Shown in pieces: positions 1-64,000 of a DNA stretch of 64,000 nucleotides. The stretch is from the NCBI RefSeq assembly GCF_002407205.1, contig NZ_CP023548.1, positions 1,946,501 to 2,010,500 of the forward strand. The letters run 5' to 3'. The stretch is from Rhodobacter sp. CZR27. Its GTDB lineage: Bacteria > Pseudomonadota > Alphaproteobacteria > Rhodobacterales > Rhodobacteraceae. Made by a program: the position numbers and the translations under genes. Under the pieces are notes generated by a model. It was not told the origin of the DNA, searched no databases, and saw nothing but the letters and a program-made list of their open reading frames with translations. The stretch's first letter is position 1; every line of letters starts with the position of its first letter.

Positions 1-653
1 CGGACAGGAGCTGCCTGCGGTTTGCGTGCCGAGGCGGGCGTGAGCCCCTGCCGCGCCTGCGCCAGAAGCTCGAGGTCGGCCGCCGTGGCCGGACGCTCGA
101 CGATGGTGCGGCCGGCCGGGTTCTTCATTTCGAAGCGGCCGTTCTCGATCTCGATCCGCGAGCCATCCGGAAGCGTCGCCTCGTGGGCGTCATCATCCGA
201 GCGCGGACCCCGGGCATTGTCGTCGTCCGAATCCGACCCTCCTCGGCCCCTCGAGCCCCCGTGATCATCGTCATGATCATCGTCGTCCCCGCCATGCCCG
301 GAGCCACCATGATCGTCGTCACGATCATCGTCATCCCCGCCATGCCCGGAGCCACCATGATCGTCGCCACGATCATCGTCATCCCCGCCATGCCCGGAGC
401 CACCATGATCGTCGCCACGATCATCGTCATCCCCGCCACGCCCGGAGCCACCGTGGTCGTCACCACGATCATCGTCATCCCCGCCGCGCCCGGAACCGTC
501 CCGGTCGTCTCCGTCCTTCGCAAGGGCGACGGCAGCTTTTACCGAGACAAGCCCGAGACCGGCATCCAAGCTGACACTCCACGGCGCGAGTGCCATCACG
601 CCCGCGAGCGCCATTGTTGCCGTCGTCGTCCTGAGCAGGTTGGCCTTCCTCAT
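1..653 (-). CDS. Secreted Asp/Gly/His-rich repeat protein (C-terminus beyond window)
   Basis: Open on the minus strand from an ATG at 653 to the window edge, so the C-terminus is missing. AGGAG sits about 7 bases before the ATG. Residues 1-37 look like a Sec signal: Arg/Lys start, then an Ala/Leu/Val-rich core. Five 16-residue repeats of the type DDDDRGDDHGGSGHGG follow, then a non-repetitive segment (around residues 150-215) containing DGSRIEIENGRFEM and an Ala/Leu-rich helix. The acidic Gly/His repeats suggest metal or calcium binding, but they are not the RTX nonapeptide. I recognise no family. A strong hairpin separates it from the gene upstream. Confidence 0.7.
   Translation of the reverse strand, partial: MRKANLLRTTTATMALAGVMALAPWSVSLDAGLGLVSVKAAVALAKDGDDRDGSGRGGDDDDRGDDHGGSGRGGDDDDRGDDHGGSGHGGDDDDRGDDHGGSGHGGDDDDRDDDHGGSGHGGDDDDHDDDHGGSRGRGGSDSDDDNARGPRSDDDAHEATLPDGSRIEIENGRFEMKNPAGRTIVERPATAADLELLAQARQGLTPASARKPQAAPV
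261..500. repeat. Five tandem 48-bp coding repeats
   Basis: Five head-to-tail units of exactly 48 bp start at 261, 309, 357, 405 and 453. Units two to four are nearly identical and the outer ones more diverged. They encode the 16-residue repeats of the minus-strand protein. The period is a multiple of three, so several frames stay open on both strands, which explains long spurious ORFs here. Confidence 0.9.
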
Positions 654-717
654 GATCGATCTCCTGTTTTGGCTGATGCTTCCATGAGGTCTACCAAAGC
701 GGGAATCCGTCCTTGAA

Positions 718-739
718 GAACCGGACGAAAGTCCGGTTC
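718..739. terminator. Perfect 9-bp hairpin with GAAA loop
   Basis: GAACCGGAC and GTCCGGTTC pair perfectly around a GAAA tetraloop. It lies after the stop of the TPR-like gene and before the Asp/Gly-repeat gene, both minus strand, so it may terminate the first or sit in the leader of the second. No clear T-run follows it. Nothing else was seen in 654-909. Confidence 0.45.
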
Positions 740-909
740 GCCTCCCGAAGAGGTCCGATGAAAATGAAATCCGGGCCCGTCCGGGCACCACGGCGCCCGC
801 CCGTGAACATCCTGAGTCGCCCGCGAGGCTCTGCTTTCGGCTTTGCGGTCCTAGGGATGAAGGCCTGCCTCCAAGCAGCGGGTCCATGTTTGCGATCCGC
901 TTCGCAGGG

Positions 910-1386
910 TCATGCTTCGCCCTCGTCCTCCGTTGCCGGCGCCCGCGCGGCGGCTTGGAGGCGGCTGGCGCCGAACCGGTCGGTGGGATCAAGCTCGACA
1001 GCCTTGGTCAGATAGAGCGTCCCGAGGTCGAGGCGGCCGAGGCGCATGTGGCAGTAGGCGAGCGCGATGAGAGCCTGGAGATAGAGACCCGGCGCCGTCT
1101 CGGCCTCGTGGAAGTCTGCGTCCCCGGAGCAGACGGCGGTCCAGTCGGCGGCGACGTTCAGCCGTCGCGCGGCCATGCCGAGGATCGCCTCGGCATGCGG
1201 GAGCGCTTGCGCGAACCGGTGGGTGTAGAAGTGGAAGCGGTAGGCCGCCAGCCGCACGTCGAGGTCATGGGGAGCCGCGGCCAGCGCCGCCTCCACCGCG
1301 CGCGCGGTGCCCTCCGGGTCGCTGCGAGCGCCTGGCGCGTGGGCGAGCCACTCGAATGCATCCCGTACCGTGTCCTCGAGGGCCAT
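910..1386 (-). CDS. TPR-like hypothetical protein
   Basis: About 158 residues if started at the ATG at 1386 (MALEDTVRDAF). An upstream in-frame extension to 1611 has low-complexity, poorly coding sequence. The body is all-helical with tetratricopeptide-like periodicity: a segment with AYRFHFYTHRFAQAL, then LQALIALAYCHMRLGRLDLG and a helix with KAVELDPTDRFGASRL. This resembles small TPR chaperone or adaptor proteins, but I see no feature that gives a partner. Upstream GGGATC is a weak ribosome binding site. It is soluble, with no signal peptide or membrane segment. Confidence 0.6.
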   Translation of the reverse strand: MALEDTVRDAFEWLAHAPGARSDPEGTARAVEAALAAAPHDLDVRLAAYRFHFYTHRFAQALPHAEAILGMAARRLNVAADWTAVCSGDADFHEAETAPGLYLQALIALAYCHMRLGRLDLGTLYLTKAVELDPTDRFGASRLQAAARAPATEDEGEA

Positions 1387-2127
1387 GCCGATCCCGTCGT
1401 TGGCGCTTCCAGGGGCAGTCTGGTCCGTCGGGGCGGAGGTTGCAACGCCGGCCGCGCAATGCGGGGTGCCGGGGCACCTGCGGGACGGGCCGTTGCCGCC
1501 GTTCATGGCAGCCCGTCGGGGAGTCCGTTCGAGGCGCGGGCGTGCGTCGCCAGCGCACGGGCCGTCGCCCCTGATTTGACCCCAACCCGGGGACGCCTCC
1601 CTCTCCGGCAACCGGGAGGGAGAAGGTCATGACGAGGATCATCCGCGGGGGCGGCCGCTGCGGCGGTGGGCGATCCGATTAACGTCATGCGAAAGGGCGA
1701 CCGCGGGCTGATCCTTGATGAGAAAGGGCGGACGCTTGGCCGGACGGCGGGGGCGTGCGCGCCGACAAGCCGTACTGCGGTTCTGCGGGGAGAGATCGTG
1801 GCGATCCTTCGATGGCGCAGGGATGACGGAGATGAGGCTATTCGCCACCTGATCCGTCGAGACGAGTGGGAGGTCGTGCTGCCTGAATTCGGTGAATTCA
1901 GTGGAAGGGAGAGCTGAGTTTCGCGAGCATCGGCATCGGGAACGGGCGACGAAATTGCTTTGCCGCGATCCGCCGGAATGGCAGCGACGCACTCATATCG
2001 ACCGTACGGCACCCGGGTGCGGCGGAGAGTACATTGGCAGATCACCCGAAAACAGACGGTCCGCCATTGGAGCCGCGCCCGCCGAACCCGCCGTTGGTAC
2101 GCGCCGCAGCGAAAGGACCGACCCAGC
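1387..2127. other. Stretch without a convincing gene
   Basis: Short ORFs on both strands have no recognisable motif and no ribosome binding site. An imperfect inverted repeat (CTCCCTCTCCGG...CCGGGAGGGAG, around 1594-1622) may be a terminator or an intergenic palindrome. The stretch ends at the IS1182-like element and may be decayed DNA at the edge of the mobile region. Confidence 0.4.
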
Positions 2128-3698
2128 CGATACTGTTGAAATACTCTCAGTTGGTTTTGACCGGAAGCAATTGCGCGCGTTCTTTCGGCACTCTGCTTCC
2201 ACGCCTGTCGCGTGTATGATCGACTTTCTCAGCCGATCTGCATCGCGGGGGCGTTTGTCAGGCAGAGCTTGGCCAATTTCCGGAGGTTCTGGGCGGTGGC
2301 GGCGAGTATGAACTCGTCCTTCGCTCCCAATGGCCCCCTCAGTCGCAGCCGGCTGAGTCCCAGAATACGTTTCAGATGCGCGAAGAGCATCTCGACCTTC
2401 TTGCGGCGCCTTGAGGCCGTCTCGTTGAAGGCAGACGCCGTGCAGGTTCGGGCGAAGTCGCGCACGATCTCGTATTTGCCGCGTTGCAGGATGCGCATTT
2501 CGCTGTTTGGGCAGCATTGCACCTTCAATGGGCACGCCTGACAGTCCGCTTTCGTGGCACGATACCTGCGTGGGTTCATCTCAGTGGAGAGGCGCGCCGG
2601 GTCGGAATAATTCCGTCGCCTGTGCCGCAGATCCTTCCCTTCCGGGCAGATGTAGCGGTCATCCTCTTCGTCCCAGGTAAAGGCGGAACGTGACAACGTT
2701 CCGTCCGTACGCTCGCCCTCGTCGATCACCGGGATGAAGGGCAGGATCTTTCGCTTCACGACGATCTCGACCAAGCTCGCTTCGGATCCATAGGCTGTAT
2801 CGGCAACCAGCCAGTCGGGGCGAATGTCGAAGCGTTCTGCCGTGCGATCCTGCATCGTCAGCGTTGATCCGACTTCGGCCTGCCGAACAGAACGGGTCGC
2901 CTCGACGTCCATGATGATCCCGTGATCCATGTCGATCAGGTAATTATCTGAATAGGCGAAGAAAGCAGGCCCTTGCGCGCTGCCGTCCACTGGCTGGCAG
3001 GATCGGCATGTGCCGTGAACTTGGGCTCGACGGGCGTGGCCGCACCGAAAGCTACCTCATCGAGTGTGTCGAGATATTCGCGCACCGCCCTCGGGGCCTC
3101 TGAAGGATCGAGGGTGGAGGCGTCCCATTTGCTCTGAGGGCTGGAGTTCTGTTTCTGGACGTCGGCGTTGATCAGGCTTGCATCGACGGCAAAGCCATGA
3201 CCGCCTACCAGGCCATGGGCGATGCACTGGGCCACCACCCGCTCGAAGACGCGACGGAAGATGTCGCTGTCTCGAAACTTGCCGTGCCGGAGCTTCGAAA
3301 GGCTCGAATGATCCGGCACCTTGTCTTCGAGACCGAGCCGACAAAACCAGCGATAGGCGAGGTTGAGGTGAACATCCTGGCACAGACGCCGCTCCGAGCG
3401 CAGCCCCATGACGTAGCCGATGACCAGCATCCGGATCATGAGTTCGGGATCGATCGAGGGCCGACCGGTATGGCTGTAGAAGCCGCGCATCTCCTCGTGC
3501 AGGTCCCTCAGATCAAGGAAGCGGTCTATACCCCGGAGCAGATGGTTGGAGGGGATGTGCGTCTCGAGATCGAACTCGTAGAACAGCCGGGCATGGGCCT
3601 TCTGCCTTCCAAGCATCGCAATCCCTCCAAATCCCTATAATTCAAGGGAATCAGAAGCCTCTACCCCAATCAAGCCCAGAGTTTTTCAACAGTATCGA
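2128..3698 (-). mobile_element. IS1182-like insertion sequence, frameshifted
   Basis: Imperfect terminal inverted repeats bound the element: CGATACTGTTGAAATACTC at 2128 and the complement of GAGTTTTTCAACAGTATCG ending at 3698. One transposase gene lies between them on the minus strand. No clean target duplication is visible; CCGA on the left and TCGA on the right could be a mutated 4-bp palindromic duplication. It lies at the point where the hsdR relic loses its 3' half, and so may have helped remove it. Confidence 0.75.
2229..3616 (-). pseudogene. IS1182-family transposase, one frameshift
   Basis: The N-terminal part (3616 to about 2971) has the DUF772-type domain with HTGRPSIDPELMIRML and RWFCRLGLEDKVPDHSS. 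The C-terminal part (to 2229) has the DDE region with VADTAYGSE, a Cys cluster (YICPEG, CQACPLKVQCC) and a helical tail with HLKRILGLSRLRLRG. The frames switch at 2969-2972; restoring one C turns the run into a continuous KGPAFFAYSDNYL. A programmed shift is possible, but the site is not a slippery A/T run, so I read it as a mutation. Confidence 0.8.
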
Positions 3699-3998
3699 CC
3701 CGAAGCGGCCGTTCGCTGCGCCAATGCCCAATTTTGGCTAGGGGCCGCACCTTGCCCCGTCACGCACCTCGACGCCACCAAGGTGCGCCTGGCGCTCATG
3801 CACTCGCCGCCGGTCGCGCTCCTGCGCGAGTGGCCGGTTTCGCGGGTTTCTGAAGATGCGATGCCGAACCGTGCGGCAGCTCTCCGCCCTGAACTGCAGA
3901 ATGTGGCGACAGGTCCCGATGCAGGTTCGCACTTGCCCGCTCGCCCTTCACCCCCACATGCCGCGCATCTTCGCGGCGACGTCGATCTTCGGGGGCGT
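3699..3998. other. Unassigned remnant between IS1182-like element and hsdR
   Basis: Immediately after the HsdR motif LRPYQIQ the minus strand stops resembling HsdR; the expected Walker A helicase region is absent. No frame in this 300-base stretch gives a recognisable protein. It is probably foreign DNA joined to hsdR by a deletion. Confidence 0.4.
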
Positions 3999-4917
3999 TG
4001 GATCTGGTAGGGCCGCAGAGTGAAGCCGAAGCTGAACTGTTTTGCATCCAGTTCCCGCTCGGCCGCACGGCTATCAACATCGAGCCGTTCCAACACCCCT
4101 CTTGGTGTGAACCAGGCCTCAAGCGCCCGAGAAGCGTTGGCCGGGTCCCGCGTGTCACGGAACCAGATGCCGCTATGCGTCGCCACGGCAGGATAAAAGC
4201 TTCGCCCGTTGGTCGCGAAAATGAAGGGCGCCTTGTGCCCGTCCCACGGGCCACCCGCGAAATCGAAGAAGGCGTCGGGTTGAATGTCCTTCGAATAGCG
4301 GGTCGCCTGCAGATCGACGGCGGACATCACGTTCTTCCGCTTGCGCTTCGCCTCGACCACGCCGACCAGCGTCCGCCCTGCAAAGATCGCATAGTCGGCC
4401 GGACCAGATGCCGTTGGCCATTCTGCGATGGCGATGTTCCGGTTCCTCTCGGGTCGTACACCCCTTGGCATATCGCAAGGCGATGCTGTCAACCTCCCAG
4501 CCGGCCTGACGCAACTGCTGGTCCACCAGCAGCCGCGTATCCCCTTCGTCAAAATCCATGTCCTTGGCGGATTCAAAAGCCGCCGCGATGAACATGCGCG
4601 CCTTTTCCGGCTCTGCGGGCCTCGCCGCCCGGCGTTCGGCGTCATCGGCCAATTCCTCGAAGAGACTTCTTTCTTCCTCCGCAAGGCGCGCGCGTTCCTC
4701 TGCGTCCAGCGCGGCTATTTCCGCAGTCGCTGCCGATCGGTCAGGCGGGTGGGTTCGGCGGACCGCTCTTGCAGCTGTTCCATCAGATGCCGAACCTGCG
4801 CCTTGAGGTCGTCCGCGTCCTCGCTGGCCAGCGTTGGTGGAACAAAGGGTATCGTTAGCCCAAGTATGCGCATGACGGACGCCCGCAGCCAGACGCCAAG
4901 GCGATGACACAGCTTAA
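3999..4917 (-). pseudogene. hsdR: HsdR relic, nuclease-domain half (type I restriction)
   Basis: Reading from 4917 downward, one frame gives PFVPPTLASEDADDLKAQ and a coiled coil. A second frame continues with EIAALDAEERARL and ends in EVDSIALRYAKG. A third frame continues with NIAIAEWPTASGPADYAIF, LVGVVEAKR and TLRPYQIQ. Together these are the linker and the PD-(D/E)xK nuclease domain of a type I restriction subunit (D in ADYAIF, E-A-K in VVEAKR). The frame changes need one missing base near 4735 and one extra G in the G-run near 4470. The helicase motor is missing after 3999. No hsdM or hsdS is present in the window. Confidence 0.8.
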
Positions 4918-6276
4918 CAGGCCGCTGAAATAGTCGGCACGTCGGAACGGTTTCCCTTGGCAGTCTGACTGAGGGAGGTCGGCTTCCGAGGTTTGGCATG
5001 CTCGGGCGCGCCCGCCGATCTCATTCCGCGAGCAATCTTGGCAGCCGGGCCAGGTTGCAGGCCGCCATCGTGAGGGTGAACTGGGCGCCGATGCGCTTCA
5101 CGCCGCGCAGCATGGTCTGCGCCATCGGCCCGACGGTCTTGGCCCAGCCGAAGGGCTCCTCGATCTTCTTCCGGCAGCGCTGCGAGATCGCGTAGCCCTC
5201 GTGCCGGGTGGTCCGGCCGTTGATCGCCGAGAACTTCGCCTTCTGCGCGACATGGGGCGTGACACAGGCCTGCCGCAGATCCTGGACGAACTCCTCGGCG
5301 TCATAGGCCTTGTCGGCGCCGAGCGTCAGCCGCTTCGTCGAGCCGGGCGAGTGGCGGTGGACCATGTCGAGCGCGGCTTTTCGTTCGGCATGACCGTCCG
5401 CCTGCGTGACTTCGGCCTGCACCACGAAGCCGTGCCGGTTCTCCATCAGGGTATGGCCCATGAAACAGAGGATCGCGCCGGCCCCCGGGGACTTCTTGTA
5501 AAGCCGCGCCTCCGGATCCGTGACCGAGGCGTGGGTCGCGTTCGAACGCTTCTGGCCCCGGAAGTCGACCTCTGCATTTCGGGTTCCGGATTTCGGCGGG
5601 GTCATCGGGGCGGTCTCGGGCTTCGTCTCGGTGGGTTCAGCTTCGGCGGCGGGCGGAGTGGCTGGCGGATCGTCGGGACCGCCGCCGGGCTCTTCCGCTT
5701 CCTGCTCCGGCTTTGGCTGGAAGCTCTTCACCGACGCCCAGGCCTTGATGAGCGTGCCGTCGACCGAGAAGTGCTCGTCCGACAGGAGCGGTGCGATCTC
5801 GCGATGGGCGAGGATCGCTGCCAGAAACTTCTGTGCGATGTCCGTCGTCAGCAGCCGGTCGCGGTTCTTGCTGAACACGGTCGGGACCCAGACCGGATCG
5901 TCAATCCCCAGCCCGACGAACCAGCGGAACAGCAGGTTGTACTGCATCTGCTCCATCAGCTGCCGCTCGGATCGGACCGAGAACAGGATCTGGATCAGGC
6001 TGGCACGCAGCAGACGCTCGGGCGCGATCGAAGGGCGGCCATCGTCGGCGTAGAGCCGGTCGAACTCAGCGTCCATGCTGATCAGCGCGTCGTTCACGAC
6101 CCGGCGGATCCTGCGGAGGGGATACCGGCGCGGAACGCGCTCCTCAAGGTCGACGTAGCTGAAGAGCGATCCGCTCGTCTCGTCCGTCCCGCGCATCCGG
6201 CGATCCCCTCGTCCTGCCCGCGAGGGTGAACCACGTCCTGCATTCGGCGTCGAGGTCAGGGTTTTTCAGCAACGTG
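4918..6276 (-). mobile_element. Intact IS5-type element with TTAA target duplication
   Basis: This 1,359-bp element has imperfect inverted repeats (CAGGCCGCTGAAATAG at 4918 and the complement of GTTTTTCAGCAACGTG ending at 6276). It is flanked by TTAA at 4914-4917 and 6277-6280. Deleting the element with one TTAA joins the two hsdR halves in frame (AFEAL-KLCHRLGVWL), which fixes both boundaries. It holds one intact transposase gene, so it is the youngest insertion in this stretch. Confidence 0.9.
5021..6196 (-). CDS. IS5-family transposase
   Basis: Intact, 391 residues. The N-terminal DUF772-like domain includes DGRPSIAPERLLRASLIQ and a segment ending in FRWFVGL, as in IS5-type transposases. 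DDE landmarks are FSVDGTLIKAW, LGADKAYDAEEFV and KKIEEPFGWAK. A Pro/Glu/Thr-rich insertion (around residues 170-215) lies between the first Asp and the rest of the catalytic core. The gene fills most of the IS. No frameshift is present, unlike most neighbouring mobile genes, so it may still be active. Confidence 0.9.
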   Translation of the reverse strand: MRGTDETSGSLFSYVDLEERVPRRYPLRRIRRVVNDALISMDAEFDRLYADDGRPSIAPERLLRASLIQILFSVRSERQLMEQMQYNLLFRWFVGLGIDDPVWVPTVFSKNRDRLLTTDIAQKFLAAILAHREIAPLLSDEHFSVDGTLIKAWASVKSFQPKPEQEAEEPGGGPDDPPATPPAAEAEPTETKPETAPMTPPKSGTRNAEVDFRGQKRSNATHASVTDPEARLYKKSPGAGAILCFMGHTLMENRHGFVVQAEVTQADGHAERKAALDMVHRHSPGSTKRLTLGADKAYDAEEFVQDLRQACVTPHVAQKAKFSAINGRTTRHEGYAISQRCRKKIEEPFGWAKTVGPMAQTMLRGVKRIGAQFTLTMAACNLARLPRLLAE

Positions 6277-6617
6277 TTAAGGGCTTCGAACGCCTTGCGT
6301 CGCTCGCCGGCATGACCGTGAACGGCAGCGTTACCATCGACACGGAGGCCATGCAGGACGTCGAGGTTTTCGGATGGAACGAGATCGTCGCGCCTGATCG
6401 TCCTCAGCATACCCGAGAAGGTATCGTCCGCGGTCATGACCACCCCGGCGTTTTCCGCGACGACCCGGGTCATGCGCTCTGCGAACTGGCGGGTCTTGAT
6501 CAGAGCCGTGTTCGCGTCGTCGACGAAGTATCGTTCCGCATGGGATGCCAGAACTGCCAAGGGGCGATCGATTTCCAGAAGGTGATCGAAATTCTGGCTA
6601 CGCATGCCGGATGCCAC
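6277..6617 (-). pseudogene. hsdR: HsdR relic, N-terminal part
   Basis: Encodes the start of a type I restriction subunit: SQNFDHLLEIDRPLAVLA, HAERYFVDDANTALIKTRQF, then a helical segment with AAVHGHAGERRKAFEAL. This matches the helical DUF4145-like N-terminus common in HsdR. Start is GTG at 6617 or ATG at 6605. The frame runs into the IS5-type element after EAL and resumes at 4917. With the downstream frameshifts and the missing motor domain the gene cannot encode an active enzyme. It lies just left of an old transposon right end, so it was probably its cargo. Confidence 0.8.
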
Positions 6618-6862
6618 TGAAATCTCATGAACGACCCGGCGTCAGGATTTCTCGTCTTCTCCGGCAATGCAACAGAAGCAGGTCAGAAAAGACGCGCGCC
6701 GTGTTTACAGGCCAACGTGTCGCAAGCCCGGCGCGACCGCCGGCCAAGGTGGCCCATCAGGTTCGGCTTACGCCACCGCGCCGCCCAGAGCCATCGTCTC
6801 ACCCCGACGAACACGGCGGAGGCAACCCTCCAGCGTGCCCAAGCCATTGATTTCCTATGTCT
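6618..6862. other. No gene seen between hsdR relic and older transposon end
   Basis: No frame on either strand shows a motif or a ribosome binding site with a plausible ORF. It would be the promoter side of the hsdR relic within the older Tn7-like element. Confidence 0.35.
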
Positions 6863-6930
6863 GGTGAAATCGATGCTTCCATCAGGGAAGCAGAAACGCC
6901 CGTTCTGTGGAAACTATGCTTCCCTCTACA
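6863..6930. repeat. Right end of an older Tn7-like element (RE1)
   Basis: This stretch matches the right end at 18831-18898 almost base for base in the same orientation. It has two probable transposase-binding sites, GGTGAAATCGATGCTTCC (6863-6880) and GGAAACTATGCTTCCC (6909-6924), with a GCAGAAACGCCCGTTCTG-type spacer. Read from outside, its terminal 25 bp matches the left end starting at 6937 at about 20 of 25 positions. It is separated from that left end only by CAAGTC. Confidence 0.8.
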
Positions 6931-6936
6931 CAAGTC
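6930..6936. repeat. Left 7-bp flanking direct repeat (ACAAGTC)
   Basis: ACAAGTC directly precedes the TGTA of the left end at 6937. The same 7-mer directly follows the right end, at 18899-18905. It is most simply a target duplication. Tn7 itself duplicates 5 bp, so 7 would be unusual; part of the match could come from repeated use of the same site. Confidence 0.7.
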
Positions 6937-7058
6937 TGTAAAAGGTAGCATAGTTAGCACAATTATTGGCATCAAGTCATTGAATTCGTTGAACCGATCT
7001 TCCTGCCACTACACCGGAGGAAGCATCGGATTCGCCGGCTGGAAGCATCGGTTTCACC
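6937..7058. repeat. Transposon left end with three binding-site repeats
   Basis: Three direct copies of one motif: AGGTAGCATAGTTAGCAC in the terminal 25 bp (6937-6961), GGAAGCATCGGATTCGCC (7019-7036) and GGAAGCATCGGTTTCACC (7041-7058). The right end has the same motif inverted. This is the expected layout of TnsB-type binding sites. The last codons of the left tniQ copy run through this end. Confidence 0.8.
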
Positions 7059-9018
7059 AAATGCACGCCTTCCTGCCGTTCGAGGTCATCTTCAGGCCTT
7101 TTCGACACGTCGGCAGCCACTTCGTGGCACGGTTCATGGACGCCTTGCCGACGGCCGGCGCGCGCGACGAATGCCTCCACCTCCCGGCGACGGTAAAGCC
7201 TGGTGCCGAGTTCACGCGGATCGCACACGGGCAGCACGTCCGACGCCAAGACCTTCGCGGCTGTGGCAGGATGCACCCCGAGAACGTCCGCGGCCCACGC
7301 CAGCGGAAGGTACGTCTTCGTGAACCTCTCGATTTCGGCAGAAGAGACGTAGGCCTCTGCGTGGAGGCCCCGACATTCCGCGGCGGAGGCGAGGGCCAGG
7401 GTCGGCCAGTTGCCCCCCCGCGACACCAGCCGCTTCACCACTTCCAGGTTGACGCGCAGCAGGACCGCGGCGGATGTCAGCCGGTTCAGGTCTGTTCTTG
7501 ACCGAGCATGGACAAGGACCCGGACCTCTTCTAGGCTGAACCGGAGGCTGTCGAGGCGGTGGCGAGGGCCGATGAGGCGGGTCTTGCGCAGCTTTCCTTC
7601 CATCTGCCAGCGGATGAGTTCCGCCGTGGACGATCGGCCCTTGCAGGCACGGGTAAGGTCCAAGAACCCATCGCCTTCTTCTGACACTTCCGTCACGCCG
7701 GCCGTGGCCCGCACAAGAAACTCCCGTAACTCATCGCGATTGTAGGCTCCAACAGAAAGCCCGCACTTGCCCTCGGCCACGGGGACGACGGAATTCACCA
7801 GGTTCCCAGCCACCAGCTGTTCCGCCTGCGTCTTGCTGCAGCCAAGGAAGCTCTTCAGCTGGTTCTGCGGGATCGAGTTCAGGATCCGCGCGATCAGCTG
7901 CTCACCCTCGGCGGCGGGGAACACCCACTGGTTCAGGCTTCCTGATTGGTGTCTTCCGGGATCATCCCGGCCTTCCGCAGCAGCCGGTAGAGCCGCTTCG
8001 GGTTCAGGCCGGTCTTCACCTTCAGCGAGTTGACGCTGTGAACGCGCAGGCGATCCACCGCCTCACCGAACACCAGTTCGCCGGGCTCGATAACGAAGGA
8101 GTTCTGAATGGCATCTCGTACCAGACCGCGGATGGGACCTGCATCGACCGCCCGGTCGGCGTATTCGAGCCAGCGATAGAGCTTGCCGAAGACGGCCTGT
8201 GGCCCCGTCCGTCCGCTTCGGCGACCCGACATGCGCCGGATCGCGATCAGCGCCTCCGAGATGGCATCCCCGCCTCCGACGCATACGTCGAAGCCGAGAT
8301 GGCCGACCCGCGCCCAGTCGAATTCCGTATAGGCCTTGATTTCGACTTCAGGTCCATCGGCGATGAGGCTGCCGAGCATCTCGCACGCCTTGACGCCCTG
8401 GGCGATCGTCTGTTTGTCGAGCCATGCCGACGCATCACGTCGGCCATCCAGCCACCCCAGGACATATGATTGTAGTTTCCCCTGCAAATGTGGCTCGACG
8501 GGCGGTGCGGAGGTCGCTGACATCTGGTGGTGTGCCAGCAGGGTCGGCAGATCGAATGCCTTGGCGCTGTCGCGGGTGGAGCATTCCACCATTGAGGTGA
8601 CATGCAGGGGGCAGCGGACGACCGGCCGAAGGAGCCAGGACCAGCGGAGGCGCACGGCCCCCTGCCCCAACTCCGGATGGCTGGCAGCATCATCCCTCAC
8701 GCAATCCGGGCAAAACCGGACGGTCGTGCGCAGAAGGACCGGTAAGGACAGCGTCACCCCGCGCAACAGAAAGCTGTCGTCGGATATCCGACGCAGGAGG
8801 TTGCGATCGACGGCATCCGCCTCGGCCCCGTACACCGCCACCAGCGCATTGGCGAACTCCTCGGTGCCATCCCGGAGATCTGGCGGCCGAAGACCGAAGT
8901 ATCCGCAGAACCGTACGACGTCGACGCCGGCATGGAAGTGCCCCAGGCGGCTGAAATATCCCTGCGTTACCTCGTCGGCGCAGACGGGTAGCGTCGGAAG
9001 CAGGAGCGACCGGGTCAT
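6977..9018 (-). pseudogene. tniQ: TniQ-family targeting protein, copy 1, frameshifted
   Basis: Read as one gene it would have about 680 residues. The N-terminal TniQ domain has LPTLPVCADEVTQGYFSRLG and a zinc-finger pattern (FCPDC ... RCPLH). A helical region with GLNPKRLYRLLRKAGMIP follows, then helix-turn-helix-like segments (LNSIPQNQLKSFLGCSKTQA, AWAADVLGVHPATAAKVL). The frame breaks near 7945: GAAGCCTGAAC gives a stop, whereas one more C gives the ALNQWVF found in copy 2. The ATG overlaps the tniB stop (ATGA). The C-terminal 27 residues or so are encoded by the transposon left end. Confidence 0.85.
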
Positions 9019-10158
9019 TCGCCCGCCTTCCGCCGCGACGTCCGCCGCGGCTTTCTCGCACGACGAGGGGCACCGCCTTCGCCGCGGAGTTCGTCCGCTC
9101 GCGCCGCCGCTTCCACCTCTTCCGCGGCACTGGCGCGGCTGGCCCAGTCGCTCAGCACGAAGGGGTTGCTCGGGTTGAAATCGATAAACTCCATATCGAA
9201 GACGGCCTCGAAATCCGTGATCTCAAGGGCGGAGGCGCCATCCTCTAGAGCGTAAACGATCGAGGTCGCGATCAGCCGCATGGCGCGACCAAAACTGCCG
9301 TAGCACCCCTCAAAAATCCGATGTCCGACATATGGGTCGCGGGCGAATGCTGCGCCCGAACTTCAGGCCGGCCTCGCGGGTCAGATCGCGAAGGGCTCCG
9401 TTGATCAGGCTAATCGAGGCGTCCGGCTTGAAGGGGACCAGGGGAAACTCCGGAAGCCGCCGTGGCAGTTCGTCATTCTCCGGCCGGAGGATGAATTGGC
9501 GAAGTCGACTTGTCCCGATCACGATGAGACAGAAGCCTCGTCCGTCCTGAAGAAACGACTTCAGAAACAGGTTGACCGATCGGTCGTTCTTGCCCAGCTG
9601 ATTGTGGACCTCATCAAGTATGATCACCCTGATGCCCGCAAGTTGCAGGCGGTGGACCGTGAGATGCTTGGCCTCGATGTTCGTCATCCGTGCCGGAAAG
9701 CTGCTGAACCCCGTCAGGCGGCAGAGGTCCATGTAGACGCCCTTGATCGTGGCGTCGGAGCGTACCCGGCAGTAAACGACATGCTTGCCGCGTCCCTTGT
9801 CGTCCAGATGATCGCCGAGAGCCCGTGCGACGGCTTTCTTGACCAGGGTGGTTTTCCCTTCGCCGGACGGGCCGACGACGGAAATCCCCTTGGTCTCGCC
9901 GTGGACGCGTTTGGGCTCGGGGAGCAGGTTGCCGTCGTTGTCGCGCCTGAGAACCATCCCGAGCCGTGTAAGGAACTGGTTGTCCCACTCGCTGGAAACG
10001 TAGCAGTTCAAGATCCGGTCACTCACCGAGGCAATGCAGTCGAGCGGGGGCAGAGGCGCCCCCGGCATCGCCTGGGGACCTTCATCGAGGCCGTTCCCGG
10101 GAGGGGCTTCCGACGCCGCAGGGACCGGGCTGGTGGAATTGTTGGTCACGCTGATCAC
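9015..10158 (-). pseudogene. tniB: TniB/TnsC-like AAA ATPase, copy 1, frameshifted
   Basis: About 380 residues if repaired. It carries Walker A GPSGEGKTT, Walker B VIILDEVHNQL and the sensor-like FCLIVIGTSRLRQF. TniB/TnsC is the ATPase that links the target selector (TniQ) to the transposase. An extra G/C near 9340-9343 moves the frame after GRSIR; removing it yields RRDPYVGHRIFEGCYG, which aligns with copy 2. The rest (MRLIATSIVYALEDGAS to the stop at 9015) is intact. The start overlaps the stop of the tniA remnant by 4 bp. It resembles copy 2 at roughly 60 percent by eye, so it is not a recent duplicate. Confidence 0.85.
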
Positions 10159-10290
10159 TCCAACGTTCCGGGTTTCAATGGTGTCTTCTGTCGGCGGCCG
10201 GACGGGCTGCCTTTCGCGGGTGTGTCACGCGCGGTTCCGGATGCCTCCGAAGCAACGGCAGGCACGGAGGGCGCCGGAGTGTTGAGCGAC
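10155..10290 (-). pseudogene. tniA: C-terminal remnant of TniA transposase, copy 1
   Basis: The frame ending at 10155 finishes in TPAKGSPSGRRQKTPLKPGTLE-like sequence. This parallels the tail of the complete tniA (KTPASATLRGRRPKSRVIPGTME-like) in composition, spacing and position directly before tniB. The catalytic part is gone. Upstream, an 18-bp sequence (CAACCACCTTGGCCGGTG) is repeated at 10290-10307 and 10312-10329, probably a scar at the break. Confidence 0.65.
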
Positions 10291-10456
10291 AACCACCTTG
10301 GCCGGTGCCGGCAACCACCTTGGCCGGTGGGGCTGAACGGAAGACGGGCATGCCGGTCTGGAGGGCAGCCCCACCGGCCTGAGTGATTTCGGGGAAGGTG
10401 CTGGTCGCTGCGGGTTGGTAAGCCGGGTTCCTCTGCCGTCAAACGGAGGATCCGGG

Positions 10457-10548
10457 TTGGCCTACAAACCCATCACCGACCAGCAATTGAGATTATACAT
10501 GTCCGACCTCCAGAAGCACAGTCAGCGCACGTCGGCCGCCCGCGCCGG
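10457..10548 (+). pseudogene. istA: IS21-family istA 5' fragment
   Basis: GGAGG followed by a TTG opens a frame reading AYKPITDQQLRLYMSDLQ and then a helix with TSAARAG, the characteristic start of IstA transposases of IS21 elements. Homology stops after about 30 codons, where the sequence passes into the truncated 3' end of tniQ copy 2 on the opposite strand. It marks an IS21 insertion later cut by a deletion. Confidence 0.6.
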
Positions 10549-12068
10549 GACCGCGCGCGCACCAGGGCGCGGATCTCGTCGAGGCAGAAGCGCAATCCGT
10601 CGATGCGCTGCGACGCGCCGATCCGGCGGGTTCTCCGCAGCTGCCCTTCGAGCTGCCAGCGCAGGATCTCGACGGTCGACGAGCGACCCTTGGCGGCCAG
10701 GGTCAGATCAAGGAAGCCCTCGGGGGTTTCGGCCACGACCGGCACCTCGGCGCAGAGGCAGGCCAGGAATTCGGCCAACTCGTCCCGGTTATAGGCGCCA
10801 ACGGACAGACCGATCCCCCCTTCGGCGACCGGAACCACCGAACGCACCATCCCGGCGGCCGCCAGTTGCTCGGCCTGGGTCCGGCTGCAGCCAAGAACGG
10901 TGCGGATCTGGTTCTGGGGGATGGAATTCAGGATCCGCCCGATCAGGCGCTCACCTTCCTCGGCGGGAAATACCCATTGGTTCAGCGCCTCGGCGTCGCT
11001 GTCCGCGGGGATCATGCCGGCCTTCTGCATCAGCCGGTAAAGCCGCTTCGGATTGAGCCCGGTCGCGGCCTTCAGCGAATTGACGCTGTGAACCCGGCGC
11101 CGATCGACAACCTCGCCCAGCACCGTCTCGCCCGGCCCGATGGCGAAGGAATTGAGGATCGTCTCGCGCAGGAGATCGCGGATCGGCCCTGCGTCCTCTG
11201 CCTTCGCCGTGTATTCGAGCCAGAGGAAGAGCTTCCCGAACACGGCCTGGGGGCCGGTGCGGCCGCTGCGACGGCCGGAGCTTTGGCGGATTGCGGTCAG
11301 CGCCGCGGTGACGGCCTCCGCCCCGTCGGCGCAGATCCCGAAGCCGACATCGCCGACGCGCGCCCAGTCGAGGTCGGTATAGGCGTTGATTTCGGCCAGC
11401 GGGCCATCGGCCACGAGGCTGCCCAACATTTCGCAGGCCTTGACCGCCTGGGCGATCGGCTGGCCATCGAGCCAGGCCGCAGCGTCGCGCCGGCCTTCCA
11501 TCCGTGCCACGACATAGGTTTGCAGGGCGCCCGGCACGTGATCGACTGCGGGCGGCAGGCCGCGCGGCAGGGTCTCGTTCCGCACCCGAAGCAAGGTCAG
11601 GTCGAACGCCTTGACCGCCTCCGGTTCCGGGCACTCGACCAGAACCGTCCGATGGATCGGGCAGCTGACCACCGGCCGCAGAAGCCAGGACCAGCGCAGG
11701 CGATTCGCCCCCGGACCGAGGGCGGGGTCTCGGGTGCGATCTTCCGCAAGACACTGCGGGCAGAACCGCACCGTCGTCCGGCGCAGGACCTGCACGGCCA
11801 GGGTTTCGCCGCGGAGGAGATATTCGTCGTCAGGCAACCGGCGCAAGAGGTTGTGCCCAAGCCGTTCCGGATCGAGACCCGCGAGGGCGGCCGCATGGAC
11901 CAGGAACGCCTCGGTGCCATCGCGGAAGTCGACGGGTGGCACGGAAGTGTAGCGGCAGAATCGGCCGACATCGACGCCCGCGTGCAAATGGCCGATCCGG
12001 GCGAAGTAGCCTTGCGTCACCTCGTCGTCATGGAAGGGCAGCGCGGGAAGCAGGGGAGCGAGGGTCAC
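10473..12068 (-). pseudogene. tniQ: TniQ-family targeting protein, copy 2, C-terminally truncated
   Basis: Open for 531 codons. The TniQ domain has LPALPFHDDEVTQGYFARIG and zinc ligands FCPQC and CPIH, then GLNPKRLYRLMQKAGMIP and LNSIPQNQIRTVLGCSRTQA. It aligns with copy 1 without internal frameshift up to VRARSR (about residue 505). There the sequence runs into the IS21 fragment and ends in unrelated RRGRPTCADCASGG. Copy 1 continues for about 175 more residues with a helix-turn-helix-like region, so this copy lacks that C-terminal module. Its ATG overlaps the tniB stop. Confidence 0.85.
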
Positions 12069-13162
12069 GTCGGGATCCCCTTCCCTGCCTTCCGGCGCCG
12101 CCGCGTCTTGCTCGCGGCGCCAAAGTCGCTGTCGATCAGTCCGACGGCATCGCCGACGGCGGCGGTGGCCCGCGCGGCCCAGTCGCTCAGCAGGAATGGA
12201 TTCTCGGGGTTCAAGTACAGCAGATCAAGGTCGAAGACCCGCCGGAAATCCTCGATGTCGAGCGCGGAGGCGCCCTCCTCGAGGGCGAGAACAATCGAGG
12301 TCGAGATCAGCCGCATCGACCGGCCGTAGCTGCCCCGGCACCCTTCGAGAATCCGCTCCGCAAAATAGGGATCACGGCGGATGCTGGGCGCGAGGCGCAG
12401 CCCGGCTTCGGCGCTGAGCCCGTCGAGCGCGCTGTTGATCAGCGCCAGCGATGTTTTCTGCGGAAACCGCTTCAGCGACAATTCGAGAAGCCGCCCCGCA
12501 AGCTCCAGATTCTCTTCGCGCTCATAGATGAATTTGCGCAACACTTCGGTGCCGATGGCGATAAGGCAGAACTCGCCCCCGTCCTGCATGAAGGTCTTGA
12601 GGAAGAGGTTCACCGCCCGGTTGTCGTAGCCGAGCAGATTGTGGACCTCGTCGAGGATCACGATCCGGATGTCGGCCAGGCGCAGCCGGTGCATGGCGAG
12701 TTCCTGGGCTTCGGGAATCGTCATGCGCGCCGGCAACCTGGTAAATCCGGTCGCGGCGCAGAGATCGCGGTAGACGCTTTTCAAAGTCGCCGCGGTGCGG
12801 ACGCGTTGGTAGACGACGTGCCGGCCAACCCGCTTGTCATCGATCCGCTCGCCCAACTCGCGCTCAAGGACCCGCCGGACCAGGGTGGATTTGCCGTCGC
12901 GGCTCGGCCCTGTGACGGCAATGCCCCGGGTCTCGCCGTGGAAGGACTTGGGCTGTGCCTGAACCCGGCCATCGCCGTCGCGGCACAAGACCATCTCGAG
13001 CCGAGCGAGGAGGTCGTTGTCCCAGTCGCTGGAGACATAGCGGTTGCGGATCCAGTGGCAGAGCGCGGGCACATTGTCCCGCGGCGGCCGCGTACTTGCG
13101 GCGAGGGTGGCCTCGATCTCCTCGGCGGCGGGCGTTTCAAGGGGTAGCGTCATGTCGGTCAT
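12065..13162 (-). CDS. tniB: TniB/TnsC-like transposition ATPase, copy 2
   Basis: Intact, 365 residues. Walker A GPSRDGKS is at about 85-92 and Walker B IRIVILDEVHNLL near 165-177. LIAIGTEVLRKFI corresponds to sensor 1, and GSYGRSMRLISTSI to the C-terminal AAA helices. In Tn7-like systems this ATPase binds target DNA marked by TniQ/TnsD and activates the transposase. It overlaps tniA upstream and tniQ downstream by 4 bp (ATGA), so the genes are translationally coupled. It is the only transposition gene in the element with no visible damage. Confidence 0.9.
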   Translation of the reverse strand: MTDMTLPLETPAAEEIEATLAASTRPPRDNVPALCHWIRNRYVSSDWDNDLLARLEMVLCRDGDGRVQAQPKSFHGETRGIAVTGPSRDGKSTLVRRVLERELGERIDDKRVGRHVVYQRVRTAATLKSVYRDLCAATGFTRLPARMTIPEAQELAMHRLRLADIRIVILDEVHNLLGYDNRAVNLFLKTFMQDGGEFCLIAIGTEVLRKFIYEREENLELAGRLLELSLKRFPQKTSLALINSALDGLSAEAGLRLAPSIRRDPYFAERILEGCRGSYGRSMRLISTSIVLALEEGASALDIEDFRRVFDLDLLYLNPENPFLLSDWAARATAAVGDAVGLIDSDFGAASKTRRRRKAGKGIPT

Positions 13163-15446
13163 TCCATCGTTCCTGGGATCACTCGGGATTTCGGGCGGCG
13201 GCCGCGCAGGGTGGCGGACGCAGGTGTCTTGCGCACGGGTTCGAGGACCGGAGCCGCAACCGGGGTCTCCCGGACCACGCCGTCCTCGTCGTGATCGATG
13301 CCGACCGGCGCCCCGTAAAGTCCGTGGGTCTCGGCGCTGGTGAGCTCGGTCGTGGGGGTCCGGAAGTAGCGCAGCGCCCGCTCTTCGGCCTGAAGCAGCC
13401 GCTCCTCGGTCATGGTCTTGCGGCGCACCTTGCGGCGCATCGCAATGCGATCCTCGATCTGGTCGTCGATCTGTTCACCCGCGCGTCGGCGGATCGCCGC
13501 AGCCTCGGGGTCGCGCGCCACATGCGCGCGCTTCAGCACCAGCATCCATTCGTCGACCGAGAGACCCCGCGCCCGCGGGTCCATCACCTCGAGCGGCATC
13601 CAGACCCGGGGTTTCACCTCGACCTGGGCCTCGCTCATGTTTTCTTCCCACCAGCGCACCCGGAAGGCCCGCGTCGGGGACCTGAGCAGCACGCGTGCAA
13701 ACTCCTCGGAGGAATAGTTGGCGTGCATGATGCGGATCCCGGTCCCCTGGGCCCGGCGCGTCAGCGTGGTGCCGAAGACATGGGTCATCACCCGCAGACC
13801 CGGAACCGGCCGGCAGCCCATCCCCACCGCCATCTCGTGACGCCAGAGATCGGCGGGCGTCAGCCCGTCGCGCCCGAGGTTCGGAGAATTGTGATAGATG
13901 TCGACGATCCAGACGATCAGCACCTGGATCAGGTCGTCGATGGTCAGGACCGCTTCGGCCTCGGAATCGTACTCGCCCCGCTTCACCGGGTTCGAGAAGG
14001 TCCGGCCGGGAATACGGGCCAGCAGCTTTTCGTGAACGGTGCGGAAGATCCGCTCCATCAGGCCGCGGATGAAGGCCTTGGCCTTCGGCGCCGCGATCTT
14101 GTCCATCCGCAGCTGGGCGCACATCCGCTCGGTCTCGCCGGCGATATAGGCGTTGCCGGAATCGTGGAGCACCTTTTCGGGGCGCAGGAACTTGTCCCAG
14201 GCCCCTTCCGCGCCGCAGGCCGCCGCGATCCGCGTCTTGTCCATCATCGCCATCATGAAGGTGCGCCGGGCGAGATCCTGATCGGCGGACAGGCCGATCT
14301 GCAGGCCGAGGATGCAACCGGTGAAGGCGTCGATCATCACCGAGAGGATGACCCGGAACGGCGCGTCGCCGGTGATCTCGAGAGCCGCCACCCGATCTGG
14401 GCCGAGCCAGTGGACGAGGAAGTCGAAGGGAACGATCGACATCAGGTCGGCGTCATATTCGTCGATCACGACGATCTGCCCGGCCCGCTCGACCTGAAGC
14501 CCCATGCCGGTGACGAGCTGGTTGCGCAGGAGCCAGTCTGGCCCTTGGCTGCGGAAAGCCTGTTCCAGCGGGCCGAAGCGTTTCACGCGGGTCGCGACGG
14601 TTTTCAGCGAGGGCGGCCGGATGGCCTCCACCGCTCGGCGCTCCGCCGGCTCGATCTCCTCGCCGGCTGTCTCGCGGAGCCGGAGGTCCGCCTCGCGCTC
14701 TTCCCGCAGGCGCACGACACGGCGCTCGACCGCCTCGTGGATCGCCGTGTTGGGAACGCTCTCAAGGCTGCTCAGCCGGTCGATCTCGTCCTCGAGGATC
14801 TCCGCGACCTCGGGCGCAAGCTTGCCGGTGCCATTGCCCGACAGGTGCAGCCGATCGACGAGACCGCAGAAGCCACGCGCCGTCAGCCGCTCGTCCCAAT
14901 CGAGGATGGACTGCGCGGTCGCGGGGTGGAGCGGTTTCTCCCGGCGACGGAACGGGTGGCGCCGCAGCCGGTCGACCTTGCCGGTCAGCAGGTCGATGCG
15001 GCCCGGCAGCAGCTGGAGGATCTCGGGCTCGAGCGCCGCAACGGCCGGCCAAGCCCCCGTTCCTTTGCGATCTCCCGCATCAGCGTGACCGTGGCGTAGC
15101 GCAGGATCAGGTCGTTCGCCGACCGATCGGTGAGCGAGGCCACGAACTCCGGCTTGAAGGTCTGGCTGTGGTCGATGAAGACATGATCGTCCTCGTCGAT
15201 GTCGAGCGTGCCCTCGACCAGCGCCGCGGTCAGTTCGGCATGCGGGATCACCTTGCGGCCGGTGAACTCGATGTCGGGCCGGGTGCCGCGCATCACGTCC
15301 GGGATAGTCTCCGCCTCGGGGTGCGGCAGGACCTCGACCAGATACCCGGTCGAGGCCGCCCGCAGGAAGGTGATCCGGCGCCTGCCGAGCCGGCCGGTGG
15401 TGCCGGCCTCGAACCGGAAGACCGGACCGTTGCCGATCGCCGTCAC
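13159..15446 (-). pseudogene. tniA: TniA/TnsB-like DDE transposase, one frameshift
   Basis: GTG start at 15446 overlaps the tnsA stop. The N-terminal portion (VTAIGNGPVFRFEAG, then SANDLILRYATVTLMRE) breaks near 15048, where one missing C turns GLGPAVAALEPE into a dead end. The frame from 15042 to 13159 stays open and contains the Mu-type integrase core: D in VVIDEYDADL, D in VLHDSGNAY and E in GLMERIF, with D and E 36 residues apart. A beta-barrel-like region and a Pro/Arg-rich tail follow. This is the strand-transfer transposase that would bind the repeats in both ends. Confidence 0.85.
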
Positions 15447-16269
15447 CGCACCCCCTCCCCGCGCGCGACGCGCGTGGCGTGCGAGATCTTCTCTGCGTTG
15501 ACCACGCGCAGTTGCCCCGACCGGATCAACCGCACCAGAGCCCGGAAGCCCCGGGGTCCGCGGTTGATCTCGCCGACCAGCTTCTGCAGCGGGCCGCGCC
15601 GACAAGGGCCTCCACGACCTCGAGCGCCAAGGCGTCCGCTTCGGGATCGGCGTCCCGGCAGCCGCGGAAGAGGTCGGCATTGTACAGCTTGACCGGGTCG
15701 CGGGCGTATTCGGTGACGAGATGCAGCCGGTCGATGACGCCCGCCTTCCGGGCGGCCGCATCCACCTGCACGATCTCGGCCTCGAAGGCCGGTGTGACCT
15801 TGCGATAGGGCTTGTCGGTCAGCCCGAGGCGGCGGTTGCCGGTCTTGACCACGATCTGGTCGATGTAATGGCCGTGGGTCTTGCCGTTCTCGTCGGTCCA
15901 GGGGACCGGGCCGACCTGCTCGATCACGTCGACCGTATCGGGTTCGGCCAGCGCGATCAGCCGTGTGCGGTATTCGCCGAGGCTGCCACACATCGAGATC
16001 TGGCCGGGATCCTCGTCGCTGTCGTGAATGACCATCTGCACCACGAAATGGCCGTGACTGGACTTGGGGACGGGTTTGGCCGCGCGCGAGGGCCGCGGAT
16101 CGTCCCAGACATAGGCAGAGGTCACGGCGTCCTCGCGCGGTTCGGGACCGACAAATATGGACGAGCACCGCGATATGCAGATGTCGCCGGAAGCGGAATG
16201 GCGCCGCGTGGTGCGGCCCTGTCGGGCGTCGGCAGGAAATTCGGAATGGATTTCGCTGGAATTGGACAT
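15443..16269 (-). pseudogene. tnsA: TnsA-like endonuclease, one frameshift
   Basis: Start at 16269 (MSNSSEIHSE) is preferred because GGAG sits 5 bases upstream. A core of about 275 residues carries CGSLGEYRT, PDTVDVIEQVGPVPW, HGHYIDQIVV and LTDKPYRKV, an E...D...xxK arrangement as in TnsA holliday-type nucleases. A base missing near 15598 shifts the frame after VEALVG; repaired, it continues LQKLVGEINRGPRGF to the stop at 15443. TnsA would cut the 5' strands so that the element moves by cut-and-paste. The assignment is by motif and by position before tniA. Confidence 0.7.
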
Positions 16270-16721
16270 GGGATCTCCGGTCCCGGACATCGCTGTGTCC
16301 GAGGGGCTGGGGGGTCATCGGGATTGGGAGGGACGCGCCCGGCGGAGCGGTCGGCGGTCCTGCGCGGGCAAAGGCGGGTTATGGTCTCGGCCCCGGCTCA
16401 GGCTGAGCCTTCGGGGGCGGTCGGGGACGATCTCCTTTCCTGGGCGCCCTCAGGGGCGGTTTCTGTGGAGGCACATTCGGCGGGGCGCGCGAAAATCCGC
16501 AGGGGAAATTTGCGGGCGCCGAAAGAGCCGGGGTTGGGGCGGAACGCCATAAATATCAGAGGTTTGCGGATTCGTAGCCCGCCCTTCGCCCGGGGAGGCG
16601 AAAATGTTTCGTCGCGTTGTCCATCGGAAAAGCCGTCGAAGATCCCGCCGTCGCTGAGGTCGAGTCGGACCGGAGTGACGGCCAGGGCCGCGACAGCGAG
16701 CGTGCGGTTCACGGCGGGCGC
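16270..16721. other. Region between AAA gene and tnsA, no gene seen
   Basis: No ORF has a credible product. On the minus strand an AT-richer patch (TGATATTTATGG, around 16545-16557) and GGAAAGGAG without a start codon near 16435 are the only signal-like sequences. It probably holds the promoter of the tns operon. Confidence 0.35.
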
Positions 16722-17828
16722 TCACTGCAGCGGCGGCCGCCGTTCCAACCCTTCTGCACGGTCGAGCATGCGGATCACGGCCCGCAGATCCGGCCGGTGC
16801 CCCTGCACCGTCGCCCAGGAGATCGCGGTGCAGACCGCGTCGATCGAGGCGTCGGAAAGACTGCGCCGCGCCCCTTCGCGCCCAGCGAACGCGACCAGAT
16901 GATCGCGCGACGGCGAGTCCAGTCGGATCGGCGGGCACCGGCTGAGCAAGGGTTCGGGCAGCCCTCGCCAGTCGTTGCAGGTCAGCACCCAGATGATCCA
17001 GCCCATGTCGAAGACCACCTCGTAATAGGGGCACGTCCAGCGCCGCGCCGACAGCGGTTCAAACAACGGCAGAAGCGCATCGGTCAGCGAGAACACCCGA
17101 CCCTGCGTGGTGCGCGCCTCGCTGGCCTTCTCCACCTCATCGACAACGACCACCGGATTGGCGACCAGCCGGGTGAGGATCAGGTTCACCAGCCGTCCGG
17201 GCACGGCGTTGCCCCAGCCGCGCTGGGATCCGACCAGGCCGAAGCTCGCATTCTCGGTCGTCGACTCGAAGATCAGGTCGGGCACGCGGATGAGGCCCGC
17301 CAGCCACCTTGCCCAACGGCTCGTGCCGATGCCGGGCGGCCCGTCGAGCAGCATCGGCGGCAACCGCAGCCCGGCCTCGCCGGATTGCACCGACCGCCGC
17401 ATTTCATGCAAGATCGCCTCGTTCGCCGGACCCATCCAGGGAAACTCCGCGTGCAGCGCGGCTGCGATCTCGTCGGCGCGGTGTTCCGAAGCCAGGGCCA
17501 CCAGGTCCACGCCGTTGCGCAGCCCTTCGAAGCGCTCGCGCTGCTCCCGTTTCAGCCGGTGAAGCGGCGACAGACGGTCTGCGCGCGCGGCAATACAGGC
17601 CGCCCGCCGGGCAATCCGCTGTCGCACATCGCGCGACAGCGCGACATGCAGCTCCAAGTGCTCGAGTTTGTCCTCCGCGGCGAGATGGTCTGGAATGATC
17701 AGCCCCGTTTTGCTCGCCTTGAGGCGCCGGGCATGGAGTGACAGCCGGTCCTTGATGGCGGACTCGCTCAAGGCGGAATCGGGGAAGATCGGCTCGGTAA
17801 TCGGGATGCGGGGCATGGGGGGGTCCAT
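16722..17828 (-). CDS. Lon-like AAA protein with altered Walker A
   Basis: 368 residues. The AAA domain (about 125-345) has FPWMGPANEAIL, a Walker A-like GPPGIGTS at 163-170, Walker B VVVVDEVEKA, and LTCNDWRGLPEPLLSRCPPI with the arginine-finger region. It resembles the ATPase part of Lon, but the invariant Lys of GxxxxGK is Thr169 (ACG for AAG) and no Lon protease domain follows. The N-terminal half is helical and Arg/Leu-rich. It may be an inactive ATPase, a sensor-like subunit or a decaying gene. It lies in the transposon upstream of tnsA and is probably cargo or an accessory. Confidence 0.75.
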   Translation of the reverse strand: MDPPMPRIPITEPIFPDSALSESAIKDRLSLHARRLKASKTGLIIPDHLAAEDKLEHLELHVALSRDVRQRIARRAACIAARADRLSPLHRLKREQRERFEGLRNGVDLVALASEHRADEIAAALHAEFPWMGPANEAILHEMRRSVQSGEAGLRLPPMLLDGPPGIGTSRWARWLAGLIRVPDLIFESTTENASFGLVGSQRGWGNAVPGRLVNLILTRLVANPVVVVDEVEKASEARTTQGRVFSLTDALLPLFEPLSARRWTCPYYEVVFDMGWIIWVLTCNDWRGLPEPLLSRCPPIRLDSPSRDHLVAFAGREGARRSLSDASIDAVCTAISWATVQGHRPDLRAVIRMLDRAEGLERRPPLQ

Positions 17829-18109
17829 AAGGCATGAGGGGTCCGTCGGGCGGCCAAAGGGCCGTCCGGAAACGGGCGGGAAAAGGGTGATGCGACGGTC
17901 AGGCGGCTGGGGCGTGCAGGGTATTCGGGAGGGTCATGCCGCCTTCCGCAGGTCCGCGGGAGGACCGTGAGTCCATCGGAATTGACTGCAATCCGAACGG
18001 ACGATTCGAGTCAAGGCACTGATTTTTCGTGGAAATCTGAAAATCGGAAAGGAGGCGCACTATTCCCAAAACCGCGGCGGGCAAATGCCGCGGCGACCTC
18101 ACTTCGACT
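17829..18109. other. No gene seen
   Basis: Upstream of the AAA gene and the McrC fragment. Both strands give only short ORFs without motifs. It may contain the AAA gene promoter, reading toward lower coordinates. Confidence 0.3.
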
Positions 18110-18772
18110 GTGTTGGCTCCGCGACATTTCGCCTCCAAATCCACACCCGTTGGGCGGCGCCGGCAGCCTTCCATGGTATGGTCGTCGAGGCACAGCGGAA
18201 GGACATGCCATGGGGTTGGGTCGCGTCCGTTCGTCGGAACGCGAGTTGAATCTCGCACCGCAACGCCCTCAGCATCTTCAGTTTGCCCGAAAAACGGCAG
18301 CGCCGACTGCGCAGCAGCACCTCCGGCCACAACCCAGTGGTCTGGACAACAGACCTCCGCGGACGCTGTCATACACGGACCAGGCGCGGTCTGCCTGTTC
18401 AGTCAGGCGGGTGGAGCGAAGCTTGCTCTATACGACCCACTCGAGGCAGGAAAAGACAACCCGCCTGTCACCCCGGACATCGTTATCGAACGGTCCGGAA
18501 AGCCGGTGCTTGTCATCGATACCAAATATAAACCTGCTCCGAGGATGCCCGAGCGCGGCGACGTCAATCAAGTCGTCGTATACGGTGTGCGATACTCGAC
18601 CGACCTAATTATGCTGCTACACGCCGGTCGACCCGACAGACGCGCACATGCCGAGCACTGCGGCGACATCGGTGGCTTCAGTCTCTACAATGGGATGATC
18701 GACCTCGACGCAGCCTCAATTGAGGACGAAGAGCGAGATTTCATCAAAGCGATCCGATCACTGATCAAGTGA
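18110..18772 (+). pseudogene. McrC-like restriction protein fragment
   Basis: Only the last 130 codons or so (from about 18380) look like protein: VTPDIVIERSGKPVLVIDTKYK, then GDVNQVVVYGVRYSTDLIMLL. This is the PD-(D/E)xK core (TPD...DTKYK) and following helix of McrC, the nuclease partner of McrB in type IV methyl-directed restriction. The upstream part of the frame is Ser/Arg/Pro-rich with no similarity. No mcrB is present. It lies just inside the right end of the transposon and is most simply degraded defence cargo. Confidence 0.65.
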
Positions 18773-18830
18773 CAACTCTTAGCCGCTCTAGAGCTGTGAA
18801 GGAGGTGGAGCACATGACAAGGAGGGATTT

Positions 18831-18898
18831 TGTGAAACCGATGCTTCCATCAAGGAAGCAGAAGCGCCCGTTCTGTGAAAGCTATCCTTCCCTCTACA
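18831..18898. repeat. Right end of the Tn7-like transposon (RE2)
   Basis: Two inverted binding-site motifs, TGTGAAACCGATGCTTCC (18831-18848) and TGTGAAAGCTATCCTTCC (18874-18891), separated by a spacer that includes the palindrome GCTTCCATCAAGGAAGC. The terminal CCCTCTACA reads TGTAGAGGG from outside and pairs with TGTAAAAGG at 6937. It is nearly identical to the older right end at 6863-6930. Confidence 0.8.
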
Positions 18899-18905
18899 AC
18901 AAGTC
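18899..18905. repeat. Right 7-bp flanking direct repeat (ACAAGTC)
   Basis: Directly abuts the right end and matches the 7 bases before the left end. It lies between the element and the HNH gene stop codon (18922-18924). Confidence 0.7.
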
Positions 18906-18921
18906 CGCAGATTCACACACC

Positions 18922-19506
18922 TCAGGCTTCCAGCTCGGCATCCCAGTAGAGATAGTCCAGCCAGCTGTCGTGCAGGTGGTTCGGCGGAAAGCGGCGACCA
19001 TGGCGCTGCATTTCCTCGGGCGTGGGCTCGCGCGGGGGGCGGAAGAGCCGGAACCCCGCCTGCTTCAGCGTCTTCGACCCCTTGCGGAGATTGCAGGGCG
19101 AGCAAGCGGCGACCACGTTCGTCCAGCTGGTGATGCCTCCCCTTGCCCGCGGGATCACGTGGTCGAACGTCAAATCCCCCTTCGCGCCGCAATACTGGCA
19201 GCGGAACTCGTCCCGCAGGAAAAGATTGAAGCGCGTGAAGGCCACGCGCTTCTGGGGTGTCACGAATTCCTTGAGCACCACGACCGAGGGTATTCGAAGC
19301 GCGGCGCGCTGGCTGCGCACGACCTGGTCGTATTCGGCGACGATCGAGACGCGGTCGAGGAAGGCCGCCTTGATCGCCTCCTGCCAGGGCCAGAGCGACA
19401 GCGGATAGTAGGACAGCGGACGATAATCCGCGTTCAGCACGAGTGCCGGATAATGCTTCAGCGTCGCGGGCTCGCGCACGAAGCTGGTCCTGAAATCGCC
19501 GTCCAT
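18922..19506 (-). CDS. HNH endonuclease family protein; likely attachment gene
   Basis: Intact, 194 residues. The HNH core is bracketed by two zinc-type Cys pairs: FRCQYCGAKGDLTFDHVIP, RARGG, then NVVAACSPCNLRKGSK. The N-terminal half (LKHYPALVLNADYRPLSYYP) is typical of a chromosomal HNH protein widespread in alphaproteobacteria whose role is not settled. The C-terminus ends in DSWLDYLYWDAELEA. The stop lies 23 bp from the transposon right end, so the 3' coding end is the probable target seen by TniQ. GGAG-type signals precede the ATG only weakly. Confidence 0.85.
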   Translation of the reverse strand: MDGDFRTSFVREPATLKHYPALVLNADYRPLSYYPLSLWPWQEAIKAAFLDRVSIVAEYDQVVRSQRAALRIPSVVVLKEFVTPQKRVAFTRFNLFLRDEFRCQYCGAKGDLTFDHVIPRARGGITSWTNVVAACSPCNLRKGSKTLKQAGFRLFRPPREPTPEEMQRHGRRFPPNHLHDSWLDYLYWDAELEA

Positions 19507-19715
19507 GCCGGAGTGACTCCTTCTCCGCCCCGTCTGCCGTTCGTCGGCACCAGAGCGGGGAGCCCCGCCCCGATGTCACAACTATATATGGCGTTCACCC
19601 TCAGGCAAGCCCCGCAACCGGCAGTAGCCGCCTGCAACGCTTGTCGCCGCCCCAGATGACGGGGATGTGACGGTTTTTTCGCCAGACGACGAAAACGGCG
19701 GACGGCAGGCGGCCG

Positions 19716-20378
19716 TCAGCCCGGCAGGCGGTCCTTCAGGAACGCCAGCGCGACCGACAGCCCGTCAGGCGCAATGCCGTGGCCCGTGCCCTTCATGACA
19801 TGGCCATAGGTCGTGAAGCCCGCGCGCGTCAGCGCCTCGCCGGCAAGGCTCATGTCCGCGAAGGGCACCACCGGATCGGCGTCGCCGTGGATCAGCAGGA
19901 CGGGCGGCTTCACGCGGGCCTCCTCGGCCAGCCGCTCGGGCGCGAGCAGGCGGCCCGAGAAGCCCACGATCCCGGCGATCTCGGCCTCGCGCCGCGGCGC
20001 CACGTGCAGCGCCATCATGGTGCCCTGCGAGAATCCGACGAGCGCCAGCGCCTCGGGGCCGAGGCCCTCGGCCTCCAGCCGCTCGTCAAGGAAGGCGTCG
20101 AGGTCGAGGGCCGAGGCGGCCAGCCCCTCGGCCGCGGCGGTCTCGGAGGAGCCGTCGAGCCAGGGGATCGGAAACCACTGGTAGCCGAAACCGTTGGCGC
20201 GGCAGGGCTCCGGCGCGTCGGGCGCGAGGAAGGCGGTGTCCGGCAGATGCGGGGCGAGCGGATCGGCGAGGCCCAGCAGGTCCGCCCCGTCGGCACCATA
20301 GCCGTGCAGGAAGATGACAAGGCTCTTCGCCCGGCCCGGCGCCGCGCCCTTGCGGCCGAATTTCAGCTTGCGTGTCAT
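19716..20378 (-). CDS. Carboxylesterase/phospholipase family alpha/beta hydrolase
   Basis: 220 residues from the ATG at 20378, with AAGGA five bases upstream and an ATGA overlap with the glycosylase gene. Alpha/beta-hydrolase landmarks: oxyanion region VIFLHGYGADGADLL, nucleophile elbow LVGFSQGTMM, Asp in LIHGDADPVVP and His in GTGHGI. This matches the small bacterial esterase/acyl-protein-thioesterase-like family (PF02230). It is cytoplasmic, with no signal peptide. The substrate cannot be inferred. Confidence 0.88.
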   Translation of the reverse strand: MTRKLKFGRKGAAPGRAKSLVIFLHGYGADGADLLGLADPLAPHLPDTAFLAPDAPEPCRANGFGYQWFPIPWLDGSSETAAAEGLAASALDLDAFLDERLEAEGLGPEALALVGFSQGTMMALHVAPRREAEIAGIVGFSGRLLAPERLAEEARVKPPVLLIHGDADPVVPFADMSLAGEALTRAGFTTYGHVMKGTGHGIAPDGLSVALAFLKDRLPG

Positions 20379-21004
20379 GCGGTTCCTTCCCGTCCCTTTG
20401 CATGACGGTAATAGGACCAGAGCAGGCGGGCCGCAACGCCCCGCCAAGGGCTCCAGTCCTCGGCCATGAGGCGCAGCGCGCGTTCCGAGGGCCGCGCCTC
20501 CAGTCCGAAGAGCAGGCGCGCCGCCTCCTGCAGCGCAAGATCGCCGGCGCAGATCACGTCGGCCCGGCCGAGCGAGGTCATGGCGTAAAGCTCGGCCGTC
20601 CAGCGGCCGATGCCGGGCAGCGCGGTAAGGGTCACGATCACCTCCGCATCGGTCAGGCCCGCCAGAGCGTCATAGTCCAGCGTCGCGCGGGCGAGCGCAT
20701 GGGCATAGCGGATCTTGGCCGCCGACAGACCGCAGGCACGCAGCGCGGCCTCGTCGGCTGCGGCCACCGCGGCGGCGGTGGTGAGGCCGGCGGCTTCCGT
20801 CCGGACCCGCATCGCGGCCGCGGCGGCGGTCGAGACCTGCTGGCCGAGGATCGCCGCCATCAGCTCGGCAAAGCCTTCGGGCCGGCGGCGGAGCGGCGGC
20901 GGGCCAGTGAGGGCATGGGCCGCGGCAAAGCGCGGCTCGCGCAGCGAGAGCCAGGCGACACCCTCGGCAATGCAGTCTTCGGTCATCAGGATGCGTCCGG
21001 TCAT
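20375..21004 (-). CDS. alkA: DNA-3-methyladenine glycosylase II (AlkA-type)
   Basis: 209 residues. The helix-hairpin-helix glycosylase motif ALPGIGRWTAELYAM is followed by GRADVICAGDLALQEA, with the catalytic Asp at the usual spacing. ILGQQVSTAAAAAM is the conserved helix before it. It removes alkylated bases in base excision repair. It lacks an N-terminal Ada or AlkA regulatory domain, so it is the short form. It is translationally coupled to the downstream esterase. An alternative start is the second Met (20983). Confidence 0.88.
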   Translation of the reverse strand: MTGRILMTEDCIAEGVAWLSLREPRFAAAHALTGPPPLRRRPEGFAELMAAILGQQVSTAAAAAMRVRTEAAGLTTAAAVAAADEAALRACGLSAAKIRYAHALARATLDYDALAGLTDAEVIVTLTALPGIGRWTAELYAMTSLGRADVICAGDLALQEAARLLFGLEARPSERALRLMAEDWSPWRGVAARLLWSYYRHAKGREGTA

Positions 21005-21084
21005 CCCCGCCAGATGGGTCGGGCCGGTCGCCTTGTCCAGCTTTTCGCTGGACGCGCCGGGCGCGGTGGCCCTAGGGAGAGGGC

Positions 21085-22305
21085 ATGACCGACGCCCCCG
21101 CCCTGCCCGCCTCCGACGCCCGCGCCCGCCGCAACGTGATCGTGCTTGTGGCCGCACAGGCCATCCTCGGCGCGCAGCTTTCCATGGTCTTCATCGTCGC
21201 CGGCCTTGCCGGGCAGACGCTCGCGCCCAACCCCTGCTGGGCGACGCTGCCGATCACGCTGGCCGTCACCGGGTCGATGCTGTCGGCCACGCCACTCTCG
21301 GCGCTGATGCAGCGCTTCGGACGCCGGGCGGGCTTCGTGCTGGGGGCGCTGGCCGGCGCCGCGGGCGCGGGCGTCTGCGCGGTGGGGCTGATGGAGGGGT
21401 CGTTCGGGCTGTTCCTCGCCGGTTCGGGCCTCACGGGCATCTACATGTCGGCGCAGGGCTTCTACCGCTTCGCCGCGGCCGATACCGCCTCGGAGAGCTT
21501 CCGGCCCAAGGCGATCTCGTGGGTCATGGCAGGGGGGCTGCTGTCGGCCGTGCTTGGGCCGCAGGTGGTGAAGCTGACGGCGCAGGCCATGGTGGTGCCC
21601 TTCCTCGGCACCTACCTTGCCGCCATCGCGCTGAACCTGGGCGGGATGCTGCTCTTCGGCTTCCTCGACATTCCCCGTCCCGCGCCGCCCCGGCCGGGGG
21701 CCGCCACCGGGCGCAGCCGGCGCCAGCTGATCCGCGACCCGCGCATCGCGGTGGCGGTGACCTGCGCGACCGTCTCTTATGCGCTGATGAACCTCGTGAT
21801 GACCTCGTCGCCGCTCGCCGTCGTGGGTTGCGGCTTCCAGACCTCGGACGCGGCCGATGTGGTCACCGCGCATGTGCTGGCGATGTATGGCCCAAGCTTC
21901 GTGACCGGCCACATCATTGCGCGCATCGGCGTCGAGAAGGTCATGGCGATCGGCCTTGCGATCCTTGCGGCCTCGGGCGCGGTGGCGCTGTCGGGGGTGG
22001 AGCTCGAGCATTTCTTCGCCGCCCTCGTGCTGCTGGGGCTGGGCTGGAACTTCGGCTTCATCGGGGCGACGGCGATGCTCGCCTCGGCCCATGCACCGGA
22101 GGAGCGCGGCCGGATCCAGGGTCTGAACGACCTGATCGTCTTCGCCGGGGTCGCCTCGGCCTCGGTCGCCTCGGGCGGGCTGATGAACTGCACCGGCGGG
22201 TCGGTTCAGGCGGGCTGGCAGGCGGTGAACCTTGCGATGCTGCCGTTCCTCGTGCTGGCGGGCGGCGCGCTGATCTGGCTTGCGCTGCGCCCCCGGGACG
22301 CGTAA
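21085..22305 (+). CDS. MFS transporter
   Basis: 406 residues with about twelve hydrophobic helices. The helix 2-3 loop has QRFGRRAGFVLGAL, the MFS signature, and the central loop lies near residue 210 (GAATGRSRRQLIRDP). GGGAGAGGGC precedes the ATG. It is divergent from alkA, with 80 bp between. It resembles the uncharacterised YfcJ/YbfB-like group; the substrate is unknown. The neighbouring genes do not suggest one. Confidence 0.85.
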   Translation: MTDAPALPASDARARRNVIVLVAAQAILGAQLSMVFIVAGLAGQTLAPNPCWATLPITLAVTGSMLSATPLSALMQRFGRRAGFVLGALAGAAGAGVCAVGLMEGSFGLFLAGSGLTGIYMSAQGFYRFAAADTASESFRPKAISWVMAGGLLSAVLGPQVVKLTAQAMVVPFLGTYLAAIALNLGGMLLFGFLDIPRPAPPRPGAATGRSRRQLIRDPRIAVAVTCATVSYALMNLVMTSSPLAVVGCGFQTSDAADVVTAHVLAMYGPSFVTGHIIARIGVEKVMAIGLAILAASGAVALSGVELEHFFAALVLLGLGWNFGFIGATAMLASAHAPEERGRIQGLNDLIVFAGVASASVASGGLMNCTGGSVQAGWQAVNLAMLPFLVLAGGALIWLALRPRDA

Positions 22306-22309
22306 CCGC

Positions 22310-23077
22310 TCAGACCCGCCCGGTCAGCGCCGACCGCAGAAGGCGCCAGCGGCGGCTGAACTCCGAAAGGTCCAGCCGTCCCTCCGCGACGCGCCGCGGC
22401 TCGGCCAAGGCGAGGCGCAGGAGCGGCTCGGCCTGCCATGCCGGCAGCAGCGCGGGACGCGCGTCGGGCGACAGCCGCCCTGCCCGCCCGCGCTTCAGCC
22501 GCGCAAGCCCCTCGCGCGCAAGGGCCGCCACCGCCTCGGGGCTGCTGTCCCGCAACGGCTGACGCCCCCGCGCCTCAAGCTCCGGCACCGCGCGGAGCCA
22601 CGACGCAAGCCCTGCCGCCCAGCCGATGTCGCGCACCGCGCGCTCGGCGTGGGGCGACGCCCCCAGCGCCAGCGCCGCCGCCCACATCAGCCCGCCCGCC
22701 GTCGCGTCGAGGTGGCGATCGAACTCGTCCCCGTCGGCAAAGGGCTCGCGCCAGATGTCCCAGCGTCGCGCCGCGATCAGGGCGTCGAGAAGCCCGACCG
22801 GAAGCCCTGCCTCGCGGATCACCTGCGCAAGCGGGCCCGCCACCTCATGCGCGCGGCTCCGGCCATCGGCGGCCTCGGCCACCACATCGCGCCAGAACTG
22901 CAGCCGCATCTCGGCGATCATCGGCTCCTGCGTGACCCAGGGCGCCCGCGCCACTTCAAGGTTGAAGGCATAGAGCGGGAACACCCGAGCCCGCGCCGCC
23001 ACTGGCGCGGCCATTGTTGCGGCGAAGCGGTCGGGGTCTCCGCGCTCGACCAGCGCGGCGCAGGCCTGAAGGCTCAC
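22310..23077 (-). CDS. Squalene/phytoene synthase-family protein (NDUFAF6-like)
   Basis: 255 residues from a GTG that overlaps the methyltransferase stop (GTGA). The sequence has the helical isoprenoid-synthase fold: LYAFNLEVARAPWVTQEPMIAEMRLQFWRDVV and DGDEFDRHLDATAGGLMW. The Asp-rich DxxxD motifs of true synthases are not intact, which is typical of the NDUFAF6-like branch linked in mitochondria to complex I assembly. It probably is not a carotenoid enzyme, but its bacterial role is uncertain. The last gene of the cysS-cimA-methyltransferase run. Confidence 0.75.
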   Translation of the reverse strand: MSLQACAALVERGDPDRFAATMAAPVAARARVFPLYAFNLEVARAPWVTQEPMIAEMRLQFWRDVVAEAADGRSRAHEVAGPLAQVIREAGLPVGLLDALIAARRWDIWREPFADGDEFDRHLDATAGGLMWAAALALGASPHAERAVRDIGWAAGLASWLRAVPELEARGRQPLRDSSPEAVAALAREGLARLKRGRAGRLSPDARPALLPAWQAEPLLRLALAEPRRVAEGRLDLSEFSRRWRLLRSALTGRV

Positions 23078-23793
23078 GCCGCGGGCTCCGCCACGACCTG
23101 CAGATAGCCGTAGCTGTCGCCATGCCGGCGCCAGAGCGAGATCTCCGCCTCGGCTTGCGTCAGGACATCGGCCAGCGCGGGCAGCGCCTCGGCGCGAAGA
23201 TGGGCGATGCGGGCGGCCAGCGGCTCGTAATAGGCGGCCCAGCCAGCTTCGGGCAGCCAGCGGTCGGCGAGCACCCGCCAGCCGGCGGCCTCGACCCGCG
23301 CCACGACGCCCTCGCGGTCGGTCATGGCGGGATAGGACTGCCAGAAGTCGCGCGCCTCGAGCGGCGGATTGTCCACCCGCCAGGCGATTTCGGAGAACGC
23401 CACGCGGCCGCCGGGCTTCAGGTGCGGCCGCCAGCGCCGCAGCGCCTCGGTCACGCCGACATGGTAGATGGCGCCCGCGCACCAGATCAGGTCGAACATC
23501 CCCTCGGGCTGCATCATGTCGCCGGTGACCGCCAGCAGCCGGGCATCGACGTCCAGCCGCGCCGCCAGTTCGTCGATGTAGGGCCGGTGCTGGTCCATCG
23601 CCACCACCTGCCCCTCCGGCACCGCGGCAAGCAGCCCCTCGACATCCACCCCCGGCCCGCAGCCCGCGTCGAGCACCCGCCCGTCACGCGGAGGCCGCGC
23701 CTGCGACAGCGCCCAGCCCAGGCTTTGATCGTCCCCCGGCCCCTCGCGGAGGAGGTCCGAATGCAGGGTGAAGAAGGCCTCCTCCGGCGTCAT
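23074..23793 (-). CDS. Class I SAM-dependent methyltransferase
   Basis: 239 residues from the ATG at 23793, which overlaps the cimA stop (ATGA); another Met lies two codons upstream. Motif I is VLDAGCGPGVDVEGL and acidic motif II is VVAMDQHRPYI; VTGDMM, FDLIWCAGAIYHVG and LKPGGRVAFSEIAW complete the Rossmann methyltransferase pattern. It resembles UbiE-like small-molecule methyltransferases. The substrate is unknown. Tight coupling to cimA and to the synthase-like gene suggests one transcript. Confidence 0.85.
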   Translation of the reverse strand: MTPEEAFFTLHSDLLREGPGDDQSLGWALSQARPPRDGRVLDAGCGPGVDVEGLLAAVPEGQVVAMDQHRPYIDELAARLDVDARLLAVTGDMMQPEGMFDLIWCAGAIYHVGVTEALRRWRPHLKPGGRVAFSEIAWRVDNPPLEARDFWQSYPAMTDREGVVARVEAAGWRVLADRWLPEAGWAAYYEPLAARIAHLRAEALPALADVLTQAEAEISLWRRHGDSYGYLQVVAEPAA

Positions 23794-25427
23794 GGGCATC
23801 CCTCCGGCCGCGCGTCGCGCACGAGCTTCCAGTTGACCGCATCGAGCAGCGCCTCGAACGAGGCATCCACTATGTTCGGCGAGACGCCGACCGTGGACCA
23901 GCGCCGGCCCTGCCCGTCCTCGCTGTCGATGATGACACGGGTCACGGCGTCGACGCCACCTTGCGTGATCCGCACCTTGAAGTCGACCAGCCGGAGGTCC
24001 GCGATCACCGACTGCCAGCGGCCGAGATCCTTGGCCAGCGCCTTCGACAGGGCGTTCACCGGCCCGCGCTCGGTTCCCGCCTCGTCGAGGCTTTCCGAGA
24101 CCGACAGCACCCGCTGCCCGTCGATCAGCACGACGACCACCGCCTCGGAGAGCGTCATGATCCCGTCGCCGACCCGCCGGCGCTCGACGGTGACACGGTA
24201 GCGCTTGACCTCGAAGAAGCTGGGCATCAGCCCCAGCACCCGCCGCGCGACGAGTTCGAAGCTCGCCTGCGCGGAGTCATAGGCATAGCCCTGATCCTCG
24301 CGCGCCTTGATCTCGTCGAGGATGCGCGAGAGCCGCGGATCGCCGGGAGCGACCTCGATCCCGGCCGCGGCAAGGCGGGCGCGCAGGTTCGACTGGCCTG
24401 CCTGGTTCGACATCGGGATGACCCGGACGTTGCCCACCAACGCCGGGTCGATGTGCTCGTAGGTCGAGGGGTCCTTCAGGATCGCGGACGCATGCAGCCC
24501 CGCCTTGTGCGCGAAGGCCGAGGCGCCGACATAGGCCGAGGCGCGGCGCGGCACCCGGTTCAGGATGTCGTCGAGCATTCGGCTGGTGCGCACCATGCCG
24601 GTCAGCGCCTCGGGCGTGATCCCGGTCTCGAACCGGCTGGCATAGGGCTCCTTCAGCAGGAAGGTGGGGATCAGCGCGGTGAGGTTCGCGTTGCCGCAGC
24701 GCTCACCCAAACCGTTGAGTGTGCCCTGCACCTGCCGCGCCCCCGCATCGACCGCGGCGAGCGTCGCCGCCACCGCCGTGCCGGTGTCGTCGTGGGTGTG
24801 GATGCCGAGCCGGTCGCCCGGGATGCCCGCCGCGATCACCTCGGCCACGATCCGGCCGACCTCCGCCGGCAACGTGCCGCCGTTGGTGTCGCAGAGCACG
24901 ACCCAGCGCGCCCCGGCCTCCAGCGCCACCTTCAGGCAGTCGAGCGCATAGGCCGGATTGGCGCGGTAGCCGTCGAAGAAATGCTCGGCATCGAGGATGG
25001 CCTCGCGCCCCCTGGCGACGACATGGGCCACCGAGGCGCGGATCGACGCGAGGTTTTCCTCCAGCGTCACCCCGAGGGCGGTGATGACGTGGAACTCGTG
25101 CGCCTTGCCAACCAGGCAGACTGTGCCGGTGCCGGCATCCAGCACCGCCGCCAGCACGTCGTCATTCTCGGCCGAGCGCCCGGCGCGCTTCGTCATCCCG
25201 AAGGCCGCAAGCCGTGCCCGCGTCTCGGGAGCGTTGGCGAAGAACTCGCTGTCGGTCGGATTGGCCCCCGGCCAGCCGCCCTCGATGTAATCGACGCCGA
25301 GATCGTCCAGCGCCCGCGCGATCTGCCGCTTCTCAAGCGTCGAGAACTGCACGCCCTGCGTCTGCTGCCCGTCGCGCAGCGTGGTGTCGTAGAGGTAGAG
25401 GCGTTCTTTCAATCTTGCCTCGGCCAT
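23790..25427 (-). CDS. cimA: (R)-citramalate synthase
   Basis: 545 residues. The HMGL-type TIM barrel starts YLYDTTLRDGQQTQGVQFS, with the metal-binding pattern HTHDDTGTAVA and GNANL. The C-terminal allosteric domain (about 410-545) has RVTVERRRVGDG and VDFKVRITQGGVDAVTRV. Length and the DGQQTQ motif fit the citramalate synthase type (TIGR00977) rather than LeuA. It condenses pyruvate and acetyl-CoA to citramalate, opening a threonine-independent route to isoleucine. The ATG shares one base with the cysS stop. Confidence 0.9.
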   Translation of the reverse strand: MAEARLKERLYLYDTTLRDGQQTQGVQFSTLEKRQIARALDDLGVDYIEGGWPGANPTDSEFFANAPETRARLAAFGMTKRAGRSAENDDVLAAVLDAGTGTVCLVGKAHEFHVITALGVTLEENLASIRASVAHVVARGREAILDAEHFFDGYRANPAYALDCLKVALEAGARWVVLCDTNGGTLPAEVGRIVAEVIAAGIPGDRLGIHTHDDTGTAVAATLAAVDAGARQVQGTLNGLGERCGNANLTALIPTFLLKEPYASRFETGITPEALTGMVRTSRMLDDILNRVPRRASAYVGASAFAHKAGLHASAILKDPSTYEHIDPALVGNVRVIPMSNQAGQSNLRARLAAAGIEVAPGDPRLSRILDEIKAREDQGYAYDSAQASFELVARRVLGLMPSFFEVKRYRVTVERRRVGDGIMTLSEAVVVVLIDGQRVLSVSESLDEAGTERGPVNALSKALAKDLGRWQSVIADLRLVDFKVRITQGGVDAVTRVIIDSEDGQGRRWSTVGVSPNIVDASFEALLDAVNWKLVRDARPEGCP

Positions 25428-26887
25428 CAGATGCTCCAGAGTTTCGCCGCGTCGAAGTCGGTCCCGAACTCCCACTCGGCGCCTTGCGGCGTATCCTTGA
25501 CGACAACCCCAGCTGCCACGAGCCCATCCCGAACGGCGTCAGAGCGCGCGAAATCACGGGCCTTGCGCGCAGCGGCCCGCTCAAGAAGTAACTGTTCGAT
25601 CCGCTCCGAATTCTGGGCTTCAATGTCCGACCAGTGTCCCATGCCATCCTGGAGAAGGCCAAGAAGCCGGCAGGAGCCCAGGAAGCGGGCGGCCGCGCTG
25701 CGGTAGTCGTCGCGGGATGCCCAATGGACAGCTCCGCACTGCTGCTCGAGATCGACCTTCAGGGTCATCAGTCGCGTGAAGATGACCCTCAGTTCCGTCA
25801 GCGCCTGGTGAGTGTTCAGATCGTCCGAGAGGGCATCGACGACCTCGGGATGCGGCTCGCCAGCCTCGACGTCGAGAGCGTACTTCCGCCACCGCCTCAA
25901 CTCCTGCTTCGCCTGTCGCGCTTTATCGTCGGTCCAGTCCATCGGCTTACCGTAGTGCGTGCCGAGGTAGACCATCCGGATAACCTCACCCGGATAGCCC
26001 TGGTCCAGCAGGTCGCGCACGGTGAAGAAGTTGCCGAGCGACTTCGACATCTTCTTCCCCTCGACCTGCAGCATCTCGTTGTGCAGCCAGTAATTGGCGA
26101 AGCTGCCCTCGGGGTGGGCGCAGCGGGATTGCGCGATCTCGTTCTCGTGGTGGGGGAACTGGAGGTCGATGCCGCCGGCGTGAATGTCGAAGGAGGCGCC
26201 CAGCAGCTCGTGCGACATGGCCGAGCATTCGATGTGCCAGCCGGGGCGGCCGCGGCCCCAAGGCGAGTCCCAGCCCGGAAGTTCGGCATCCGACGGCTTC
26301 CAGAGCACGAAGTCCATCGGGTCTTCCTTGAAGGGCGCCACCTCGACGCGCGCCCCCGCGATCATGTCGTCGACCGACCGGCCTGAGAGCGCGCCATACT
26401 CCTTGTAGGAGCGGACGCGGAAGAGAACGTGCCCCTCGCGCTCGTAAGCGTGGCCCTTGGCGATCAGGTCCTCGATCATCGCGATCATCGCGCCGATCCA
26501 TTCGGTCGCGCGCGGCTCCTTCGTCGGGCGCAGCGCGCCGAGCGCATCCATGTCGGTGTGATACCAGCCGATGGTCTCGTCGGTGCGCTCGCGGATCAGC
26601 TCCTCGAGGCTGCGCGGATCGCCCGCGGCCTTCCGCGCCTGCGCCGCCGCGTTGATCTTGTCGTCCACGTCGGTGAAGTTGCGCACGTAGGTCACGTGCT
26701 CCGGCCCGTAGACGTGGCGGAGCAGCCGGAACAGCACGTCGAACACCACCACCGGCCGTCCGTTGCCCAGATGCGCCCGGTCGTAGACCGTCGGCCCGCA
26801 GACATAGAGCCGCACGTTCTTGGGGTCGATCGGCGTGAAGACCTCCTTGCGGCGGGTCCTCGTGTTGGTCAGGCGGATCGTGGTCAT
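25427..26887 (-). CDS. cysS: Cysteinyl-tRNA synthetase
   Basis: 486 residues from [13 protein letters not shown]. Class I signatures: HLGN at 39-42 (HIGH motif) and KMSKS at 279-283. Zinc ligands include Cys30 (YVCGPT), and [12 protein letters not shown] with [18 protein letters not shown] is conserved. It charges tRNA-Cys. It heads a run with cimA, the methyltransferase and the synthase-like gene. A Cys-rich 14-codon ORF lies 84 bp upstream and could control expression by sensing Cys-tRNA. Confidence 0.95.
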
Positions 26888-26911
26888 GGGTCCTCGCAAG
26901 GCGGCCTCGCC

Positions 26912-26964
26912 CGCGGGCTTTCTCACATCACGACCTTGGAGGGAACGGAAAAGAGCAGCCCGCG
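26912..26964 (-). promoter_or_regulatory. Long-range stem between leader peptide and cysS
   Basis: On the minus strand CGCGGGCT (26957-26964) can pair perfectly with AGCCCGCG (26912-26919). The stem encloses the segment between the leader stop and the cysS ribosome binding region. The 37-base loop and the absence of a T-run argue against a simple terminator; sequestration of the cysS start region is possible. Confidence 0.4.
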
Positions 26965-26971
26965 ACGCATG

Positions 26972-27016
26972 TCAGCAGGGAATGATGCAGCCGGTAATGG
27001 TGCAGATGCTCGTCAT
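26972..27016 (-). CDS. Putative Cys-rich leader peptide upstream of cysS
   Basis: A 14-codon ORF on the minus strand reads MTSICTITGCIIPC and stops with TGA. Three Cys codons, all TGC, make up more than a fifth of the peptide, and the last is immediately before the stop. GGGCGG precedes the ATG as a weak ribosome binding site. It is too short to be a stable enzyme. Its place before the Cys-tRNA synthetase gene suggests an attenuation leader that stalls when Cys-tRNA is low. Confidence 0.5.
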   Translation of the reverse strand: MTSICTITGCIIPC

Positions 27017-27096
27017 GCCGCCCGGATAGCATCCGGCGCACCCTCAGGCAAGCCGCGGTGCTGGACAGGGCGTCGCATCCGCGCGAGGCTCGCACC

Positions 27097-27471
27097 ATGG
27101 ACCGCGCCGCCACCAACCGGATCTGCGCCGCCCTGCCCGGCGCCACGCTCGACCATCCCTGGGACGAGCGGCACGATGCGTGGAAGATCGGCGGCCGGAT
27201 CTTCGCGCTGATCGGCGCGCTGGACCGCGGCGTGACCGTGAAGTGCCCCGATCCCGAGACGGCCGCGCTGCTGGTCGAGACCGGCCGGGCCGAACGCGCA
27301 CCCTAGATGCACCGAAGCTGGGTGCTGCTGCCGTTCGGCCCCGCGGCCGACATGGACGAGGTTCGTCACCGGATCGAGGTCTCGTTCCGGCTGATCCGGG
27401 ACGCGCTGCCGCGGAAGGTCCGCGCCGCGTTGCCGTGCCACATGGACGGGCAGGGTCCCGAGGCGCCCTAG
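27097..27471 (+). pseudogene. MmcQ/YjbR-family protein with in-frame amber stop
   Basis: Reading through one TAG at 27304-27306 gives a 124-residue protein: ATNRICAALPGATLDHPWD, HDAWKIGGRIFALIG, VTVKCPDPETAALLVE, then HRSWVLLPFG and VRHRIEVSFRLIRDALPRKV. This is the complete YjbR (PF04237, MmcQ-like DNA-binding) fold. The stop lies where a Tyr is common in the family, so TAC to TAG is the likely change. There is no frameshift. The true stop is TAG at 27469. It is convergent with the LysE gene, overlapping it by 4 bp. Confidence 0.7.
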
Positions 27472-28076
27472 GTCAGCGCCACCGCGATGGCCCAGAGACC
27501 GAAACCCAGCATCAGGGCGCCTGAGGCGCGCGAGACCCAGAGCGCGAAGGCCGGCGGCAGCTTCCGGTGCGCCAGCGCGACCCCGCCCGCCAGCACCACC
27601 CACCACAGCATCGACCCCGCGAAGACCCCCGCGACCACCAGCGCCGCGGCGGCGGGATCGGCCTCGCGCGCCAGACCGAGCCCGGCGAAGATCGCGGCGA
27701 AGGACAGGATCGTGGCGGGGTTCGCAAGCGTCAGCAGGAAGGTCGTGGCCAGCGTCGACCAGAGGCCGCGGGGCGCGACCGCCGCGGGTTCGGCCTCGGC
27801 GCGGCGGCGCAGGCCCTGCACCCCGAGCCAGATCAGGAAGGCGCCCCCCAGCAGGCCGAGCGGCAGGGCGATCCGGTCCAGCGCCGCGGCGAAGGCGGCA
27901 AATCCGGCGGCGGCCGCCGCGGCATAGCTTGCATCCGCCAGCGCCGTGCCCAGGCCGCCGGCCACGCCCGCGCGAAAGCCGTGCGACAGCGTCCGCTGGA
28001 TGCAAAGCGCCCCGATCGGGCCGAGCGGCGCGGCAATGGCGAGACCCATGAGGCAGGACTTGAGGAACAGCATCAT
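27468..28076 (-). CDS. LysE-family amino acid exporter
   Basis: 202 residues with six hydrophobic helices. The N-terminus has the LysE/RhtB signature LMGLAIAAPLGPIGALCIQRTL and GFRAGVAGGLGTALADASYA; LANPATILSFAAIF is the conserved second half. ATGATG at 28076/28073 overlaps the stop of the Lrp-type regulator, so the two are coupled. An Lrp-type regulator next to a LysE exporter is a common pair, with the regulator sensing the exported amino acid. Confidence 0.88.
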   Translation of the reverse strand: MMLFLKSCLMGLAIAAPLGPIGALCIQRTLSHGFRAGVAGGLGTALADASYAAAAAAGFAAFAAALDRIALPLGLLGGAFLIWLGVQGLRRRAEAEPAAVAPRGLWSTLATTFLLTLANPATILSFAAIFAGLGLAREADPAAAALVVAGVFAGSMLWWVVLAGGVALAHRKLPPAFALWVSRASGALMLGFGLWAIAVALT

Positions 28077-28522
28077 CTCGGCACCAGAGGAGCGGAACGG
28101 ATCGAGGACAGCGCCAGCATGGTCTCGGAGCGTTCGAGGAAGCCCTGATCCTTCATCTCGGTCAGGAAGGACTCGACGCCTTCGAGCCCCGGCGCGCGGA
28201 AGTGGACGAGGTAGGACCACGGGCCGGTGACGTGGTGGCATTCGGTGATGCCCGGATGGTGGGCCGCGAAGGCGCGGAAGGCCGGCTCCTGCGCGTGCCG
28301 GACAGCGACCCAGATCAGCGCGAGTACCGGCAGACCCAGCGCCTCGGGCGACGCGTCCAGCGTGAAGCGACGGATGACCCCCTGTGCCACCAGACGGCGG
28401 ACCCGATCATTCACTGCCGAGGTCGACAGCCCGACCCGGGCGGCCACCTCGGTCAGCGGCTGCCGGGCATCATCGGCGAGAAGTCCGATGATCTTCCTGT
28501 CTATCTCGTCCAAAGCCGTCAT
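28073..28522 (-). CDS. Lrp/AsnC-family transcriptional regulator
   Basis: About 149 residues from MTALDEIDRKI; an upstream Met at 28543 is less likely because it lacks a ribosome binding site. The N-terminal winged helix has LTEVAARVGLSTSAVNDRVRRL and the C-terminal RAM ligand domain has HHVTGPWSYLVHFRA. It probably controls the coupled LysE exporter and, by divergent position, the aromatic amino acid decarboxylase gene. The 115-bp gap between them holds an imperfect palindrome that could be its operator or a leader hairpin. Confidence 0.88.
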   Translation of the reverse strand: MTALDEIDRKIIGLLADDARQPLTEVAARVGLSTSAVNDRVRRLVAQGVIRRFTLDASPEALGLPVLALIWVAVRHAQEPAFRAFAAHHPGITECHHVTGPWSYLVHFRAPGLEGVESFLTEMKDQGFLERSETMLALSSIRSAPLVPR

Positions 28523-28574
28523 ACTGCCGTTTACAATCACCATATACCATCAAATCATCGGTAGCAGCATCCTG

Positions 28575-28610
28575 GCCGCCTGTCCATTGTCTCGTTCGAG
28601 ACGGGCGGCT
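28575..28610. promoter_or_regulatory. Imperfect palindrome between lrp-type and decarboxylase genes
   Basis: GCCGCCTGTC faces GACGGGCGGC with one T-G mismatch, and TCTCG/CGAGA pairs inside. It sits 28 bp upstream of the decarboxylase ATG, in the shared promoter region. An operator for the Lrp-type regulator or an mRNA hairpin are both possible. Confidence 0.35.
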
Positions 28611-28637
28611 AGGCTCGGCCCGCGAAAGGAGCCGGAC

Positions 28638-30020
28638 ATGAACCACGACGAACTCCGCCACTGGTCGAAACGCGCGGCCGACTGGGCGGCAGATTATCAT
28701 GCAGGGCTTCGGCAGCGGCCGGTGCGCCCGCCGGTGCAGCCCGGCACGGTGGCCGCCGCCCTGCCCGAGACCGCCCCGGAGGCGCCCGAGCCGATGGAGC
28801 GGATCTTCGAGGACTTCGAGCGGATCGTCCCAGACGCGATGACCCACTGGCAGCACCCGCGCTTCTTTGCCTATTTCCCCGCCAATGCCGCGCCGGCCTC
28901 GATGCTGGCCGAACAGCTGGTCAATGCCATGGCCTGCCAGGCGATGCTGTGGCAGACCTCGCCCGCCGCCACCGAGATCGAGATGGCAATGATGCGCTGG
29001 CTGCGCGAGGCACTGGGACTGCCCCCGGGCTTCACCGGCACCATCCACGACAGCGCAACGACGGCGACCCTTTCAGCCGTGCTGACGATGCGCGAGCGCG
29101 CGCTGGACTGGGCAGGCGTGGAGCAGGGTCTTTCAGGGCAGCCGCGGCTGAGGCTGTATGCCAGCGCCGAGACCCATTCCTCGGTCGACAAGGCGGTGCG
29201 CATCGCGGGCATCGGGCAGGAGAACCTGGTGAAGGTGCCGACCGACCATGACCATGCCATGCGGCCGGGCGCGCTGGCCGGGGCCATCGCGGCGGACAAG
29301 GCCGCCGGTTTCGTGCCGGCCGGCGTCATCCTTTGCGCGGGCGGCACCTCCATCGGGGCGTTCGACCGGATCGGCGACTGCATCGCGGTGGCGCGCGCGC
29401 ATGACCTGATGACCCATGTCGACGCGGCCTGGGCCGGTTCGGCGATGATCTGCCCCGAGTTCCGACCGCTTTGGCAAGGGGTCGAGGCAGCCGACAGCAT
29501 CGTGTTCAATCCGCACAAGTGGCTGGGCGCACAGTTCGACTGCGCGGTGCAGTTCCTGGCCGACCCCGGCCCGCAGGTGCGCACGCTGGGCCTGAACCCC
29601 GCATATCTGGTCACGGCCGAGGGCGGCGTGCCGGACTACAACGCCTGGACCGTGCCGCTCGGCCGCCGCTTCCGTGCGCTGAAGCTCTGGTTCCTGCTGC
29701 GCGCCTACGGGCTTGACGGGCTGCGCGCGCGCATCCGCAATCACGTCGCCTGGGCTGCGGAAGCCGCGCGGGCCATTGCGGACATTCCGGGATGCGAAGT
29801 GGTCACCGGGCCGTCGCTGTCGCTCTTCACCTTCGCGGCCGGGGATGATGCGGCGACCGAGGCCCTGCTGAAGCGGATCGAGGCGGACGGGCGGATCTTC
29901 CTCAGCCCGACGCGGCACGAGGGCCGCAGCCTGATCCGCGTGCAGGTCGGACAATTCGACTGCACGGCCGAGGATGTGGCGATGATCCCCAGGGTCGTCG
30001 CGGAGCTGATCCGGACATGA
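28638..30020 (+). CDS. Aromatic-L-amino-acid/group II PLP decarboxylase
   Basis: 460 residues; AAAGGAGCC lies ahead of the ATG. It is a group II pyridoxal-phosphate decarboxylase: HPRFFAYFPANAAPASMLAE, TSPAATEIEM, the cofactor motif VDAAWAGSAMICPEF, and PLP Lys294 in FNPHKWLGAQFDC. The closest described types are DOPA/tryptophan/tyrosine decarboxylases, but substrate cannot be set from sequence. It would yield an aromatic amine from the amino acid. The divergent Lrp regulator and LysE exporter fit a small amino-acid-responsive unit. Confidence 0.88.
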   Translation: MNHDELRHWSKRAADWAADYHAGLRQRPVRPPVQPGTVAAALPETAPEAPEPMERIFEDFERIVPDAMTHWQHPRFFAYFPANAAPASMLAEQLVNAMACQAMLWQTSPAATEIEMAMMRWLREALGLPPGFTGTIHDSATTATLSAVLTMRERALDWAGVEQGLSGQPRLRLYASAETHSSVDKAVRIAGIGQENLVKVPTDHDHAMRPGALAGAIAADKAAGFVPAGVILCAGGTSIGAFDRIGDCIAVARAHDLMTHVDAAWAGSAMICPEFRPLWQGVEAADSIVFNPHKWLGAQFDCAVQFLADPGPQVRTLGLNPAYLVTAEGGVPDYNAWTVPLGRRFRALKLWFLLRAYGLDGLRARIRNHVAWAAEAARAIADIPGCEVVTGPSLSLFTFAAGDDAATEALLKRIEADGRIFLSPTRHEGRSLIRVQVGQFDCTAEDVAMIPRVVAELIRT

Positions 30021-30024
30021 AGAA

Positions 30025-30047
30025 GGGGCGCGGTCATCCCGCGCCCC
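30025..30047. terminator. Bidirectional hairpin terminator
   Basis: GGGGCGCGG pairs perfectly with CCGCGCCCC around a TCATC loop. It lies between the convergent decarboxylase and outer-membrane barrel genes, four bases past the first stop. Confidence 0.7.
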
Positions 30048-30069
30048 CGTCCGTCTCTGTGGCAGGATC

Positions 30070-30672
30070 TCAGAAGCGGTAGGAGACCCGGGCCTGCACG
30101 GTCGTGGCATCGATGTCGATGTTCGAGTCGTCAAAGTCGTCGAACTCGTGCTGCAGGATCTCGGCGCCGACGATCCAGTTGTCGTTCACCAGATAGTCGT
30201 AGCCGGCGCCATAGAAGTAGCCGTTGTCGCTCAGGTCTTCGCCAAGCGCGCTCGCGTCGGCCCAGGCGGCACCGGCGGAAGCATAAAGCAGGCCGCGGCC
30301 GATCTTGCCGCCGGCGAGCAGCTTCAGACGCATCACGTCGTCAAGCTCGCCATTGCCTTCGTCGCCGAAATCGATCGACGCCCAGTCGTAGGCCGCTTCC
30401 GCACCGATCACGGCACTGCCGAAATCGTGGCGGTATCCGGCATGAAGGCCGCCGATCCAGCCGTCGCCATCGAGGTCGACGGGAGCGCCATCGGCACCGA
30501 TGTCACCATAGCCGAGCTGGCCACCGGCATAGAAGCCGGTCCAGTCGATGGTGGGCGCGACGACGACCGGCGCCGGCTCGATCACCGGTTCGACCGGGAC
30601 TTCCATCGGGCCGCCGGCGAAGGCGGGGGCAGCCAGAAGGCTGCCGAGCACAAGCGCTGCAATCCGTTTCAT
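30070..30672 (-). CDS. Outer membrane beta-barrel protein
   Basis: 200 residues from MKRIAALVLGSLLAAPAFAG, a clear signal peptide cut after AFA; GGAGA precedes this ATG. A Pro/Val linker (PVEPVIEPAPVVVAP) leads to an eight-strand barrel with alternating residues: WTGFYAGGQLGYGDIG, GGLHAGYRHDFGSAVIG, WIVGAEILQHEFDDF, ending VQARVSYRF with the C-terminal Phe used by BAM. It resembles the Omp25/OmpA-like porin family of alphaproteobacteria. Acidic loops (DGDGW, DFDDSNIDID) are prominent. Function beyond structure is unknown. Confidence 0.85.
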   Translation of the reverse strand: MKRIAALVLGSLLAAPAFAGGPMEVPVEPVIEPAPVVVAPTIDWTGFYAGGQLGYGDIGADGAPVDLDGDGWIGGLHAGYRHDFGSAVIGAEAAYDWASIDFGDEGNGELDDVMRLKLLAGGKIGRGLLYASAGAAWADASALGEDLSDNGYFYGAGYDYLVNDNWIVGAEILQHEFDDFDDSNIDIDATTVQARVSYRF

Positions 30673-30881
30673 CTCTGTCTCCAATCAAGCTTCCGGCGCC
30701 CGCACTGCTTCCATCGGTCCCGCCGGGTTCTGTCGTTGACGGGGTCCGCTGCCGTATGGGCCGCCCCGTGGGACTTTGGTATGGACAGGGCCTTTGCAAA
30801 GCCAGCGTCTCTCACATCGAGGTGATCGAGGCGAGTCGCCTTGGGCGGATTCTGGCGCAGGATGAACGCGCAAATCGGCAA

Positions 30882-32693
<1,812 letters not shown>

Positions 32694-32724
32694 GCCCGTC
32701 CGCTACAGGGGCGGCCGCGCGGCG

Positions 32725-33873
32725 TCAACGACCCGGGCGCGCGATCGCCTCGAGAACCGAGCGCGCCGCCCTGAGACCCGGCGCCTCGCCACCGCGGCCC
32801 AGCCGCTCCATCGTCAGCTCCATCGCGGCCAGTTGTGCGGTGCGCTGCTCGCGGTCCTCGAGCAGCGACAGCAGCGCCGGCGCGATCAGGTCCGCCTTGC
32901 AGCGCGGCCCGAGGAATTCCGGCACCGCGCGGCTGTCCGAGACGAGGTTCACCAGCGTCACCGTGTCGATCCGCGCCAGCCGCGAGATCAGCCACATCGA
33001 CAAGGGGTTCATGTCATAGGCGATCACCATGGGCACCGCATTGGCTGCAAGCTCCAGCGACACCGTCCCCGAGGCTGCCAGCGCGACATCCGCCGCGGCA
33101 AAGGCCGCGCGCTTGCGCTCGGCCTCCTCGATGATCAGCGGATGGACCGGCCAGTCGGCCACCTTTTCGCGCACCAGATCCGCGACATGGGGAACGGTCG
33201 GCACCAGCACGGTCAGGCCGGGATGGCGGTGGCGGATCTTGGCGAGGACCGCCCCGAAGACCGGCGCCAGCCGCGTCACCTCGGACCGGCGCGAGCCGGG
33301 CAGCACCAGCATCACCGGCTGCGTCGCCACCCGCTCGCGCAGGGCGGTGGCCTCGGCCGGGGTTGCCAGCGGCTCGGCCACCACCGGATGGCCGACGAAA
33401 TCGCAGGTCATCCCGGCGGCCGTCATGTAGGGCGGCTCGAACGGCAGAAGCGCCAGCACGTGATCGATGTAGCGTGCCATCTTCGCTGCCCGCCCCGGCC
33501 GCCACGCCCAGACCGAGGGGGCGACATAGTGGATGGTGCGGATCGAGGGCTTCGCACGCCTGACGAGCGCGGCCACGCGCAGGCCGAAATCCGGGCTGTC
33601 GATGGTGACCAGCGCCTCGGCGCCCGACGCCACGCAGGCGTCGGCGGCCTCGCGGATGCGGCGCTTTAGGTGAAGGTAGCGGGGCAGCACCTCGGCGATG
33701 CCCATGACCGAGAGTTCCTCCATCGGGAACAGGCTCTGCAAGCCCTGCCCCTGCATCTCGGGGCCGCCGATGCCCCGGAAGGACGATCCGGGCGCCAGTT
33801 CCTTCAACCCCGCCATCAGCGCCCCGCCCAGCCGGTCGCCCGAGGGTTCGCCCGCGATGAGAAAGAAGGTCAT
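32725..33873 (-). CDS. lpxB: Lipid-A-disaccharide synthase
   Basis: 382 residues from MTFFLIAGEPSGDRLGG; the ATG overlaps the lpxI stop. Conserved GT19 stretches include GIGGPEMQGQGL, HYVAPSVWAWRPGRAAKMA, DFVGHPVV, LVLPGSRRSEV and ALAASGTVSLELA. It joins UDP-diacylglucosamine and lipid X to form the tetra-acylated disaccharide of lipid A at the inner membrane. Being next to lpxI, which makes lipid X, and lpxA supplies three steps of the pathway in one block. Confidence 0.95.
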   Translation of the reverse strand: MTFFLIAGEPSGDRLGGALMAGLKELAPGSSFRGIGGPEMQGQGLQSLFPMEELSVMGIAEVLPRYLHLKRRIREAADACVASGAEALVTIDSPDFGLRVAALVRRAKPSIRTIHYVAPSVWAWRPGRAAKMARYIDHVLALLPFEPPYMTAAGMTCDFVGHPVVAEPLATPAEATALRERVATQPVMLVLPGSRRSEVTRLAPVFGAVLAKIRHRHPGLTVLVPTVPHVADLVREKVADWPVHPLIIEEAERKRAAFAAADVALAASGTVSLELAANAVPMVIAYDMNPLSMWLISRLARIDTVTLVNLVSDSRAVPEFLGPRCKADLIAPALLSLLEDREQRTAQLAAMELTMERLGRGGEAPGLRAARSVLEAIARPGR

Positions 33874-34691
33874 GGCTCTCTCGCCCACAGGAAAAGGCCC
33901 GCCGCGCCGGCCTCCGCCAGCATGGCCGCCCGGTCGAGCAGGATCACGCCGCCGGCCTCCCAGGCGATGCCGGCAAGGCCCGCCGCAGCCACGCGCCGCA
34001 CAGTCGCCGGGCCGAGCGTCGGCAGGTCGATCCTGCGGTCCTGACCCGGCTTCGGTGCCTTGTAGAGCACCCCCTTCGCGCCACGCGGATCGGGCCGCCT
34101 TGCCGTCTCGGCCACCCAGTCGAGCATCGCATCCGTTCCCGGCAGGGCTTCGACCGCGAGGCAGAGCCCCTGCGCCACCACCGCACCCTGCCCGACATCG
34201 ACCCGGCCGAGCGCCTCGACGATCGCGGCCGCGCGGGCCACGTCGCGCACGTCGGCCTCGGTCGGGGCGCCGCACAGCGTCTCTGCCCCCGGGACAAGTT
34301 CGGGCGCAAGGTCGGCCACGCCCGCGACGGCAAAGCCCGCTTCCTCGAACAGGCCGATCACCGCACGCAGGGTCGCATCGTCGCCCCCCTGCATGGCGGC
34401 GATCAGGCGCGGCACCATCTGCGCGGTCAGCGGATCGAATAGCGAGGGATCGAGACGCGGCCGGCTGACGGCACCGGCAAAGGCCACCCGCGACACGCCC
34501 GACCGTTCCAGCTCGCGCAGGAAGGGCACCAGCCGCTCGATGCGGAAGCAAAGGTCCGGCACCAGGCCCTCGGGCGGAAAGCCCTCGAGTGCCGCCACCA
34601 CCGGCGTCTCGCCCTTCCGGCGCAACGCCTCGGCCAGATGGCGCGGCAGCGCGCCCGACCCGACGATGAGGGCGGTGGAGGCCACGGTCAT
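33870..34691 (-). CDS. lpxI: UDP-2,3-diacylglucosamine pyrophosphatase LpxI
   Basis: 273 residues. The DUF1009 pattern is complete: TALIVGSGALPRHLAEALRR, VAFAGAVSRPRLDP, GVADLAPELV, GAVVAQGLCLAVEALPGTDAML and GVLYKAPKPGQDRRIDLPTLGP. LpxI replaces LpxH in alphaproteobacteria and makes lipid X plus UMP. It overlaps lpxA upstream and lpxB downstream by 4 bp, so the three are coupled. Confidence 0.95.
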   Translation of the reverse strand: MTVASTALIVGSGALPRHLAEALRRKGETPVVAALEGFPPEGLVPDLCFRIERLVPFLRELERSGVSRVAFAGAVSRPRLDPSLFDPLTAQMVPRLIAAMQGGDDATLRAVIGLFEEAGFAVAGVADLAPELVPGAETLCGAPTEADVRDVARAAAIVEALGRVDVGQGAVVAQGLCLAVEALPGTDAMLDWVAETARRPDPRGAKGVLYKAPKPGQDRRIDLPTLGPATVRRVAAAGLAGIAWEAGGVILLDRAAMLAEAGAAGLFLWAREP

Positions 34692-35470
34692 CGCGGCGTC
34701 AGGAAGGAGCGGTCGGTGGCGGAGAGGATGAAATCCGTCATCTCGCGCACATGCGGGCTGTCGGTTTCATCGGCAAGCCGGCGCGCCCGGTCAAGGAACG
34801 TGCCCTCGCCCTGCGCCAGCATCTGATAGGCCGCGCGCAGCGCCGTGATCTCCGCCCGGCTGACCCCGCGGCGCTTCAGCCCGACAAGGTTCAGCCCGTC
34901 CAGTTCCCCACGCGGCGCCTGCACGAGGCCATGCGGCAGCACGTCGTTCGTCACCATGGTCACCGCGCCGATGATCGCGCCGCGCCCAACGCGCACCCAT
35001 TGGTGCACGCCGGAAAGCCCACCGACGATCACGTCGTCGCCCAGCCAGCAGTGCCCGGCAATGGCGGCCTGATTGGCAAGGATGACCCGGTTGCCCAGCG
35101 TCGCGTCATGGCCGACGTGGGCGCCGGTCATCAGCAGGCAGTCGTCCCCGACGCGGGTCACGCCGCCGCCGCCCTCGGTCCCGCAGTTCAGCGTCGCCCC
35201 TTCGCGGATGCGGCAGCGCGCACCGACGAACAGCCGCGTGCGCTCGCCCTTGTATTTCAGGTCCTGCGGCACCTCGCCCACCACGGCGAAGGGGAAGATC
35301 ACCGTGCCCTCGCCCACCTCGGTCCAGCCGGTCACGACGGCGTGGCTTTTCACCACGACGCCCGGCCCCAGCGTCACCTCGGGGCCGATGACGGCAAAGG
35401 GGCCGATGCTGCAGCCCTCGCCGATCACGGCGCCCGGCTCGACGATGGCGGAGGGGTGGATCTCGGCCAT
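34688..35470 (-). CDS. lpxA: UDP-N-acetylglucosamine acyltransferase
   Basis: 260 residues. N-terminal left-handed beta-helix hexapeptides start IHPSAIVEPGAVIGEGCSIGPFAVI. The catalytic His region is LLMTGAHVGHDATLGNRVILANQAAIAGH, and NLVGLKRRGVSRAEI begins the helical C-terminus. It transfers a hydroxyacyl chain to UDP-GlcNAc, the first lipid A step. It sits between fabZ (4 bp upstream) and lpxI (overlapping). lpxD is not in this cluster. Confidence 0.95.
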   Translation of the reverse strand: MAEIHPSAIVEPGAVIGEGCSIGPFAVIGPEVTLGPGVVVKSHAVVTGWTEVGEGTVIFPFAVVGEVPQDLKYKGERTRLFVGARCRIREGATLNCGTEGGGGVTRVGDDCLLMTGAHVGHDATLGNRVILANQAAIAGHCWLGDDVIVGGLSGVHQWVRVGRGAIIGAVTMVTNDVLPHGLVQAPRGELDGLNLVGLKRRGVSRAEITALRAAYQMLAQGEGTFLDRARRLADETDSPHVREMTDFILSATDRSFLTPR

Positions 35471-35474
35471 CCCG

Positions 35475-35942
35475 TCAGACCTTCGGCATGTCCATCATGG
35501 CGGTGAATTCCGCCTCGGCCGCCAGCTCGCCCTCGACCTCGGCGCGGCCCTCGAACTTCCAGACCTTGCCGCCGCCGCGCTTGACGGTGACCGTCATCTC
35601 GAGCACGTCGCCCGGCACGACCTTGCGGCGGAACTTGGCCGCGTCGATCCCCATGAAATAGACCTTGGCGCCCTTGTCTGCGAGGTCGAGCGACACGCCC
35701 ACCAGAACGGCCGCGGTCTGGGCCAGCGCCTCGATGATCTGCACGCCCGGAAAGATCGGCATGCCGGGAAAGTGCCCCGTGAACTGCGGCTCGTTCATCG
35801 TGACGCATTTGATGCCCACGGCGCGCTGGTTCGGGACGATGTCGCGCACCTTGTCCACCAGCAGGAAGGGGTAGCGGTGCGGGATGATGCGCTGGATCAG
35901 CTGGATGTCGGCGGACAGCGTCGCTTCGGCAACTTCGGTCAT
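35475..35942 (-). CDS. fabZ: 3-hydroxyacyl-ACP dehydratase FabZ
   Basis: 155 residues from [24 protein letters not shown] lies close to this ATG, and the upstream extension is poor. The hot-dog fold has [13 protein letters not shown] and the active-site helix [21 protein letters not shown], with catalytic His and Glu. It dehydrates hydroxyacyl-ACP in fatty acid synthesis and competes with LpxA for the same substrate pool, which fits the shared operon. Confidence 0.95.
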
Positions 35943-36026
35943 GGCGGGGTTCCTTGGCGGAGGGTGGAGCGGCCGGTGGCCCCGGCCCTTGCTAGCAAGG
36001 CACGGGCACGCGGGCAAGCCGCAGGG

Positions 36027-36671
36027 TCAGGGAGCGGAGCCGGGGGGCTGCGGCTCGGTGTCCGGCCCCGGGGCCGGAGGCGGAGCGGGATCGGCCGCGG
36101 GCGCCGGAGGAGCGGCCTCCGGGCCGGAGCCGGGCGGTTCGGCCTCGGCGGCCAGCCGGTCGAGGCGCGCGATGGCCTCTTCGGTGATGTCGGCGGCATC
36201 GCGCGACAGCACCACGGCGGCGCGGTCGATCAGCACCGAGGCGGAGCGTTCCTCCATGATCTGCGCGAGAATCGGCACGGCGCGTTCGACGATGCGCTGG
36301 CGCTCCTCGTCGCGCTGGCGGGTCAGCGCGCGCGATTTCGCCTCCTGTGCCTGCCGGATCCCCTCGACCTTGCGGTCGAATTCCGCGGCCAGATCGCGAA
36401 AGCTGTCGGCCTGCAGGGTGCTGCGCCGCGCGGTCAGCGCGCGCTCCTCGGCCTCCAGCGCGGCCTCGATCCGGCGGTTCTCGGCCACGAGGCTGCGCGA
36501 GGCGGACTGGAACCGACGTTCCACCCCCTGCCCCAGCGCCGTGTCCGAGATCAGCCGCCCCTGATCGATCACGACCACGCCGGACGGCTGGGTCGGCACC
36601 ACGTTCTGCGCCCTCGCCGCGGCCGGCAGGACCAGCGCAAGCGCCAATGCCGCTGCCGCGACGGGCTGCAT
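36027..36671 (-). CDS. OmpH/Skp-family periplasmic chaperone
   Basis: 214 residues. The signal peptide is MQPVAAAALALALVLPAAARAQ, cut after ARA. VVVIDQGRLISDTALGQGVERRF resembles the start of Skp-type chaperones, followed by a long coiled coil (about 55-140, rich in Arg/Glu/Ala). The C-terminal 40 residues or so are Pro/Ala-rich and disordered, an extension not found in E. coli Skp. It should hold unfolded outer-membrane proteins on their way to BAM. It starts where bamA ends (overlap of one base). Confidence 0.85.
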   Translation of the reverse strand: MQPVAAAALALALVLPAAARAQNVVPTQPSGVVVIDQGRLISDTALGQGVERRFQSASRSLVAENRRIEAALEAEERALTARRSTLQADSFRDLAAEFDRKVEGIRQAQEAKSRALTRQRDEERQRIVERAVPILAQIMEERSASVLIDRAAVVLSRDAADITEEAIARLDRLAAEAEPPGSGPEAAPPAPAADPAPPPAPGPDTEPQPPGSAP

Positions 36672-39064
36672 CAGAACTTCGTCGAGATCGTCAGGTCGAA
36701 GAACTGCTCCTCGTCGTAGTCCTGCTTCTGCACAGCCTTGGCGAAGTTGAAGCGCAGCGGCCCGATCGGGGTCGTCCAGAACACCGAGACACCGACCGCC
36801 GAGCGCAGGTGGAAGTCGTCATCGACCAGATCTTCCCCGTCCTGGCTGTTGGTGCCGCCATCGATCTGGTCGAGGCTCCAGACCGAGCCCGTATCGAGGA
36901 AGACGCCGCCGGTGAACCCGTATTCCTCGGGCAGGCCGAGCGGGAATTCGGCCTCGAACCGCGCCACGGCGAAGTAGTTGCCGCCAAGCGCGTCCTCGTT
37001 GCTCACCGACAGGTCGCGCGGGCCGATGCCGTTCGGCTCGAAGCCGCGGATCTTGTTGTTGGCGAAGAAGCGGTCGGTCACGCGGCTCGGGTCGTCGCTG
37101 ATCATGCTGATCGCGCCGCCCTCGACGACGGCGCGCACCGTGATCTCCTCGTGCCAGACCTTGCGCTCGTGCATGGCGAGCGCCGTGGTCGAGATGTATT
37201 CCACATCGCCGCCGACGCCGGCGAAATCCTGGCTGAAGCGCAGCAGGTTGCGGCCCGTCGGGTTCATCTGCCCGCGGTTGGTGTCGAGCGAATAGCTGTA
37301 GCCGACCGACGAGGTGAGAAGCGCGCCGCGCGCCTCCTCGTCGATGAGGATGATCGACGAGATGTCGTCGTCATCGTCGTCGTCGTTCGGCCCGCCGTCC
37401 ACGTTGGAGATCTTGTCCTCCGACAGCGTATAGCGCAGCTCCAGCCGGCCGTTCTCGCTGATCGGGAATTCGATCGAGGGCGAGATGCCGATGTTGCGCG
37501 TGTCATAGCGCGAATACTGGTTGTCGGTCTCGCGGTAGTAGGTGTTGAAGCGGAACCGCAGGTCGCGGCCCAGGAAGGCGGGCTCGACGAAGTTGATCTG
37601 GCTGCTGACGTTGTCGGTGCCGGCGCCGATGTCGACGCCAAGCGCCTGCCCGCGGCCAAGGAAGTTCTGCTCGGAGAAGCCGATGTTGAAGCCCACGCCC
37701 GAACTGACGCCGTAGCTCACGCCGAAGGTCAGCGAGCCGGTCGGCTGCTCTTCCACATCGACGTTGACCACGACCTGATCGGGGGCCGAGCCCGGCTCGG
37801 TGTTCACGTCGGCATTCGAGAAATAGCCGAGCGCGCGGATGCGCTCGGCCGACTGGCGCACCTCGCGCGGGTTGAAGGGGTCGCCTTCGACGGTGCGGAA
37901 CTGCCGGCGCACGACCTCGTCGAGCGTGGTGGTGTTGCCCTCGATGTCGATGCGCTCGACGAAGATGCGCTCGCCGCGGACAAGGGCGAACTGCACGTCC
38001 AGCGTCTGGTTGCGCTCGTTGCGGGTGATGCGCGGCTCGACCCGGACGAAGTTCAGGCCCTTCTGCAGCGCAAGCGCCTCGAGCCGGGCGATGTTGTTCT
38101 CGACGATGGAGGGCGAATAGGCCACGCCGCGACGGATGCGAAGCGCGCTCTGGAAGTCGGCGGCGTCCACGCCCTCGATCTCGCTGGCGGCCGTGATCTG
38201 GCCGAAGCTGTAGCTCTGGCCCTCCTGCACGGTGAAGGTCAGGAAGAAGGCGTCACGCTCGCGCGTCACCTCGGCCGTGGCGTCGAGGACCTGGAAATCG
38301 ACGAAGCCGCGCGAGAGGTAGAAGTCGCGCAGCAGCTGCTTGTCCAGCTCCACCCGCTCGGCGATGAAGGTGTCCGAGGCGATGACGCTGCGCAGAAGGC
38401 CCGCCTGCTTGGTTTCCAGCACCTGGCGCAGGCGGCGGTCGGAATAGGCGCGGTTGCCGACGAAGGACAGCCGCTCGATCTCGACCACCTTGCCCTCGGC
38501 GATATCGAACACCAGGTCGACCCGGTTGCCCGAACGGCGGATGATCTTCGGCGTGACGGTGGCGGCGATGCGGCCCTGCACCCGATAGGCCTCGGTGATG
38601 GCAGCGGCATCCGACTCGGCCAGCGAGGGGTTGTAGGCGCGGCGCGACTGGGACTGGATCAGCTCGGCGAGCTTGTCGTCCTTGATGCGGGCATTGCCCT
38701 CGAAGTTGATGACGTTGATCGTCGGGAATTCCTGCACCCGGATCACGAGGGTTCCGCCCTGCGGCACCACCTCGACGGTCTCGAAGAGACCGGAGTCGGC
38801 CAGCCGCTGATAGGCCTCGTTCAGTTCGCCCGCCGACATCGGCTGCCCACGGCTGATGCGGGCATAGCCCAGCACGGTGGCGGCATCGACCCGCGTGTTG
38901 CCCTCGATGCGGACATCGGAGAACGAGTAGTTCTGCGCCAGCGCCGGCGGAGCCATCGCCACCCCGGCAACCCCCAGGAAGACCGACACCGCGGCCGGCC
39001 TGATCACTCCACGGTCGCGCCCGATCTTCGCCCGGTTCCTCGCCATTCGCCTGCCCTCGGTCAT
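36671..39064 (-). CDS. bamA: Outer membrane assembly protein BamA
   Basis: About 797 residues from MTEGRRMARNRAK; starts at 39106 and 39046 are alternatives. After the signal peptide (ending ALAQ), five POTRA domains run to about residue 440 (SDVRIEGNTRVDAATVLGY, RLSFVGNRAYSDRRLRQ, VERIDIEGNTTTLDEVV). The barrel starts near GSLTFGVSYGVSSG, with FRFNTYYRET, and VRAVVEGGAISM; KIRGFEPNGIGPRD is the VRGF/Y-type motif. It ends in FDLTISTKF with terminal Phe. It inserts beta-barrels into the outer membrane. An acidic loop (NDDDDDDD) is unusual. Confidence 0.95.
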   Translation of the reverse strand: MTEGRRMARNRAKIGRDRGVIRPAAVSVFLGVAGVAMAPPALAQNYSFSDVRIEGNTRVDAATVLGYARISRGQPMSAGELNEAYQRLADSGLFETVEVVPQGGTLVIRVQEFPTINVINFEGNARIKDDKLAELIQSQSRRAYNPSLAESDAAAITEAYRVQGRIAATVTPKIIRRSGNRVDLVFDIAEGKVVEIERLSFVGNRAYSDRRLRQVLETKQAGLLRSVIASDTFIAERVELDKQLLRDFYLSRGFVDFQVLDATAEVTRERDAFFLTFTVQEGQSYSFGQITAASEIEGVDAADFQSALRIRRGVAYSPSIVENNIARLEALALQKGLNFVRVEPRITRNERNQTLDVQFALVRGERIFVERIDIEGNTTTLDEVVRRQFRTVEGDPFNPREVRQSAERIRALGYFSNADVNTEPGSAPDQVVVNVDVEEQPTGSLTFGVSYGVSSGVGFNIGFSEQNFLGRGQALGVDIGAGTDNVSSQINFVEPAFLGRDLRFRFNTYYRETDNQYSRYDTRNIGISPSIEFPISENGRLELRYTLSEDKISNVDGGPNDDDDDDDISSIILIDEEARGALLTSSVGYSYSLDTNRGQMNPTGRNLLRFSQDFAGVGGDVEYISTTALAMHERKVWHEEITVRAVVEGGAISMISDDPSRVTDRFFANNKIRGFEPNGIGPRDLSVSNEDALGGNYFAVARFEAEFPLGLPEEYGFTGGVFLDTGSVWSLDQIDGGTNSQDGEDLVDDDFHLRSAVGVSVFWTTPIGPLRFNFAKAVQKQDYDEEQFFDLTISTKF

Positions 39065-39157
39065 TTTCTTTGTGTCCTGCCTACCGGACACATGCGGTTT
39101 TGTCAAAACCGCAAGCCCCTTGCAAGCATCCTGCCCTGCAGGTGATGCCGCATGACC

Positions 39158-39295
39158 TCAGTGCGGGTGCAGGACATGCACAAGCACTGCGGCCGCGGAA
39201 AGCGCCAGCGCGACCGAGCCGAGCGACAGCAGCAGGTCGCGGTTCAGATTGACCAGATAGACGAGACCGCGGGTGCCGTTTCTGACGCTGTTCAT
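39158..39295 (-). CDS. Small membrane protein (45 aa) between rseP and bamA
   Basis: A 45-codon ORF (MNSVRNGTRGLVYLVNLNRD...) with GGAGG eight bases before the ATG, better than many larger genes here. Residues 1-20 are polar and basic; residues 21-42 form one hydrophobic helix (LLLSLGSVALALSAAAVLVH), followed by VLHPH. It would be a single-pass protein, N-in. It lies in the operon gap of 307 bp between the rseP stop and the bamA start. I know no family. Coding is supported by RBS, helix and position rather than by similarity. Confidence 0.55.
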   Translation of the reverse strand: MNSVRNGTRGLVYLVNLNRDLLLSLGSVALALSAAAVLVHVLHPH

Positions 39296-39371
39296 CGGGT
39301 ATCCTCCGCCGAGCCGGTTTTCGGCCCCGCTTGGCAGAGGAATGTGGCGCCATTGCGGCACCCCGGCCATG

Positions 39372-40706
39372 TCAGCACAGGATGTCGTTCGAGACCGCGA
39401 AGACCATCAGCGCAAGCAGCAGCGCAAGGCCGCCGGTCATCAGGATGCGCAGCGCCCGGTCGCTGGGCGGCCTGCCCGCCACCGCCTCGTAGGCGTGGAA
39501 CAGCAGATGGCCGCCGTCGAGGATCGGCACCGGAAACAGGTTCATCAGCCCCACCGCTGTCGAGAGCATGGCGATGAACCAGATGAAGTTGCCCGCTCCC
39601 TGGGACGCCGCCGCTCCGGAGATCTCGGCGATGCCGATGGGGCCCTGCAGGTTGCAGGACGAGATCGCCCCGGTGATCATGTGCCAGAGCCCCGAAAGGC
39701 TGGTGCCGATGATGGCGCCGGTCTGCTCGATCCCGAGGCCGATGGCCTCGATCGGTCCGGGCGTGCGGGTCTCGGGCTCGAACAGCAGGCCACCCGACAG
39801 GCCGATCAGCCAGCGCGTCTCGAAGCCGCCGTCGGCCCGCGGCAGGTCCATCCGGCGCGGCGACAGCGTGGCCTCGAACGTCTCGCCGTCGCGCCAGACC
39901 GACAGCTTGACCGGGGCGCCGTTCGAGGCGCCGACCGCCTCGCGCAGCTCGCCGAACGAGGCGATGGCCCTGCCGTCGACCGACAGCACCACGTCGCCCT
40001 CGCGCATCCCGGCCTCATGCGCGCCGGACGGCGCCTGCACGGAATCGGCCACCGGCGGGAACGGGAACGGGCCGGTCAGGTCGATCTGCCTGCCGTCGCG
40101 CTCGACGCGGTAGGCGGCCGAGGCCGCGGGTTCAAGCGCGCTCGCCACCGTCACGAAGCTCTCCAGCGTCGGCGTCTCCTGCCCGTTGACCGAGAGGATA
40201 CGGTCGCCCGGCTCCAGCGTCTGCCCCTCGAAGGGCAGCTGCTTCACCTGCCCGACGAGCGGCAGATCCGTCGCCACGCCGCTGACCATGAAGAAGCCAC
40301 AGAACACGAGGATCGACAGCGCGAAGTTGAACAGCGGCCCCGCGGCCACCGTGGCCGAGCGTGCCCAGAGCGGCGCGCCATGCATGGTGCGGGCGCGCTC
40401 CTGCTCGTTCAGCTGGTGGACCGTCACGGCAGCCCGGCTCGAGGCCGCGTCGGCATCGCCGAGGAACCGCACGTAGCCGCCGAAGGGCAGCACCGCGATC
40501 TGCCAGCGCGTGCCGCGCCTGTCGACGCGCGAGGCGATCACCGGCCCCATGCCGAGCGAGAACACCTCGGCATGGATGCCCGACCAGCGGCCGACGATGT
40601 AATGGCCGTATTCATGGACGGCGACCACGATGGAAAGCGCGACGATGAAGGCGAGAATCGTCCAGACTGCCCCGCCGAACTGGGGAACGAGACCGACAAT
40701 GTCCAA
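39372..40706 (-). CDS. rseP: Site-2 protease RseP (RIP zinc metalloprotease)
   Basis: 444 residues with four or so membrane helices. The zinc site HEYGH is at 31-35 in the first helix, and NLFPVPILDGGHLLF holds the conserved Asp. Two PDZ domains lie between (GDRILSVNGQETPTLESF, and GDVVLSVDGRAIASFGEL). It cleaves membrane-bound anti-sigma factors and remnant signal peptides. It follows dxr, 6 bp apart. Confidence 0.93.
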   Translation of the reverse strand: MDIVGLVPQFGGAVWTILAFIVALSIVVAVHEYGHYIVGRWSGIHAEVFSLGMGPVIASRVDRRGTRWQIAVLPFGGYVRFLGDADAASSRAAVTVHQLNEQERARTMHGAPLWARSATVAAGPLFNFALSILVFCGFFMVSGVATDLPLVGQVKQLPFEGQTLEPGDRILSVNGQETPTLESFVTVASALEPAASAAYRVERDGRQIDLTGPFPFPPVADSVQAPSGAHEAGMREGDVVLSVDGRAIASFGELREAVGASNGAPVKLSVWRDGETFEATLSPRRMDLPRADGGFETRWLIGLSGGLLFEPETRTPGPIEAIGLGIEQTGAIIGTSLSGLWHMITGAISSCNLQGPIGIAEISGAAASQGAGNFIWFIAMLSTAVGLMNLFPVPILDGGHLLFHAYEAVAGRPPSDRALRILMTGGLALLLALMVFAVSNDILC

Positions 40707-40712
40707 GAGCTG

Positions 40713-41897
40713 CTACCTTTTCTGCTGGCGGAGACCCGCGGCATCATTCGCCGCTTTCCGAGCGAGATGGTCCATCGCCAGCACTTCCTCAAGGGCGCCG
40801 GGCACTTTTCCGAACGAGGCGTCGGTCGAAACCCGTGCCAGCGCCTCTTCCACAACGGCCGCCATGTCGAGGAACCCGATCTGGCCCGCGATGAAATGAT
40901 CAAGCGCGATTTCCTTGGCCGCGTTGAAGGCCGCACCCGACAGCCCGCGCGCCGCCATGACCTCTCGTGCGAGGCGCAGGGCGGGAAAGCGTTCCTCGTC
41001 AGGCTTCTGGAAGGTGAGGCTTGCAATCTGCGCGAGGTCGAGACGCGCCACCGGCACCTCGCCACGGCCCGGCCAGTTCAGCGCGAAGCCGATCGCGTGG
41101 CGCATGTCGGCGGGGCCGAGGTGCGCCATGATCCCGCCGTCGCAGAAGCCCACCAGCGCATGGACGATGGATTGCGGATGCACGACCGCCTCGATCCGGT
41201 CGGGGTCGAAGCCGAAGAACTCGCGCGTCTCGATCAGCTCCAGCGCCTTGTTGAACATCGAAGCCGAGTCGATCGAGATCCGCTGGCCCATCGACCAGTT
41301 CGGATGCGCCATGGCCTGCGCCACGGTGCAGCCCCGGATCTGCTCGAGCGTCCAGTCGCGGAACGGCCCGCCCGAGGCGGTGATGATCACCCGCTCGACG
41401 CAGGTCGTGTCCTCGCCCGCGAGCGCCTGAAACACCGCCGAATGCTCGCTGTCGACCGGCAGGATCGTGGCGCCGTTCTCCTCGGCCGTCCGCATCAGCA
41501 GCTGGCCCGCGGTCACGAGGCTTTCCTTGTTGGCCAGCGCGAGCGTCCGGCCGTGCTTCAGCGCCCGCATCCCGGGCACGAGGCCCGCGGCGCCCACGAT
41601 GGCGGACATGGTCCAGTCGGCCGGCCGGTCGGCAGCCTCGGCAATGGCCTGCGTCCCGCCTGCCACCTCTGTCCCCGAGCCCGCCAGCGCCTCGCGCAGG
41701 TCGGGCAGGCACTCCTCATGCGCCGTCACGGCCAGTTCGGCCTTCAGCGCGCGCGCCATCTCGGCCAGCCGCTTGACGTTCCTGCCCCCGGTGAGGGCGA
41801 CGGTCCGGAACGTGTCCGGCCCACCCTTCTGCAGGACGAGATCAAAGGTGGATTCGCCGATGGAGCCGGTGGCCCCGAAGATCGACAGGCTGCGCAT
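40713..41897 (-). CDS. dxr: 1-deoxy-D-xylulose-5-phosphate reductoisomerase
   Basis: 394 residues from MRSLSIFGATGSIGESTFDLV, the NADPH-binding GATGSIG. LANKESLVTAG, PVDSEHSAVFQAL, ITASGGPFRDW, AMAHPNWSMGQRISIDSASMFNKALE and VVHPQSIVHALVGF are all conserved and include the metal and substrate ligands. It converts DXP to MEP, the committed step of the non-mevalonate isoprenoid path, feeding the undecaprenyl synthase upstream in the same operon. It starts 8 bp after cdsA. Confidence 0.95.
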   Translation of the reverse strand: MRSLSIFGATGSIGESTFDLVLQKGGPDTFRTVALTGGRNVKRLAEMARALKAELAVTAHEECLPDLREALAGSGTEVAGGTQAIAEAADRPADWTMSAIVGAAGLVPGMRALKHGRTLALANKESLVTAGQLLMRTAEENGATILPVDSEHSAVFQALAGEDTTCVERVIITASGGPFRDWTLEQIRGCTVAQAMAHPNWSMGQRISIDSASMFNKALELIETREFFGFDPDRIEAVVHPQSIVHALVGFCDGGIMAHLGPADMRHAIGFALNWPGRGEVPVARLDLAQIASLTFQKPDEERFPALRLAREVMAARGLSGAAFNAAKEIALDHFIAGQIGFLDMAAVVEEALARVSTDASFGKVPGALEEVLAMDHLARKAANDAAGLRQQKR

Positions 41898-41905
41898 GAT
41901 GCCGT

Positions 41906-42727
41906 TCAGTTCCCCATTTCCGGCAGCGGAAGCGGGCCGAGCAGTCCGAGAACCAGCACGGCAAGCACCGCCCCGGTCAGCGCGTCGAACCGGTCGAGCA
42001 CGCCGCCGTGGCCGGGGATCAGCGAGGAGCTGTCCTTGACCCCGGAGCGCCGCTTGATCCAGCTCTCGACGATGTCCCCGAGTTGTCCTGCCAGCGCGAT
42101 CACCGGCGACAGGATGATGAGGCCCCAGCCTGCACCCGCCATAATGGAGAATCCAAGACCCACAATTGCCGCACCCAGCCAGCCGGCGACGGTGCCGGAC
42201 CAGGTCTTGTTCGGGCTGACCGCCGGCCAGAACTTCGGCCCGCCAAGGCTGCGGCCGGCGAAGTAGCCCAGCACGTCCGACGCCACGACGACGAGGATCA
42301 GCCAGACGATCGCCGCCGACCCGCCCTCCTCGCGCAGCGTGACCAGCGCCGCACCGGCCGCCATCAGCGCGGTGGCATAGGTGAAGAAGATCCGCCGGTC
42401 GCGCCGCGCCCCGATCAGCCCCACGGCAGGCGGCACCACCAAGCCGATCAGCGCCAGCGGCATGTCGCCCTGAAAGACGAGGCCCAGCACCCCCATCAGC
42501 ACGCCCGAGGCCAGAAGGCCGAGCAGGATGTTGGCCAGGGGCCGCGCCGGCGCCGTCATCCGCGCCAGTTCCCACATCATCAGCCCGGTGAGCGCGATCA
42601 CCATGAGCGCGAAGGGCACGCCGCCCAGCCAGACCTCGACCCCGCCGACCGCCAGCATGATCGCCGCCGAGATCATCCGGCGGCGCAGGTCGCCCCACCG
42701 CCCCTTCGGCTTCTCGGGCCGGCTCAT
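41906..42727 (-). CDS. cdsA: Phosphatidate cytidylyltransferase
   Basis: 273 residues with about seven hydrophobic helices. The signature is SVIKR-type at the C-terminus: GQLGDIVESWIKRRSGVKDSSSLIPGHGGVLDRFDAL, with the metal-binding Asp residues. ASDVLGYFAGRSLGGPKFWPAVSPNKTWSG is also conserved. It makes CDP-diacylglycerol for phospholipid synthesis. Its ATG overlaps the uppS stop. Confidence 0.94.
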   Translation of the reverse strand: MSRPEKPKGRWGDLRRRMISAAIMLAVGGVEVWLGGVPFALMVIALTGLMMWELARMTAPARPLANILLGLLASGVLMGVLGLVFQGDMPLALIGLVVPPAVGLIGARRDRRIFFTYATALMAAGAALVTLREEGGSAAIVWLILVVVASDVLGYFAGRSLGGPKFWPAVSPNKTWSGTVAGWLGAAIVGLGFSIMAGAGWGLIILSPVIALAGQLGDIVESWIKRRSGVKDSSSLIPGHGGVLDRFDALTGAVLAVLVLGLLGPLPLPEMGN

Positions 42728-43467
42728 GCGCGCAGCACCCCGCCGAAGCGACGCTCGCGCGAGGCGAAGCGCTCGATGATGGTCTCCAGTTCGCGCGCGG
42801 TGAAATCGGGCCAGAGCGTCGGCGTGAACTCGTATTCCGAATAGGCCGACTGCCACGACAGGAAGTTCGAGGTCCGCGTCTCGCCGCTCGTGCGGATCAC
42901 CAGATCCGGGTCGGGCATGCCTGCGGTGTCGAGCCGGGCGGTCAGCGCGGCCTCGTCGGCATCCTCGGGCTTCAGCCGGCCCTCGGCCACGTCCCGGCAC
43001 ATCCGGTTCGCGGCGCGCACCAGCTCGTCGCGGCCGCCATAGTTGATCGCGACCGTCAGGTTGAGGCGCTGGTTGAACTGCGTCCGCGCCTCGATCCCCG
43101 CCATCAGCCGCTGAAGCTTGGCGTCCAGCCGCGACCGGTCGCCGATGAAGCGCATCCGCACGCCTTCCTTGGCCAGCCGGTCGGCCTCGCGCTCGATATA
43201 GCGCGCGAAGATCGACATCAGGCCCAGCACTTCCTCGGTCGAGCGCTTCCAGTTCTCGGTCGAGAAGGCATAGACCGTCAGCCAGCGGATGCCGAGGTCC
43301 GGCGAGGCCTGCACGATCTCTCGCACCCGTTCGGCACCGCGGCGGTGCCCGACCAGTCGCGGCCAGCCCCGGTTCATGGCCCAGCGTCCGTTGCCGTCCA
43401 TGATGATGGCGACATGATCGGCACGTCGCTGGGAAGGATCCGCCTCTCGCGGCTCGGTCAGGGCCAA
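42724..43467 (-). CDS. uppS: Undecaprenyl diphosphate synthase
   Basis: About 247 residues from a TTG at 43467, preceded by AAGGG at good spacing. An ATG at 43524 would add 19 residues but has no ribosome binding site. Catalytic HVAIIMDGNGRWAM, the substrate helix HRRGAERVREIV, TVYAFSTENWKR and the RTSGE/SNFL motif (LVIRTSGETRTSNFLSWQSAYSE) are present. It makes the C55 carrier for peptidoglycan and O-antigen. It lies between frr and cdsA. Confidence 0.92.
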   Translation of the reverse strand: MALTEPREADPSQRRADHVAIIMDGNGRWAMNRGWPRLVGHRRGAERVREIVQASPDLGIRWLTVYAFSTENWKRSTEEVLGLMSIFARYIEREADRLAKEGVRMRFIGDRSRLDAKLQRLMAGIEARTQFNQRLNLTVAINYGGRDELVRAANRMCRDVAEGRLKPEDADEAALTARLDTAGMPDPDLVIRTSGETRTSNFLSWQSAYSEYEFTPTLWPDFTARELETIIERFASRERRFGGVLRA

Positions 43468-43534
43468 GGCTTTTCCCTTCTGGCTAGGGTGGTCGGACTG
43501 GCTGAAACGGGTGGGACGGAACATCAGGACAGGA

Positions 43535-44101
43535 TCACACCTGCATGATTTCCTTCTGCTTTTCTTCCAGAGCCCGGTCGACGGCCGCAATGGCCTTGTC
43601 GGTGAGTTCCTGAACCTCGTCCGACCACATCTTCTGGTCGTCCTCGGCCATGCCGGCGGCCTTGGCCTTCTTGATCTGGTCCATCCCGTCGCGGCGGATG
43701 TTGCGGATCGCGACACGCGCGGCCTCGGCGTAATGGGCGGCGACCTTGGTCAGCTCCCTGCGGCGTTCCTCGTTCAGTTCGGGGATCGGCAGGCGGATGA
43801 TCGGCCCGTCCACGACCGGGTTGATGCCGATGCCGCTGTCGCGGATCGCACGCTCCACCTTCGAGATCATGCCCTTGTCCCAGACGTTGATCACCACCAT
43901 GCGCGGCTCGGGCACGTTGATCGTGCCCAGCTGGTTCAGCGGCGTCTGCTGGCCATAGGCGTCCACATGGATCGGCTCGAGGATGGAGGCCGAGGCGCGT
44001 CCCGTGCGCAGCGAACCGAATTCGGTGCGCAGCGCATGCATCGCGCCATCCATGCGACGCTCGAGCGCGTCGAGGTCGATCTCGAGATCTTGTTGCGACA
44101 T
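43535..44101 (-). CDS. frr: Ribosome recycling factor
   Basis: 188 residues, the normal family length. The three-helix-bundle landmarks are present: [71 protein letters not shown] and VRNIRRD-type [16 protein letters not shown]. With EF-G it splits post-termination ribosomes. It follows pyrH by 87 bp in the conserved pyrH-frr order. Confidence 0.96.
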
Positions 44102-44188
44102 GGTTCTGTTCCTTCACGTTCCGCGCGGGCGGTTCTGCCGCTCTATAGCAGCAGAGCCGCGCCATGGGTATAGGCTCGGGGGATGGGT

Positions 44189-44929
44189 TCAGCCGTGCAC
44201 GCGGGTATATGTGCCTTCGCCGCGCAGGATGCCGCAGAAGCCGCCCGGCTCGTCAAGCGAGAAGACGATGATGGGCAGGTCGTTGTCCCGCGCGAGCGCG
44301 ATGGCCGAGGCATCCATGACCCCCAGATGCTTCTGCAGGACCTCGTCGTAGGTCACGGTTTCATAACGCTTCGCGTCGTCAAACCTGCGTGGATCCTTGT
44401 CATAGACGCCATCGACCTTGGTGCCCTTGAAGATCGCCTGGCAGGCCATCTCGTTGGCGCGCAGCGTGGCCGCGGTATCGGTGGTGAAATAGGGGTTGCC
44501 GGTGCCTGCGGCGAATATACACACCCGCTTCTTCTCGAGGTGGCGCACCGCGCGGCGGCGGATGTAGGGCTCGCAGACCTGATCCATCGGGATCGCGCTG
44601 ATCACGCGGGTGAAGATGCCGAGCGATTCCAGCGCCGCCTGCATGGCGAGCGCGTTCATCACCGTCGCCAGCATCCCCATGTAGTCGGCGGTCGTGCGCT
44701 CCATCCCCTGGGCCGAGCCCTGCAGGCCGCGGAAGATGTTGCCGCCGCCGATCACCATGCAGATCTCGACGCCGAGGCGGTGCACCGCCTGCACCTCCTG
44801 CGCGATGCGCTGCACCGTCGGCGGGTGCAGGCCGTAGCCCTGATCCCCCATCAGTGCCTCGCCGGAAATCTTGAGCATCACGCGTTTGTAGGTCACGGCA
44901 GTGCTCGCCGGCGCGGCATGGCTGGTCAT
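44189..44929 (-). CDS. pyrH: Uridylate kinase
   Basis: 246 residues. The amino-acid-kinase fold starts [76 protein letters not shown] and [20 protein letters not shown] are all conserved. It phosphorylates UMP to UDP and is inhibited by UTP. A hairpin in its leader may affect expression. It is divergent from miaA. Confidence 0.96.
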
Positions 44930-44964
44930 GGGATCTTCCCGTCCGTCTTGTTGATTGGATTTGA

Positions 44965-44995
44965 CTGCGGCGCAAAATGTCGGAAAACGCCGCAG
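44965..44995. promoter_or_regulatory. Hairpin in the pyrH/miaA intergenic region
   Basis: CTGCGGCG and CGCCGCAG pair perfectly across a 15-base AT-richer loop. It sits 36 bases upstream of the pyrH ATG (minus strand) and 93 upstream of miaA, so it would be in the pyrH leader or promoter. Confidence 0.4.
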
Positions 44996-45087
44996 GGTTC
45001 AACCGGGATCGGGGTGACCGGCGGACACCGGGCGGCGCAGGCGGCGGGCGACCCTCGCGGACCGCATGAAGAAGAAGTGGCAAATCC

Positions 45088-45963
45088 TTGCAAGATATCG
45101 CGGACATTCCTGCCGACCGCCCCGTCCTGATCGCGGGTCCGACCGCCTCGGGGAAATCCGCTCTCGCCGCCGCCATCGTGGCGCGGCAGGGCGGCGTCAT
45201 CGTCAATGCGGATGCGCTTCAGGTCTATTCCTGCTGGCGCGTCCTGACGGCGCGTCCGACCGAGGCCGAGGAGGCGGAGCTTCCCCATCGTCTCTATGGC
45301 CATGTCGGGCGGCAGGAGGTCCATTCCGTCGGCCACTGGCTCGCCGATGTGAGGGCGGTGCTGGCCGAGGGGCTGCGCCCGGTGATCGTGGGCGGGACAG
45401 GGCTGTATTTTTCGGCCCTGACCGAAGGCCTGGCAACGATTCCCCATACGCCGCCGGAAGTCCGCGCGCTTGCCGATGCCCGGCTGACCGAGGCCGGTCT
45501 TGCCGCCATGGTGCAGGACCTCGACCCCGCGACCTCGGCGAGGATCGACCTGCGGAACCCGGCCCGGGTGCAGCGCGCCTGGGAGGTCCTGCGCGCCACC
45601 GGTCGCGGACTGGCCGACTGGCAGGCCGAAACGGGGGCGCCGCTCCTGCCGCTCGACCGGGTGGTGCCGCTGGTGATCCGGCCCGACCGGGACTGGCTGG
45701 CCGAGCGCATCGACCGCCGCTTCGACGCCATGATGGCGGCCGGCGCGCTGGAGGAAGCCCACCAGGCGCTCGCGGACTGGGACCCGGCGCTGCCGTCCTC
45801 GCGCGCCATCGGGGCGCCCGAGCTGATCGCCCATCTGCGCGGCGAGTCGGATCTCGACACCGCCATCGCGGCGGCGAAGCTTGCCAGCCGCCAGTATGCC
45901 AAGCGACAGCGCACCTGGTTCCGCAACCGGATGCGGGACTGGCGCGAGGTTCCGCTGCCCTGA
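45088..45963 (+). CDS. miaA: tRNA dimethylallyltransferase
   Basis: 291 residues from a TTG; no ATG precedes the P-loop in frame. Walker A GPTASGKS is at 17-24; [19 protein letters not shown] and [14 protein letters not shown] are family motifs; [15 protein letters not shown] is the C-terminal tRNA-binding signature. It adds the isopentenyl group to A37 of tRNAs reading UNN codons. The ribosome binding site is weak, so the exact start is uncertain. Confidence 0.93.
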
Positions 45964-46040
45964 CGTCCCGCCGCGCTTTTTTGGCTTGGGACTCGGCCAC
46001 GGCGCTGGTTATCTGTCCGGGCAACAGTCGGGATGGCGCC

Positions 46041-46835
46041 ATGTCCGAGAGTTCCTCGCCCGCGACCGTGCGGCTCGTGGCCATTCCCAGGCTGGCGGCT
46101 GGCGGGCGCTGGCGCGTCGAGGCGATGCGCTCCGTTTCGGAGCCGCTGCTGCTGTGGTTCACGCGCGGCCAGGGTCGGATCACCGTGGCCGGGATCACGC
46201 GCGGCTACACCGCCCACAACGCGATCTTCATTCCATCCGGTGTCATGCACGGCTTCGAGGTCGGCCCGCAAACCTTTGGAACGGCCGTGTTTTTCGCGAA
46301 GGGCTGCGACCTTCCCCTGCCGGCGCAGCCGCAGCATCTGCGCATCCGCGAGGCGCTGGTGCAGCAGGAACTGAACGTGATGCTGGACACGATCGCGCGC
46401 GAACTGGAAGGCCGGGCACCGGCGAGCGACCGGGCGGTCTGGCACCATCTCGGGCTGCTCAGCGTCTGGCTGGAGCGGCAGGCTGCGCGCCTTGGACCGG
46501 TCGAACCGGTGGATGCGACACGCCGGCTGGTCGCGCGCTTCACCGCGCTGCTGGAGCGCGACTTCCGCAGCGGCATGGGGGTTGCGCATTTCGCCGGAAT
46601 GCTCGGCGTGACGCCCACCCACCTCAGCCGGTGCTGCCGGCAGACCTGCGGGCGGCCGGCCTCGGCGCTGCTGCACGACCGGGTGATCTTCGAGGCAAGG
46701 CGGCTGCTGTCCGAGACCGACCTGCCGGTGAACCGGATCGCCGAAAGCCTGGGCTTCACCTCGCCCGCCTATTTCACCCGCGCCTTCGGTCATCTGACCG
46801 GGCAGTCGCCCTCGGCCTTCCGGCGCGCCTCGTGA
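46041..46835 (+). CDS. AraC-family transcriptional regulator
   Basis: 264 residues. The N-terminal cupin-like sensor has LLLWFTRGQGRITVAGITRGYTAHNAIFIPSGVMHGF. The C-terminal pair of helix-turn-helix motifs is clear: MGVAHFAGMLGVTPTHLSRCCRQ and LPVNRIAESLGFTSPAYFTRAFGHLTGQSPSAFRR. It lies 106 bp upstream of, and collinear with, a peptide/nickel-type ABC importer, and probably controls it in response to the imported ligand. Confidence 0.88.
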   Translation: MSESSSPATVRLVAIPRLAAGGRWRVEAMRSVSEPLLLWFTRGQGRITVAGITRGYTAHNAIFIPSGVMHGFEVGPQTFGTAVFFAKGCDLPLPAQPQHLRIREALVQQELNVMLDTIARELEGRAPASDRAVWHHLGLLSVWLERQAARLGPVEPVDATRRLVARFTALLERDFRSGMGVAHFAGMLGVTPTHLSRCCRQTCGRPASALLHDRVIFEARRLLSETDLPVNRIAESLGFTSPAYFTRAFGHLTGQSPSAFRRAS

Positions 46836-46941
46836 TCGGGCGGAACGCCGCCCGACGGCATGACGTTGGACCGGAACCGGGACCCCGCGCGGCGCAGGGA
46901 CGTCGGCGCCGGCACTGCGGCGGACCACAAGGGAGACCGAC

Positions 46942-48573
46942 ATGACGAGCGAGACAGTTCACCCGACGACGAAGCTGGATGCCGCCGAGGTCCGCCGCGG
47001 AAGGATGGACCGGCGCGAGTTCCTGAGCCGCGCGACCGCGCTCGGGCTGACGGCCACGGCGGCCTACGGGCTGATCGGTCTACCCGCGCCAGCCCGCGCG
47101 CAGGACGCGCCAAGACCCGGCGGCACCCTGCGGATGGAGATGGAGACCCGGGCGCTGAAGGATCCGCGCACCGCAGACTGGTCGCAGATCGCCAATTTCA
47201 CCCGCGGCTGGCTGGAGTATCTGGTGGAATACCAGCCGGACGGCACCTTCCGCGGCATGCTGCTGGAAAGCTGGCAGGCGAACGACGATGCCACGGAATA
47301 CCTGCTGAAGCTGCGGCCCGGCGTGACCTGGAGCAATGGCGATCCCTTCACCTCCGAGGACGTCCGCCACAACTTCGAGCGCTGGTGCGACGGCTCTGTC
47401 GAGGGCAATGCCATGGCCGCGCAACTGACCGCGCTTCAGGTCGAAGGCAGGCTCGACCCCGCGGCGATCGAGATCCTCGACGCGCTGACGCTGCGGCTGC
47501 GACTGTCGCAGCCAGACATCGCGCTGATTGCGAACCTCGCCGACTATCCCGCAGCGGTGGTTCACAAATCCTATGACAATGGCGATCCGGCGGCCAACCC
47601 GATCGGCACCGGCCCCTACATGCCCGAGACGGTCGAGGTCGGCATCCGCATGGTGCTGGTGCGCGACCAGAGCCGCGAGTGGTGGGGCTCCGGCATCCAT
47701 GGCGGGCCGTGGCTCGACCGGATCGAATACATCGACTTCGGCACCGATCCCTCGGCCGCGGCCGCGGCGGCGGGATCGGGCGAGATCGATGCCACCTACC
47801 AGACGGTGGGCGAGTTCATCGAGGTGCTCGACGCGCTCGGCTGGACGAAATCCGAGGCGCGCACCGCGACCACGCTGGCGATCCGCTTCAACCAGCAGTC
47901 CGAGGAGTATCGTGACGTCCGGGTGCGCCGGGCGCTTCAGCTTGCGGTGGACAATGCGGTGGTGCTGGAACTGGGCTATGCCGGCCACGGCCGCGTGGCC
48001 GAGAACCACCACGTCTGCCCGATCCACCCGGAGTATGCCGAACTGCCCCCGCTCGAGGTGAACCGCGAGAAGGCGCGGCAGATGCTGGCCGAGGCGGGCA
48101 TGGCCGATCACGAATTCGAACTCGTGTCGCTCGACGATGCGTGGCAGGCGGCCTCGTGCGATGCGGTAGCGGCGCAGCTGCGCGACGCGGGCGTGAAGAT
48201 CCGCCGGACCGTGCTGCCGGGCGCCACCTACTGGAACGACTGGCTGAAGTTCCCGTTCTCGGCCACCGAATGGAACATGCGCCCACTGGGCGTTCAGGTT
48301 CTGGCCCTCGCCTACAGGTCGGGCGTGCCGTGGAACGAGACGGCCTTCGCCAATCCCGAGTTCGACGCGAAGCTGGACGAGGCCATGGCCATCGTCGATC
48401 CCGACAGGCGGCGCGTGCTGATGGCCGATCTCCAGCGCATCCTGCAGCAGGAGGGGGTGCTGATCCAGCCCTACTGGCGCTCGATCTTCCGCCATGCCGA
48501 TCCGAAGGTGAAGGGCTGCGAGGCGCATCCGACCTTCGAGCATCACCACTACAAGTGGTGGATCGACGCCTGA
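46942..48573 (+). CDS. ABC importer substrate-binding protein (peptide/nickel family 5)
   Basis: 543 residues; GGGAGACCGAC precedes the ATG. It carries a Tat-type signal: [14 protein letters not shown], then a hydrophobic stretch ending PARAQ (residues 22-53). The mature part is SBP_bac_5: [55 protein letters not shown] and [26 protein letters not shown]. It ends in [10 protein letters not shown]. Ligand could be a peptide, a metal chelate or another small molecule. It heads the transporter operon, four bases before the first permease. Confidence 0.88.
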
Positions 48574-48576
48574 GCC

Positions 48577-49614
48577 GTGGAGGTGGCCGGTTTCCTCCTG
48601 CGCCGGCTGGGCGTGATGCTGGCAACGGCGCTGTGCCTGAGCTTTCTGGTGTTCTGGCTGACGCATCTGGCGCCGAACCTCGAGAAGCTGGCAAAGTCAC
48701 AGGTATCGGCCCGCATGTCGGATGCCGAGACCGCAAGCTGGCTGGCGCGGAACGGTTATGACCGGCCGCTGGTGATCGGCTATGGCGAATGGCTGGGGGT
48801 GCTGCCGCGCCCGGGATGCGCCGAGGGCGCGCGGGTCTGCGGGGTGCTGCAGGGCAACTGGGGCCAGTCCACCGTGTTCCGCCAGCCGGTGGCAGCAGTG
48901 CTGGGGCGCAGCCTTTCGGCGACAGGCTGGCTGATGGTCTGGGTGCTGGTGGTGATGGTGCCTTTGGCGCTGGTGCTTGGCGTGCTGGCCGGCATGCGCG
49001 AAGGCTCGCGGATGGACAGGGCGATCTCGGCCGCCACCATCGTCTCGGCGGCCACGCCGGAATATGTCTCGGGCGTCGTGCTGACGGGGCTTCTCGCCTC
49101 GGCCACGGCGGGGGTCTCGCCGCTTCTGGCCGATGCCGGGCTGATCGAGGGCCGGACCCTGTTCCAGGGCACCGCCTCGGGCGCGATGACCGGGATCACG
49201 CTCTGGAACTTCGGCCTGCCGGTCGCCACCATCGCGCTTTACGGCGCGGGCTACATCGCGCGCATGACCCGCGCCTCGATGGCCGAGGTGATGGCCCAGC
49301 CCTACATCCGCACCGCCCGGCTGAAGGGCGCGGGACCCATCCGGATCGTCCTGCGTCACGCGCTGCGCAATGCGCTGGTCGCGCCCTTCACGATCATCAT
49401 GCTGCAGGTGCCGTGGCTGCTGAACGGCGTCGTGATCGTCGAGACGCTTTTTGCCTACAAGGGGTTCGGCTGGACGCTGGTGCAGGCGGCGGGCAACAAC
49501 GACATCGACCTGCTGCTCGGCTGCTCGGTGGTGGCGGTCACCGCGGTCCTTGCGACGCAGGTCCTGTCGGACGTGGGCCACCACCTGCTCAATCCGAGAC
49601 TGCGGGGCGGCTGA
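48577..49614 (+). CDS. ABC importer permease 1 (DppB-type)
   Basis: 345 residues from a GTG. The first helix (LLRRLGVMLATALCLSFLVFWLTHLAP) is DppB-like. The binding-protein-dependent permease motif is YIARMTRASMAEVMAQPYIRTARLKGAGPIRIVLRHALRNAL (EAA loop). WLLNGVVIVETLFAYKGFGWTLVQAA is the usual C-terminal part. Six hydrophobic segments. It is encoded directly after the binding protein and its TGA shares bases with the next ATG. Confidence 0.9.
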   Translation: MEVAGFLLRRLGVMLATALCLSFLVFWLTHLAPNLEKLAKSQVSARMSDAETASWLARNGYDRPLVIGYGEWLGVLPRPGCAEGARVCGVLQGNWGQSTVFRQPVAAVLGRSLSATGWLMVWVLVVMVPLALVLGVLAGMREGSRMDRAISAATIVSAATPEYVSGVVLTGLLASATAGVSPLLADAGLIEGRTLFQGTASGAMTGITLWNFGLPVATIALYGAGYIARMTRASMAEVMAQPYIRTARLKGAGPIRIVLRHALRNALVAPFTIIMLQVPWLLNGVVIVETLFAYKGFGWTLVQAAGNNDIDLLLGCSVVAVTAVLATQVLSDVGHHLLNPRLRGG

Positions 49615-50768
49615 TGGAGGCGCTCGGCTGGGGAGGGATCCTGCTCGAGGCCGGCCTGCGGTTCTGGCCGGTCTGGCTGACGCTGGCCCTGACGCTGGGG
49701 CCGGGCATCGTGTTGCGCGGGCGTCTGGGCCTTCCCGGCCGGCTCTGCGGCAGCTGGATCGGCTGTCTTGGCCTCGGGCTGGTGCTGTTCTGGCTGGTCA
49801 CGGCCATCCTAGCCGACCTGATCGTCACGCACGATCCCCTCGCCCAGCTTTCCGGCCTGAAGAACGCGCCGCCCGGCAGCCCGACCGGAGCGCAAGGCTA
49901 TCCCTACTACCTGCTCGGCGGGGACAGCCTCGCCCGGGATGTCTTCAGCCGGATGGTGATGGGGGCGCGGCGCGTGCTGACCATCGCGCCCGCGGCCACG
50001 CTCGTCGCGCTGGCGGTGGGCGTCGTGCTGGGCCTGCCGGCGGGCTATCTGGGCGGCCGGCTCGATGCGCTGCTGTCGTTCATCGCCAACCTCGTCCTGG
50101 CCTTTCCCGTCATCCTGCTCTTCTACCTGCTGGTCACGCCCGAGGTGCGCGGCACCGCCCTTCCGAGGATGCTGGCGGCCGCCCTGTTCCTGATCCCTGT
50201 GCTGCTGGCGGCGCTGCTCTGGCACAGCCGCTTTCGCATGCAGCCGGGCATGCGCGCTGCGGGCCTCGCGCTGATCCTTGCGCTCGGCCTCTGGATCTGG
50301 GCGGGGCTGGCGCTTGGTGCCGACCCTCTGGGCCTCTGGCGCATGGATCCCGGCCTTCTCAACGTCTTCGTCGCGGTGGTGTTCGTGAACGCCCCCACCG
50401 TGTTCCGCATCGTCCGCAGCCTCGCGCGCGAGTTGCGCAGCCGCGACTACGTGGCCGCCGCGCGCACCCGCGGCGAAGGGCCGTGGTTCATCATGCTCTG
50501 GGAGATCCTGCCCAACGCGCGCGGCCCGCTGATCGTCGATGCCTGCCTGCGCGTGGGCTACACCACGATCCTGCTGGGCACGCTCGGCTTCTTCGGCCTC
50601 GGCGTCTCGCCCGAAAGCCCGGACTGGGGCTCGACCATCAACGACGGGCGGCGGTTCCTCGCGATCTATCCCCATGCCGCGGTCGTCCCGGCGCTGGCGC
50701 TGATGAGCCTTGTCCTCGGCCTCAACCTGCTCGCCGATGCCCTGCGCGAGGAGGCCCTGCGTGACTGA
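49614..50768 (+). CDS. ABC importer permease 2 (DppC-type)
   Basis: 384 residues, longer than typical DppC because of an extra N-terminal pair of hydrophobic helices and an insertion near residues 180-240. HDPLAQLSGLKNAPPGSP and LLGGDSLARDVFSRMVMGARRVL are the usual DppC entry; RELRSRDYVAAARTRGEGPWFIMLWEILPNARGPLIV is the EAA loop; ILLGTLGFFGLGVSPESPDWGSTIN closes the domain. It shares the TGATG junction with permease 1 and overlaps the ATPase gene. Confidence 0.9.
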   Translation: MEALGWGGILLEAGLRFWPVWLTLALTLGPGIVLRGRLGLPGRLCGSWIGCLGLGLVLFWLVTAILADLIVTHDPLAQLSGLKNAPPGSPTGAQGYPYYLLGGDSLARDVFSRMVMGARRVLTIAPAATLVALAVGVVLGLPAGYLGGRLDALLSFIANLVLAFPVILLFYLLVTPEVRGTALPRMLAAALFLIPVLLAALLWHSRFRMQPGMRAAGLALILALGLWIWAGLALGADPLGLWRMDPGLLNVFVAVVFVNAPTVFRIVRSLARELRSRDYVAAARTRGEGPWFIMLWEILPNARGPLIVDACLRVGYTTILLGTLGFFGLGVSPESPDWGSTINDGRRFLAIYPHAAVVPALALMSLVLGLNLLADALREEALRD

Positions 50769-52821
50769 AGCGCCGCCTCCCGTCCTCGAGATCGAGGAGC
50801 TGACCGTGACCTTCACCGGCCGGCGCGGCAGCTTCCCGGCGGTCGAGGCCTTCTCGTGCCGGATCATGCCCGGCGAGACGCTCGGGCTGGTGGGCGAATC
50901 GGGCAGCGGCAAGTCCACCGTGGCACTTGCGGTGATGCGCGACCTTGGCCCCGCGGGTCGCATCATGGGCGGCGCGATCCGCGTCATGGAGCGCGACATC
51001 ACCACCCTGCCCGAGCGCGACCTGCGCCGCATCCGGGGATCGCAGGTCGCCATGGTCGGGCAGGAGCCGATGGCCGCGCTGAACCCCGCGATGCGGATCG
51101 GCGCGCAACTGGCCGAGGTGCCTCGGATCCATCGCCGCGCCTCGGCGGCCCGGGCGATGGATCAGGCCCGACGCGCGGTCGAGGAGGTCGGCCTGCCCGA
51201 TCCCGCCCGCATCCTGCGCAGCTATCCGCACCAGCTGTCCGGCGGCCAGCTTCAGCGCGTCGCCATCGCGATGGCCCTGATGGCGCGGCCGGCGCTCCTG
51301 ATCCTCGACGAGCCGACCACCGCGCTCGATGTCACGGTCGAGGCGGGCATCGTCGAACTGCTGCAGGCCATAGCCCGGCGGCGCGGCACCTCGATGCTGT
51401 TCGTCAGCCACAATCTCCGACTGGTGGCCGGGATCTGCGACCGGGTGGCCGTGCTCTATGCTGGGCAGGTGGTCGAGACCGGGACCGTCGGCCGGATCTT
51501 CGGCGCGCCGCGGCATCCCTATACCCGGGCGCTGCTGCGAGCGGTCCCCCGGCTCGATACCGCCGACCGGCAGGCACCCCTCTCCCTGCCCGGCGAGCAG
51601 CCGCTGCCGCACGAGCGTCCGGCGGGCTGCGCCTTCGCCCCGCGCTGCCCCCATGCGGTGCCGGGCCGCTGCGACCAGCTTCCGGTCCCGCTGACCGTCC
51701 TTGGCGGGCCGCAGGATGCCGCGCGCTGCCTGCGTCTGGACGAGATCCCCGGCGCCCCCGACGATGCAAGGCCCACCCTGCCCGCGGCGCCCGGTCCGGG
51801 CCAGCCCCTCCTGACGGTCGAGGGGCTGACGAAACATTTCCGCCTTGGCCGGCGCCGGCTGCGCGCGGTGACGAACGTCAGCTTCGAGGCGCTGGAGGGC
51901 GAAACGCTCGCCATCGTCGGCGAATCCGGCTGCGGGAAAAGCACGCTCGCGCGGCTTCTGATGGGGCTTGAGCAGGCGAGCGCGGGCCGGATCCTCCTGC
52001 AGGGCCGCGAGGTGCAGGACCTGCCCGCGGGGCGTCGGCCGGCGGATCTGGTGGCCGCGATGCAGATGGTGTTCCAGAACCCGTCCGACACGCTCAATCC
52101 CTCGATGACGGTCGGGCGGCAGATCCTGCGGGCGCTGACGCTGTTCCGTGTCGCACCGACGAGGGCCGGGCGGCAGGCGCGGCTTCTGGACCTTCTCGAG
52201 CGTGTGCGGCTGCCGCCGGCACTGGCCGCCTTCCGACCCGGACGGCTTTCGGGCGGGCAGCGACAGCGTGTGGCGATTGCCCGGGCGCTGGCCGGCGATG
52301 CGCGGCTTCTGGTGGCGGACGAGCCGGTCTCGGCGCTGGATGCCAGCGTTCAGGCGGCAGTGGTGGGCCTGCTGCTCGACATCCAGCGCGATCGGCACGG
52401 CACGCTGCTCTTCATCAGCCACGACCTCGCGCTGGTGCGCCAGATCGCGGACCGGGTGATGGTGATGTATCTCGGGCAGGTGATGGAGATCGGCCCGGCG
52501 GCCCGGGTGTTCGGCGGCATGGTGCACCCCTACACCGAGGCGCTGGTCTCAGCCGTGCCGGTGCCCGATCCGGTTGCCCGGCGCGACCGGATCGTTCTGG
52601 CGGGCGATCCGCCCTCGGCGCTCGAACCGCCGCCGGGCTGCCCGTTCCAGAGCCGCTGCCATCGCCGGACGGAGGTGCCGGGCGAGCTTTGCGCAACGCT
52701 GCCGCCGCCCCTGGCCGAGGTCGCGCGGGGCCATCGCATCCGCTGCCACCTTCCGCCGGACCGCCTTGCCCGGCGCAATGCGGCAGCGCCCGAGGCCACC
52801 CATGGAGCCGTAGAGCCGTAG
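50761..52821 (+). CDS. ABC importer fused dual ATPase (DppD-DppF type)
   Basis: 686 residues from a GTG overlapping the permease end. First domain: GESGSGKST, QEPMAALNP, LSGGQLQRVAIA, LLILDEPTTALDV. The oligopeptide C-terminal extension (PLSLPGEQPLP, FAPRCPHAVPGRCD) with its Cys cluster follows. Second domain: GESGCGKST, MQMVFQNPSDTLNPSMTV, LSGGQRQRVAIARAL, LLVADEPVSALD, and a second Cys-rich tail (CPFQSRCHRRTEVPGELC). The fusion supplies both nucleotide-binding subunits of the importer. The operon ends here. Confidence 0.92.
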   Translation: MTEAPPPVLEIEELTVTFTGRRGSFPAVEAFSCRIMPGETLGLVGESGSGKSTVALAVMRDLGPAGRIMGGAIRVMERDITTLPERDLRRIRGSQVAMVGQEPMAALNPAMRIGAQLAEVPRIHRRASAARAMDQARRAVEEVGLPDPARILRSYPHQLSGGQLQRVAIAMALMARPALLILDEPTTALDVTVEAGIVELLQAIARRRGTSMLFVSHNLRLVAGICDRVAVLYAGQVVETGTVGRIFGAPRHPYTRALLRAVPRLDTADRQAPLSLPGEQPLPHERPAGCAFAPRCPHAVPGRCDQLPVPLTVLGGPQDAARCLRLDEIPGAPDDARPTLPAAPGPGQPLLTVEGLTKHFRLGRRRLRAVTNVSFEALEGETLAIVGESGCGKSTLARLLMGLEQASAGRILLQGREVQDLPAGRRPADLVAAMQMVFQNPSDTLNPSMTVGRQILRALTLFRVAPTRAGRQARLLDLLERVRLPPALAAFRPGRLSGGQRQRVAIARALAGDARLLVADEPVSALDASVQAAVVGLLLDIQRDRHGTLLFISHDLALVRQIADRVMVMYLGQVMEIGPAARVFGGMVHPYTEALVSAVPVPDPVARRDRIVLAGDPPSALEPPPGCPFQSRCHRRTEVPGELCATLPPPLAEVARGHRIRCHLPPDRLARRNAAAPEATHGAVEP

Positions 52822-52896
52822 AGCCGCCGGGTGGCCACTGCCTCGCCCCCGCCATCCCTCCGCGCTGCGAGCCGAGGCCCCGGCGCGGGGCTCACA

Positions 52897-54354
52897 CTAC
52901 TTTCCGAGGTGCTTTCTCAGCCGGGACGGCGTGTGGAACTTGCGATCCTTGAACGGGTTCTTGTCGCCCTGTCCGCGCAGCGTCAGGCGGATCGGTGTGC
53001 CCGGCATGTCGAAGTGGTCGCGCAACCCGTTGATCAGATAGCGCCGATAGCTGTCCGGCATGTCGTCGGGATGCGAGCACATCACCACGAAGCCCGGGGG
53101 GCGGGTCTTCACCTGGGTCATGTAGCGCAGCTTGATCCGACGCCCGCCGGGGGCCGGCGGCGGATGGGCCTCGACCATCGCGCCCAGCCATGTGTTCAGC
53201 CGGGCCGTGGTGATGCGCCGGTTCCACACGTCATGGGCCTTCAGGATCGCGGCATGCAGCCGGTCGAGCCCGCGCCCGGTCTTGGCCGAGACCGTCACCA
53301 GCGGCGCGCCGCGCAACTGCGGCAGGAGCCGGTCGAACATCTCCTTGAGTTCGGCCAGCTTGCCCTGCTTCTCGTCTTCCAGATCCCACTTGTTCACCGC
53401 GATCACGACCGCCCGGCCCTCGGTCTCGGCAAAGTCGGCGATGCGGAGGTCCTGCTGTTCGAACGGGATCTCGACGTCGAGAAGCACCACCACCACCTCG
53501 GCGAAGCGCACGGCACGCAGGCCGTCGGCCACCGACAGCTTTTCCAGCTTGTCCGAGATCCGCGCCTTCTTCCGCATCCCCGCCGTGTCGAAGATCCGGA
53601 TCGGCGTGCCGAGCCAGTCCGACCGGACCGAGATCGCGTCGCGGGTGATCCCGGCCTCGGGGCCTGTCAACAGGCGATCCTCGTTGATGATCTTGTTGAT
53701 CAGGGTCGACTTGCCCGCGTTCGGCCGGCCGATCACCGCGATCTGAAGCGGACGCTTGGCGGTCGGCTTGTGCGCGTCGGGATCCGCCTCCTCGGCGGCC
53801 TCGTCCTCCGACACGTCCACATCCACCACCGGCGCATCCGCGGCGGCGCGCTCGGCATAGCCCTCGGCCAGCGGGCGCAGGATGTGGTAGAGATCATCCA
53901 GCCCCTCGCCATGCTCGGCCGAAAGCCGCACCGGCTCTCCCAGGCCCAGGGACCAGGCCTCGATCGCGCCGGCATCGCCCGCGCGGCCCTCGGCCTTGTT
54001 CACGCCAAGGATCACATGGGCGTTCTTCTTGCGCAGGATGTCGGCGAAGACCTCGTCCGAAGGCGTCACGCCCACCCGCCCATCGATCAGGAAAAGGCAG
54101 ATGTCCGCCATCTCCACCGCGCGCTCGGTCAGCCGGCGCATCCGGCCCTGAAGGCTGTCGTCGGTCACTTCTTCCAGACCGGCCGTGTCGATGACCGTGA
54201 AGCGCAGGTCGAAGAGCTTGGCATCCCCCTCGCGCAGGTCGCGGGTCACGCCGGGCTGGTCGTCCACCAGCGCCAGCCGCTTGCCGACCAGCCGGTTGAA
54301 CAGCGTCGACTTGCCGACATTCGGCCGGCCGACAATGGCGAGGGTAAAGCTCAT
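52897..54354 (-). CDS. der: GTPase Der (EngA)
   Basis: 485 residues with two tandem GTPase domains. Domain 1: GRPNVGKST (8-16), DTAGLE, VNKAEG. Domain 2: [26 protein letters not shown]. The C-terminal KH-like domain ([34 protein letters not shown]) and [20 protein letters not shown] complete it. An acidic stretch ([16 protein letters not shown]) links the G domains. It is required for 50S ribosome maturation. It belongs to the conserved yfgM-bamB-der block. Confidence 0.95.
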
Positions 54355-54412
54355 CGTTGCCTCCGGAGGCGGCTCATTCAGGTCAAGCCCCGGTCCCTAG
54401 CAGAGAGGACGG

Positions 54413-55756
54413 TCAGCGGAAAGCGAGAAGTTTTCCATCCGTCGAGACGACATAGGCCGTGCCTCCGGCAAGCGCCGGCTGCGACGCCGCGCCACCCGGC
54501 AACTCGACCGAGCCGGTCAGCGCGCCATTCACCGGGCTGAAGAAGCGGATCGCCCCATCCGACGAGGCCACCATCAGCCGCCCCCCGGCCAGCACCGGGC
54601 CGTAATGGGCGGTGATCGCCTTGCGCCGCTTGGGCTTCTCCTTGGTCCAGTAGGGCATCTCGACCGACCAGATCACCTCGCCCGTCGCCGCGTCGAGGCG
54701 CACCAGCCGCGCCTCGTCCGAGACGAGGAACAGCGACCCGCCCGCGACCGCGACGGGGGCCAGCGCCCCCTCCTCGGCCGACCAGACCTGCTCGCCCGAG
54801 GCGGTGGACAGCGCCACCATCCGACCCGCGGCGCTGCCGATATAGGCCACGCCATCGGCCACGACCGGATCGCCGGTGATGTCGCGGAAACTGGTATAGG
54901 CGCGGCCGAGCCGCTCGCCCGCGACCTGCGCCGACCAGATCTGCGAGCCGCCCTCGCGCAGCGCGGCCACCACCTGGCCGCTGGCGAAGGGGAAGAGCAC
55001 CGTCGTGCCGGTGACCGCCGGAGCCGAGCCGCCGATCATGCCGGTCGAGGACGGCGCCCCGGGGATCTGCCAGCGCACGCGGCCGTTCGAGGCCTCGATC
55101 GCCCAGGCCGAGCTGTCGCGCCCGGTGACATAGACCAGATCACCGTCGACCGTCGGCGCGCCGGTGGAGGGCGCGCCAAGATCCTGCCGCCAGAGCACGC
55201 TGCCCGAGGCCGGATCGAGCGCCACCAGTTCGCCGAACCCGGTCGTCACGAACAGCCGCCCCGCACCATGGGCGAGGCCGCCGCCCGACACGTCGGTCGC
55301 GCTGTCCGAAGGCGGGGTCAGGTCCACGCGCCACAGCTGCCCGCCCCCGGTCGAGGTGGCCTGCACGTCGCTCTGCGCGTCCATCGTGAAGATGCGCCCG
55401 TCCGCCACCACAGGCGCGGCCGAGATGCGGTTGCGCCGGCTGTTGCCGGCCCCGATGTCGGCGCTCCAGACCAGTTGCGGCGCCGCGCTCAGCGCCGCAT
55501 GGGGTGCCAGATGGGCCGCGTTGCCGCCGCGCTGCGGCCAGGAGGCATTGGCCGAGGCCGCGGGCAGCGCCACGGGGCGGCTCGCGTTCACCTGCACGGT
55601 GCTGCGATCCACCGGCGTCGGATCCTGCTCCGAGGGCAGGCTGGCCTCCAGAGGGGCGCGCACGTCGAAACGCTCGCCCTGAAGGACCAGTTCGCGCTCG
55701 CAACCGCAGAGCAGACCAAGCAGCGCAAGTCCCGAGACTGCAACGTTCCGCTTCAC
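54413..55756 (-). CDS. bamB: BamB-like PQQ-repeat lipoprotein
   Basis: 447 residues from a GTG with AAGGGG upstream; a TTG at 55774 would be the alternative. The lipoprotein signal is VKRNVAVSGLALLGLLCGCERE, with lipobox LLCGC. The mature part is an eight-bladed propeller with PQQ-type repeats (LVWSADIGAGNS, GQLWRVDLTPP, ASGSVLWRQDLGAP, NGRVRWQIPGAPSS, GEQVWSAEEGALAPV). It is the scaffold lipoprotein of the BAM complex, working with BamA encoded elsewhere in this window. Confidence 0.85.
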   Translation of the reverse strand: MKRNVAVSGLALLGLLCGCERELVLQGERFDVRAPLEASLPSEQDPTPVDRSTVQVNASRPVALPAASANASWPQRGGNAAHLAPHAALSAAPQLVWSADIGAGNSRRNRISAAPVVADGRIFTMDAQSDVQATSTGGGQLWRVDLTPPSDSATDVSGGGLAHGAGRLFVTTGFGELVALDPASGSVLWRQDLGAPSTGAPTVDGDLVYVTGRDSSAWAIEASNGRVRWQIPGAPSSTGMIGGSAPAVTGTTVLFPFASGQVVAALREGGSQIWSAQVAGERLGRAYTSFRDITGDPVVADGVAYIGSAAGRMVALSTASGEQVWSAEEGALAPVAVAGGSLFLVSDEARLVRLDAATGEVIWSVEMPYWTKEKPKRRKAITAHYGPVLAGGRLMVASSDGAIRFFSPVNGALTGSVELPGGAASQPALAGGTAYVVSTDGKLLAFR

Positions 55757-55803
55757 CGTGAAACCCCTTCTCAAGTGCCTGCCCGTCCGACTGTCGGCCG
55801 GCC

Positions 55804-56451
55804 TCAGCCGGCCTGGGTTCCGCCGCCAAGCGCGGTGATCATCTGCTCGGCGCGCCGGCGCAGACCCTCCGTCGCCTCCTGGTCCTGCGCAAGGCTGCGC
55901 AGCGTCTCGATGGCCTTCGCCGGCTCGCCCGCCTCGATGTCGAGATAGGCGACCTGCTCCAGCGCCAGCGTCCGGTAGGGCCGGCCCGGTGCCGCGATGC
56001 CGTCCAGCGCAGCGCGGCGCTCGGCCAGCGGAAGTTCCGTTCCGGCAAGGATCACCCGGCGCAGCACCGCAAGGTCGCGATAGCTCGGGGCAAGCGTCGC
56101 ATCGGCCGCGACCCGCTCCAGCGCCGCAAGCGCCGTGGCACGGTCGCCCGCGGGATCCGAGGCCAGCATCAGGTCGCGCAGCGCGGCGCGGCTGCCCTCG
56201 GCCGGCACCGCGGCCACCGCGGCGCGGCGGGCGGCGGAGTCGGGCGCCTCGAGCGCGGCCATCAGCGCATCACCGAAGGCCCGGGAGGCGGCCGTCGTCT
56301 CGGACTTCCGCCACTCGTTCCAGGCGGCGCCCCCCACGATCAGCAGCACCAGGACGACCGCGATCCAGCCGTAGCGCCGCATCAGCCGGAACAGCCGGTC
56401 GCGGCGGACCTCCTCGGTCACCTCGTCGATGAAACTCTCCGGGTTGCTCAA
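55804..56451 (-). CDS. YfgM-like TPR membrane protein
   Basis: About 215 residues from a TTG at 56451 (LSNPESFIDEVTEEV), preceded by GGAGAGGG; an ATG at 56475 is the alternative. NPESFIDEVTEEVRRDRLFRLMRRYG is the typical cytosolic start, followed by one membrane helix WIAVVLVLLIVGGAAW. The rest is helical TPR-like sequence (TALAALERVAADATLAPSYRDLAVLRRV; YLDIEAGEPAKAIETLRSLAQ). It lies directly before bamB, as in many genomes. It is probably a periplasmic chaperone-like partner of the translocon. Confidence 0.75.
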   Translation of the reverse strand: MSNPESFIDEVTEEVRRDRLFRLMRRYGWIAVVLVLLIVGGAAWNEWRKSETTAASRAFGDALMAALEAPDSAARRAAVAAVPAEGSRAALRDLMLASDPAGDRATALAALERVAADATLAPSYRDLAVLRRVILAGTELPLAERRAALDGIAAPGRPYRTLALEQVAYLDIEAGEPAKAIETLRSLAQDQEATEGLRRRAEQMITALGGGTQAG

Positions 56452-56520
56452 GGCCCTCTCCCTTGCTGGTGCCATCGTCTTACACGCAAGGCCAAGGGCT
56501 TGCCAAGCCCCGGCCCCGGC

Positions 56521-58359
56521 TCAGGCGGCGGCCTCGTCCTCTTCCTCGGCGGACTGGCGCGCCCACATCGCGGCATAGCGCCCGCCGCGGGCCAGAAGCT
56601 GCTCGTGCCGGCCCTCCTCGACGATGCGGCCCTCTTCCAGCACGACGATGCGGTCGGCATCCGCGATGGTCGAGAGGCGGTGCGCGATGGTGATCACCGT
56701 CCGCCCCTCGCCCATCTCGCGCAAGGAGTCCTGGATGTCGCGCTCGGTCTGGGTGTCGAGGGCCGAGGTCGCCTCGTCCAGCAGCAGGATCGGCGGGTTT
56801 TTCAGAAGCGTGCGGGCAATGCCCACGCGCTGCTTCTCGCCGCCCGAGAGCTTCAGCCCGCGCTCGCCGACCGTGGTGCGGTAGCCATCCGGCAGGCGGG
56901 TGATGAAGTCATGGATCTTCGCGGCGCGGGCCGCCGCCTCGACCTCCTCGGGGGTGGCTTCGGGACGGCCGTAGGCGATGTTGTAATAGATCGTGTCGTT
57001 GAAAAGCACGGTGTCCTGCGGCACGACCCCGATCTTGGAATGCAGCGAATCCTGCCGGACGGAGCGCAGGTCCTGCCCGTCGATGCGGATCGCGCCCGAG
57101 GTCACGTCGTAGAACCGGAACAGCAGCCGCCCGATGGTTGACTTGCCCGAGCCCGAGGGCCCGACCAGCGCAACCGTCTCGCCCGCGCCCACCTTGAGCG
57201 AGATCCCCTTCAGGATCACCCGCTCCGGGTCATAGCCGAAGCGCACGTCATCGAGTTCGACCGCGCCGCCGCGAACCTCGAGGTCGCGCGCGTCGGGCGC
57301 GTCCACCACCTCGGCTGGCTGCGCCAGCAGGCCGAACATCTGGCCCATGTCCACGAGCGCCTGCCGGATCTCGCGATAGACCGTCCCGAGGAAACCGAGC
57401 GGCAGGGTGATCTGGATCATGTAGGCGTTGACCATCACGAAGTCGCCCACGGTCAGCGCGCCGGACTGGACCCCGAAGGCGGCCATCACCATGACGGCGA
57501 CGAGGCCCGCGGTGATCAGCAGGCTCTGCCCCGCGTTCAGGAACGCAAGCGACTGGCCGGTCTTGACCGCCGCGCGCTCATAGCCCTGCATGGCCATGTC
57601 GTAGCGCTGCGCCTCGCGCGTCTCGGCGCCGAAGTACTTGACCGTCTCGAAGTTCAGCAGCGAGTCGATGGCCTTCTGGTTGGCGTCGGTGTCCTGCTCG
57701 TTCATCTCGCGGCGGATCTTCACCCGCCATTCGGTGACCCTGAAGGTGAAGGTGACGTAAAGCGCGATGGTCGTGACCACCACGGCCATGTATTCCCAGC
57801 CGAAGACGACCGCGAAGATGATCGCGACCATGCTGAGTTCCAGAAACAGCGGCCCGATCGAGAACAGCATGAAGCGCAGCAGGAAATCGACGCCCTTCAC
57901 GCCGCGCTCGATGATGCGGCTGAGGCCCCCGGTCTTGCGCGTGATGTGATAGCGCAGCGACAGGCGGTGGATGTGGGTGAAGGTCTCGAGCGCGAGCTGG
58001 CGCAGTGCGCGTTGGCCCACGCGCACGAAGATCGCGTCGCGCAGCTCGCCGAAGGCCACCGCCCCCAGCCGCGCGAGGCCATAGGCGACCGTCAGCCCGA
58101 CCGCGCCGAGGCCCATCATCATCGCGGGCGTGGGCGCACCGCCTGCCAGCGCATCGACCGCCGCCTTGTAGAAGAACGGCGTGGCGACCGAGATGATCTT
58201 GGCCACCACCAGCGCCATCAGCGCCAGCACGACGCGGCGCTTCACCCATGTCTGGCCCTTCGGCCAGAGATAGGGTGCCATGCGTTTCAGTGTCGCCCAG
58301 CCGCTCATTTCCGGCGGATCGACCGGCGTGGGGCCGGGCCTCTGTCTCATCTCGCGCAT
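56521..58359 (-). CDS. Atm1-type ABC exporter
   Basis: 612 residues; GGAG is nine bases before the ATG. Half-transporter: six-helix membrane domain (about 35-330, with ATPFFYKAAVDALAGG, NAGQSLLITAGL), then ABC domain with GPSGSGKST, VVPQDTVLFNDTIYYNIAYGRP, LSGGEKQRVGIARTLL, ILLLDEATSALDTQTE and AHRLSTIADAD. NFETVKYFGAE in the membrane domain is the signature of the Atm1/HMT1 group that exports glutathione-linked sulfur or metal conjugates. It functions as a homodimer in the inner membrane. Confidence 0.88.
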   Translation of the reverse strand: MREMRQRPGPTPVDPPEMSGWATLKRMAPYLWPKGQTWVKRRVVLALMALVVAKIISVATPFFYKAAVDALAGGAPTPAMMMGLGAVGLTVAYGLARLGAVAFGELRDAIFVRVGQRALRQLALETFTHIHRLSLRYHITRKTGGLSRIIERGVKGVDFLLRFMLFSIGPLFLELSMVAIIFAVVFGWEYMAVVVTTIALYVTFTFRVTEWRVKIRREMNEQDTDANQKAIDSLLNFETVKYFGAETREAQRYDMAMQGYERAAVKTGQSLAFLNAGQSLLITAGLVAVMVMAAFGVQSGALTVGDFVMVNAYMIQITLPLGFLGTVYREIRQALVDMGQMFGLLAQPAEVVDAPDARDLEVRGGAVELDDVRFGYDPERVILKGISLKVGAGETVALVGPSGSGKSTIGRLLFRFYDVTSGAIRIDGQDLRSVRQDSLHSKIGVVPQDTVLFNDTIYYNIAYGRPEATPEEVEAAARAAKIHDFITRLPDGYRTTVGERGLKLSGGEKQRVGIARTLLKNPPILLLDEATSALDTQTERDIQDSLREMGEGRTVITIAHRLSTIADADRIVVLEEGRIVEEGRHEQLLARGGRYAAMWARQSAEEEDEAAA

Positions 58360-58433
58360 CGGGGGATCTCCTCGGAGCGCCTTACCTAAGCCGCCGGGGT
58401 CCGAAACGCCAGAGGAAGCCGCATCGCATCGGG

Positions 58434-59708
58434 TCAGTCGGTGGGTGCAGGCAGCGTGAATACCTGCCCCGGGTAGATCAGGTCCGGGTCGCGGATCGCC
58501 TGCCGGTTGGCCTCGTAGACCTTCACGTAAAGGATGCCCTCGCCAAGGCTTTGCTCGGCGATGCGCCAGAGCGAGAAGCCGGGCTGCACGGTCACAGAGA
58601 GCGGAACGGCCGGCGCGGCCTCGGTGCCAGCGGGCGCGGCCGGCGGCGCCCCCGGCAAGGCCGCTGCCGGGCGGCCCGGATCGGCACCGGGCATGGCAGG
58701 CATCCCCTCCTGCCCTCTGGCCGCCTCGGGACCGGCGGGCGGGGCACTTGCCGCCTCGGGCGCCGACGCCAGCGCCTGAAGCGCGGCAGCCACGGTCTCG
58801 TGGCTCTCGCGCTCGAAGGGGGTCTCGAACCGGGCCACCACCTCGCCTGCGGGATCGATGCGGTCCGCACGCAGCTGGTAGAGCCCCGGCTCGATGCCGC
58901 TCAGGCTCGTGGCCCAGGTCCCGTCGGGGGCCACCGTGACGGTGGCAAGCTCGGCATTGTCGAGGTAGAGCCGAACGAAGTCCCCCGGCCCGCCACGACC
59001 GGAAAGCAGCACCGCGCCGTCGGACGCATAGGAGATGGTGTCGACCGAAACCCCGGCCACCTCGTCCAGGCTCTCCCCGGCGGATTGCAGCACCTTGACC
59101 TCGCCGTCCCCCACCAGCAGCGCGGCCGGGGCCTTCTGCGCGGGCACGGCCGGGGCCGTGCCGGCATCGGCCACCGCCGCCGCGGACGGCGCGGGCGCGA
59201 GGATCGGCGCGACGAGCACGCTGCTTCTGGCCAGATGCTCGGCCCCGTCCGGAAGCACCATGCGCAGCGAAAGGCGGCGCGGCCGGTTGTCGGCGGGGAT
59301 CGAGAACATCACGGCGAAGCGGTTGGCGGCATCCGCCGTGGTCTCGGCGGCTTCCTCTCCGTCGATCAGCACCTCGACCTCGGCGCCCTGCTGGGCGCGT
59401 CCCGCAACGAGGGCCGAGCCGTCGCTTTCGATCCGCACCACGTCGAAGGCCGGCAGGACGACCGCTACCTCGGGCGGGGCGGGCGACGGCGCAGGTTCGG
59501 GGGCAGCCGCGGCCCCGGGCGCGGCGGCCGTCTGTGGGGGCGCCTCCGAGGGCGCGGGAACGGCAGCCGGCGGGGACGGGTTCGCGGCCGTGTCCACCGG
59601 CACCTGCCGCGTGGTCCAGCCGATCCAGCCCGCGGTCGCTGCGGCCGCCGCCCCGCCGGCCGCAAGGGCGGCCCATGCGCCCGGTCCCATCTTGCCGATC
59701 AGAGGCAT
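58434..59708 (-). CDS. LysM-domain envelope protein
   Basis: 424 residues from [15 protein letters not shown]. An N-terminal hydrophobic segment ([20 protein letters not shown]) is a signal anchor. A Pro/Ala-rich linker follows, then Ig-like segments ([48 protein letters not shown]). A second Pro/Ala linker leads to a C-terminal Lys[50 protein letters not shown]. It should bind peptidoglycan in the periplasm. Such proteins are common in Rhodobacterales; a precise role is not known to me. Confidence 0.82.
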
Positions 59709-59810
59709 CGTCTTCAGCTCCCGGTGCCCGCGGGGCACCTGACTTGTCACCGTTACAGGAACGCGGATATCACTGCCGGACGCAAGCCCTTATCCACAGG
59801 TGTTCCCCGC

Positions 59811-60365
59811 ATGTCCCAGCTCCGCTCCGTCTGCGTCTTCTGCGGCTCCCGCGCCGGCCTCCGCCCCGCCTATGCCCGCGACGCGCGCGAACTGGGCCGG
59901 GTGATCGCGGCCGAGGGCTGGCGGCTGGTCTATGGCGCGGGCGACGTGGGCCTGATGGGGGAAGTGGCCCGCGCGGCCCTTGCCGAGGGCGGCAAGACCA
60001 TGGGCGTGATCCCCACCCACCTCCTGATCCGCGAACAGGGCCGGCGGGATCTCGCGCAGCTGGTCATCACCGAGGACATGCACGAGCGCAAGAAGGTGAT
60101 GTTCATGAACTCGGACGCCATCGTGGTGCTGCCCGGTGGCGCAGGCTCGCTCGACGAGTTCTTCGAGGTGCTGACATGGCGCCAGATCGGCCTGCACGAG
60201 AAGCCGATCTTCCTGCTGGACACAGATGGCTACTGGCAGCCGCTGCTCGCGCTCATGGAGAACGTGGTGGCCGAGGGCTTTGCCGAACTGGCGATGCGGG
60301 ACTACTACGTCGCCGTGCCGGATGTTCAGGCGCTGGCGGGGCGGCTGCGCGCCGCCCTGTCCTGA
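59811..60365 (+). CDS. LOG-family phosphoribohydrolase
   Basis: 184 residues. The Rossmann fold opens SVCVFCGSRAG, with YGAGDVGLMGEVARAALAEGGKTMGVIP. The family motif PGGAGSLDEFFE lies at about 102-113, and MHERKKVMFMNSDA supplies the Arg/Lys of the active site. LOG proteins release free cytokinin base from its ribotide in plants and their pathogens; in most bacteria they are nucleotide 5'-monophosphate hydrolases of uncertain role. The 3' end overlaps rarD by 40 bp tail to tail. Confidence 0.9.
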   Translation: MSQLRSVCVFCGSRAGLRPAYARDARELGRVIAAEGWRLVYGAGDVGLMGEVARAALAEGGKTMGVIPTHLLIREQGRRDLAQLVITEDMHERKKVMFMNSDAIVVLPGGAGSLDEFFEVLTWRQIGLHEKPIFLLDTDGYWQPLLALMENVVAEGFAELAMRDYYVAVPDVQALAGRLRAALS

Positions 60366-61237
60366 CGGATTGCCTCGAAGGAATAGAGGGCAAGCGCCGT
60401 CCAGATCAGGCCGAAGGCCGCGCCGTGCCACGGCGTGAAGGGCTGGGCGAAGACGGTGACCGCGCAGAGGAACTGCAGCGTGGGGTTCAGATACTGCACG
60501 AGGCCCAGCGTCGCCATCCCGATCCGCTGCGAGGCATAGGAGAACAGCATCAGCGGCACCGCGGTCAGCACGCCGGAAAAGGCCAGTAGCGCCGAGACCT
60601 GCCAGGACTGCCCGAACCAGCCGCCCGGGCGGTCCATCTCGGCGGCATGCCCGCCATGCACCGCCCAGAGCCAGCCGATGGCCAGCGGCGCAAGCAGCAG
60701 CACCTCGGCCGTGACCGAGACCATCGAGCCCGCCACCAGCCGCTTCTTCACGAGGCCATAGATCCCGAAGGTCCCCGCCAGCGCGAGCGCGATCCAGGGC
60801 GCCACGCCCAGTCCCAGCGTCAGCACCGCCACTGCCCCCGCCGCCATCGCCACCGCCACCCCCTGCCCGCGACTCAGCCGCTCGCGGAAGACGAGGACGC
60901 CAAGTGCCACCGCGACGAGCGGAAAGATGTAATAGCCAAGGCTCGCCTCGAGCGTATGGCCCGACTGCACCGAGAAGATGAACAGGAACCAGTTGGCCGA
61001 GATCATCAGCGCCGCCAGCGCCACGGCACGCGGCCGTCGTGCCAGCAGCGCGAAGGCATGGCCCAGCTGGCCCTGCGCCAGCAGGATCGCGCCGAAGAAC
61101 AGCGCCGACCACAGCGTGCGATGCGACAGCACCTCGAGCGGCGGCACCTCGTCGATCAGGCGGTAGTAGAGCGAGGACAGGCCCCAGATGACGCAGGTCG
61201 CCACCATCGCGGCGATCCCCTTGGTTCGGTCCTGCAT
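60326..61237 (-). CDS. rarD: RarD-type EamA transporter
   Basis: 303 residues from MQDRTKGIAAM; a Met twelve codons upstream is possible. Ten hydrophobic helices form two EamA repeats. The RarD pattern is present: VIWGLSSLYYRLIDEVPPLEVLSHRTLWS, ANWFLFIFSVQSGHTLEASLGYYIFPL, and YASQRIGMATLGLVQYLNPTLQFLCAV. RarD proteins were first linked to chloramphenicol resistance; the natural substrate is unclear. Confidence 0.88.
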   Translation of the reverse strand: MQDRTKGIAAMVATCVIWGLSSLYYRLIDEVPPLEVLSHRTLWSALFFGAILLAQGQLGHAFALLARRPRAVALAALMISANWFLFIFSVQSGHTLEASLGYYIFPLVAVALGVLVFRERLSRGQGVAVAMAAGAVAVLTLGLGVAPWIALALAGTFGIYGLVKKRLVAGSMVSVTAEVLLLAPLAIGWLWAVHGGHAAEMDRPGGWFGQSWQVSALLAFSGVLTAVPLMLFSYASQRIGMATLGLVQYLNPTLQFLCAVTVFAQPFTPWHGAAFGLIWTALALYSFEAIRQDRAARSRPASA

Positions 61238-61356
61238 CCGTCGTCTCCGGCTCGATCCCTTCTGCTTACGCATTTGAACCGGCCGCCGGAAGCCCCCCTG
61301 CGACGGAACAGGCGGCGCTTCCGACGGTTGACCCGCGCCTTCCTGCAGGAGCCTTC

Positions 61357-61971
61357 ATGTTCGACTGGATCACCAGCCTCATCCGCGCCGTGGGCGCAGC
61401 CGGCGTCGCCTTCCTGATGCTGCTCGAGAATGTCTTTCCGCCCATCCCCTCGGAACTCGTGATGCCGCTTGCCGGCTTCATCGCGGCCCGGGGCGAGGCC
61501 AGCCTGGTCCTGATGATCCTTGCCGGCACGGCCGGTTCGGTCGCGGGTGCGTGGTTCTGGTACTGGGTGGGCCGAAAGGTCGGCCGCGACAGGATGCACC
61601 GACTGGCCTGCCGCCACGGACGCTGGCTTGCAGTCTATCCCGAAGACATCGACAAGGCCCGGGACTGGTTCGAGCGCCACGGCCCGGCGGCCGTGCTGTT
61701 CGGGCGGATGGTGCCGACGGTGCGGACCTTCATCTCGGTCCCGGCAGGTGTGGCGCGGATGCCGCTGGGCCGGTTCCTCGCCTACACGACGGCCGGCAGC
61801 GTCGTCTGGGTCTCGCTGCTCGCAAGCGCCGGCTACCTGCTGCAGCGCCGCTACGAGATGGTCTCGGCCTGGGTCGATCCGGTCGCCACGGCGATCGTCG
61901 TGGGTCTGCTGGGTTGGTATGTCTGGCGCGTGGCGACCTATCGCCGGCGGGTGCCGCTGCCGCAGGAGTGA
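61357..61971 (+). CDS. DedA-family membrane protein
   Basis: 204 residues. The DedA (SNARE-associated) pattern is complete: FLMLLENVFPPIPSELVMPLAGFIAARG, GSVAGAWFWYWVGRKVGRD, and FGRMVPTVRTFISVPAGVARMPLGRFLAYTTAGS with the conserved G-R-x-x-P-x-x-R. Around five hydrophobic segments. Members of the family recycle undecaprenyl phosphate or flip phospholipids; which applies here is not visible. Confidence 0.9.
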   Translation: MFDWITSLIRAVGAAGVAFLMLLENVFPPIPSELVMPLAGFIAARGEASLVLMILAGTAGSVAGAWFWYWVGRKVGRDRMHRLACRHGRWLAVYPEDIDKARDWFERHGPAAVLFGRMVPTVRTFISVPAGVARMPLGRFLAYTTAGSVVWVSLLASAGYLLQRRYEMVSAWVDPVATAIVVGLLGWYVWRVATYRRRVPLPQE

Positions 61972-62150
61972 GGCAGGCCGTGCCGGCTACGCGACCATGG
62001 CGGCCGGTTGCCGCCGGCGCACGGTCCGTTCAGGGCTGCCTGGCGGGCAACTCGCCGCCTTCAATGGCTGCTGATCGCGGCAACCGTCCCCTCCGTGGCC
62101 GGCACGGGCATCGCGGGCTGCCTGCGCGGCAATCGTCCCGGGGATGCAGA

Positions 62151-62171
62151 AGGGCCGCCCATGGGCGGCCC
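62151..62171. terminator. Hairpin downstream of sodB
   Basis: AGGGCCGCC pairs with GGCGGCCCT with a 3-5 base loop, 26 bases past the sodB stop on the minus strand. No strong T-run follows. The rest of 61972-62196 shows no gene. Confidence 0.6.
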
Positions 62172-62196
62172 TCACGTCAGTCGGATGCCGGCCGCC

Positions 62197-62796
62197 TCAC
62201 ATGCGCGAGGCGACGTTCTCCCAGTTCACCAGCTTGTCGAGGAAGTTCGTGAGATATGCCGGGCGCTTGTTGCGGAAGTCGATGTAGTAGCTGTGCTCCC
62301 ACACGTCGCAGCCCAGCAGCGCCGTCTGGCCGAAGCACAGCGGGTTCACGCCGTTCTCGGTCTTGGTGACCTTCAGGCTGCCGTCGGCGTCCTTCACCAG
62401 CCAGCACCAGCCCGAGCCGAACTGGCCCGCACCGGCGGCCGAGAAGTCTTCCTTGAACTTGTCCACGGACCCGAAGCTTTCGACCAGCGCCCGCTCAAGC
62501 TCGCCCGGCATCTTCTTGTCGCCGGAGCCCATCATCTCCCAGAACTGGCAGTGGTTCCAGTGCTGGCTGGCGTTGTTGAAGATGCCGTTCTGCGCCACGG
62601 CGCCGGGCTGGTAGGTGCCCCGGACGATCTCCTCCAGCGACTTGCCTTCCCACTCGGTCCCGGCAACCAGCTTGTTGCCATTGTCCACATAGGCCTTGTG
62701 GTGAATGTCGTGGTGATACTCCATCGTCTCCTTCGACATGCCGAGCGCCGCCAGCGCGTCATGGGCATAGGGAAGGTCGGGAAGGGTGAAGGCCAT
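62197..62796 (-). CDS. sodB: Iron/manganese superoxide dismutase
   Basis: 199 residues; AGGAGAGACAG precedes the ATG. Metal ligands lie in MEYHHDIHHKAYVDN, ASQHWNHCQFWEMM and CDVWEHSYYIDFRNKRPAYL. FGSGWCWLV and the pattern around ALLGCDVWEHSYY are conserved in the iron-type enzymes, so iron is the more likely metal, though sequence alone does not settle it. It removes superoxide in the cytoplasm. Monocistronic, with its own terminator. Confidence 0.94.
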   Translation of the reverse strand: MAFTLPDLPYAHDALAALGMSKETMEYHHDIHHKAYVDNGNKLVAGTEWEGKSLEEIVRGTYQPGAVAQNGIFNNASQHWNHCQFWEMMGSGDKKMPGELERALVESFGSVDKFKEDFSAAGAGQFGSGWCWLVKDADGSLKVTKTENGVNPLCFGQTALLGCDVWEHSYYIDFRNKRPAYLTNFLDKLVNWENVASRM

Positions 62797-63095
62797 CTGT
62801 CTCTCCTGTGCTTTCGCAACCTCGTGAGGTTGGGCTCAATAAGAGCGCGGCGGTGGGTGAGGTCAAGAGGCCGCGGCGACCCGATGTCGCATCCGTCGCC
62901 GCGGACGCACACCGCGCCATCCGCAGCGCCACGGCAGGCGCATCCACGGCGCCGGAGCGGGATCGCCCTCGAACCGGCCCGTGGGGACTGTCGGCCGCCC
63001 TAGCGGAACCGCGCCGGCAGGGCACCGCGACCGGACGCGATACCGCGCCGGCGGGACCTCGTGTTCCGACCGGCGCTGTCCGACACCCCGTCCGA

Positions 63096-63653
63096 TCAGC
63101 CGGCGAAGAGCTCGCTTCCGGGCTGCGCCGAGTGGGTCAGCAGCCCCATGACGTAGGCCGCGACCGACCGGAAGGCGACCAGCGTATAGCCACCCTCTTC
63201 CGCCCAGAAGGCCCCGGCGACCTGCGCCACCCTCGTCCGGCGAAGCTCGCCCGGCTCAAGCGTCGCGAAATCCACCGGGCAGAGCTTCATCAGCACCTGC
63301 GCCGCCTTCTCGCCCTCGATCCGGAACAGGCAGCGCGCATCCGACACGTCCACCACCATGACATGCGCCCCGGTCAGGGCGTTGGTCAGCGCCGTCACCG
63401 TGGCCGCCACCTCGCCATAAGGCAGCAGGATCAGCAACTCGTCCGGCGACATCCAGCCCACGCGGGTTTCGCCAACGGACAGGATCTGCCGGCGCTCGGG
63501 CAGGCCGAGGCCCAGCACGGCCTTCAGCGCGGCGGGCAGCCCCGGCAGGTCATGCTTCGCCCTGAGCGTGATCATGCCCATCGGCCCGATCTCGCGGATG
63601 GTGGCGAAGCCCTCGAAGCTGGCATTCCCCAGCGCGCTCACCGGCTCAGACAT
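63096..63653 (-). CDS. soxG: Sarcosine oxidase gamma subunit
   Basis: 185 residues. ASFEGFATIREIGPMGMITLRAKHDLPGLPAALKAVLG, LSVGETRVGWMSPDELLILLPYGE and VVDVSDARCLFRIEGEKAAQVLMKLCPVDF are typical of SoxG, which resembles a small piece of the T-protein. It is part of the heterotetrameric sarcosine oxidase that demethylates sarcosine to glycine and passes the one-carbon unit to tetrahydrofolate. It overlaps soxA by 8 bp. The 299 bases between it and sodB hold no gene I can support. Confidence 0.92.
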   Translation of the reverse strand: MSEPVSALGNASFEGFATIREIGPMGMITLRAKHDLPGLPAALKAVLGLGLPERRQILSVGETRVGWMSPDELLILLPYGEVAATVTALTNALTGAHVMVVDVSDARCLFRIEGEKAAQVLMKLCPVDFATLEPGELRRTRVAQVAGAFWAEEGGYTLVAFRSVAAYVMGLLTHSAQPGSELFAG

Positions 63654-64000
63654 CCTGCTTCTCTCCCGCCTTGTCGTAGAACACCGGATCGACGATCCGC
63701 GCCTTCACCACGCCGCCCCACATCTTCGGGAACTCCAGCACCTCGCCCATCCGCTGCGGACCGCGGTGGACGAGGCCCATGGCGATGCCCTTCTTCAGCG
63801 TCGGCGAGTAGTAGGTCGAGGTGACGCGCCCCTGCGTGTTGCGCTGGCCGTTGGCATTGCTGCCCGCGGCCGGGGCAATAGCCCCATCCGGCAGCACCGA
63901 GCCGTCCAGCGTCTCGAGACCCACCAGCTTCCAGCGCTCGGGGTTGGCGAGGAACGTCCGCTCCTGCCCGCGCTTGCCGATGAAGTCGGCCTTCTTCTTC
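63646..64000 (-). CDS. soxA: Sarcosine oxidase alpha subunit, C-terminal part
   Basis: Only the last 118 codons are inside the window. KADFIGKRGQERTFLANPERWKLVGLETLDGSVLPDGA, SNANGQRNTQGRVTSTYYSPTLKKGIAMGLVHRGP and VKARIVDPVFYDKAGEK form the end of the aminomethyltransferase-like domain of SoxA, which handles the methylene-tetrahydrofolate product. The gene continues beyond 64000 on the minus strand and precedes soxG. Confidence 0.92.
   Translation of the reverse strand, partial: KKKADFIGKRGQERTFLANPERWKLVGLETLDGSVLPDGAIAPAAGSNANGQRNTQGRVTSTYYSPTLKKGIAMGLVHRGPQRMGEVLEFPKMWGGVVKARIVDPVFYDKAGEKQDV

What the first reader, a model, noticed from the sequence alone, without database searches (positions are those of the whole stretch)
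6863..18905. Stacked Tn7-like elements at one site
An older right end (6863-6930) lies one TSD-length from the left end of the present element (6937). The present right end (18831-18898) has the same orientation and nearly the same sequence. Both right ends are followed by ACAAGTC. This is the pattern left when a second Tn7-like element inserts between the first and its attachment gene. hsdR remains would then be cargo of the first and mcrC/AAA of the second.
Basis: partly seen in the sequence, partly recalled or inferred. Interest (0 to 1): 0.82.

Follow-up and report, generated by a model that had tools for sequence, protein, structure and literature searches.

The report
Fused pile-up of Tn7-like transposons
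Site-targeted jumping elements of one family landed at least three times beside the same bacterial gene, and the remains of two of them were later fused into a broken hybrid, so one apparent transposon is really parts of several.

Summary
The two right ends (6864-6930, 18832-18898) and the left end at 6937 are real, and no dispersed repeat: two hits in this genome. The HNH gene is the attachment gene: all four other genomes that the TniQ scan returned carry a matching right end just 3' of HNH; two of them, readable at both ends, have 5-bp target duplications, CCTTG and CCCGA.

So stacking is supported, but two elements are too few. 6937-18898 is not one transposon. It holds the left end, tniQ, tnsC and a tnsB stub of element B, then 270 bp of an IS21, then a truncated tniQ with tnsC, tnsB, tnsA and the right end of element C. 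B and C are old, separate lineages (TniQ 61% identical), and the flanks disagree (AAGTC, ACAAG). With the outer right end A, at least three insertions used one target, and an IS21-linked deletion joined two of them. Five of the tns genes are broken. The AAA gene is Lon-like, not McrB. Adjacent Tn7-like insertions are known; HNH as attachment gene was not found in the papers searched.

The parts
6864..6930 (+). Right end of element A (outermost, body lost): TnsB-type sites at 6864 and 6907, terminal ACA
   Evidence: 67-bp match to the inner right end; 63 of 68 identical to the Rhodovulum right end; site scan
6931..6936 (.). CAAGTC, target sequence left between right end A and left end B; AAGTC is the half duplication of B
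   Evidence: direct reading; 5-bp rule from G299 and G301
6937..7060 (+). Left end of element B: TGT terminus, TnsB-type sites at 6944, 7019, 7041
   Evidence: same layout as left ends of L057 and L059
6977..9018 (-). tniQ of element B, pseudogene, frame break between 7936 and 7960
   Evidence: PF06527 E 2.5e-13; break
9015..10158 (-). tnsC of element B, pseudogene, frame break near 9334-9341
   Evidence: PF05621 E 1.3e-12; break
10155..10279 (-). 3' stub of tnsB of element B
   Evidence: alignment with the 3' end of tnsB of C
10280..10549 (+). IS21 left end and 5' part of istA, cut off
   Evidence: 10279-10562 is 97.9% identical to an IS21 copy on contig C2 of the same genome (L147); true identity ends at CCGGG, 10549
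10545..12068 (-). tniQ (TnsD-type) of element C, about 155 of 662 C-terminal residues lost; CCGGG (10545-10549) is shared with the IS21
12065..13162 (-). tnsC of element C, open
   Evidence: PF05621 E 1.2e-12; one frame
13159..15431 (-). tnsB of element C, frame break between 15042 and 15048
   Evidence: its intact relative in L057 matches solved TnsB chains, E 1.5e-17
15455..16125 (-). tnsA of element C, frame break between 15553 and 15589
16722..17828 (-). Lon-like AAA+ ATPase gene beside tnsA, conserved cargo
   Evidence: PF00004, lon model E 8.9e-14 but far below its cut-off, 81% in L056 and 53% in L057
18110..18772 (+). McrC-like fragment, opposite strand, cargo of C
   Evidence: PF10117 E 0.0011, below the cut-off
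18832..18898 (+). Right end of element C: TnsB-type sites at 18832 and 18875, terminal ACA
18899..18921 (.). 23 bp between right end C and the HNH stop codon; begins ACAAG, the half duplication of C
18922..19506 (-). HNH endonuclease gene, the attachment gene (open)
   Evidence: PF01844; 277 of 295 family genomes; right ends beside it in relatives
3686..4910 (-). hsdR fragment between IS5/IS1182-type genes; cargo of element A possible, not shown
   Evidence: PF04313, REase_I, transposase models

Best explanation
A Tn7-like subfamily of Rhodobacterales uses a long TnsD-type TniQ protein to recognise the 3' end of a core HNH endonuclease gene. TnsA, TnsB and TnsC then insert the element, usually 19-23 bp past the stop codon, right end towards the gene, with a 5-bp duplication. 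The gene is left intact, so the site can be used again. In this genome at least three elements (A, B, C) landed there in three registers of the same stretch ACAAGTC. An IS21 then entered tnsB of B, and a deletion with a 5-bp CCGGG overlap joined the IS21 to tniQ of C, removing the rest of B, its right end and the left end of C. What is left is a dead hybrid. Shown: ends, duplications in two relatives, two tns lineages, IS21 junction, frame breaks, recurrent use of the site. Inferred: that TniQ binds the HNH gene, and the order of events.
For: Two near-identical right ends in one orientation, only 2 hits in the genome. A matching right end next to HNH in 4 of 4 other genomes returned by the TniQ scan. 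A DNA search with the Rhodovulum right end hits 3 of 394 family genomes: this one, Rhodovulum itself and the Defluviimonas MAG again, each beside HNH apart from the outer copy here. A right end also in G295, and weak fossils in G296 and G051 (scores 33, 20, 19; 28 other HNH flanks 7-12; 1000 letter shuffles mean 8.8, highest 18). Exact duplications CCTTG and CCCGA. HNH and zwf are neighbours in 12 of 28 loci without the element, and zwf lies 0.2-1.8 kb beyond the left end in the three relatives whose left side is held. Two tns sets, 61% identical in TniQ, while TniQ of C is 91% identical to a Cereibacter azotoformans protein and 83% to P0053 of the Rhodovulum type. IS21 junction. TniQ model: TniQ core plus helical C-terminal extension.
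Against: If C had simply landed between right end B and HNH, the five letters after its right end should read CAAAG; they read ACAAG, which fits landing beside right end A or at an empty site. So the plain order A, B, C needs two base changes or an exchange between alleles. Element A is known from one end only: no left end or tns remnant was found in 111 kb to its left. The fossils in G296 and G051 lie only just above the best shuffle. One relative (G301) is inserted 84 bp, not about 20 bp, from the stop codon. The TniQ tree leaves the place of B within the HNH-type group open. TniQ binding to HNH is not tested.
Confidence: 0.85

Rival explanations
1. Two alleles of the locus, one with A-B and one with A-C (or C alone), were joined by strain-to-strain exchange: homologous recombination on the HNH side and a short-homology joint between the IS21 in tnsB of B and tniQ of C. 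(A variant of the best explanation: same three insertions, other assembly.)
For: Fits every flanking letter: B landed in CAAGTC beside right end A (AAGTC), and C landed in ACAAG beside right end A or at an empty site. C has a 91% relative in another Cereibacter strain. The joint has 5 bp of homology.
Against: No genome with A-C or A-B alone was seen; two base changes in a non-coding flank would also do.
Confidence: 0.25
2. One reading: an old element A, and one later element 6937-18898 with a 7-bp duplication ACAAGTC.
For: ACAAGTC occurs on both sides (6930-6936 and 18899-18905), and the outer ends point the right way.
Against: Relatives have 5-bp duplications (2 of 2 read). The interval holds two divergent tns sets with a truncated IS21 between. 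The repeated ACAAGTC follows anyway if every element lands in the same target.
Confidence: 0.08
3. One element whose tnsBC-tniQ block was duplicated in place.
For: The copies lie at a constant spacing of about 3.05 kb.
Against: Copies are only 71-74% identical in DNA and 61% in TniQ, less than C is to elements in other genera; the four relatives have one copy of 72% or more each, further TniQ places being at most 32%; the joint is an IS21 remnant.
Confidence: 0.03
4. The 67-bp match is a dispersed repeat unrelated to tns genes.
For: The outer copy has no tns genes on its own left side.
Against: Two copies in this genome and hits in 3 of 394 family genomes, each beside HNH except the outer copy here.
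Confidence: 0.01

Closest known systems
Tn7 at attTn7 (glmS), TnsABC+D
   Same: tnsA-tnsB-tnsC-tniQ/tnsD order, TGT...ACA ends with repeated TnsB-type sites, 5-bp duplication, right end towards the conserved gene, gene left intact (TnsD binding the end of glmS: start of the abstract of PMC2918618 in a search listing; the rest of the Tn7 facts recalled)
   Different: Attachment gene is an HNH endonuclease gene, insertion about 20 bp past the stop; TnsA and TnsB too far for Pfam models; tnsE not searched for
Tn7-like elements inserted in or beside one another (heteromeric transposase genomic islands)
   Same: Benler et al. (PMC8649781, passages) mention an element moving into or next to an existing one, giving several left and right ends, and cite Peters et al. 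2014 (not looked up, not read)
   Different: Here two bodies are fused into one apparent element by an IS21-linked deletion
TniQ/TnsD continuum of Faure et al. 2023 (PMC10293859, passages)
   Same: Single long TniQ (662 aa in relatives) with a C-terminal extension, of the size that paper expects to select the target directly
   Different: HNH does not occur in that text; Cas or TnsF partners were not searched for here
IS21 family
   Same: TGT terminus, istA start, 97.9% to a copy in the same genome; family name by resemblance to istA of L038 (71% DNA) and recalled istA features; istA/istB are annotated as such in L145
   Different: Only 270 bp left, at a deletion joint

Membership tests
Tn7-like transposon | TnsB DDE transposase | tested here: met
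   Relative L057 TnsB matches TnsB chains of the PDB, best E 1.5e-17; no Pfam hit
Tn7-like transposon | TnsC AAA+ regulator | tested here: met
   PF05621 TniB and PF13401
Tn7-like transposon | TniQ/TnsD selector | tested here: met
   PF06527 in both copies; six fold matches at E 0.001 or better, all TniQ or TniQ-Cascade chains, best E 2e-5, but low whole-chain TM-scores (0.26 by query, 0.40 by target); no sequence match in the PDB
Tn7-like transposon | TnsA endonuclease | tested here: inconclusive
   No Pfam or PDB sequence hit; invariant E51, D89, K105 in 31 aligned rows, catalytic reading recalled; one homologue is named TnsA endonuclease N-terminal in UniRef; structure job never accepted
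Tn7-like transposon | Ends with repeated TnsB-type sites, TGT...ACA | tested here: met
   that these sites bind TnsB is inferred
Tn7-like transposon | 5-bp target duplication | tested here: met
   G299 CCTTG, G301 CCCGA; Rhodovulum left terminus decayed, Defluviimonas contig ends before it; in the window no matching pair remains
Tn7-like transposon | Fixed insertion next to a conserved gene | tested here: met
   19-23 bp from the HNH stop in 5 of 6 measured, 84 bp in one
CRISPR-associated transposon | Cas genes or guide array in the element | not tested
   No dedicated search was made

The most novel reading that the evidence does not exclude
The HNH endonuclease gene next to zwf is a genus-wide landing strip for divergent Tn7-like elements. 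Their similar ends did not prevent repeated landing, and occupied alleles are shuffled between strains, building chimeric elements whose left half and right half come from different insertions.
Probability: 0.25. Interest if true: 0.5.

Novelty: new member of a known kind. Interest (0 to 1): 0.42.

Why it matters
It adds an attachment gene for Tn7-like elements, with exact ends and duplications in two relatives, so the site could be tested as a landing site in Cereibacter and related bacteria. It also warns that two outer ends with tns genes between need not be one transposon: a boundary finder that takes the outermost ends could report 6937-18898 as one element. Three insertions at one site, with right ends about 90% alike, bear on how target immunity fails or fades.

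Tried and rejected
Element A's left end: no further TnsB-type sites were found from 1842001 to the window except one chance hit at a gene start (1862599), and no tns remnant with L057 proteins as queries. The 118 kb between HNH and zwf in this genome looked like an island, but it holds a tRNA-Thr gene, and part of the left flank matches G051 about 1.65 Mb from its HNH gene, so it is at least partly a chromosomal rearrangement. AAA as a core transposition gene: rejected, since 3 of the 30 AAA loci examined have a recognisable tnsA within the 1.5 kb held (30 of the 54 places listed became loci, and far tnsA types would be missed) and it occurs in an AAA-DUF6634-metallophosphoesterase cassette. 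hsdR and McrC-like pieces have no match in the 14 loci compared. In some searches the flank of L086 was taken at the wrong place; one search repeats the scores with placed HNH genes, and its figures replace those (28 other loci unchanged at 7-12, highest shuffle 18 instead of 16). The scores of 68 for L060, L062 and L063 are self-matches. Papers: HNH does not occur in PMC8649781, PMC10293859 and PMC11406308; one search gave no paper; searches (2 papers; 62 papers, 12 listed; 1 paper) were seen as listings only, apart from the papers named here. PMC2614081 and PMC6904524 are not held; Parks and Peters 2007 and Peters et al. 2014 were not looked up. TnsA structure: never accepted by the machine.
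Full report
OBSERVATION. The two right ends match at 61 of 67 bases in the same orientation (6864-6930 and 18832-18898). A 198-bp query over the outer right end and the left end finds only itself and the inner right end in the 4.4-Mb genome. A scan for TnsB-type sites (five patterns, up to 3 mismatches) over 128.5 kb finds seven sites in the ends and one stray. The Rhodovulum right end searched in 394 family genomes hits 3: this one (both copies), Rhodovulum itself and the Defluviimonas MAG already found by TniQ; each lies beside HNH apart from the outer copy here. The search adds no new host and would miss farther right ends. So the feature is real and not dispersed.

ATTACHMENT GENE. The gene at 18922-19506 is an HNH endonuclease gene, found in 277 of 295 family genomes. 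A scan of the genome collection with the TniQ pair returned four loci in other genomes: Rhodovulum euryhalinum DSM 4868, a Tobar MAG, a Defluviimonas MAG and a RIFCSP MAG. In all four genomes a matching right end lies just 3' of HNH. In the Tobar genome (G299) the right end is followed by CCTTG and the left end preceded by CCTTG; in the RIFCSP genome (G301) both are CCCGA. This fixes the ends (TGT...ACA) and the 5-bp duplication. Distance from right end to the HNH stop: 23 (window), 21 (G299), 19 (G300), 20 (G298) and 20 (G295) bp, and 84 bp in G301. G299 and G301 carry nearly the same element (TniQ 97%, right ends 68 of 68) at different points, so these are separate insertions. Of 28 HNH loci examined without the element (the best-scoring of the family sample), 12 have zwf within 1 kb, same strand; some loci end too soon to tell. 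Beyond the left end zwf follows at 172 bp (G299), 826 bp (G301) and about 1.8 kb (Rhodovulum). So the elements sit between HNH and zwf. Within the genus, 4 of 5 genomes have the HNH hit: this one; G295 with a right end but no tns genes in the 58.5 kb examined; and G296 and G051 with weak right-end fossils (scores 20 and 19; 28 other loci 7-12; 1000 letter shuffles mean 8.8, highest 18).

NOT ONE ELEMENT. Reading the minus strand from HNH leftwards: tnsA (frame break 15553-15589), tnsB (break 15042-15048), tnsC (open), tniQ (cut at about residue 507 of 662), then the joint, then a second set: a tnsB 3' stub (10155-10279), tnsC (break near 9334) and tniQ (break 7936-7960), then the left end at 6937. 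Between the sets, 10279-10562 is 97.9% identical to an IS21 copy on contig C2 of this genome; true identity stops at CCGGG (10549), which tniQ also has. TniQ of C is 91% identical to a protein of Cereibacter azotoformans, 83% to P0053 (nearly the Rhodovulum protein), 73% to two Tobar-type proteins (P0050, P0051), but only 61% to TniQ of B. The tree sets both apart from 11 farther rows but leaves B's place among the HNH-type rows open. The four relatives have one copy of 72% or more each, further TniQ places being at most 32%. So B and C are separate lineages, and the left end at 6937 and the right end at 18898 come from different elements.

REGISTERS. With the 5-bp rule, right end A is followed by CAAGT, left end B preceded by AAGTC, and right end C followed by ACAAG (letters): three registers of one stretch ACAAGTCC, 22, 21 and 23 bp from the stop. 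B fits exactly as a landing beside right end A. C fits exactly as a landing beside right end A or at an empty site, but not beside right end B, where CAAAG is expected. Either two bases changed, or the A-B and C alleles met by exchange between strains. This is open, and it is why I give the order of events less weight than the number of insertions.

MECHANISM. Shown: ends, duplications, recurrent insertion at HNH, double tns set, IS21 joint, frame breaks. From knowledge of Tn7 (partly the start of the abstract of PMC2918618, partly recalled): TnsD binds the end of the conserved gene and TnsABC insert downstream, leaving the gene usable. Inferred: TniQ here does so with HNH. A model of the intact Tobar TniQ (mean pLDDT 82, pTM 0.66) has a core and a C-terminal series of small helical units; the best fold matches are TniQ chains (E 2e-5, low whole-chain TM-scores), and BldC/MerR- and Xis-like DNA-binding domains match weakly (E 0.79 and above). 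Target immunity is described in PMC11406308 and PMC12452197 (passages); the latter saw no re-insertion for its element but cites a study that did. Repeated landing here means that immunity failed, faded or did not cross between these elements.

CARGO. The AAA gene is Lon-like, not shown to be McrB, and lies on the strand opposite to the McrC-like fragment, whose Pfam score is below cut-off. It is beside tnsA in the window, L056, L057 and a far relative in this genome, L111, where it is 60% identical although the Tns proteins are 29-36%. In two plasmids it sits with DUF6634 and metallophosphoesterase genes. So it is best read as a travelling cassette. The hsdR remnant may have been cargo of A, but nothing shows it.

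NOVELTY. Adjacent Tn7-like insertions are known (PMC8649781, passages). HNH as attachment gene was not found: the word does not occur in PMC8649781, PMC10293859 or PMC11406308, and searches listed no title or abstract start that says so; many papers are not held. I file it as a new member of a known kind, with an unusual fused state.

Noticed in passing
G000:C1 about 1256628-1263406 (L111) and 1281244-1287532 (L112): Two further tnsABC-tniQ sets, far from the HNH-type one, in the same orientation about 20 kb apart; perhaps a second stacked site; attachment gene not identified.
   Followed up: partly
window 16722-17828; L057 4296-5390; L111 1629-2729: Lon-like AAA gene of an AAA-DUF6634-metallophosphoesterase cassette sits beside tnsA in divergent Tn7-like elements; function unknown, only weak defence-system scores.
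   Followed up: partly
L039 1657-4650 (G051), L037 6940-11420 (G296): Between HNH and zwf lie transporter- and reductase-like genes (arsenic-type by eye, no search made) behind a weak fossil right end; they may be cargo of a lost element.
   Followed up: no
L056 (Rhodovulum euryhalinum): The element there is also defective: the 3' part of tnsB and the 5' part of tnsC appear deleted, and its left terminus is decayed.
   Followed up: no
window 205-512: Five overlapping copies of a repeat with 48-bp spacing.
   Followed up: no
G000:C1:1843476-1965425: HNH and zwf, neighbours in relatives, are 118 kb apart here, and part of the left flank lies far from HNH in G051: a rearrangement with one breakpoint perhaps near the stack.
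   Followed up: partly
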